DNA from: Lentisphaerota bacterium
GTDB taxonomy: Bacteria; Verrucomicrobiota; Lentisphaeria; Victivallales; Victivallaceae
Length of the DNA: 32,242 nucleotides
Direction: 5' to 3'
Assembly: GCA_015061695.1 (NCBI GenBank)
Contig: SUWA01000025.1
Location: 1-32,242, forward strand
Shown here: positions 1 through 32,242 of the stretch, piece after piece
Layout: each line of letters starts with the position of its first letter
How positions within the stretch are numbered: position 1 is the stretch's first letter
Program-made: the position numbers and the translations under genes
Notes under the pieces: model-generated
Database searches by the model: none
Seen by the model: the letters and a program-made list of their open reading frames with translations, nothing else
Told to the model about the DNA's origin: nothing

Positions 1-289
1 TTGCCGGTGGCCGGCACATTTCGGCCACATCCATAAGGTCGTCGTTGGGTACTTCCACAAAGTAAGCATCCACATCCGGGTGATGGAGTGCTTCTTCCAG
101 CGAGAGCCGCGGCACACCCTTGAACCCTTCCTGCAGCCAGCCCTGCTGTTTGAGTGTGGGAGTATGGCAGAAATCATCGGCCACCACGCCGAGAACATTG
201 TACTCATTTTCCATGCGGTGCAAGGTATACATCATGCCTTCGGCGTGTTCATGGGTGGTTCCGATTTGAATAACATTGACTTTTTTCAT
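1..289 (-). CDS. Gfo/Idh/MocA-family oxidoreductase, N-terminal part (cut by window edge)
   Basis: Reading the minus strand from the ATG at 289 gives 96 codons with no stop up to the window edge, so the 3' end lies outside. The protein begins MKKVNVIQIGTTHEHAEG and continues with alternating strands and helices. A later segment, LEEALHHPDVDAYFVEVPND, resembles the second half of the NAD(P)-binding Rossmann fold in this family. The glycine-rich loop is atypical (IQIGTTHEHA rather than GxGxxG). Members oxidise or reduce sugars and inositols. It lies 10 bp after the epimerase gene and is the third gene of a minus-strand operon, which supports a sugar-conversion role. The substrate cannot be told. 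An upstream ATG at 295 is followed directly by a stop, so 289 is the start. Confidence 0.7.
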   Translation of the reverse strand, partial: MKKVNVIQIGTTHEHAEGMMYTLHRMENEYNVLGVVADDFCHTPTLKQQGWLQEGFKGVPRLSLEEALHHPDVDAYFVEVPNDDLMDVAEMCRPPA

Positions 290-299
290 AACATGTATC

Positions 300-1301
300 T
301 CACAGATTGTGTTGCGCTATGTAATCATCCATCCGGGTATTGACCGGGAACTTGTGATCCGCCGGGCAGCGGCTGATCTCGTATTTGAGTCCGTCGTAGA
401 GCTTCATTAAATTTTCCTGCTTCAAACCGGTCAGCTGCAGGATCTTGGAGTTATCCAGTTTACAATCGAACATACGGCTGTAGTCGAGCATATAGCGGGT
501 GCTGGGCCAATAAGGGTCGCTGGCAACGATGTTCAGATAATCTTCGTTGGGGATCCAGATATATTCCAAATTGCAAATATCGTGGTAATATTCAGCGATC
601 TCTTCCCAGGTGCGGTGTTCACCGGTACAAACGTTGTAAGTTTCGCCCATGGCCGCATCGTTACAAAGGATCGCGGCGATCATATCGGCCACGTCGCCGG
701 CCCAGCTCATTGTGGTGAACTTTTTGCGGGTGCCTTCGGGCAGCAGAACTTTTTTGCCGGCCCGCGCCCGGCCGACGGTATTGGCGGCTTCCAGCGAAAC
801 CAGCTGATAACGCATCAACGAATAGGTTATGGCCGGGCGGATGATCGTGTAATTCTTTTTGCCCAGCAAATGCAGAATATTTTCGCCGCGGGCCTTGTGG
901 ATGCAGTAATCGTCGGAGTTCAACAGCAGTTGGTCATTGCTCACGTCATAGATCCGGTCGGCATCTTCGGCCAGCAATCCGGGCGAATCAGCATAGACCC
1001 GGCAGCTGGAAAGAAATATGTAATGCCCCACTTTATCGAGCATCCGCGGCAGAGTGGGCGTCAGATAATCGGTCTGGTAGCACATAAAGTCCACCATGCC
1101 GTCGTAGTGATTCTCGTCCAGCAGTGCGCCCAAAGCGTACCAATCTTTGGCATCAAGTTTTATATAGCGGACATTGGGCGTATCGCCGGCAACATCGTCT
1201 ATGGAAACAGCATCGACCTGAAAACCTTTTGCCGCCAGTTTCGGCACCAGATAACGGCCCATGGCTCCGGTAGCGCCCAGCACAATGACTTTTTTACTCA
1301 T
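300..1301 (-). CDS. NAD-dependent epimerase/dehydratase (extended SDR)
   Basis: The 333-residue protein opens with a Rossmann strand and nucleotide-binding loop, VIVLGATGAMG (residues 6-15). An SSCRVY segment follows near residues 98-103, and Y132-C-I-H-K136 matches the YxxxK catalytic pair of SDR enzymes. RPAITYS near residue 155 is the usual post-catalytic strand of extended SDRs. Length fits sugar-nucleotide epimerases and dehydratases. It is the middle gene of an operon, 24 bp after the MDR dehydrogenase and 10 bp before the Gfo/Idh/MocA gene. All three use NAD(P) and probably act in turn on one sugar or polyol. The exact reaction is not determined. Confidence 0.85.
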   Translation of the reverse strand: MSKKVIVLGATGAMGRYLVPKLAAKGFQVDAVSIDDVAGDTPNVRYIKLDAKDWYALGALLDENHYDGMVDFMCYQTDYLTPTLPRMLDKVGHYIFLSSCRVYADSPGLLAEDADRIYDVSNDQLLLNSDDYCIHKARGENILHLLGKKNYTIIRPAITYSLMRYQLVSLEAANTVGRARAGKKVLLPEGTRKKFTTMSWAGDVADMIAAILCNDAAMGETYNVCTGEHRTWEEIAEYYHDICNLEYIWIPNEDYLNIVASDPYWPSTRYMLDYSRMFDCKLDNSKILQLTGLKQENLMKLYDGLKYEISRCPADHKFPVNTRMDDYIAQHNL

Positions 1302-1325
1302 AAAATTACAAGCTCCCTATTCAAT

Positions 1326-2348
1326 TTATTCAATATTCTGCCAGTCAAACAGCACGCCCAGCACCGGATCTTTGCTGAAACCGATTTTGTGATAAACTTT
1401 TTCCGCGTCCCGGGGCGATGCTGTGAAATTGATCAGCGGCAGCACCTTCATTGCCCCCGCCGAAACCAGTTTGAAAAATGTTCTGTAATCGTCTTCCGCA
1501 GTCCACGAACCGACTTGCGAATCATGCGGCGGCCGGCTGCGGGTATGTGCGCCGATTATATGCAGCCCCTTGCCGTGGATGTAGCGGTAAACATTGATCG
1601 GCTGATCCGATATGCGCGTGCAGCCCAGGATAGAGATGCGCCCCATAAAAGCCGTGTACTCCAATGCCTGCTGCAATCCCGGCAAAGTGCCGGTTACTTC
1701 CACCGTGGCGGCCGGGCCTTTGCCATCGGTCAACGCGCGTACTTTTTCGATAAAATCTGCTTCGCGCGGGTCAAGCGCATGATCCGCGCCCAGTTCCAGT
1801 GCCAGTTTCCGGCGTTCTGCGGAAAAATCACACGCCAGCACCGGGTAGGCGCCGGAAAGTTTGGCCGCCTGAACAGCGATCACCCCCAGCAGACCCAATC
1901 CGGCGACCATCACTGCCTCGCCCAGCTGGATCTGCAGTTTGCGCACCCCCAGCAGCGGAAAACTCGCCACATGGGTAAATGCCGCTGATTTAAGATCGAC
2001 CGCATCGGGCAGTTTATACAAATTGAAATCTTCGTCCTGAATAAAATGGCTTTTGTGGCCGCTCCAAACCACCGCCACGCGGTCGCCAACTTTAAGTTTG
2101 GCCGCCTCCGGCCCGACCGCAACCACATGTCCGGAGCCGCTGTACCCTACACTGCGCGGGTAAGTACAGGGGTAGCCCTCAATGCTGGTATTGGGCAAGG
2201 CGTGATAGTTGGCCAGTTCGGTTCCGGCACTGATCAAGCTGTAATCGGCCTTGACCAGAACCTGTTTGCCGGATAATGTACAAGGCAGTTCTTCGCTGCG
2301 CAATGCAGCCTGCTCTTTAGCTTCAAACCAAATGCTGTATCTTTTCAT
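1326..2348 (-). CDS. Medium-chain dehydrogenase/reductase lacking zinc ligands
   Basis: The 340-residue protein has the two-domain layout of the alcohol dehydrogenase superfamily. An N-terminal GroES-like domain contains SLISAGTE (residues 37-44). A Rossmann domain contains GLGLLG (150-155), followed by an acidic strand end (LACD). The catalytic Cys normally found where SAGTE sits, the GHE motif and the four-Cys structural zinc lobe are all absent. This fits the zinc-independent SAGTE branch rather than classical ADH. The start has a good ribosome site (AAAGG, 6 nt upstream). As first gene of the operon with an epimerase and a Gfo/Idh/MocA oxidoreductase, it is probably a sugar or polyol dehydrogenase. 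Confidence 0.82.
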   Translation of the reverse strand: MKRYSIWFEAKEQAALRSEELPCTLSGKQVLVKADYSLISAGTELANYHALPNTSIEGYPCTYPRSVGYSGSGHVVAVGPEAAKLKVGDRVAVVWSGHKSHFIQDEDFNLYKLPDAVDLKSAAFTHVASFPLLGVRKLQIQLGEAVMVAGLGLLGVIAVQAAKLSGAYPVLACDFSAERRKLALELGADHALDPREADFIEKVRALTDGKGPAATVEVTGTLPGLQQALEYTAFMGRISILGCTRISDQPINVYRYIHGKGLHIIGAHTRSRPPHDSQVGSWTAEDDYRTFFKLVSAGAMKVLPLINFTASPRDAEKVYHKIGFSKDPVLGVLFDWQNIE

Positions 2349-2450
2349 ATTCAGCCTTTATTCAGATAATCAACCGCAAACGGTATTATGGTATAATCAG
2401 TTTATAATATAATCAAATTTTATTCAAAAAAAATGAAGAATAATAGCATA
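2349..2450 (-). promoter_or_regulatory. AT-rich promoter region of the oxidoreductase operon
   Basis: The stretch upstream of the MDR gene is strongly AT-rich, unlike the coding DNA around it. On the minus strand it carries TATATTATAAA and TATACC, both plausible -10 boxes, with TTGAAT or TTGATT only 15 bp upstream. No pair has ideal spacing, so the start point is uncertain. Apart from this and the hairpin near 2562-2611, I see nothing else in the 349 bp gap between the MDR gene and citrate synthase. Confidence 0.3.
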
Positions 2451-2561
2451 CTGTTTATAATTTTCTCTCATTATAACTGTCTTTACAGACTGAAGCGGCT
2501 GTTTCCAGTTATTTTCTGACTCAACATGGAGTTTTTCCGGAATGATTCTTCGCAAAATACA

Positions 2562-2611
2562 GCAAACCCCGCATCCGGCCGGAAAATTCTCCGGCACAGC
2601 TGCGGGGTTGC
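2562..2611 (-). terminator. Hairpin downstream of citrate synthase, likely terminator
   Basis: AACCCCGCA (2565-2573) pairs with TGCGGGGTT (2601-2609), and the outer GC/GC bases can extend the stem past one bulged A. The 27 nt loop can form an inner CCGG stem. It lies about 90 bp past the citrate synthase stop and is followed on the minus strand by a moderately T-rich run. Confidence 0.45.
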
Positions 2612-2697
2612 TCAAGTTTAAAAAAGTTCCGTTATAAAGGTTGATCGCACAACTTTTTACAGACCTGCCCGTGTTGTGAACAGAGCCTTGCCTGAAA

Positions 2698-3981
2698 TCA
2701 AAGTTCTTTGATCGGGTCGCCGACATATATCTGCCGGGGACGGGTGATCTTGGTGTGCGCGCCGATCATCTCTTTCCAATGTGCTATCCAGCCGGGCAGA
2801 CGGCCCAGCGCAAAGATGACCGTAAACATATTTTCCGGAATACCCAGTGCGCGATAGATGATACCGCTGTAGAAGTCCACATTGGGGTAGAGGTTGCGCG
2901 CAATAAAGTATTCGTCGTGCAAAGCAATATCTTCCAGCTCCATAGCCACTTCCAGCAGCGAGTCATCCACGTGCATGGCTTTCAGGAACTTGTGGCACTC
3001 TTCCTTGATGATTCTGGCGCGGGGGTCAAAGGTTTTGTAGACCCGGTGGCCAAAGCCCATCAACCGGAAAGGATTGTCCTTATCTTTGGCTTTTTCGATG
3101 CACTTTTTGACCGAACCTTCGCGCTGGATATGTTTGAGCATATCAATGACCGCCTGATTGGCTCCGCCGTGCAGCGGACCGGAAAGTGCCGAAATACCCG
3201 CCGAAATGGTCGCATACAAGTTGACCTGCGCACTGCCGAGAGTACGAACTGCTGTGGTGGAACAGTTCTGCTCGTGGTCGGCGTGCAGGATCAGCAGCAA
3301 ATTGAGTATATCCACCGCTTCCGGCCGGATAACATACGGCTTGATGGGCGAATCAAACATCATATACAAAAAGTTCGCGCAATACGAAAGGTCGTGCCGC
3401 GGATAGACCACCGGATCGCCAATGCTCTTTTTGTAAGCAAAAGCCGCCATGGTACGCACCGTGGAAATAAGCCGCGCCGTAGAAAGGTCGATGTCGTCCA
3501 GCATGGAAAGCAAGTCCACGTTGGGGTAGAACGTGGAAAGCGCATTGATCATGGTCCCCAATATGTGCATCGGGTGAGCGCCTCGCGGAAAATGGTCAAA
3601 AAAGTGCCGCATATCTTCGTGCAGCAAACTGTTGGCGGTCAGCATTTGCGAAAATTTACGCTTTTCGCCCGGAGTCGGCAGCGCGCCGTGAACCAGCAAA
3701 TAGGCCGTATCCACAAAACTAACCTTACGGACAAGCTGTTCGATCGGATAACCGCGGTAGCGCAATATACCCTGTTCGCCGTCAATAAAAGTGATCTCGC
3801 TGCAGCAAGATGCAGTGTTCATAAACGACGGGTCAAGGGTTACGCACCCGGTCTTTTTTCTCAACTCGGCAACATCAATGCCGCGTTCACCTTCAGTCCC
3901 GACAACTATCGGCAGTTGGATCTGCTGTCCGCCGACAGTCAGCGTGGCGAATTCCCCGGTGGGTTTGACTTTTCTCAGCAT
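2698..3981 (-). CDS. gltA: Citrate synthase, hexameric (type II) form
   Basis: The enzyme condenses acetyl-CoA and oxaloacetate to citrate, the entry step of the TCA cycle in the cytoplasm. The 427-residue length equals that of E. coli GltA. The catalytic residues are visible: H271 in GPLHGGAN, H312 in GFGHRVYK and D369 in NVDFYSG. Their spacing matches the E. coli trio. HADHEQNCST is also a family signature. The long N-terminal extension before the core fold is typical of NADH-inhibited hexameric enzymes, so similar control is likely. The ATG has GAGG 8 nt upstream and its own promoter at 4047-4075. It is a single-gene unit, with a hairpin downstream. Confidence 0.97.
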   Translation of the reverse strand: MLRKVKPTGEFATLTVGGQQIQLPIVVGTEGERGIDVAELRKKTGCVTLDPSFMNTASCCSEITFIDGEQGILRYRGYPIEQLVRKVSFVDTAYLLVHGALPTPGEKRKFSQMLTANSLLHEDMRHFFDHFPRGAHPMHILGTMINALSTFYPNVDLLSMLDDIDLSTARLISTVRTMAAFAYKKSIGDPVVYPRHDLSYCANFLYMMFDSPIKPYVIRPEAVDILNLLLILHADHEQNCSTTAVRTLGSAQVNLYATISAGISALSGPLHGGANQAVIDMLKHIQREGSVKKCIEKAKDKDNPFRLMGFGHRVYKTFDPRARIIKEECHKFLKAMHVDDSLLEVAMELEDIALHDEYFIARNLYPNVDFYSGIIYRALGIPENMFTVIFALGRLPGWIAHWKEMIGAHTKITRPRQIYVGDPIKEL

Positions 3982-4046
3982 TCTTTAATCCTCACGCCTG
4001 AAAATACAGTTGTTTACAGTTTTAAAACAGACTACTCCGAACTTAT

Positions 4047-4075
4047 AATATAGCACACATCCGGCATATTTTCAA
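4047..4075 (-). promoter_or_regulatory. Sigma-70-type promoter of gltA
   Basis: On the minus strand, TTGAAA (4075-4070) and TATATT (4052-4047) are separated by 17 bp. The predicted start near 4040 leaves a leader of about 60 nt before the citrate synthase ATG. Confidence 0.6.
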
Positions 4076-4221
4076 GTTTACAAACATAAAACGCATCATT
4101 CCCGGGAAAATTTTGTCAACAACCTTGCAAAGAATGAAATCGGAGTTATTGTAGAATGTGGTGTTTTCAACGCTGTTAAAAAATAATAACTTGGATATTT
4201 ACAACTGTTCAGGAGTACATA

Positions 4222-6024
4222 ATGAGTAAGAATCAATTACCCGAACGCAAAGATATTCCGCAGGAACTCACCTGGGATCTGACTTGCATCTATCCAGATG
4301 AGGCTGCCTGGGAAAATGACTTTGGCCAACTGGATGAATTGCAGAAAAATGTCAACCGCTTTGCCGGGCATCTGGCCGACAGTGCCGTTATGTTGCGCGA
4401 TGCCATACAGGCCATGGATGCGCTTGAGCGCAAGCTGGAAAAACTCTACACCTACAGCCATCTGCGGCACGATGAAGATACCGGCAACGCTGCCGGCAAA
4501 AGTCTTTATTCGCGCATTTGCAGCCGTGCCTCGCAGATCGCAGCCGATTGTGCCTGGTTCGAGCCGGAACTGCTGGCGATCGACGATGCCAGAATCGCCG
4601 GCTTTATGGACTCTGATGAATTGAGTTTTTACAAAGAATCCATTCAGGAACTTTTGCGCGGCAAAAAGTATACTTTGAGCGAAAAAGAAGAACGCATCCT
4701 CGGAGCGCTTTCCGACGTACTCGGCGCGCCGGACGATATTTACGAAACTCTGACCACCGCCGACATGCGTCTGCCGTTCATCAAAGATCAGCACGGCAAG
4801 AAGCTGGAACTCACCAGCGGCAACTACCGCAAATATATTGAATCACCCGACCGCAAAGTGCGCAAACGGGCCTTCAAAGGTATGTTCAACAGCTACAAAA
4901 ACATCATCCACAGCTGCGCCGCCACGCTGGAAAACACCGTCAAACGGCATGTTGTTACGGCCAGATTGCGCAGTTATGACTCGGCGCTGCACAAGGCGCT
5001 TTTTGCCGATGAACTGCCGGAAAAACTCTATCACAATCTGATCGAATCGGTCCACCGCAGTATTCCGGCGCTGACCGGGTACCTTAAATTGCGCCAGAAA
5101 GTCCTCAAGCTCAAAAAAGCTGATATGTACGACCTTTACAATCCGCTGGTCAAACAAAGTTCCGTCAGCTACACTTATGAGCAGGCTCAAAATATGGTGC
5201 TGGAAGCGGTCGCAGTCATGGGATCAGAGTACCAGAGCGTGGTTCAACGCGCCTTTGACGAGCGCTGGATCGACGTTATGGAGTGCCGGCGTAAACGCTC
5301 CGGCGCCTACTCCAGCGGTTGTTACGACACCGCGCCTTATATTCTGCTGAACTTTAACGGCACGCTCAACGATGTCTTTACGCTGGCGCACGAGATGGGG
5401 CACAGTATGCACAGTTATTTTTCGCGCCAGAATCAGGATTTCCACTATGCGGATTACCCGATTTTTGCCGCGGAGATCGCCTCCACGACCAACGAACTGC
5501 TGCTGCACGATTATCTGATGAAAAAATATGCAGACAATGCCGATATGCAGATAACTTTGCTGGTGCATCTGATCGACGAAGTCCGGGCGTGCATCTACCG
5601 TCAGACCATGTTTGCTGAATTTGAACTGCACGTCCATCAACTGCAGGAACAGGATATACCGCTGACCGCCGACAAGTTGTGCGACGACTATTACGAACTC
5701 AACAACCGCTATTACGGTGATGCGATCAAGGCCAACGACCTGATCCGCTACGAGTGGGCGCGGATCCCGCACTTTTACTACAACTTTTATGTGTTCAAAT
5801 ACGCCACCGGGCTGGCGGCGGCAATGAAATTTGCCCGCAACATCCTTTCCGGCGATCCGCTGCTGCTGGAAAAATATTGCGGATTTCTGAAAGCCGGCGG
5901 CAGCGCGCCGGTGCTGGATATATTGCAGACGGCCGGAGTGGATTTTGTCAACGCCAACGTGGTCGATGACGCGCTGGAAGATTTTTCCAGCATGGTAAAA
6001 CAACTGAAAAAACTGCTGAAATAA
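4222..6024 (+). CDS. pepF: Oligoendopeptidase F (M3B zinc metallopeptidase)
   Basis: This 600-residue cytoplasmic peptidase cleaves short oligopeptides. The zinc site is explicit: H390-E-M-G-H394, with E418 in FAAEIASTTNE as the likely third ligand 24 residues later, as in thimet-type M3 peptidases. The N-terminal helical half (for example QELTWDLTCIYPDE near the start) is typical of PepF, and 600 residues is the normal family length. The ATG has a strong AGGAG 7 nt upstream. pncC follows after 4 bp, so the two genes are probably cotranscribed. No clear promoter was found in 4082-4200; TTGCAA and TAGAAT occur there but 21 bp apart. Confidence 0.95.
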   Translation: MSKNQLPERKDIPQELTWDLTCIYPDEAAWENDFGQLDELQKNVNRFAGHLADSAVMLRDAIQAMDALERKLEKLYTYSHLRHDEDTGNAAGKSLYSRICSRASQIAADCAWFEPELLAIDDARIAGFMDSDELSFYKESIQELLRGKKYTLSEKEERILGALSDVLGAPDDIYETLTTADMRLPFIKDQHGKKLELTSGNYRKYIESPDRKVRKRAFKGMFNSYKNIIHSCAATLENTVKRHVVTARLRSYDSALHKALFADELPEKLYHNLIESVHRSIPALTGYLKLRQKVLKLKKADMYDLYNPLVKQSSVSYTYEQAQNMVLEAVAVMGSEYQSVVQRAFDERWIDVMECRRKRSGAYSSGCYDTAPYILLNFNGTLNDVFTLAHEMGHSMHSYFSRQNQDFHYADYPIFAAEIASTTNELLLHDYLMKKYADNADMQITLLVHLIDEVRACIYRQTMFAEFELHVHQLQEQDIPLTADKLCDDYYELNNRYYGDAIKANDLIRYEWARIPHFYYNFYVFKYATGLAAAMKFARNILSGDPLLLEKYCGFLKAGGSAPVLDILQTAGVDFVNANVVDDALEDFSSMVKQLKKLLK

Positions 6025-6028
6025 GCCT

Positions 6029-6499
6029 ATGTACGAAGAACTTTTGACTCTGCTGCAAGCCAAATCATACAAATTGGCGGCCGCTGAATCCTGTACCGGA
6101 GGGCTGGTTTCGGCGGCGATCACCGATATAGCGGGTATCTCGCAAGTATATGCAGGCAGTATAACCGCTTACGAAAACAGTGTAAAAATGAATCTGCTGC
6201 AAGTGCCGGAAAGTGTGCTGCTCCAACATGGCGCCGTCAGCGAAGAGTGCGCTCAAGCCATGGCGCTGGGAGCGGCCCGGGCGCTGCAAAGTCAGGTTGC
6301 AGTATCCACCACCGGCATCGCCGGCCCGACCGGGGCCGTACCCGGCAAGCCGGTCGGCACGGTCTGCATGGGGTATTGTATCAACGGTAAGGTTTTTTCC
6401 GAAACCGGATACTTTGCCGGCAGCCGCAGTCAGGTGCGCGCAGCAGCTGTGGAACATCTGCTGAAAAAACTGATCGTGCTGCTGAAAGAGGGGCTTTGA
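6029..6499 (+). CDS. pncC: Nicotinamide-nucleotide amidase (CinA C-terminal family)
   Basis: The 156-residue protein is a stand-alone CinA C-terminal domain. Enzymes of this group deamidate nicotinamide mononucleotide to nicotinate mononucleotide and so recycle pyridine nucleotides. The signature A19-E-S-C-T-G-G25 is present, as is STTGIAGPTG in the second half, followed by KPVGTV. It has no N-terminal molybdopterin-binding-like domain, so it is the short PncC/YgaD type rather than full CinA. It starts 4 bp after the pepF stop without a strong ribosome site, which suggests translational coupling. Confidence 0.92.
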   Translation: MYEELLTLLQAKSYKLAAAESCTGGLVSAAITDIAGISQVYAGSITAYENSVKMNLLQVPESVLLQHGAVSEECAQAMALGAARALQSQVAVSTTGIAGPTGAVPGKPVGTVCMGYCINGKVFSETGYFAGSRSQVRAAAVEHLLKKLIVLLKEGL

Positions 6500-6522
6500 T
6501 TTTCCGCTGTCGGCAGCCGCGC

Positions 6523-7731
6523 TCAAAAATCGCCGCCGCCGCACTTGAACCAGCGTTCGCGGTCGCGGGCGTTGAGCATACAGCCGTTGCGCCAGAAATG
6601 CACCGTTTCGCCGGGGAACGGATTAAAGTTGTTTGACCATTTGATTTCCTGCGGTCTGCCGCCCAGACCGAATTCAGCGATCAACGCCTCTTCCAACTGC
6701 GCGGGCATAAAAAACTTTTCGTAGGCGGCACACTCTTTGATCAGGGCCAGACCTTTGGCGCGGTCGCCACTTTCATAAAAATACCACAACCCGGTCAGGA
6801 GTTTGGCGTGGAGCGATTCCGGATCGGTTTTCAGATACTCCGCAGCCATTTCAAAGGCCTTACGGCGATCGACCGGCGTACCGGTGCCGAACCAGTAGCA
6901 GCGGGCCAGATAGGGTATTGCTTCAAGACAATTTTTGCTGACCGCACTTTTATAGAGCTGAAAAATAACCTCCGGGTCCTGCTCAAGTTTTTCTTCCATC
7001 AGCCAGGCCAGCCGGTATTGCGAATAAGCATCGCCCTTGGCAGAACCCAGTGTGGCATAGATCACAGCCAGATCCACCGACCCGGCATAAATGATGGCAT
7101 CGTTGAGTTTCTGACGGATATTTTTTACATCTTCGTCCACGCTTTTGCCGTTAAAATCAAGCGGCTTGAGTTTGACTTCCCGCACCTTGAAATCCTCCGG
7201 CGGCATACACCCCAGCAGTTCATTTTCCCAATTGGCAAGCGCCTGGATATCGTCCAGCGCCGCCGGAGTGCGTTGTTCCGGCGGATAAGTTTTAACGGTA
7301 TAAAGCGCCAGCTCAAAAGGTACATTCATTGTACTCAAGCGGCTGATTTCAGGATAAAGTTTGTAAAGCTGGCACTTGTTCCAGAGTTTCTGCAGCGCTT
7401 CGTCATCGCTCATACCCGCCGGAATGGGTTCAGCAAAACCGCAGCGGCCGTCGGAGTAAAAAACGTAATGGCCGCCATCCGGCAGAAAACCATTCAAATG
7501 GTTGATAAACTCGTTGACCGCATTGTGCGCCAGTGAGGGAACTATAAAAGGGAAACAAGTATAAACAAAGTTCTCCTGAATATATCCGACGACCGCATTG
7601 CTTTTTTTGAGCCGCACCGTCTGATTTTCCATAATCAGTTCGCTGGCACAATTACGATGCTCCAACTCAAGCGGAGCTGCCGTCAAAGCGATCGCCGCCG
7701 CCATAAAAATCACAGTAAAAAATTTTTTCAT
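6523..7731 (-). CDS. Secreted Sel1-repeat (TPR-like) protein of unknown function
   Basis: The start at 7731 was chosen because it has AGGGG 6 nt upstream and gives a clean signal peptide: MKKFF, then a hydrophobic stretch ending ALTAA before PLELEH. An upstream in-frame ATG at 7953 would run through the promoter. The mature protein is about 380 residues. The middle has no family I recognise. Residues from about 240 to 360 form Sel1/TPR-like helix pairs, for example YLARCYWFGTGTPVDRRKAF. Such repeats usually hold proteins together in the periplasm or outer envelope. It converges on pncC and is divergent from the glycosidase-like gene. A second secreted Sel1 protein lies at 29844-31727. Confidence 0.8.
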   Translation of the reverse strand: MKKFFTVIFMAAAIALTAAPLELEHRNCASELIMENQTVRLKKSNAVVGYIQENFVYTCFPFIVPSLAHNAVNEFINHLNGFLPDGGHYVFYSDGRCGFAEPIPAGMSDDEALQKLWNKCQLYKLYPEISRLSTMNVPFELALYTVKTYPPEQRTPAALDDIQALANWENELLGCMPPEDFKVREVKLKPLDFNGKSVDEDVKNIRQKLNDAIIYAGSVDLAVIYATLGSAKGDAYSQYRLAWLMEEKLEQDPEVIFQLYKSAVSKNCLEAIPYLARCYWFGTGTPVDRRKAFEMAAEYLKTDPESLHAKLLTGLWYFYESGDRAKGLALIKECAAYEKFFMPAQLEEALIAEFGLGGRPQEIKWSNNFNPFPGETVHFWRNGCMLNARDRERWFKCGGGDF

Positions 7732-7761
7732 CTTATCCCCTTGATCTCCAATAATGCTCCT

Positions 7762-7777
7762 CCCCGGGCTTCCGGGG
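7762..7777 (-). other. GC-rich hairpin in the leader of the Sel1 gene
   Basis: CCCCGG-GCTT-CCGGGG forms a perfect 6 bp stem with a 4 nt loop, about 30 nt before the start codon and inside the predicted transcript. It could affect translation or mRNA stability; no ligand-binding fold is recognisable. Confidence 0.4.
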
Positions 7778-7825
7778 CAACACTGCTGATACTTCTTCCC
7801 GCCCATACCCGGAAGAGCTGCGCGT

Positions 7826-7854
7826 AATATATCCGCAAAGCAATGATATTTCAA
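7826..7854 (-). promoter_or_regulatory. Sigma-70-type promoter of the Sel1 gene
   Basis: On the minus strand, TTGAAA (7854-7849) and TATATT (7831-7826) are separated by exactly 17 bp. The predicted leader is about 90 nt and includes the GC hairpin. Confidence 0.6.
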
Positions 7855-7902
7855 CTTCCGCAATCGGATTTTTACAAAAAATCCCCTTTGCAGCCCATCA
7901 AT

Positions 7903-7930
7903 ACACTCCGGTTTTCTGCAAAGAGAGTGT
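7903..7930. promoter_or_regulatory. Inverted repeat between divergent promoters, possible operator
   Basis: ACACTC (7903-7908) and GAGTGT (7925-7930) form a 6 bp inverted repeat with a 16 bp gap, so half-site centres are about two helical turns apart. An overlapping pair, CTCCGG (7906-7911) and CCGGAG (7945-7950), is also inverted. Both lie upstream of, and between, the two divergent promoters, where a shared regulator could bind. No regulator gene is adjacent. Confidence 0.3.
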
Positions 7931-7981
7931 GCATAAATATAGTGCCGGAGCAATATTTTACAAATGTACTGCTTATTTTAT

Positions 7982-8009
7982 TTGCATAAAATCATACTGC
8001 AAGTATATT
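7982..8009 (+). promoter_or_regulatory. Promoter of the glycosidase-like gene
   Basis: TTGCAT (7982-7987) and TATATT (8004-8009) have a 16 bp spacer, giving a leader of about 60 nt. TTGCA (7982-7986) and TGCAA (7998-8002) form an inverted repeat across the -35 box and spacer, which might be an operator. Confidence 0.5.
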
Positions 8010-8075
8010 TTAACATCCGCAAGATTAACGGATCACATTTTACAGGTGATTGATTTCAGAGAAAGGTATATTGAT

Positions 8076-10727
8076 ATGATCCCGATTTTTGTTCAGGAAG
8101 CGTTGGAAGAACGCTACGGCAGCTATGTCCGCCCCTTTTTGTGGTATTCCGGCGAAAACAAAGAATTGCTGGCCCGCGAAATCAGTGCCATTGCCCAGTC
8201 CGGAGCTAAAGAATTTGTGTTTGAAAACCGCGGCGGCGACTGGTTCGGAACTGACTTCTGGTGGGATATTTTCGGGTTTGTGCTTGAATATGCCAAGTCG
8301 CTGAATATGCGCGTCTGGTCGATCGACGACTCGCACGTCAATACCGGCAGTGCCAACGATACTCTGGCCAAGCCGGAAAATGCCAAATTCCGCCCCAAAA
8401 ATGTACGCCTGGATATGGTCGATGCGGTCGGCCCGCTGCTCGGCGGTGCGTTTTCGCTGCCGGGACACACCGACCAGGAAAATATCATCCAAATCTCCGC
8501 TTTCCGGCGCGATATGCAAAGCGGCCACTCCTACGGTCAGGCGCTGGATCTGACCGGCTGTGTGCAGGATGGCTTGCTGGTAACGGATCTGCCGGAAGGC
8601 GTGTGGCGCATCTACTATGTTATGACCACCGATCCGGCACGCCACGGTTTGTTTGCCAACTACATAAGTATGGTCAGCAAAGAATCGTGCCGCCATTTGA
8701 TCGACGAGATCCACGAAAAAATGTACGAACACTTTGCTGATTACTTCGGCAACACCTTTGCCGGGTTCTTTTCGGACGAACCGGGTTTCGGCAACTGCGA
8801 CGGCCAGTACGGGCCCAATGCCTACAATCTGCGCTGCGGCCAGCTGGATAAAATGTTCCCGTGGTGGGATGATTTTCCGCAGCGTTTGAGCAAACTCACC
8901 GGCATGAGCGAAGCTGATGTCATGCTCATGCTGCCGGCTTTGTGGGACGAAGTGGATGGCGTAAGTGCCAAGCTGCGGCTGGATTACATGGATCTGATCA
9001 GCGCTCTCTGGCAGGAAAATTTCTGCGATCAGCTGGGCCAGTGGTGCGAAGCGCATCAGGTGGAATACATCGGCCACAACCTGGAAGATGCCGATGCACA
9101 CATGCGCAGCGGCTGGGGTTGCGGACACTATTTCCGCAGTATGCACGGCCAGCACATGTCGGGTATGGATATTGTGTTTGAACAGCTTATGCCGGCGCTC
9201 TGTACGGTCGACCATGCAATGAATGTGGACAGCCGCACCCGCTCGTCATCGTTCTATCACTACACGCTGCCCAAGCTGGCCGCTTCGATGGCGCATATCA
9301 CGCCGCACATGCAGAACCGCGCTTTGAGCGAAATGTTCGGCGCCACCGGCTGGACTTGCGGTTTGAGCAACATGCGTTCGCTTTTCAACCACACGCTGAT
9401 CTGCGGGGTCAACAACTATGTACCGCACGCTTACGCCATGGCCATACCGCAGGTGTTTGAAGCTCATAAAGAGCGCGAAAACGCCGCCGGCTCGGTTACT
9501 CCGCCGGGATATTCCATGACCTATCTGGCGCCGACATTCTACACCGGCGGCTACAATCCGCAATATCCGGAATTCTGCAATATCATCCGCGGGGTCCAGC
9601 GCATCAGCCACCTTACCAGCACTGCGCAGCATCTGCCGGATGTAGCCGTTTACTACAATGCCGAGGGCGACTGGATGAACTCCGGTGCCTGCCGCAGCAT
9701 GGATGATGTATCAATGAGTCTGATCCGCGGCGGATTTGACTTTGACTTCCTGCCGCTGGATACTTTGCTGAACGACGCAACTGTGGTCAACGGTCAGCTC
9801 AAGGTCAACAATGAACTCTTTCAGGCGCTGGTGCTGCCCATGAGCGAAACGGTGCCGCAGAAATTGCTGGATAAACTTATCGAACTGGCCGACAGTAAGG
9901 TAAAGATCTGTTTTACTGACCAATTGCCGCTCCGCACCGAAAACGGCGCGATCATGCCGGAAAAAATGAGTTCTTTCCATACTTTGCACTACAACGAACT
10001 GGCTTCGGAACTGGCTGCCTATGCTCAACCGTACTGGGCGGTAACTCCGGCGCAGGAAGATCTGCGGCGCTACAATTTCCGCGACAACACCGGTCGGGAA
10101 GGTGTGATTCTGCTGAACAGCGGCGCAGCAGATATAACTTTTGATCTGCCGGCCAATAAAAATCTGGTCTTTGAACCTTATGGCAATCAGGTCTATGCGC
10201 TCAACAGCTCAACTATGACGCTGGAAGCCCAGCAGCTGGTGGTGGTCTATGCCGAAGATGATCCGGAAGATCTTGAACCCTATCCGATGCCCCCTGCCAA
10301 CTGGCAGAATCTGGATCTGCGTTACAATATCTTTGTCCGCAGCGCGGTGGAAAAAGAATTTAAATTGCTGCGTGCCGACAGTGCGGCAGTCAATTTGCTG
10401 GTCGAAGAAAAACTTTCCCGCTTCTGCGGCGAATTCCGCTACGAAAGCACCTTTGAGTGTGATTCTGATAACTGCACCATGTTGGAGATCCCCCACGCCG
10501 GCGATGGCGCACGGGTGATCATCAATGGCATTGATTGCGGGTTTGCTTTCGGCCCCTGCTGCCGGTTCAATATCAGAAAGGCTGTAAAACGCGGAGTCAA
10601 CACCCTGCAGATCATCTGCTGCGACAACCCCGCTTATGCCGACCGCCCCGGCAATCAGAAACTCCCCCACGGCTGCGGTTTCCCGCTGCGGGCGCACGGC
10701 TTCACCGGCTCAATCAAGATCGGATAA
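8076..10727 (+). CDS. Putative glycoside hydrolase, GH106-like, cytoplasmic
   Basis: The start at 8076 has AAAGG 8-9 nt upstream; the in-frame ATG at 7929 lies before the promoter and is rejected. The 883-residue product has no signal peptide. The layout resembles alpha-L-rhamnosidase-like (GH106-type) proteins. A barrel-like N-terminal region carries RVWSIDDSHVNTGSAN and GFFSDEPGFG (D234, E235), then YIGHNLEDADAH (E337) and LSEMFGATGW (E419). These acidic residues are candidate catalytic groups by motif only. The last 110 residues look like a galactose-binding jelly roll. It probably acts on imported oligosaccharide. Family and substrate are inferred and could be wrong. Confidence 0.72.
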   Translation: MIPIFVQEALEERYGSYVRPFLWYSGENKELLAREISAIAQSGAKEFVFENRGGDWFGTDFWWDIFGFVLEYAKSLNMRVWSIDDSHVNTGSANDTLAKPENAKFRPKNVRLDMVDAVGPLLGGAFSLPGHTDQENIIQISAFRRDMQSGHSYGQALDLTGCVQDGLLVTDLPEGVWRIYYVMTTDPARHGLFANYISMVSKESCRHLIDEIHEKMYEHFADYFGNTFAGFFSDEPGFGNCDGQYGPNAYNLRCGQLDKMFPWWDDFPQRLSKLTGMSEADVMLMLPALWDEVDGVSAKLRLDYMDLISALWQENFCDQLGQWCEAHQVEYIGHNLEDADAHMRSGWGCGHYFRSMHGQHMSGMDIVFEQLMPALCTVDHAMNVDSRTRSSSFYHYTLPKLAASMAHITPHMQNRALSEMFGATGWTCGLSNMRSLFNHTLICGVNNYVPHAYAMAIPQVFEAHKERENAAGSVTPPGYSMTYLAPTFYTGGYNPQYPEFCNIIRGVQRISHLTSTAQHLPDVAVYYNAEGDWMNSGACRSMDDVSMSLIRGGFDFDFLPLDTLLNDATVVNGQLKVNNELFQALVLPMSETVPQKLLDKLIELADSKVKICFTDQLPLRTENGAIMPEKMSSFHTLHYNELASELAAYAQPYWAVTPAQEDLRRYNFRDNTGREGVILLNSGAADITFDLPANKNLVFEPYGNQVYALNSSTMTLEAQQLVVVYAEDDPEDLEPYPMPPANWQNLDLRYNIFVRSAVEKEFKLLRADSAAVNLLVEEKLSRFCGEFRYESTFECDSDNCTMLEIPHAGDGARVIINGIDCGFAFGPCCRFNIRKAVKRGVNTLQIICCDNPAYADRPGNQKLPHGCGFPLRAHGFTGSIKIG

Positions 10728-10738
10728 GTTTTATCAAT

Positions 10739-10758
10739 CCCCCGGCCGCGGCCGGGGG
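10739..10758 (+). terminator. Strong GC-rich terminator after the glycosidase-like gene
   Basis: A perfect 20 bp palindrome of CCCCCGGCCG followed by its reverse complement starts 12 bp after the stop and is followed by ATTTTG. The T-run is short, so termination may be helped by the second hairpin at 10773-10805. Confidence 0.65.
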
Positions 10759-10772
10759 ATTTTGCGGGGAGA

Positions 10773-10805
10773 GAGAAAACTTTTTTTGAGGAAAAAAGTT
10801 TTCTC
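10773..10805. other. Long AT-rich hairpin
   Basis: GAGAAAACTTTTTT (10773-10786) is perfectly complementary to 10792-10805 with a 5 nt loop. It sits directly before the first 119 bp repeat. It could act as a second, bidirectional terminator for the converging genes, or be part of the repeat element. Confidence 0.5.
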
Positions 10806-10814
10806 CCGACCCAA

Positions 10815-10933
10815 CTTGTCGCGGCGAAGCCTGTAAGGCGAAGACGGAACCCCTCTCTTTTTCAAAAAACCTTTTCCTGCCTTTTATATTTTTGCTCCCG
10901 CAAATATATAAAAGGCGAGTCCTTATTTTGTGG
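10815..10933. repeat. 119 bp direct repeat, copy 1
   Basis: The copy runs from CTTGTCGCGGCGAAGCC to TTATTTTGTGG and recurs 178 bp downstream with only two base differences. It contains a near-perfect hairpin: a 17 bp arm (10879-10895), loop TCCC, and arm 10900-10916 with one mismatch. No convincing coding frame crosses both copies. Confidence 0.9.
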
Positions 10934-10992
10934 GAAACGGCGTAAAGCAACAGGCGTTTCGCAAGCAAGATGGGGTATTTTCTCTCTCCAGC

Positions 10993-11111
10993 CTTGTCGC
11001 GGCGAAGCCTGTAAGGCGAAGACGGAACCTCTCTCTTTTTCAAAAAACCTTTTCCTGCCTTTTATATTTTTGCTCCCGCAAATATATAAAAGACGAGTCC
11101 TTATTTTGTGG
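10993..11111. repeat. 119 bp direct repeat, copy 2
   Basis: This copy differs from copy 1 by a C to T (in GGAACCYCTC) and a G to A at 11093. The second change adds a mismatch to its hairpin (11057-11073 with 11078-11094). Weak similarity continues into the TTTTCTC runs just upstream of each copy, so the full unit may be 178 bp. A non-repeated 59 bp spacer (10934-10992) separates them. Confidence 0.9.
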
Positions 11112-11291
11112 TGAAATAGGGTGTGGCAAAACTTTTCAGCCCCCCCCCCTGATTGATATTATGACTTTTATTGCCCGCCAACAGCTCATGCGGCATGTGT
11201 CGCCGCAACTGCGCTTGCTTACACTCCAACGACCGCCGGGTGTGATCCGCCGCCGTACTTATCCGTACCCAACAATCCCACACCGTTCCGT
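11112..11291. other. Unassigned convergent intergenic DNA with a C10 tract
   Basis: This is the remainder of the 564 bp gap between two converging genes. It holds a run of ten C at 11140-11149 and a short hairpin, GCGGC/GCCGC, near 11190-11206. Open frames of 44-60 codons exist on both strands, but they lack ribosome sites and recognisable sequence. I see no gene here. Confidence 0.5.
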
Positions 11292-12779
11292 TTAACGGCT
11301 CTTTACCCGGTAGAGTGTAACGTATTTGATTTCTTCAACTTTCTGCAAACGGCAGTTGAAACGTTCTTCAAAAGCCTGAACATCGTCGCGCCGGGTGTGC
11401 AGTACCGCCAGTGAGCCATCCGGCAGGCTTTTGACGCTGTTGTTAGGCACATCCACACTCATGCTGCACTTGAGTCCACTCATCACTGAATAAAACCGCA
11501 TCGGCAGCGGATCGCTGTTGAAACTTATAAAGACGACCCGATCACCGGCCTGCCCGGCGATCTTGTGCGCAACCAGACTGGGCCGATAATTTTTCTGCAT
11601 GTAGTAAGGGTGGAAAAAATCATCCTCCACCGGATCCAGACTGACTTTGGCGCTTACGGCATAACCTGACATTATCAGCATGGTTTGCACACAGAGTGCC
11701 AGCAGCAGAAACAGTGCCAGGTGATATGCTTTCCACGCCTTGAGCGTAACTTTGGCTATGCCGTCGATCACCAGCATGGCCAGCACCGGCAGCAGCGGCA
11801 CGAATATCCGCGGGAACGGCGCCCGGTGCAGTATCAATATTGCCAATATCGGCATCAACCAGATCAAGTACGTTAAATAGCAGCGCCACGGCTGTTTGCA
11901 GATCCCCCACGGAGCAAAAATCAACAGCAGCCCGAAACAACTTGCATACATACCCAGCACCATAGCTATAGCGCCCCAGCGGCTCGGGAAGCCTTCACCC
12001 AAACTGAACGTATTCAAAAAAGCCCCTGCAATCGGAGCATAAAATACGATCAGTGCCAGCAGCGGAACTGCACAGGCAATATAAAAACGTTTATCGCGCC
12101 AGAAGCGTTCCGGCAGCCACTGAATTGCATAAAGCACCGCCGCCGCCAGCGCCAGCAGATTGCTGGGAACGCTGCCTGCCGCCAGAACCGAACTGATTGC
12201 AAAAAGCGTCCAGCCGCGCCGGGCGCGGTCGTGAAAAATATCGTACAAACCGTACAGCGCCAGCGCCGTCCAGAAAAAACTCAACGCATATCCCCGGATC
12301 GCCGTAGCGTAATTCATCCAGATCATCGAAGTTGCCATTACCGACAAAACCAGCCCGCCGGGAAAAACCCGCCCCGAATCGATTTTGCCGCGCAGATCCA
12401 TAATTACCGCCAGCGCCGCCAACATTGCTGCCAGCGAAAACATCCGGAAAACTGTTACCGGATCGCACCAGCCGGATTCCGCCAGCGGCATAGCAAATAT
12501 TTTCAGCATCATGTTGTAAACGATGTGATTGTTGGGGATGGCATAGTTGTTGTAGATCCCGCCGGCGCTCATGGGAATGACAAAGTTCATCAAGGTCAAT
12601 GCTTCGTCAAACCACAATTCCCGTTTGATCGCGATCAAACCGGTCAGCAGCGCGATCAAAAGCGGCAGATATTTGCCCAGGCGTTGAAAAAACGTCATCC
12701 GGCCGGATGTGATGGTGTCCGGGATATTATTCTCTGCCGCCGGGGCAGGAGTGGATCTGTGAGTGTTTTTGGATTTCAT
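11292..12779 (-). CDS. Multi-pass membrane glycosyltransferase-like protein (GT39/ArnT type)
   Basis: The 495-residue protein has a polar N-terminus of about 35 residues, then roughly ten hydrophobic spans to about residue 375, and a soluble C-terminal domain of about 120 residues. RELWFDEALTL (D58, E59) in the first outer loop matches the acidic motif of GT-C enzymes such as ArnT and PMT, which use lipid-linked sugars. PNNHIVYNMMLK and AIRGYAL are further family-like segments. It probably moves a sugar from a polyprenyl carrier onto a periplasmic acceptor; donor and acceptor are unknown. Its ATG overlaps the uvrC stop (ATGA), so it is the last gene of the coaD-uvrC operon and probably translationally coupled. 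Confidence 0.75.
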   Translation of the reverse strand: MKSKNTHRSTPAPAAENNIPDTITSGRMTFFQRLGKYLPLLIALLTGLIAIKRELWFDEALTLMNFVIPMSAGGIYNNYAIPNNHIVYNMMLKIFAMPLAESGWCDPVTVFRMFSLAAMLAALAVIMDLRGKIDSGRVFPGGLVLSVMATSMIWMNYATAIRGYALSFFWTALALYGLYDIFHDRARRGWTLFAISSVLAAGSVPSNLLALAAAVLYAIQWLPERFWRDKRFYIACAVPLLALIVFYAPIAGAFLNTFSLGEGFPSRWGAIAMVLGMYASCFGLLLIFAPWGICKQPWRCYLTYLIWLMPILAILILHRAPFPRIFVPLLPVLAMLVIDGIAKVTLKAWKAYHLALFLLLALCVQTMLIMSGYAVSAKVSLDPVEDDFFHPYYMQKNYRPSLVAHKIAGQAGDRVVFISFNSDPLPMRFYSVMSGLKCSMSVDVPNNSVKSLPDGSLAVLHTRRDDVQAFEERFNCRLQKVEEIKYVTLYRVKSR

Positions 12780-14284
12780 ACTTCAACTTCTCCCTGAATA
12801 TTTTTGATCTGCCCGGCTGCAGGCCGCTCCAGTGCCGCAAGGATCTCGCCGGCCAGCACTTCGCCAATGCCCGGAACGCGGTCAGTGATCATCTTTACCG
12901 ATGCTTTGCGCAATTCGCGCACCGAACCGAACGCCTTGAGCAGAGCCATTTTACGCTTTTCTCCGATCCCCGGCAGATCATCCAGCAGCGATTCAGTCAA
13001 CCGCTTCTGGCGCAGATTGCGGTGATAGGTTATGGCAAACCGGTGAGCTTCGTCGCGCACCGCCTGCAAAACGCGCAGTCCGGGGTGGTGGCGGTCAAGT
13101 TTGAGTGGTTCGCGCCGGCCGGGTATATATATTTCTTCATCCCGTTCGGCCAGACCGATGACCGGCAGCGCCGGGCAATTCAGTCCGGTAAGCGTCCGCA
13201 AAGCCGCGTTGAGCTGGCCGATACCGCCATCGACCACCAGCAGATCCGGCAAGGGCTTTTTTTCTTCCAGCAAGCGCCGGAAATGCCGCCCCACGACCTC
13301 GCTCATCATGGCAAAGTCGTTGGCCCCTTCCACCGTTTTGATCCGGAATCGCCGGTAGAGATCCCGCGCCGGTTTGCCGTCAACAAATACGGTCATACTG
13401 GCCACGGCCAGCTGGCCGAGTAAGTTGGATATATCAAAACACTTCATCGTTACCAGCTTTTTGGGCAGGTGCAGAGCCTCCTGCAATGCCTGCATGGCTT
13501 CCGGACCGCTGCGGCTGGGGATGGAAGCGTGTTCAAACGAACGGTTGCGCTGGCCGAAAACCGTTTCCAGATTGGTCAATACATCGCGCCAGCGGCCCGC
13601 CCGTTCGTAATCAAGGTTCTGCGCGGAACGGAGCATCTGCTCTTTGACGGCGGCAGTTACATTATCGAGTTTGCCGGCCAGTACCTCGAGCATGGCATCG
13701 ACCTTTTTGCGGTAATCGCTCTGCGAGATCGCTCCGGTACAGGGCGAACTGCAATCTTTGACGATGCGTTTAAGACAGCGCTTGCGGGTTTCCGCATCCG
13801 GGTGATTGCTGCGGCAGGCGCGCAAACCAAAGTATGCCAGCAGAAATTCCAGCGTCTTTTTCAGCGCCGTGCCATGCGGGAACGGCCCGAAATAGGTGGC
13901 GTTATCATCTTTTTTTATCCGCGCCAGCGTCAGAGTCGGATAAAGGTCATCCAGTTTTATTTTCAGCAGTAAATAGCGCTTATCGTCGCGCATAAGTATA
14001 TTGTAATAAGGGGCATAGCTCTTGATCAACCGCGATTCCAGGATCAATGCCTCGTCCTCGGTTTTGACCTGAAAAAACTCCCATGTATGTATGGAGTTTA
14101 TCAGCTGGCGCAATTTTACATCGGCCTTGCTCACGCGCCCGGGCTGAAAATACGAACTCATCCGCCGCCGCAGATTTTTGGCCTTGCCCACATAGATCAC
14201 CGTACCGAATTTATCGCGATAGACATAAACACCCGGATGCGGAGGAACTTTGGACGGCAGAAAGTTTTCTTTGAGTTCGATCAT
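12776..14284 (-). CDS. uvrC: Excinuclease ABC subunit C, shortened
   Basis: UvrC makes both incisions around bulky DNA lesions with UvrA and UvrB. In order I see a GIY-YIG nuclease domain (residues 17-95: GVYVY, VIYVGKAKNLRRR) and four cysteines, C157, C170, C178 and C182. Their pattern resembles the E. coli cysteines reported to bind an iron-sulfur cluster. A UVR domain (about 205-240), an RNase H-like nuclease with D284 (CFDISN), D352 (VVDGG) and D411 (RDEAH), and a double helix-hairpin-helix (434-487) follow. At 502 residues it is about 100 shorter than the E. coli protein. The segment between the UVR domain and CFDISN is only about 40 residues. The gene starts 6 bp after the SDR stop. Confidence 0.94.
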   Translation of the reverse strand: MIELKENFLPSKVPPHPGVYVYRDKFGTVIYVGKAKNLRRRMSSYFQPGRVSKADVKLRQLINSIHTWEFFQVKTEDEALILESRLIKSYAPYYNILMRDDKRYLLLKIKLDDLYPTLTLARIKKDDNATYFGPFPHGTALKKTLEFLLAYFGLRACRSNHPDAETRKRCLKRIVKDCSSPCTGAISQSDYRKKVDAMLEVLAGKLDNVTAAVKEQMLRSAQNLDYERAGRWRDVLTNLETVFGQRNRSFEHASIPSRSGPEAMQALQEALHLPKKLVTMKCFDISNLLGQLAVASMTVFVDGKPARDLYRRFRIKTVEGANDFAMMSEVVGRHFRRLLEEKKPLPDLLVVDGGIGQLNAALRTLTGLNCPALPVIGLAERDEEIYIPGRREPLKLDRHHPGLRVLQAVRDEAHRFAITYHRNLRQKRLTESLLDDLPGIGEKRKMALLKAFGSVRELRKASVKMITDRVPGIGEVLAGEILAALERPAAGQIKNIQGEVEV

Positions 14285-14290
14285 TTTTTT

Positions 14291-15043
14291 TCAACGCAGT
14301 TTCCAAACCTTGAGCGCCATACGCATGTACAGCTCCGGACAGCGGCGGGTAAACCACACAAACAATTTATACCAGTCGGGGAAAACGACCAACCTCCGGT
14401 TACGGTCAATTGCCTTGCAGACCTTGCGGGCAAATTTGGCAGTATCAACTTGGTTGCCGGGAGTTTCCGGACATTCGCGCAACCTGATCGCACGGCTGGA
14501 AAAACCTGTGGAGATCCGCCCCGGGCAAACTGTTATGACCCGGACACTCTGCACCGAAGCCTCGGCCCGCAGCGTTTGCGAAAAACTCAACAAGGCGGCC
14601 TTGACTGCACTGTAAGCTCCCATGCACGGAACCGGTGCCAACGCCGCCACGCTGGAGATATTGACAATCGCGCCGCGCGTTTTGCTCAAATCTTTCAGCA
14701 ACAGCCGGGTCAGAAGCACCGGCGCAAAAAAATCCACCTCAAACATCCGCCGCAAGTCGCTTTCCGGCAGTTCTTCCCAGGCCGCATAGCCGCCGAAACC
14801 GGCATTATTAACCAGGAGATCCAGCCGGTCTGTCCGTTTGGCCAACTCCTGCGGAACAGTTGCCAACGCAGTTGGATCGCTTAAATCACAGACTATAAAA
14901 TCTTCTTCCGCAACATTTTCGGGCTTTTTGCGCCCCAGCCCGATCACGCGGTAAGCGCGTTTTTCAAGCTCGCAGGCCAGCGCCCGCCCCAGTCCGCTGG
15001 AACTGCCGGTAACCAGCGCTGTTCTGGTGGTGTTTGAACTCAT
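14291..15043 (-). CDS. Classical short-chain dehydrogenase/reductase
   Basis: The 250-residue protein shows all the marks of a classical SDR. These are TGSSSGLG cofactor loop (12-19), NNAG (79-82), catalytic serine in NISS (130/131) and Y144-S-A-V-K148. Arginine-rich residues after the second strand (GRKK, 37-40) favour NADP(H). The last 40 residues (KLFVWFTRRCPELYMRMALKV) are hydrophobic and basic, suggesting weak membrane association, as in SDRs acting on lipids. Its ATG overlaps the rpe stop by four bases (ATGA). The substrate is unknown, and its place between rpe and uvrC does not reveal it. Confidence 0.88.
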   Translation of the reverse strand: MSSNTTRTALVTGSSSGLGRALACELEKRAYRVIGLGRKKPENVAEEDFIVCDLSDPTALATVPQELAKRTDRLDLLVNNAGFGGYAAWEELPESDLRRMFEVDFFAPVLLTRLLLKDLSKTRGAIVNISSVAALAPVPCMGAYSAVKAALLSFSQTLRAEASVQSVRVITVCPGRISTGFSSRAIRLRECPETPGNQVDTAKFARKVCKAIDRNRRLVVFPDWYKLFVWFTRRCPELYMRMALKVWKLR

Positions 15044-15741
15044 ATATTCAGTTCCGCGCTGGCATCATGCAGCGCTTTTACGGCCGCTTCCATACCGTCG
15101 GGGGCGCGGAACACGGAGGTACCGGCCACCATCATATTGGCGCCGGCGCGGACGGCTTCGTAAACCGTTTTGCGGTCGATCCCGCCATCTATCTGCAAAT
15201 GGATCTTGCGGCCCGATTCGCGGATCATCTGACGGCATTCAGCGACTTTATCCATCATGTCGTGCATAAAACTCTGACCGCCGAAACCGGGTTCCACACT
15301 CATGACCAGTATCATATCCAAATCGTTGATGTAGTCTTTGAGCGCCGAAGCCGGAGTCTTGGGCTTGACTGACATACCCACCGTGCAGCCGGATTCTTTG
15401 ATCGCAGCGATCACTGCGGCCGGGTCATCGTCGCTTTCCACATGGAACGTTATATGATCGGCACCGGCTTTGGCAAAAACCGGCGTATAAAACAGCGGAT
15501 GCGATACCATCAAATGAGCGTCAAAGCAAAATGTCGAAGCCTTGCGCAGCGAACTGACCAGCGGCGGTCCCATCGTCAGGTTCGGCACAAAATGGCCATC
15601 CATAACATCCAGATGCAGCAGATCCGCTCCGGCAGCAGCGACTTTGGCCACGTCGGCATCCAGCGTGCCGAAATCGGCGGCCAGAATGGACGGGGCAACG
15701 GTAACTTTATCGTAGGGCAAATTTCTTATATCGTACTTCAT
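15040..15741 (-). CDS. rpe: Ribulose-phosphate 3-epimerase
   Basis: The enzyme interconverts ribulose 5-phosphate and xylulose 5-phosphate in the pentose phosphate pathway. The 233-residue TIM barrel carries VAPSILAADFGTL, LLHLDVMDGHFVPNLTMGP, MSVEPGFGGQSF and LQIDGGID, which contain the metal-binding histidines and the two catalytic aspartates. Length and motifs are canonical. AGGAG lies 8 nt before the ATG, and the gene starts 18 bp after the yceD stop. Confidence 0.96.
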   Translation of the reverse strand: MKYDIRNLPYDKVTVAPSILAADFGTLDADVAKVAAAGADLLHLDVMDGHFVPNLTMGPPLVSSLRKASTFCFDAHLMVSHPLFYTPVFAKAGADHITFHVESDDDPAAVIAAIKESGCTVGMSVKPKTPASALKDYINDLDMILVMSVEPGFGGQSFMHDMMDKVAECRQMIRESGRKIHLQIDGGIDRKTVYEAVRAGANMMVAGTSVFRAPDGMEAAVKALHDASAELNI

Positions 15742-15759
15742 AAATATTTTCTCCTGTAG

Positions 15760-16254
15760 TTATTTATCCAATTTCAATCCATCCAGCGCATCCCACGGCG
15801 ACGGCTCATCCTCAGCCGGACCGGAGTCGTCAAAATCTTCGGGTTCGCAGTCGCATCGGGTCTGGTTGAGATTAACTCCGCAAACCGGACAAAGCCCGGC
15901 ACAATCATCGCTGCAGAGCAGATTGGCCGGCAGATTCAACAGCAGTTCGGCGCGGATATCTTCGGTTATATCCACAACTTCTTCGCTGTCCAGCTCCACA
16001 AACAGTTCTATATCTTCGGCAGCCAGCTCGATTTGAGTCGGCTCCAGACAACGGCCGCAGGCCCCCGATAGTACCGTCGAAACCCGCCCCGTTACCAGCG
16101 CTCCGCCGGAAACCTTACTGACTTTGAGCTGATAGTTCACCGGTTCTCCGGCATTGAAAATCAGATCATCTTCCAGCTCCAGAAATTCAGGTTTTTCGCT
16201 GCCGGCAAGATCAATATCCTGCTTTTCCAGCAGACCGATCGTAAAAGTTATCAT
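15760..16254 (-). CDS. yceD: YceD/DUF177 family protein with zinc-ribbon-like cysteines
   Basis: The start at 16254 overlaps the coaD stop as ATGA; longer in-frame versions would lie inside coaD. The 164-residue protein has the DUF177 core: a CGRCLEP motif near residues 66-72, an acidic middle segment (EDIELFVELDSEEVVDI) and a cysteine cluster, CSDDCAGLCPVCG. The C-terminus is acidic. Relatives are linked to 23S rRNA maturation and usually sit directly before rpmF (L32). Here rpe follows instead, and no L32 frame fits in the 18 bp between them. Confidence 0.85.
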   Translation of the reverse strand: MITFTIGLLEKQDIDLAGSEKPEFLELEDDLIFNAGEPVNYQLKVSKVSGGALVTGRVSTVLSGACGRCLEPTQIELAAEDIELFVELDSEEVVDITEDIRAELLLNLPANLLCSDDCAGLCPVCGVNLNQTRCDCEPEDFDDSGPAEDEPSPWDALDGLKLDK

Positions 16255-16739
16255 TTCTGCTTCTCCTTGAGTTTTTCTGCAATGCGTCTGGCCACCGGCA
16301 CCGGTACATATTTGGTGTAATCCGCCCCCAGAAAAGCGACCTCTTTGACCAGACGGCTGCTGACAAAGGAATTGTTGGTCGTCGGCATCATAAAAATGGT
16401 TTCGCAATCATCGCGCAGACTGCGGTTCATAAGGGCCATCTGCAGCTCGTATTCAAAGTCCGAAAATGCCCGCAAACCGCGCAATATGGCCGTGGCCTGA
16501 TATTTTTCCACCGCATCGACCATCAGACCGCAAACCGGCACGGCCCGCACATTGGGGTAGGCCTTGCAGCACGCTTCGATCATTTCCACGCGTTCTTCGA
16601 TAGTGAACATGGGGTGTTTTTCGCTGTTGATGGCTACTGCCACGATCACCCGGTCAAAGAGCTTGCTGGCGCGGGCGATCAGGTCAAGATGCCCATTGGT
16701 CAGCGGGTCAAAACTCCCGGGATAAAGTACATTGCGCAT
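16251..16739 (-). CDS. coaD: Phosphopantetheine adenylyltransferase
   Basis: CoaD transfers AMP from ATP to 4'-phosphopantetheine, the step before the last in coenzyme A synthesis. The 162-residue length is normal. YPGSFDPLTNGHLDLI carries the nucleotidyltransferase T/HxGH motif (N-G-H17), ILRGLRAFSDFEYE is the central substrate loop, and VSSRLVKEVA is the C-terminal ISSSxxKE-type motif. It is the first gene of a six-gene minus-strand operon, with a purine-rich ribosome site (GGAGAAGG) upstream and a promoter at 16833-16861. Confidence 0.97.
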   Translation of the reverse strand: MRNVLYPGSFDPLTNGHLDLIARASKLFDRVIVAVAINSEKHPMFTIEERVEMIEACCKAYPNVRAVPVCGLMVDAVEKYQATAILRGLRAFSDFEYELQMALMNRSLRDDCETIFMMPTTNNSFVSSRLVKEVAFLGADYTKYVPVPVARRIAEKLKEKQK

Positions 16740-16812
16740 TGTGTTTTACCTTCTCCACCGGCCACCGTGCCGGGCCGATTCAGCTTTTTTACAAGAAAAA
16801 ATATCCTGCGAC

Positions 16813-16840
16813 TTGCAAAAATTATTAAACATAATATATT
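16813..16840 (+). promoter_or_regulatory. Promoter of the ribF operon
   Basis: TTGCAA (16813-16818) and TATATT (16835-16840) have a 16 bp spacer. The predicted start near 16847 gives a leader of only about 35 nt, too short for an FMN riboswitch. The -10 box overlaps that of the opposing coaD promoter. Confidence 0.5.
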
Positions 16841-16861
16841 TCAGGACTGGCATGATTGCAA
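16833..16861 (-). promoter_or_regulatory. Promoter of the coaD operon
   Basis: On the minus strand, TTGCAA (16861-16856) and TATATT (16838-16833) are separated by exactly 17 bp. The leader is about 87 nt. Four bases of the -10 box are shared with the ribF promoter on the other strand. Confidence 0.55.
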
Positions 16862-16880
16862 ATTTTGGAGTTATTTATAA

Positions 16881-17846
16881 TTGAACAGAGCAGAAATTTT
16901 TTCACGGCAGAGCGGCATGACGCTGGCCGGAGCCGCGGCGCAAACCACCAAACCGCTGGTATTGGCGATCGGCGTTTTTGACGGCGTACATCTGGGCCAC
17001 CGCAAACTGCTGGATACAGCTTCGGCATTGAGTGCAGAACTCAATGCTGTGCCGGTGGCGCTGACTTTTGATCCGCATCCGCGCTCGGTACTGCATCCGG
17101 CAGCGCCGGTGGTGCTGTTGACCGATCTGGCCGAACGGGTCAGATTGCTGAAAAAATATGGCGCCGAACTGGTGGCTTCGGTGGATTTTACGGCGGATTT
17201 TGCGGCCACTGCCCCGGAGGAATTTCTGGATATGCTTTTTGAAAATATTCCGCAGCTGGCCGGCGTGGTCGTCGGGTCGCAATGGCGTTTCGGAGCCGGC
17301 GGGAGCGGCAATGTACAGCTTTTGGAGCAATATGCCGCGCAGCACAATTTTGTGTTGAAAGCGGTGCCGGAACTGGAACTGGATGGCGCAGTCGTTTCGG
17401 CCAGCAGTATCCGGAACCTGATCGCCGGCGGCAGACTGCAGGCGGCCAATCATCTGCTGGGGCGCAGTTATGCGTTGACCGGCACGGTCGCCAACGGCTT
17501 CGGCATTGCCGGCAGCAATCTGAACTGCCCCACGGCCAACATCGTGCCGACTGCGGGGGTGCTGCCGCCGGATGGAGTTTACGCCGGAATCGTCGAAGTC
17601 GCGCTGGAATGTTACCCGGCGGCAGTGAATATCGGACTGGCGCCGACCTATCACCGCAGCAACAGCCAGCGCCGGATCGAAGCTCATCTGCTGGATTTTT
17701 CCGGCAATCTGTACGGCAAACAGGTGCGCCTGACGCTGGGTTGTTATCTGCGCAGTGAACAATGTTTTGCCAGCGAAAACGCTTTGCGCGAACAAATCGC
17801 CATGGATGTAAAAAATATCCGCTCCTGGGCGGAAAATCTGATATGA
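16881..17846 (+). CDS. ribF: Bifunctional riboflavin kinase / FAD synthetase
   Basis: RibF phosphorylates riboflavin to FMN and adenylates FMN to FAD. The N-terminal FAD synthetase domain shows AIGVFDGVHLGH (29-40) and FDPHPRS. SASSIRNLIAGG is the KMSK-like region. The C-terminal kinase domain has GTVANGFGIAGSNLNCPTANI (with the PTAN motif) and DGVYAG. The length of 321 residues is typical. The longest frame begins with TTG at 16881, with TTGGAG 11 nt upstream; an ATG at 16917 is the alternative. A gene for an HTH protein follows after 10 bp, then ruvC after 2 bp. Confidence 0.94.
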   Translation: MNRAEIFSRQSGMTLAGAAAQTTKPLVLAIGVFDGVHLGHRKLLDTASALSAELNAVPVALTFDPHPRSVLHPAAPVVLLTDLAERVRLLKKYGAELVASVDFTADFAATAPEEFLDMLFENIPQLAGVVVGSQWRFGAGGSGNVQLLEQYAAQHNFVLKAVPELELDGAVVSASSIRNLIAGGRLQAANHLLGRSYALTGTVANGFGIAGSNLNCPTANIVPTAGVLPPDGVYAGIVEVALECYPAAVNIGLAPTYHRSNSQRRIEAHLLDFSGNLYGKQVRLTLGCYLRSEQCFASENALREQIAMDVKNIRSWAENLI

Positions 17847-17856
17847 AAGGACTTCT

Positions 17857-19050
17857 ATGAGTCAGGAAACCTACAGTGTTGCCGCGCTGGCCGCCGCCGT
17901 CGGGGTGCCGCGCACAACTATCAACGACTGGTTGAGCCGCTATGCGGATTATATCGACTGTACCGCCGTGGGCAAACGCAAAGTCTATTCGGCCGCCAGT
18001 TTGAGTGTGCTTAAAGAGATCGCTGTAATGCGCGACAGCGGCAGATCCAGTGCCGAAATCGAAACTCTGCTGGCACAGAAACACGGCGTCCGCCCCGAAG
18101 TTACTCCACCGCCGGAAGTGAAAAGTGATGCAGATAAAGCCCCCGGAACAGCTCCGGATGCCGAAAAAGCCTCCACCGCACTGGCCATAGCCGATCACGG
18201 CGAAAACTCCCAGCTGCCGGCCCTGAAAAATATTGAGCAAAGTGCCATGGAACTGGCCGGTTTTATTGCCGAAATGCAGAAAACCCACGTTCAAACCGTC
18301 AAGCGAGCCAAACATCTGGCTCTGACCATGTTGAGCGGAATAGTCGTACTGCTGATCGCCGTGGTGCTGATCTATGCGGCGATGCGCAGCGAAGCCGCCG
18401 GGCGCCGCAGCGATGCCGAACAGGCCCGGCAGGATCTGCTCAAACTTTCCGGTGAACTGCAGAACGAAGCCGCCGGGCGCCGCAGTGATGCAGAACAGGC
18501 CCGGCAGGATCTGCTCAAACTTTCCGGCGAACTGCAGAACGAAGCCGCCGGACGCCGCAGTGATGCCGAAAAATCCCAACAGGCCGCCCGGGCCATGCAA
18601 ACCCGACTCGATACGCTGAACAGCGAACTGAAAAACATGCAGCAGCTCCGCGAAAATGAGCGCAAGCAGGCCGAACTCAAACGCGAACAACTCCAAAAAG
18701 AACTCGAGCAGCTGAAAAAAGAGTACGCCCAACAATCCGAACAGCTGAAAAAAGAGTTGGAACAAGTCCGTCTGGAACGCGAAAAAGCCCGGCAGGGCGA
18801 AGCTCTGGCGCGTCAGGAATCCGAATCGCAGAAAAAACGGGCGGATCAGCAGCAGAAAATCATTAATGAAAATGCCGAAAAATCCCGCCGTCAGCTGGAA
18901 TCAATGCAGCAGAACTTTGACCGCAAACTTCAGGCTATAGATAAACAGCTTGAAGCGCTCAAACTTGCTCCGGCCCCCGCCCCGGCCGCGCCCGAACAGG
19001 ACAAAACCGATCAGAGCAAAACCGTTCCGGCACCGGAGGCCGGCAAATAA
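17857..19050 (+). CDS. Membrane-tethered MerR-like HTH protein with long coiled coil
   Basis: The 397-residue protein joins three parts. Residues 5-70 look like a MerR-type winged helix (YSVAALAAAVGVPRTTINDW, then a KRKVYSAASLSVLKEI segment). A Pro/Ala-rich linker leads to one transmembrane span (about 152-176). Beyond it lies a charged coiled coil of about 180 residues rich in Q, E, K and R, then an Ala/Pro tail. It starts with a 25-residue unit repeated twice plus ten residues of a third (179-238). By topology the HTH is cytoplasmic and the coiled coil periplasmic. The ribosome site AAAGGAC is good. I do not recognise a named family; a signal-sensing regulator or a DNA-envelope anchor are both possible. 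Confidence 0.75.
   Translation: MSQETYSVAALAAAVGVPRTTINDWLSRYADYIDCTAVGKRKVYSAASLSVLKEIAVMRDSGRSSAEIETLLAQKHGVRPEVTPPPEVKSDADKAPGTAPDAEKASTALAIADHGENSQLPALKNIEQSAMELAGFIAEMQKTHVQTVKRAKHLALTMLSGIVVLLIAVVLIYAAMRSEAAGRRSDAEQARQDLLKLSGELQNEAAGRRSDAEQARQDLLKLSGELQNEAAGRRSDAEKSQQAARAMQTRLDTLNSELKNMQQLRENERKQAELKREQLQKELEQLKKEYAQQSEQLKKELEQVRLEREKARQGEALARQESESQKKRADQQQKIINENAEKSRRQLESMQQNFDRKLQAIDKQLEALKLAPAPAPAAPEQDKTDQSKTVPAPEAGK
18391..18570 (+). repeat. 75 bp in-frame tandem repeat (2.4 copies)
   Basis: Units at 18391-18465 and 18466-18540 encode the same 25 residues (starting EAAGRRSDAEQARQ) and differ by three silent changes only. The third unit matches for ten codons from 18541 before diverging. 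The period extends the coiled coil just outside the predicted membrane span. Confidence 0.92.
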
Positions 19051-19052
19051 TT

Positions 19053-19559
19053 ATGATAATCCTCGGTCTTGACCCGGCGATCCGCACCACCGGCTACGGC
19101 GTTATCGAAATGCTGCCGGGCAATAAATGCCGGATCCTGGATTGCGGTGTCATCAAAAACACCACCACTATGCCGCACAGCGAGTGTGTACGCCGTTTAG
19201 CCGGCGGCGTGCGCGAGCTGATCGCGGCTTTTCATCCCGACTGCGCCAGTCTGGAAAGCCCCTTTGTCGGCGACAACGCCCGCACCGCCATTATTCTGGG
19301 CATGGCCCGCGGCGCCATTCTGACCGCGCTGGCCGAAAACAACATAACTGCATACGCCTATGCGCCGATCGTAGCCAAACGGGCCGTAACCGGCTTGAGC
19401 CACGCCCGCAAAGAACAGGTGGCGCTGATGATGGCCAACGAGTTCAATATTGCCGTAAGCGATATACCCGACGACGCTACCGATGCGCTGGCGCTGGCCC
19501 TCTGCCACGGTCAACGTGCCATGCAAACCCAGCTGGATCTGCTGGGCAAACCGTTGTAA
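19053..19559 (+). CDS. ruvC: Holliday junction resolvase RuvC
   Basis: RuvC cuts Holliday junctions symmetrically during recombination repair. The 168-residue protein has the four acidic catalytic residues of the RNase H fold: D7 (LGLDPAIRTTGYG), E68 (SLESPF), and D141 and D144 (DDATDALALAL), spaced as in E. coli RuvC. The central FVGDNARTAIILGMARG segment is typical. It starts 2 bp after the coiled-coil gene. ruvA and ruvB, often adjacent, are not in this window. Confidence 0.97.
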   Translation: MIILGLDPAIRTTGYGVIEMLPGNKCRILDCGVIKNTTTMPHSECVRRLAGGVRELIAAFHPDCASLESPFVGDNARTAIILGMARGAILTALAENNITAYAYAPIVAKRAVTGLSHARKEQVALMMANEFNIAVSDIPDDATDALALALCHGQRAMQTQLDLLGKPL

Positions 19560-19595
19560 AAACGCTTGCAAACAAACTTTTCCGGCCGCAGGAAC

Positions 19596-19624
19596 TTGAC
19601 AAACCGCTTACCGGAAGATATATT
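19596..19624 (+). promoter_or_regulatory. Near-consensus promoter before the exonuclease gene
   Basis: A perfect TTGACA (19596-19601) and TATATT (19619-19624) are separated by 17 bp. The best promoter in the window, it probably drives the exonuclease, araC-type, hrpA and DUF4838 genes. The leader is about 60 nt. Confidence 0.7.
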
Positions 19625-19692
19625 AATCTTGGTAGATATTTTACAACATTTTTCAGAATACTTGCAATAATTTTCCGGAGAAATATACAATT

Positions 19693-20736
19693 ATGCCAGA
19701 TTCAAAAACTGCTGTTCTGATCGATGCCTATTCGCAAATATTCCGCGTTTTTTATGCGATCAGCCATTTGAGCCGCCGCGACGGCTTCCCCACCAACGCG
19801 CTTTTCGGCTTTGCCCGGTTGCTTTTGCAGTTGGAAAAAGAGTACGCTCCGACTGCCGGAGCCATGTTTTTCGATTGCGGCAAACCGGAGTTCCGGCTGG
19901 AACTGGCCCCGGATTACAAATCCAACCGCCCCCCCATGCCGGAAGAATTGAAACAGCAAATGCCGCTTTTACGCGAACTGGCCGGATTGTTCGGCTGGAA
20001 CATCTGCCAGTGCAGCAACTACGAAGCTGACGATCTGATCGGAGCCGCCGTCAAAAGTGCGCCGGAAAATCACTTTGCGATCATCAGTTCCGATAAAGAC
20101 CTCTCGCAGCTGATCGACGAAAAAACCTGTATGCTCATACCTTCGCGCAACGGAGGTTTTGAAGTCCGCAATATTGAAGCAACGCTGGCTAAATTTGCAG
20201 TCGCACCTTGTCAGATCATCGACTATCTGGCGCTGCTCGGCGACAACTCCGATGCGATCGAAGGTGTAGCGGGTATCGGCCCCAAAACGGCGGCCGGGAT
20301 CCTGCAAAGCGCCGGTTCGCTGGAAAAATTCTTTGCCGATCCCGCGCTGGTCAGCAATCTCAAGACCCGCGATAAACTCCTGAACAGTCAGGAACTTATC
20401 AAACGCAACCGGAAGTTGATCGCGCTGCGGACCCTCTGGCCGGAAAATGAACTCGGCCCGCTGGCCGGCAATCTGGTCAAACGGCCGCCTGACTGGGCAA
20501 AAATCGCCGGCTTTGCCCGGGAGTATGAACTCAAAAGCGTCCTTAAAGAGCTGCCAAAAGAATTTGCTGCGGATGTTCCCCGAACACCTGCAAGTGCAGC
20601 GCCACCGCCTGCTGCTGCCGCCCAAGATGCCGATGACCTTTTCAGCTGGGGCGAGCAGCAGGAACATACCGGTCAAGCCGACCGGGAGAGCGCCGGAAAA
20701 GATTCCCCGCGTCCGACCCAGGGCGTACTCTTTTAA
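19693..20736 (+). CDS. Stand-alone 5'-3' exonuclease (flap endonuclease family) with C-terminal clamp motif
   Basis: The 347-residue protein matches the 5'-nuclease domain of DNA polymerase I but carries no polymerase. Metal-binding and catalytic segments are LIDAYS (D11), FDCGKPEFR, YKSNRPPMPEEL (helical arch), YEADDLIG, ISSDKDLSQL and LLGDNSDAIEGVAGIGPKTA, the last with the helix-3-turn-helix. About 60 low-complexity residues follow and end in Q343-G-V-L-F347 as the last five residues. This fits the QxxLF sliding-clamp motif. It would remove RNA primers and flaps at Okazaki junctions or repair gaps. Its ribosome site is GGAG, 13 nt upstream. Confidence 0.92.
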   Translation: MPDSKTAVLIDAYSQIFRVFYAISHLSRRDGFPTNALFGFARLLLQLEKEYAPTAGAMFFDCGKPEFRLELAPDYKSNRPPMPEELKQQMPLLRELAGLFGWNICQCSNYEADDLIGAAVKSAPENHFAIISSDKDLSQLIDEKTCMLIPSRNGGFEVRNIEATLAKFAVAPCQIIDYLALLGDNSDAIEGVAGIGPKTAAGILQSAGSLEKFFADPALVSNLKTRDKLLNSQELIKRNRKLIALRTLWPENELGPLAGNLVKRPPDWAKIAGFAREYELKSVLKELPKEFAADVPRTPASAAPPPAAAAQDADDLFSWGEQQEHTGQADRESAGKDSPRPTQGVLF

Positions 20737-20757
20737 TTTTCAGGGAGCAACTCTTTT

Positions 20758-21651
20758 ATGCCGGATTTAAGTACCATTGCCCTCGAAAAACAACGGCATC
20801 CCTCGCTGGCACCCGACAGTCCGTTCAATATTGACTGTATGTTTGCGCCGCAGCCGTCGGATAAATACTCCGGCGACGTGCATTACGCTTTGCAGTTGTG
20901 CATCGTGCTGACCGGCGCGGTGGAAGTGGTTTACAACGACTATTCGCGCATCTGCCGCCGCGGCGAGTGCTTCTGGACCATGTGCTGGGAACCACACGCC
21001 TGCCGGGCGTTGGAACGGCGCAGTTTTCTGGTGGCGATCAATCTGGAAATGAATTCACTCGGCTCGGTCGATCCGTTCGGCACCTGCCACTGGCTGCTGC
21101 CGTTTACCGTGCCGCCGGAACAACGCTATGTGCCGGAAACTTTGGAACAGAAACTCTTTTTTCTGGAAAGCGGCCGCAAGTTGTTCCACTGGTACAACAA
21201 ACACCACAACTGCTGGCAGCAGAAAAGCTGGCTTTTGATCAACAGTCTGCTGCTGCAGGCAATTGAACATCTGGCGCAAAAACACCCCGCTGACGCTGAA
21301 CACGCCCAAGCCTCCAGCTACCGCTTCGCCCGGCTGCGGCCGGCAATCGAACTGGCCAGTGCCGCCGGGGCTGAACCCGTAACGCTGACGGCGGCAGCCA
21401 AGGCGTGCAGTTTAAGCGTCAGCAGGTTCAGCGAACTCTTCCGGGAAGCGCTCGGCAGCAGTTTCGGCCAGTTTGCCGCGCGTGCCAGGATCAGTCAGGC
21501 CGCGCGCGATATTGCTGCCGGCAACATGGCGCTGGAAGAAGTCGCCGCCAAATGGGGATTTTTTGACAGCAGCCACTTTTGCCACGCGTTCAAAAAAATC
21601 TATCAGTGTTCGCCCTCGGAGTTCCGCCGCCGCAACGGTTCGGGCATGTAA
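20758..21651 (+). CDS. AraC-family transcriptional regulator
   Basis: The 297-residue protein has an N-terminal cupin-like sensor half (for example ALQLCIVLTGAVEVVYND, then a GECFW turn). A C-terminal AraC domain of about 100 residues follows. Its two HTH motifs are visible: LTAAAKACSLSVSRFSELFREA, and LEEVAAKWGFFDSSHFCHAFKK ending CSPSEFRRR. Such proteins usually switch sugar-use genes when a ligand binds the cupin. The gene lies 21 bp after the exonuclease and 17 bp before hrpA. Its target may be the DUF4838 gene at the end of the same run, but nothing in the sequence proves it. Confidence 0.93.
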   Translation: MPDLSTIALEKQRHPSLAPDSPFNIDCMFAPQPSDKYSGDVHYALQLCIVLTGAVEVVYNDYSRICRRGECFWTMCWEPHACRALERRSFLVAINLEMNSLGSVDPFGTCHWLLPFTVPPEQRYVPETLEQKLFFLESGRKLFHWYNKHHNCWQQKSWLLINSLLLQAIEHLAQKHPADAEHAQASSYRFARLRPAIELASAAGAEPVTLTAAAKACSLSVSRFSELFREALGSSFGQFAARARISQAARDIAAGNMALEEVAAKWGFFDSSHFCHAFKKIYQCSPSEFRRRNGSGM

Positions 21652-21668
21652 ACAGAAAAATCTGCAAT

Positions 21669-24600
21669 ATGATGAATGAAAAATTGTTACAACCATTGAA
21701 CACTCCGCCGCTGTCGGTGCAAGATGCCCGGCGGCAGCTCGAACGGCAACTGCGCAATGCCCGCTTGTCCGACAGTGTAAAACTCAAACGCCAATTCAAT
21801 AAATTGACCGGGCGCGAGCTGAAAAACGACTCCATGCTGCCGGAAAATCTGCTGATACCGTTCAAGCGCTTGCTCGAACGCGCCGCTCTGGCGGAACAGC
21901 GTTCGCTCAAAGGTTTTGCCGATAAACTTGTAACGGTCTATCCGGAAAATCTGCCGGTCAGCGCCCGGCGGGAAGAGATAGTTCAGCTGATCCGGGAACA
22001 CCAGCTGATCATCGTAGCCGGTTCCACCGGTTCGGGCAAAACCACCCAGCTGCCCAAAATGGCGCTGGAAGCCGGATGCGGCCGCTATGGACGCATCGGC
22101 TGTACCCAGCCGCGGCGGCTGGCAGCCTCGTCGCTGGCCCGGCGCTGTGCCAACGAAATGCAAGCGGAATTCGGCTGCGAAGTCGGCTATAAAGTGCGAT
22201 TTGACGATCATACTTCTGAAAATACCGTAGTTAAGTTTATGACCGACGGCATCCTGCTGGCCGAAACCCGCGATGACCCGGAACTGCTGCAATATGACTG
22301 CATCATGCTTGACGAAGTACACGAGCGCTCGCTGAATATCGACTTTCTGCTGGGTTATCTGAAAAAACTGCTCAAGCGCCGGAAAAATCTGAAAGTGATA
22401 ATTTCGTCGGCCACACTGGAATCAGAAAAAATCGCAGAGTTTTTTGACCATGCACCGTTTGTCGAAATCGAGGGCCGCACCTTCCCCATCGAAGACTGTT
22501 ATCTGGAACCGTACAAAGATGAGGAACTTGCTGAACACACCGCCCGCGGCGTGGAGTTTATCAGCGAACTGGACAATCGCGGCGATATACTCGTTTTTCT
22601 GCCCGGCGAGCGCGAGATCCGCGACTGCAGCGAACTTTTGACCGGCCGCCGCTACAAAAATACCGAAATATTGCCGCTCTTCGGCCGCTTGAGCGCCGCC
22701 GAACAGAACCGGATCTTTTCGCCCGGCCGGATGCGCCGCATCGTGCTGGCGACCAATGTGGCCGAAACCAGTCTGACCATTCCCGGGATCCGCTACGTTA
22801 TCGACAGCGGACTGGTGCGGCTGTCGCGCTACAACCCGCGCACCCGGATCCAGGAATTGCATGTTGAATTTGTTTCGCAAGCCAGCATCCGCCAGCGCCG
22901 GGGGCGCTGCGGCCGGTTGGAAGACGGCATTTGCGTACACCTTTACAGCGAAGACGATGCGCATAACAGCGCTCCTTACACCGATCCGGAGATCAAGCGC
23001 TCCAATTTAGCCGGTGTGATCCTGCAGATGGCCTCGCTCAAACTCGGTGCGATCGAAAATTTTCCGCTGGTCGATCCACCCGCTCCCGGACTGATCCGCG
23101 ACGGCTATCGCACGCTGCAGGATCTGGGCGCGATCGACGGCCGGAACTGCCTTACGCCCTGCGGCTGGAATTTGAGTGCGCTGCCGCTGGATCCCCAGCT
23201 GGGCAAGATGCTGCTGGCGGCCGCGGAACGCAAAGTTTTGAAACAAATTGTAGTCATTGCCGCATTTTTGAGCATTGCCGATGTGCGCGAACGGCCCTTT
23301 GAAAAAACCCAGGCCGCAGACACGGCCCACAAGCAATGGACCTCGGAGCGTTCGGACTTTGCCACTGCGCTGAATTTGTACGATGCGTTGGAAAAAGTCT
23401 ACTCTGCGCAGCACAGCAATTCGGCGCTGCGGCGCTATGCCAACAGCAACTACCTCAACTACCGCCGGGTACGCGAATGGCGCAATCTGGTGGAAGATTT
23501 AAGTTCAATAGCGCTGGAAAACTCGTGGGAAAATATCTTGAGCGATTCCCCGCTTAATGAGTTTGACTACGATGCTCTGCATCAGGCCATACTTTCCGGA
23601 CTGCCCCGTCAGCTCGGTTATTTTGACCGCGAACAGAAAAATTACTTTGACATGGCCGGCAAACGCTTCAGGATCTTCCCCGGCTCGGCGCTGACCAAAC
23701 GCAAAAATCCGCCGGAATGGCTCTTTACATTTGCGCTGGTGGAAACCAGTCAGGTCTTCGGGCGCGGCTGTGCCGAAGCCAAACCGGAGTGGCTGCTGAA
23801 TATTGCGCCGCATTTGTGCAAAAGCGTCTACGATCAGGTGCATTATTCGCCCAATTCCGGCTTTGTTGCCGCCCGCGAACGCATCACCTGCGGGCGATTG
23901 CTGATCCACCCCGGTCGGCAGCGTCATTACGGCCCGGTAAATCCGGCAGAGGCCCGCAAGGTATTCATTCAGGAAGCGCTGATCCGCAATCAGCTGGATG
24001 AACACTCCATAAGGGGGATAACCTGGCTGGAAAAATATTTGAAAAGCGCCCGCAAAGTACGCAAATTCGAGCTGAAAATGCGGCGGCCGGAAATGCTGTT
24101 CGACGAAAACGCTCTGGCAGAGTTTTTTGAAACTGCTCTGCCGGAAAATTTCTACAGCGTGCAGGAGATCCGCAACCACTGGAAGCGTTTTCATAAAAAC
24201 TTTTTTGTGCCGGAATCAGTCCTCTGGGAGCGCGGTTCGCTCCCCGGCGATCCCGAAAAAGACTACCCCGATGAATTGATTTTCAGCGAGGCGGCCTTTC
24301 CGCTGGAATACAATTTTGACCCCGGCGAAGCACGCGACGGCATTACACTGATCGCCGACGAAGAAAATTGCAAACTTCTGCCGCCGTGGGCGTTGGAAGC
24401 GATCGTGCCGGGATTCCTCGCCGAAAAACTTGAGTTTTATCTGAAAAGTCTGCCCAAAGTTGACCGGCAGAAGATCGCGCCGATGAGCAGCTTTATTGAA
24501 GAGTTTGTCAGCGCCTGGCGTTCCGGCAGGATTTTCAACGAGCGCAGTTTGAGCGAAGCGTTGGCCGATGAACTCTGCAAGTGGAACGTAATCGTCAAGC

Positions 24601-25628
24601 ATAACGCCTTTGAAAATGTCGTTATGCCCGAATATTTGAAGATGAAACTGCTGATCCTGAATAAAGACGGCCGTGCATCGGATCTGTTGACCGAAGTACC
24701 CAATCTGGAACGCTCCACCTCGCAGATTGCCAACGCATTGCCCAAAACCCGGGCTTTTGCGGCCGAACCGGGCGAAAATTTCCCCTGCGTACCGGCCTTG
24801 CCGGAAACGCTCAAACTGACGGATAAATCCGGCGACGAAGCCTATCCGGCACTCTTTTGCGATGAGTCCGGTCTGGTGGGTTCCGCCGTTTATCTGAAAA
24901 AAGCCGAAGCCGTGCGCCGCCACGATCAGGGGTTGAGCGCCTTGCTGAAAATCCAGCTCAAAGGGTTGTTCAGTGCCATCAAAAAAGATTTTAAGCTGAC
25001 TGCCCAACAGGAAAAATATTTTTTCAAACGCACTCCCGAACACGCCCGGTATAACTGGAAAGAAGATCTGATGCAGGAAGCCATATTAACTGCGCTGGGC
25101 GACCAGCACTGCCGCTGGCAGATCCGCAGTAAAGCAGCTTTTGATCAGGCCCGCGAAGCTGCCCGCGGCCGTTTTGCCGACTGCGCCGAAGAGTTGTTCG
25201 ACACCCTGCTGGATATTTTTGAAGCCGAAAACAAAGTGCGCACACTGATGAAAAAACTCCCCGCATCCAATGCGGCGATCGACGATATAGATGCGGAACT
25301 TGAATTCTACTTCCGGCCCGGGTTTCTGCAGAACAGTATGTGGCACGAGCGCTACAAACGCTATTTGCGCGGGCTGGAATTAAGACTTCAGCGCCTGATC
25401 GCCAACCCCCGGCAGGATGCACTAAAGTATGAGCCGCTGGAGCCTTATGTGGCAAAACTGGATCTGGCGCTGGCCAATGTGCCGGAACTGGAACTGGCCC
25501 CCATGCTCCACGATTTTGTATTGCTGATGCAGGAAATGCGCCTCTCGGTCTTTGCGCCGGAAGTGCGCACGGTACAAAAAGTTTCGCTGGAAATTTTACG
25601 CAAAAACTGGGATGCTTTGCGCTATTGA
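21669..25628 (+). CDS. hrpA: DEAH-family ATP-dependent RNA helicase HrpA
   Basis: The start at 21669 (or the next codon, 21672) was chosen because the longer frame from 21579 would run into the regulator gene. The 1319-residue size equals that of E. coli HrpA (1300). Motif I is GSTGSGKTT (K124). Motif II reads D215-E-V-H218 rather than DEAH. Motif III is SAT in IISSATLES and motif VI is RQRRGRCGR. The C-terminal half is the HrpA-specific DUF3418 region. HrpA helps rescue stalled ribosomes and processes mRNA in E. coli. The ribosome site is weak, so coupling to the upstream gene is likely. Confidence 0.95.
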   Translation: MMNEKLLQPLNTPPLSVQDARRQLERQLRNARLSDSVKLKRQFNKLTGRELKNDSMLPENLLIPFKRLLERAALAEQRSLKGFADKLVTVYPENLPVSARREEIVQLIREHQLIIVAGSTGSGKTTQLPKMALEAGCGRYGRIGCTQPRRLAASSLARRCANEMQAEFGCEVGYKVRFDDHTSENTVVKFMTDGILLAETRDDPELLQYDCIMLDEVHERSLNIDFLLGYLKKLLKRRKNLKVIISSATLESEKIAEFFDHAPFVEIEGRTFPIEDCYLEPYKDEELAEHTARGVEFISELDNRGDILVFLPGEREIRDCSELLTGRRYKNTEILPLFGRLSAAEQNRIFSPGRMRRIVLATNVAETSLTIPGIRYVIDSGLVRLSRYNPRTRIQELHVEFVSQASIRQRRGRCGRLEDGICVHLYSEDDAHNSAPYTDPEIKRSNLAGVILQMASLKLGAIENFPLVDPPAPGLIRDGYRTLQDLGAIDGRNCLTPCGWNLSALPLDPQLGKMLLAAAERKVLKQIVVIAAFLSIADVRERPFEKTQAADTAHKQWTSERSDFATALNLYDALEKVYSAQHSNSALRRYANSNYLNYRRVREWRNLVEDLSSIALENSWENILSDSPLNEFDYDALHQAILSGLPRQLGYFDREQKNYFDMAGKRFRIFPGSALTKRKNPPEWLFTFALVETSQVFGRGCAEAKPEWLLNIAPHLCKSVYDQVHYSPNSGFVAARERITCGRLLIHPGRQRHYGPVNPAEARKVFIQEALIRNQLDEHSIRGITWLEKYLKSARKVRKFELKMRRPEMLFDENALAEFFETALPENFYSVQEIRNHWKRFHKNFFVPESVLWERGSLPGDPEKDYPDELIFSEAAFPLEYNFDPGEARDGITLIADEENCKLLPPWALEAIVPGFLAEKLEFYLKSLPKVDRQKIAPMSSFIEEFVSAWRSGRIFNERSLSEALADELCKWNVIVKHNAFENVVMPEYLKMKLLILNKDGRASDLLTEVPNLERSTSQIANALPKTRAFAAEPGENFPCVPALPETLKLTDKSGDEAYPALFCDESGLVGSAVYLKKAEAVRRHDQGLSALLKIQLKGLFSAIKKDFKLTAQQEKYFFKRTPEHARYNWKEDLMQEAILTALGDQHCRWQIRSKAAFDQAREAARGRFADCAEELFDTLLDIFEAENKVRTLMKKLPASNAAIDDIDAELEFYFRPGFLQNSMWHERYKRYLRGLELRLQRLIANPRQDALKYEPLEPYVAKLDLALANVPELELAPMLHDFVLLMQEMRLSVFAPEVRTVQKVSLEILRKNWDALRY

Positions 25629-25631
25629 ACT

Positions 25632-28394
25632 ATGATATTCAAGCATAAAATCATCATCCTTCTGCTGGTTTTCGGGGCACTGATGTGCGTGCCGCAGACA
25701 TGGGCGCTGCCTTTGACGGCCAACGGCAGGGCCGCCGGACGGATCTATCTTGCGCGTCAGGCGCTGCCCGGCGAAAAAACCGCCGCCGCCGAATTGCAGA
25801 ACTATCTGGGCAGGATCTCCGGCTGCGAATTCTTTATTTCGCAAAAAATGAGCGGCTGCTGCATCATATTGGGTACTGTCGATACCCCCGGCATCCCGCC
25901 GGAAGCCCAACAAATGCTGGCCGGGCGGAAAGATGAATCCTACTGGCTCAAAACCGGAAAGAACCGTCTGTACATCATCGGCAAAACCCAGGTCGGCACG
26001 CTTTACGGCGTTTACGGATTGTTGAGCGACCACCTGGGGGTATGCTGGTTCAATCCGGCAGAAGAGTTTGTTCCCCGGCAGCCCGATATTGTCCTGAAGG
26101 ATCTGAACGAAGTTCAGGAACCGTGCTTTTTGTGGCGCAGTGTATCGCAAACCTCGGCCGGCGGGCTGGCGCCGGCGGGCAAACGCTGGGCGGCCCGCAA
26201 CCGGCTGCAATGTGCGTCAGGGGCGCTGCACGACAAGCGCAATCAGGATTTTTTCAGCGCCCGCAATGCTGACCACACCATTGATTACGGTGGTCATCTG
26301 GCTTTTTACAATGCCGTTCCGCCGCAGAAATACCTGTCAACGCATCCGGAATACTTTGCGCTGGTCGGCGGCAAACGGCTGCAAAACAAAGATCACAACA
26401 ACACGCACCACTGTTTGAGCAATCCGCAGGTGCGGAAGCTGACCGCAGAACACGTTACAGCGCTGCATAAAAAATACGGCAAACGTATAACTTATCTCTT
26501 CGGCGCGCCGGATTCGGAAAAAAACTGGTGCGAGTGCGCCAACTGCCGCGCACTGGACAGCAGCAGCCGGCTGGATCTGGCCAGACGTTTTCACTCCACC
26601 GTGTACGATATAGGGCAGATGGTCTATTTGCGCTGCCCCGATGCTCAACTGGATGTCTGGGCGTATGCCAACTATCGGCAGCTGCCGGAAAATTTTAAGT
26701 TCGACCCGCGCATGAGTGTCTATTTTTGTACTCACGGCCGCTGTTACGCCCATACCATCGACGACAAAAACTGTATGCGCAATGTGGAAATATTTTCGCT
26801 GCTCCAGGCGTGGCTCCAACTGAATCCCCGCGCACTGCATTTGTATGAATATGCCTACTGCACGCCGCCGGGCTGGGCTCCGCTGGAAGAAGTGCTGGCC
26901 GCAGATCTGAAAACTTACCGAGCCATGAATATTGCCGGCTGGAAGGAAGAAATATCTTTTGCCGATGCCAATTTCCGCAACGTTCCCGCGTTTTCGGCCG
27001 ATCCGCATCATGCGGCTCACCGGCTGCGCAGCAACTGGCTCTATTTTTATATAGCCGGCAAACTTACCTGGAATCCGGATCTGGATATAAAACAACTCAT
27101 CAGCGAAGTTGAATCCAAGTATTATGGTACGGCTTATCCGGCTATGCGGCAGTTTCATGAGCTGCGGCGGGCGGCGTGGCGCAATGGCAATGGCTGCTTC
27201 GGCTATCCCCGGGGCGACAGCCGCACGCAAGCACTGCTGATGCAGCCCGGTTTTCAAACCCGGCTGCTGGCGCTGCTCGATCAGGCCGAAGTGCTGGCCG
27301 ACGGCGATGCCGTTACCTTGCAGCGCATAAAAAACGACCGGGAATATCTGGAACTGTTCTGGATCAAACCCAATCAGACTTACCGCAAAAAATTGGACAA
27401 AACTCTGAATGCAGCGTTGCTGAAATCACCCGTCAATGTGGACGGCAGCGATTCTGATCCGGCGTGGACAAGTGCCGGGTGGACGGGGGATTTCAAACTC
27501 ATCAAAAATAAGAAGATCCACCCGCTGCCCGATGAATTGCAAACTTTTGCCGGAGTGCTGGCCGACCGGGAAAAGTTGTATTTTTTGATCGTGGCCAACC
27601 GGCCGGAGGCCATGCGTTCCGACAACGAGAGAGTAGAAATCACCCTCGACCCGCGCAACAACTCTGATACCTGTTACCGGATAAGCGTAAATACAGACGG
27701 AACTGTTTCAGCTGCAACTCTATCCGGCAAAAAAACAACCGCATTGCCGGGAGTAACGGCCCGTATCCGGAATACGCCGCAAGGTTATACGCTCGAAATA
27801 GCGTTGACTGCCTGTCATACCGACGGCGTTTTTGCGCCCGGAGCATTGTGGAAATTCAATATCATCCGGCAGGGCAGATTCGGCCGGATCGCGCTGGATG
27901 GAGTAAACAAAAATCAACGCAGCCGCTTCCGCACCCTGTTTATCGACCGCGCCCGGCTCGTCAACAGCGATTTTTCTGCGATCGACCGTAAAACCAATCA
28001 GGTGAAAAACTGGAATCTGAAAAACGCTTCCCCGATAACTCAAGCCGGAAAACACGGCTTGCAGCTGGCACCGCACGGCTCATGCAATCAGCTGATCTGG
28101 GATTGGAAAGGGTTGCTCGGGCAATCAGAACAGCCGCGCAAATTCCGGCTTCATATCCGCGCTTCGGGCCGCGGCACACTGCAAATCACTGCGCCCAATT
28201 ATCACGATGACTGGAGCAACGGCAAATTGACCCGGAAATACCACGGTTCAGAAAAAATCGGCTCGTGCCAACTCTCCGGCCGGATGCGCGTTTACTCGTT
28301 TGATTACACCATAAAAGCCGACCGCTGGATCGCATTGACCATCTATTCCGATCAGGGTGCCACGCTGGAAAGCGTCTGTATTACGCAGGAATAA
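25632..28394 (+). CDS. Secreted DUF4838-type carbohydrate-active protein with CBM9-like domain
   Basis: The 920-residue protein begins with a signal peptide (about 1-26, ending QTWA). An alpha-glucuronidase-like N-terminal domain (AAAELQNYLGRISG, QVGTLYGVYGLLSDHLG) leads into the DUF4838 barrel-like domain. This domain carries HPEYFALVGGKR and the C300-E-C-A-N-C305 cluster typical of that family. Around residue 596 a CBM9/DOMON-like domain begins (VNVDGSDSDPAWTSAGWTGDF), followed by a further beta-rich domain. It probably binds or cleaves plant or host polysaccharide outside the cytoplasm. The start lies 3 bp after the hrpA stop. DUF4838 has no settled activity, so the substrate is open. Confidence 0.82.
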   Translation: MIFKHKIIILLLVFGALMCVPQTWALPLTANGRAAGRIYLARQALPGEKTAAAELQNYLGRISGCEFFISQKMSGCCIILGTVDTPGIPPEAQQMLAGRKDESYWLKTGKNRLYIIGKTQVGTLYGVYGLLSDHLGVCWFNPAEEFVPRQPDIVLKDLNEVQEPCFLWRSVSQTSAGGLAPAGKRWAARNRLQCASGALHDKRNQDFFSARNADHTIDYGGHLAFYNAVPPQKYLSTHPEYFALVGGKRLQNKDHNNTHHCLSNPQVRKLTAEHVTALHKKYGKRITYLFGAPDSEKNWCECANCRALDSSSRLDLARRFHSTVYDIGQMVYLRCPDAQLDVWAYANYRQLPENFKFDPRMSVYFCTHGRCYAHTIDDKNCMRNVEIFSLLQAWLQLNPRALHLYEYAYCTPPGWAPLEEVLAADLKTYRAMNIAGWKEEISFADANFRNVPAFSADPHHAAHRLRSNWLYFYIAGKLTWNPDLDIKQLISEVESKYYGTAYPAMRQFHELRRAAWRNGNGCFGYPRGDSRTQALLMQPGFQTRLLALLDQAEVLADGDAVTLQRIKNDREYLELFWIKPNQTYRKKLDKTLNAALLKSPVNVDGSDSDPAWTSAGWTGDFKLIKNKKIHPLPDELQTFAGVLADREKLYFLIVANRPEAMRSDNERVEITLDPRNNSDTCYRISVNTDGTVSAATLSGKKTTALPGVTARIRNTPQGYTLEIALTACHTDGVFAPGALWKFNIIRQGRFGRIALDGVNKNQRSRFRTLFIDRARLVNSDFSAIDRKTNQVKNWNLKNASPITQAGKHGLQLAPHGSCNQLIWDWKGLLGQSEQPRKFRLHIRASGRGTLQITAPNYHDDWSNGKLTRKYHGSEKIGSCQLSGRMRVYSFDYTIKADRWIALTIYSDQGATLESVCITQE

Positions 28395-28398
28395 CCTT

Positions 28399-28412
28399 CT
28401 CCGGCAGCGGAG
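28399..28412. terminator. Short hairpin between converging genes
   Basis: CTCCG-GCAG-CGGAG forms a 5 bp stem in the 19 bp gap between the DUF4838 gene and the esterase gene, ending 1 bp before the esterase stop. It is followed on the plus strand by ATTACGGCTTTT. Too short to be sure. Confidence 0.3.
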
Positions 28413-28413
28413 A

Positions 28414-29709
28414 TTACGGCTTTTCGCCAAACTCTTTTTGCAGAAATTCAGCTGCAAAATCTCTGAACTCCCGGTTCAATACATGCCCCTGCCGGTACAT
28501 GGGATAAAACGTTTTGCGCCCCGGCAGGTTATTGTACATGGCATAGACCGAAGATGGCGGACAGACCGTATCAACATATCCGGCCGAAATCAGCGCCGGT
28601 ACCCGGATGAACCGGGCAAAATTCGCCGCATCAAAGTATGGTGCAGCCGCATCGGCCCGCCCCTGAAGTTTGTCATGCAAATGCGGCCAGCCGGAACTGC
28701 GGCCGAGTTTCCAGCCATGATGATCGCAAAATGCCGGTACATTGGCCACCACACAGCTGACACGCTTATTCAGATAGGCCAGCGCCAAAGCAGAACCGCC
28801 GCCCTGACTGGAACCGGTCGCCGCCAGATTTTTGCCGTCAAACTCATCCATGAGCAGAATGTGATCCACCGCCCGGTTGAGCGCAAGCCACGCATAAAAA
28901 TAGGTGTATTTTCCGCGGTCATCTGCCCCGGCATACATGTAGGCTTTTTCGGGGAAAGAAGCATTGTAGCATTTATAACGCTCTTGCTGCTGTTGGGAGG
29001 TGAGAGCCATCGGAAAATTATGCAGATTCATAAACAACTCGATCGCCGGAGTCCGGGAGCGGACATAAGGCACCGGACCGACTGTCCCCGGACCGGCCCC
29101 CGGTACACTCACCACGGCCGGATATTTGCCGGGCGCTTGCGGCACGGAAAGCAAGCCATCCATACTCCATGATTTATCCGGCAAGGCAACCGTAAGCCGA
29201 AAAACATTGTAACCGTTGCGCCGGATATTTTCGGCCGGAACTACAGTAATGGAAGCATGTTTGAACTTTTCGATCCCCCGCTGCCAGAACTCGTCGAAAT
29301 CCTCCGGCAGTGCGGTCGCACTCTGCAGTTTTTCCGGCGCCACGGCCGCCGCCCCCATCGGCAAAAATGGTTTATTGGCCCATTTGATAACCTGACCATC
29401 CGGCATGGTGCAGCTGCCGGCCTTGAGCATAATAAAACCGCTCCGCTCCGCCTTGACGGTAATACGCAGCGGATTTTGAACACTCAAATCCACTTTTATA
29501 CTGTTGCCGGACAGGCGCTGGCCGGAATCAAACAAAGTTATTTCAAAACAGCCGCCGGTCAGCTTCTGCTGATCCGACTCCCACGCCGTAACAGTAAAAA
29601 TTGCTGTTTCGCCCACTTGATAATGGGGTTTATCCGGGACTATATCCAGATGCGCCGCCATTGACATAGTCCCCAAAGTCAGGGCAACGAGTGTTGTCAA
29701 AATTTTCAT
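28414..29709 (-). CDS. Secreted acetyl-xylan-esterase-like alpha/beta hydrolase
   Basis: The ATG at 29709 is preferred over GTG at 29715 because GAGG then stands 5 nt upstream. The 431-residue protein has a signal peptide (cleavage after SMAA near residue 19), a beta-rich Ig-like N-terminal domain (about 20-110) and an alpha/beta hydrolase of the AXE1/cephalosporin-C-deacetylase type. The triad is visible: S301 in GSSQGG, D380 in GYVDTVCPP and H409 in YRQGHVLN. It probably removes acetyl groups from polysaccharides such as xylan, fitting its convergent neighbour, the DUF4838 protein. Substrate is inferred. The TGACGG repeats upstream suggest its own regulation. Confidence 0.88.
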   Translation of the reverse strand: MKILTTLVALTLGTMSMAAHLDIVPDKPHYQVGETAIFTVTAWESDQQKLTGGCFEITLFDSGQRLSGNSIKVDLSVQNPLRITVKAERSGFIMLKAGSCTMPDGQVIKWANKPFLPMGAAAVAPEKLQSATALPEDFDEFWQRGIEKFKHASITVVPAENIRRNGYNVFRLTVALPDKSWSMDGLLSVPQAPGKYPAVVSVPGAGPGTVGPVPYVRSRTPAIELFMNLHNFPMALTSQQQQERYKCYNASFPEKAYMYAGADDRGKYTYFYAWLALNRAVDHILLMDEFDGKNLAATGSSQGGGSALALAYLNKRVSCVVANVPAFCDHHGWKLGRSSGWPHLHDKLQGRADAAAPYFDAANFARFIRVPALISAGYVDTVCPPSSVYAMYNNLPGRKTFYPMYRQGHVLNREFRDFAAEFLQKEFGEKP

Positions 29710-29751
29710 ACTCACCTCATAAAAAACGGCAAAAAGCAGTTGATTTTTGTT

Positions 29752-29814
29752 CCGTCATTTCATCCGTCATTTTGCCGTCACATTGTATTTTTTGAGCTTA
29801 AAACGCATCCGTCA
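29752..29814 (-). promoter_or_regulatory. Four TGACGG direct repeats around the esterase promoter
   Basis: On the minus strand TGACGG occurs at 29814-29809, 29780-29775, 29769-29764 and 29757-29752. The spacings of 34, 11 and 12 bp are close to whole helical turns. A TACAAT -10 box lies at 29787-29782 with no good -35. The first repeat falls at the -35 position and the other three lie at and just after the likely start point. This looks like a multi-site regulator target. Confidence 0.45.
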
Positions 29815-29843
29815 CTTTAATTTGCCAGCACAGGAAAACAGTT

Positions 29844-31727
29844 TTATTTCTGTTCGCTTTTTTTGCGGAGTTCAATAGCCCGTTTGATGTACTTTTCGCC
29901 CAATTCTTTTTTGTTGCGATTCAGATAAAAGACCCCCAGATTGTAACTGCCGCCCCAGTGATCCATGCTGTCGAGCCCCAGCAGGATAGCTTCGACCGTA
30001 TCTTCATCTTCGAACAACCTGACGATGTCGCCTTCTTCCAGTTTTACCGCCAGATTGCACAAACTGTCCAGATCAAGATTCAACACCCCCATGATCGTGG
30101 CCGCCTCGGCAATGCCATGCGGCGAACAACTGTCGCCCAGCGAAATATATTTGTCGCCCTGCACAAAAATAAAACTGTAGTCGCGCACCTGCCAGCGGCC
30201 GGATGTATCCAGCATCAACATATAATAGAGATCGTCGCGGATCTGCCAGATCGTAACTTCGGCATATTCCTGGTCGATCTCAATATCCCGAAGCAATTCC
30301 CAGACGGGGGCGACTTCGCCGCTGCCGTTTTTATCATACTTTTTGAAAGAAGCTCTCACCGCTTGGGCCATGGCTCTGATTTCCGGGACGGTAAGCTGGC
30401 GATAGCCGGCTTTTTTCATCGCAGCAACAGCGGCGTCTTCGTGTCCCATATTGATCGCGCGGATGGTCGGGTTGAGCGGCGCAAGATTTTTTTCCGACGG
30501 CGCCAGCAAAAAATCATCGGTCATCCAACGTCCGTCGCGCTCGCGGTCTTTAAAAAGGTGCTTGTCAAGTTCTTTATTCACTTCATCCATATCCAGACAC
30601 CAGCCCGGGATCTGATATTTTTCCGGGAAACGCACCATATCTATACGGCCGGTCTTGGCTGTATAGCCGGCAAGTTCGGCAAAAACCTCCGGCGCCGAAG
30701 TGCCCAGCATTTTTTTGCTGTGATCAAAATATGATTGATGCGCAGCGGCAATGGCGTTGCCGCGCGACTTCTGCTTTTCAGCAGCCAGTTTATCGCGCTT
30801 GTCATTCACATGTTGATGAAAATGCTTGTCAGATAAAAGTTTTTTGGCATTTTCATCGCCCCGGGCCGCCGCCAGTCGGGCATATTCAAACATCTTGTCC
30901 GGTTTGCCGAGTTCGGCGGCACACAGCGCCAGATTAAACTCGGTAGAAGCATCCTTTTCCAGCCGGTAGGCTGCCGCAAAACAAAGTTCGGCCCAGTCAT
31001 AACGGGGGGCGTTCAAGCCGTTGCCGGCAAAGTACATAACACCCAGCATACGCCAGGCCGGAGCAAGATTGATCATTGTTGACTCCACAGCTTTATCCAG
31101 CATCTCATAGGCTTTTTCCCACTGGGAATTTTCTTTGTAATACGCACCCATGACCAGCTGGGCGGCGGCAATGCTATGCTGGCGCTCCGGACTGTCATAT
31201 TCGGAATAATTCTGTTCGGCCGCAAAAAGAATGTACTTGATCGCCGTGGCCGTATCCGGCTCACCGCCGTGGGAGCCATCCATCAGCATGATCCCGGCCT
31301 GAAAACTGGCTTCCGGAACTTTTTGCCCGGCCAGACGCTTGTAGATTTGAAAGGCTTCGGCCACTTTTCCGGGGTCGCTGCCATCGCCTTTGATGAGCGT
31401 GGCCAGATAAAAATCGCCCTCAATCGAACCCTTTTTCACGGCCTGTTGGAAATATTCGGCGGCTGTTTCGAGATCATTCTGATGCAGTGCGCCGATCCCC
31501 AGCAGGATATCCGCCCGGCCGCTGCCGAGTCGTGATTGTTGAACACACAAAGCAGAAAGTTCATCATTTTTGCCTTCCTCGCCCAAGCGTTTGACATGAT
31601 AATTCAGATCCCGGGCAGAAAGCAAAGCAGGAGCTTTTTCTTCAGCCATAACCGGAAATGCGGCCATCGAAATAAGCGAAAGCGATGAAACAAAACAGAT
31701 TTTAGAATTGCGGAAAAAATTTTTCAC
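29844..31727 (-). CDS. Large secreted Sel1-repeat protein with an EF-hand-like loop
   Basis: The frame starts with GTG at 31727, giving MKNFFRNSK, a hydrophobic stretch and a cleavage site after PVMA: a clear signal peptide. The 627-residue protein has Sel1/TPR-like repeats over about residues 60-300 (for example AAEYFQQAVKKGSIEGDFYLA). The C-terminal region is unassigned and contains DKNGSGEV, which resembles the first half of a calcium-binding EF-hand loop; the usual acidic residue at position 12 is missing. The protein ends in another helical repeat. The function is unknown; a periplasmic scaffold is plausible. The ribosome site is a G-run (see 31735-31750). Confidence 0.78.
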   Translation of the reverse strand: MKNFFRNSKICFVSSLSLISMAAFPVMAEEKAPALLSARDLNYHVKRLGEEGKNDELSALCVQQSRLGSGRADILLGIGALHQNDLETAAEYFQQAVKKGSIEGDFYLATLIKGDGSDPGKVAEAFQIYKRLAGQKVPEASFQAGIMLMDGSHGGEPDTATAIKYILFAAEQNYSEYDSPERQHSIAAAQLVMGAYYKENSQWEKAYEMLDKAVESTMINLAPAWRMLGVMYFAGNGLNAPRYDWAELCFAAAYRLEKDASTEFNLALCAAELGKPDKMFEYARLAAARGDENAKKLLSDKHFHQHVNDKRDKLAAEKQKSRGNAIAAAHQSYFDHSKKMLGTSAPEVFAELAGYTAKTGRIDMVRFPEKYQIPGWCLDMDEVNKELDKHLFKDRERDGRWMTDDFLLAPSEKNLAPLNPTIRAINMGHEDAAVAAMKKAGYRQLTVPEIRAMAQAVRASFKKYDKNGSGEVAPVWELLRDIEIDQEYAEVTIWQIRDDLYYMLMLDTSGRWQVRDYSFIFVQGDKYISLGDSCSPHGIAEAATIMGVLNLDLDSLCNLAVKLEEGDIVRLFEDEDTVEAILLGLDSMDHWGGSYNLGVFYLNRNKKELGEKYIKRAIELRKKSEQK

Positions 31728-31734
31728 GGTCGAG

Positions 31735-31750
31735 CCCCCCCAAAAAAAAA
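31735..31750 (-). promoter_or_regulatory. T9-G7 homopolymer tract at the ribosome site of the Sel1 gene
   Basis: On the minus strand nine T are followed by seven G, ending 7 nt before the GTG start. The G-run is the only Shine-Dalgarno-like element. Such tracts can slip during replication and change spacing. Confidence 0.5.
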
Positions 31751-31785
31751 TTGTTGAATGTTTTTATAAAAGAATCCGGGAGAGT

Positions 31786-31813
31786 AATATATACAATATG
31801 AGTGTTTTTTCAA
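31786..31813 (-). promoter_or_regulatory. Promoter of the large Sel1 gene
   Basis: On the minus strand, TTGAAA (31813-31808) and TATATT (31791-31786) are separated by 16 bp. The leader is about 52 nt and contains the T9-G7 tract. Confidence 0.55.
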
Positions 31814-32054
31814 GCAGTAAAAAAGAAAAAAAGTGGAGTTTTTAAAAGGTTTTTGAGGCCCGATAAAACTTGCACAGCAACCGGGGTCGCCGCGATACGC
31901 GGGCAGCAGGATAGATGGCGGCTGTAGGACGTGTAGGACCTGTAGGACGTGTAGGACATTTGCCTTGCCGCTTTAAAGGCTGGCGACACCAGTCGCCGGT
32001 CTACACTATCGCGCTCGAAACGCAAGCGCGGGAGCGAAGCAATCGCGCGAGCGT
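31814..32054. other. Non-coding DNA with small hairpins before the tandem array
   Basis: This stretch has no credible gene. It holds a perfect CCGCG-ATA-CGCGG hairpin (31890-31902), the 9 bp repeats at 31923-31958, and a diverged piece of the 61 bp repeat at 31982-32002. The open frames on the minus strand are made of repeats and lack ribosome sites. Confidence 0.6.
31923..31958. repeat. 9 bp tandem repeat, four copies
   Basis: TGTAGGAC plus one variable base (G, C, G, A) is repeated four times without interruption. Confidence 0.9.
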
Positions 32055-32242
32055 GGCGGCGAGCGATAGCAATGCCGCCGGGCGACACCAGTCGCCGGTC
32101 TGCAACATAGCATTGGGCGGCGAGCGATAGCAATGCCGCCGGGCGACACCAGTCGCCGGTCTGCAACATAGCATTGGGCGGCGAGCGATAGCAATGCCGC
32201 CGGGCGACACCAGTCGCCGGTCTGCAACATAGCATTGGGCGG
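32055..32242. repeat. 61 bp tandem array, three perfect copies and a fourth cut by the window edge
   Basis: Units at 32055-32115, 32116-32176 and 32177-32237 are identical, and a fourth begins at 32238. Each unit contains GGCGAC-ACCA-GTCGCC, a perfect 6 bp hairpin, and GGCGGC/GCCGCC arms 13 nt apart. CATTG and CAATG can also pair between neighbouring units. A 21 bp piece (GGCGACACC to GGTCT) is found upstream at 31982-32002. Because 61 is not a multiple of three, all minus frames stay open by chance of composition; I do not call a gene. The array continues beyond the window. Confidence 0.95.

Follow-up and report, generated by a model that had tools for sequence, protein, structure and literature searches.

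Why should a DNA-binding head be joined to a membrane span in one protein? This question is raised by the product of the open reading frame at 17857-19050 of the forward strand, here called gene X, in a contig of a Victivallaceae MAG (genome G000); the window is this whole stretch of 32,242 nucleotides. Victivallales are poorly studied gut and sediment bacteria, and in the literature searched there was no account of such a protein, either for Victivallales or for Lentisphaerae. A first-pass annotation had described X as a MerR-like head, one membrane span and a long, charged coiled coil with repeats, encoded in a cofactor/DNA-recombination operon, and had suggested that it could contact DNA from the inner membrane. 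The features of the window that are discussed here are collected in Table 1.

Table 1. Coordinates of gene X, its parts, its partner gene and the candidate binding array in the window.
Feature	Position	Strand	Details
Gene X (MerR-type wHTH, linker, one membrane span, long helix)	17857..19050	+	ATG start, 397 aa
MerR-type winged HTH of X	17872..18078	+	residues 6-74
Recognition helix of X			R19-T20-T21-I22-N23-D24-W25
Wing of X			G39-K40-R41-K42-V43-Y44
Disordered acidic/Pro-Ala linker of X	18097..18231	+	residues 81-125, AlphaFold2 pLDDT < 50
Single membrane span of X	18316..18384	+	residues 154-176
Long charged helix/predicted coiled coil of X, putatively periplasmic	18385..18957	+	residues 177-367
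Tandem repeat in X	18391..18570	+	75 bp (25 aa), ~2.4 copies, not in relatives
ribF, conserved partner gene 5' of X	16881..17846	+	
Candidate X-binding array	29752..29814	-	TGACGG words 29752, 29764, 29775, 29809; partner word TTGAGCTTA

X belongs to a family that is conserved in Victivallales (Lentisphaerota) at one copy per genome. One homologue is present in 32 of 41 relatives, so the reading frame is not a chance one, and the gene is conserved in relatives as the annotation had expected. Among the relatives of the window genome are Victivallis vadensis DSM 14823, a cultured species that carries X (L100), and two complete genomes, zth2 and WC36. In a sample of 289 genomes of the phylum, strong matches (E < 1e-49) are confined to the order Victivallales, and the other matches are weak and do not fall in the HTH. 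Every full-length relative examined has the same layout: an HTH, a linker, one span and a C-terminal part of 113-238 residues.

In the window X lies directly 3' of ribF (PF06574, 1.5e-40; PF01687, 7e-34), and ruvC (PF02075, 3e-37) starts 2 bp after it. The proposed operon stands in its first half: ribF is directly 5' of X in 71 of 76 loci, while ruvC follows X in the window genus only. A functional tie between X and ruvC was rejected on this ground. In general the genes 3' of X vary (ruvC, acpS and others), and coaD is divergent at many loci. In the genus g16 (G057, G064, G067 and others) X is missing in most sampled members, and close relatives keep X away from ribF. Further along the window, 19693-20736 encodes a stand-alone 5'-3' exonuclease that has the N-terminal domains of PolA only; its C-terminal TQGVLF resembles a sliding-clamp-binding motif.

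The head of X belongs to the MerR superfamily of DNA-binding domains, as the first reading had it. It matches MerR_1 (PF13411) with 31.2 bits, or 35.0 for the domain alone, against a gathering cutoff of 21.6, and the same family is matched by 27 of the 27 relatives tested. Among the (nearly) invariant residues are R19, T21, N23, D24 and W25 in the HTH and G39, R41 and Y44 in the wing. The fold matches of the head in the PDB are RacA, CarH and GlnR, the top Foldseek match being the RacA-DNA structure 5i44 (prob 1.00, E 2.3e-3). RacA is also the commonest NCBIfam match among the relatives (19 of 27, best 2.2e-6, under the model cutoff); X itself scores 16.1 bits on the RacA family model against a cutoff of 165, that is, the likeness is at the level of the domain only. 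The classical MerR layout, a dimerisation helix straight after the wHTH and then an effector-binding domain, is not seen in X, where the wHTH is followed by the disordered linker, a helix and the membrane span. In the AlphaFold2 model no effector-binding domain was found, and the part beyond the membrane is helix only. A Pfam scan of X gave no match to DUF536, a ParB domain or HTH_25.

In the AlphaFold2 model the wHTH (1-76) is confident, the linker is disordered, and residues 128-367 form a single continuous helix (pLDDT ~95) that includes the span. With a Kyte-Doolittle value of 2.98 the span is clear, and there is one in every full-length relative. After it the helix has a hydrophobic periodicity of 3.55. 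The described span and the long, charged (predicted) coiled coil with repeats are both recovered. The in-frame tandem duplication of 75 bp (18391-18570) extends the helix in the window species only. The orientation in the membrane is less clear-cut: the positive-inside bias is modest across the family (4.4 K/R on the N side vs 3.2 on the C side, with N-in favoured in 20 of 30), and the window protein has none (4 vs 4). An N-in topology, which we consider the likely one, would put the coiled coil in the periplasm and not over the DNA.

Which DNA could such a head contact? Across species the word TGACGG/CCGTCA recurs at ribF promoters, often as pairs 11 bp apart that stand next to a -35-like hexamer. 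Of 68 ribF-X promoters, 18 have a near-perfect pair, compared with 1% of windows drawn at random from these loci. Of the 24 near-pairs in a ~12-kb profile of the surroundings of X, the 500 bp at the ribF promoter hold 19. No pair was seen at any of 24 ribF promoters that have no X next to them, be it missing or elsewhere. Further, in two g16 genomes in which X has moved from ribF (L132/G019 and L133/G203) the array is directly 5' of X; at L114/G124, L119 and L137, where X is also away from ribF, there is no array at the X promoter. In a set of 15 promoter pairs not chosen by motif, the spacing of same-strand words is 11 bp in nine. The window genus has arrays in the genome and none at the ribF promoter, and the array of the window lies just 5' of an acetyl-xylan-esterase-like gene. 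TGACGG within gene X was considered as a general rule and rejected, as the word is locally dense in G027 but not in general. We take TGACGG at exact 11-bp steps as a new candidate DNA target of X, which the head would be expected to bind.

Many TGACGG arrays have a second word, AAGCTCA/TGAGCTT, next to them; it accompanies 18 of 81 sites, where ~1 would be expected by a rough count. It is seen at window 29752-29814 and at L216, L219, L222, L224, L225, L228 and L233, and may be a part of the array element or a site for another protein.

Genome-wide, the exact pattern TGACGG-N5-TGACGG occurs 1-15 times per genome in most genomes with X, and the reversed pattern 0-3 times. The median is 4 pairs in the 58 genomes with X and 0 in eight genomes without X from genera other than g16; related genomes are not independent in these counts, and G010 was left out of the set without X because ribF is also missing there. 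Within g16 the genomes with X have 7, 4 and 6 pairs, against a mean of 1.5 in 17 genomes without it (p = 0.005). Genomes that lack X are thus at background level or close to it. Some arrays consist of three or four TGACGG words in phase. The exact array is absent in 11 of the 58 genomes with X, one of which, G025, has TAACGG pairs. Array sites are both intergenic and genic (the gyrA tail, a glycosyltransferase, thyX). At L335 (G022:C1, ~1.80 Mb) three TGACGG words in 11-bp phase lie inside a thyX-like coding sequence, and a site also adjoins a thyX-like gene in G004 (L227). That the candidate target co-occurs with the gene, and stands at its promoter in many species, supports the proposed contact of X with DNA from the inner membrane.

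Residues 23 and 24 of X differ from N-D in 6 of 42 proteins. None of these 6 genomes has two or more pairs, compared with 34 of 36 with N-D, in a comparison that covers 42 genomes of about four lineages and was picked after seeing the data. Given this post hoc choice, the few lineages and the degenerate pair that G023, one of the six, retains at its ribF promoter, the covariation of these residues with the arrays is suggestive only. Where residues 23/24 are altered, a search of the ribF promoters for other 11-bp repeats in place of the array gave nothing convincing.

The arrays are not evenly spread over the chromosome. In the complete genome G014, 8 of 9 independent array loci lie in 300 kb out of 3.2 Mb, and in contig 1 of G022 (3.88 Mb) a window of 10% takes in 8 of 10 (p <= 3e-5 by simulation for each genome), so that most sites of these two genomes are in 5-10% of the chromosome. 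A looser pattern, TRACGG, adds six loci, five of them inside the two clusters. The switch from minus to plus GC skew normally marks oriC; by skew sampling, G014 has it at ~2.06 Mb and G022 at ~1.68 Mb, each inside its array cluster. Further, recF is inside the cluster of G014 (2.104 Mb), and a recF-like gene is found among the array sites of G003:C81. The position of dnaA was rejected as an origin marker: it is at 0.54 Mb in G014, the opposite skew switch, and at ~3.05 Mb in G022, mid-arm and far from the switch, while G025 has dnaA near the minus-to-plus switch. With dnaA elsewhere in G014 and G022, the choice between origin and terminus rests on skew polarity and recF, which would place the array cluster at the predicted replication origin. 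X itself is inside the cluster in G014 and 1.1 Mb away from it in G022. Although so distant, X of G022 has a near-pair at its ribF-X promoter, and the promoter array is thus not simply a result of origin proximity. Other genomes add little: G025 was set aside as a third clustering test (3 loci only, p = 0.51), as were G027:C9 and G003:C81, where a skew switch near the sites is weak.

We also looked for the system that usually marks this part of a chromosome. In six genomes with X there is no parS with 0-1 mismatches, and the five places with 2 mismatches are at the control level. A ParB that passes the cutoff is present in 4 of 45 genomes. Of these, one lies outside the order and one lacks X; the other two carry X, and one of them is the window genome, whose ParB-family protein (L344, G000:C58:25006-25443; 72.4 bits) may be of mobile-element origin. 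Most relatives have no such protein. ParABS is mostly undetected in Victivallales, and its absence appears to be the rule, not universal. The candidate arrays would resemble parS in being dedicated sites clustered near a (predicted) oriC; unlike ParB-parS, X comes without a ParB fold, a parS palindrome or an identified ParA-type partner.

Several known proteins share parts of this plan. RacA of Bacillus subtilis has a MerR-type wHTH and a coiled coil and tethers DNA to the membrane, as proposed here for X, and has its ram sites at high density around the origin (PMC6593407). It is, however, a soluble sporulation protein that reaches the membrane via DivIVA and whose symmetric dimers bind GC-rich DNA (PMC5859096), whereas X has its own span and a different candidate site. 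RocS of Streptococcus pneumoniae unites a MerR-like wHTH and a coiled coil with a means of attachment to the membrane in a single chain, and demonstrates that such a combination can run chromosome segregation without ParA (PMC11500499, PMC13042908). RocS has DUF536 and attaches by an amphipathic C-terminal helix that follows a cytoplasmic coiled coil; in X the span is internal and precedes the coiled coil, and the C-terminus is of low complexity. In BldC of Streptomyces a MerR-like head binds direct repeats head to tail and, like X, has a Trp in the recognition helix and a basic wing (PMC5859096). BldC is a soluble transcription factor of 68 aa with 9-bp repeats, compared with the candidate 11-bp direct repeats of X. 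In an alignment by eye, Asp24 of X takes the place of Arg30, with which BldC reads bases. RodZ, CadC and ToxR have the order predicted for X, of cytoplasmic HTH, one span and extracytoplasmic part, with heads of other HTH families; the HTH_25 head of RodZ is not found in X. A replacement of RodZ by X was rejected: whether or not they carry X, all of 36 genomes have MreB and 35 have a separate HTH_25 protein.

The RacA-like fold, the precedents of BldC and RocS, the origin-dense RacA sites and the rarity of ParABS together favour origin tethering, with self-regulation in some species. We think that X probably ties the origin region to the inner membrane, as a counterpart of RacA and RocS, and doubles as the regulator of its own operon in some species. 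X would then be a single-pass inner-membrane protein whose cytoplasmic wHTH binds TGACGG words 11 bp apart; as this step is about one helical turn, neighbouring heads would sit on the same face of the DNA. The span and the presumably periplasmic coiled coil would keep X at the envelope and, as most sites are around the predicted origin, it is this region that X would hold at the membrane. An integral membrane protein would thus do the job of RacA and RocS where ParB/parS is mostly undetected, and the ribF-X promoter would be a further target of X in many species.

The main rival to this tether is a membrane-bound one-component transcription factor, with the layout of ToxR or CadC and a MerR head, that controls the ribF-X operon and a regulon of modest size; the clustering at the origin would then only reflect the location of the target genes. 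Many sites are indeed in promoters. At ribF-X the arrays often adjoin or overlap a -35-like hexamer, and CCGTCA falls between -35 and -10, in the spacer where MerR regulators bind, and some other sites are just 5' of genes (window 29752-29814; cdsA in G003/G004). But many sites fall within coding sequences or where two genes converge, a regulon would not be expected to gather in 5-10% of the chromosome, and no effector-binding domain was found, the extracytoplasmic part being purely helical. We regard this explanation as unlikely, with a real chance nevertheless.

It is also conceivable that X has another role in the membrane and that the arrays belong to a different regulator. Response regulators of the OmpR/PhoB type also favour 11-bp direct repeats, so the spacing would suit their operators, and arrays are missing in some genomes with X. 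Against this stand the array that moves with X from ribF in two g16 genomes and the empty ribF promoters where X is lacking. The genomes with changed residues 23/24, which are among those without arrays, point the same way within the limits of that post hoc comparison of about four lineages (0/6 vs 34/36). We judge such a separate regulator improbable. About as improbable, in our view, is that the clustered sites mark the terminus, in the manner of matS, and that X organises the ter domain. The position of dnaA almost exactly opposite the cluster of the complete G014 would fit it, but in G022 dnaA is not opposite the cluster, in G025 it is near the minus-to-plus switch, and both the skew polarity of G014 and G022 and recF within the G014 cluster speak for an origin.

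If X is an origin tether, the idea can be carried one step further. X as an integral-membrane centromere-binding protein and the origin-proximal TGACGG arrays might form a one-protein chromosome-partition system doing the work of ParABS in Victivallales, a proposal that we make tentatively and hold to be somewhat doubtful. To our knowledge, how the origin is positioned in bacteria without ParABS is an open question across most phyla. If the tether is real, X would be a built-in anchor between DNA and membrane in a lineage with a Gram-negative envelope, and anchoring of the RacA/RocS type by MerR-like heads would reach beyond Firmicutes, to an integral membrane protein. The TGACGG sites are defined well enough for tests in a cultured species.
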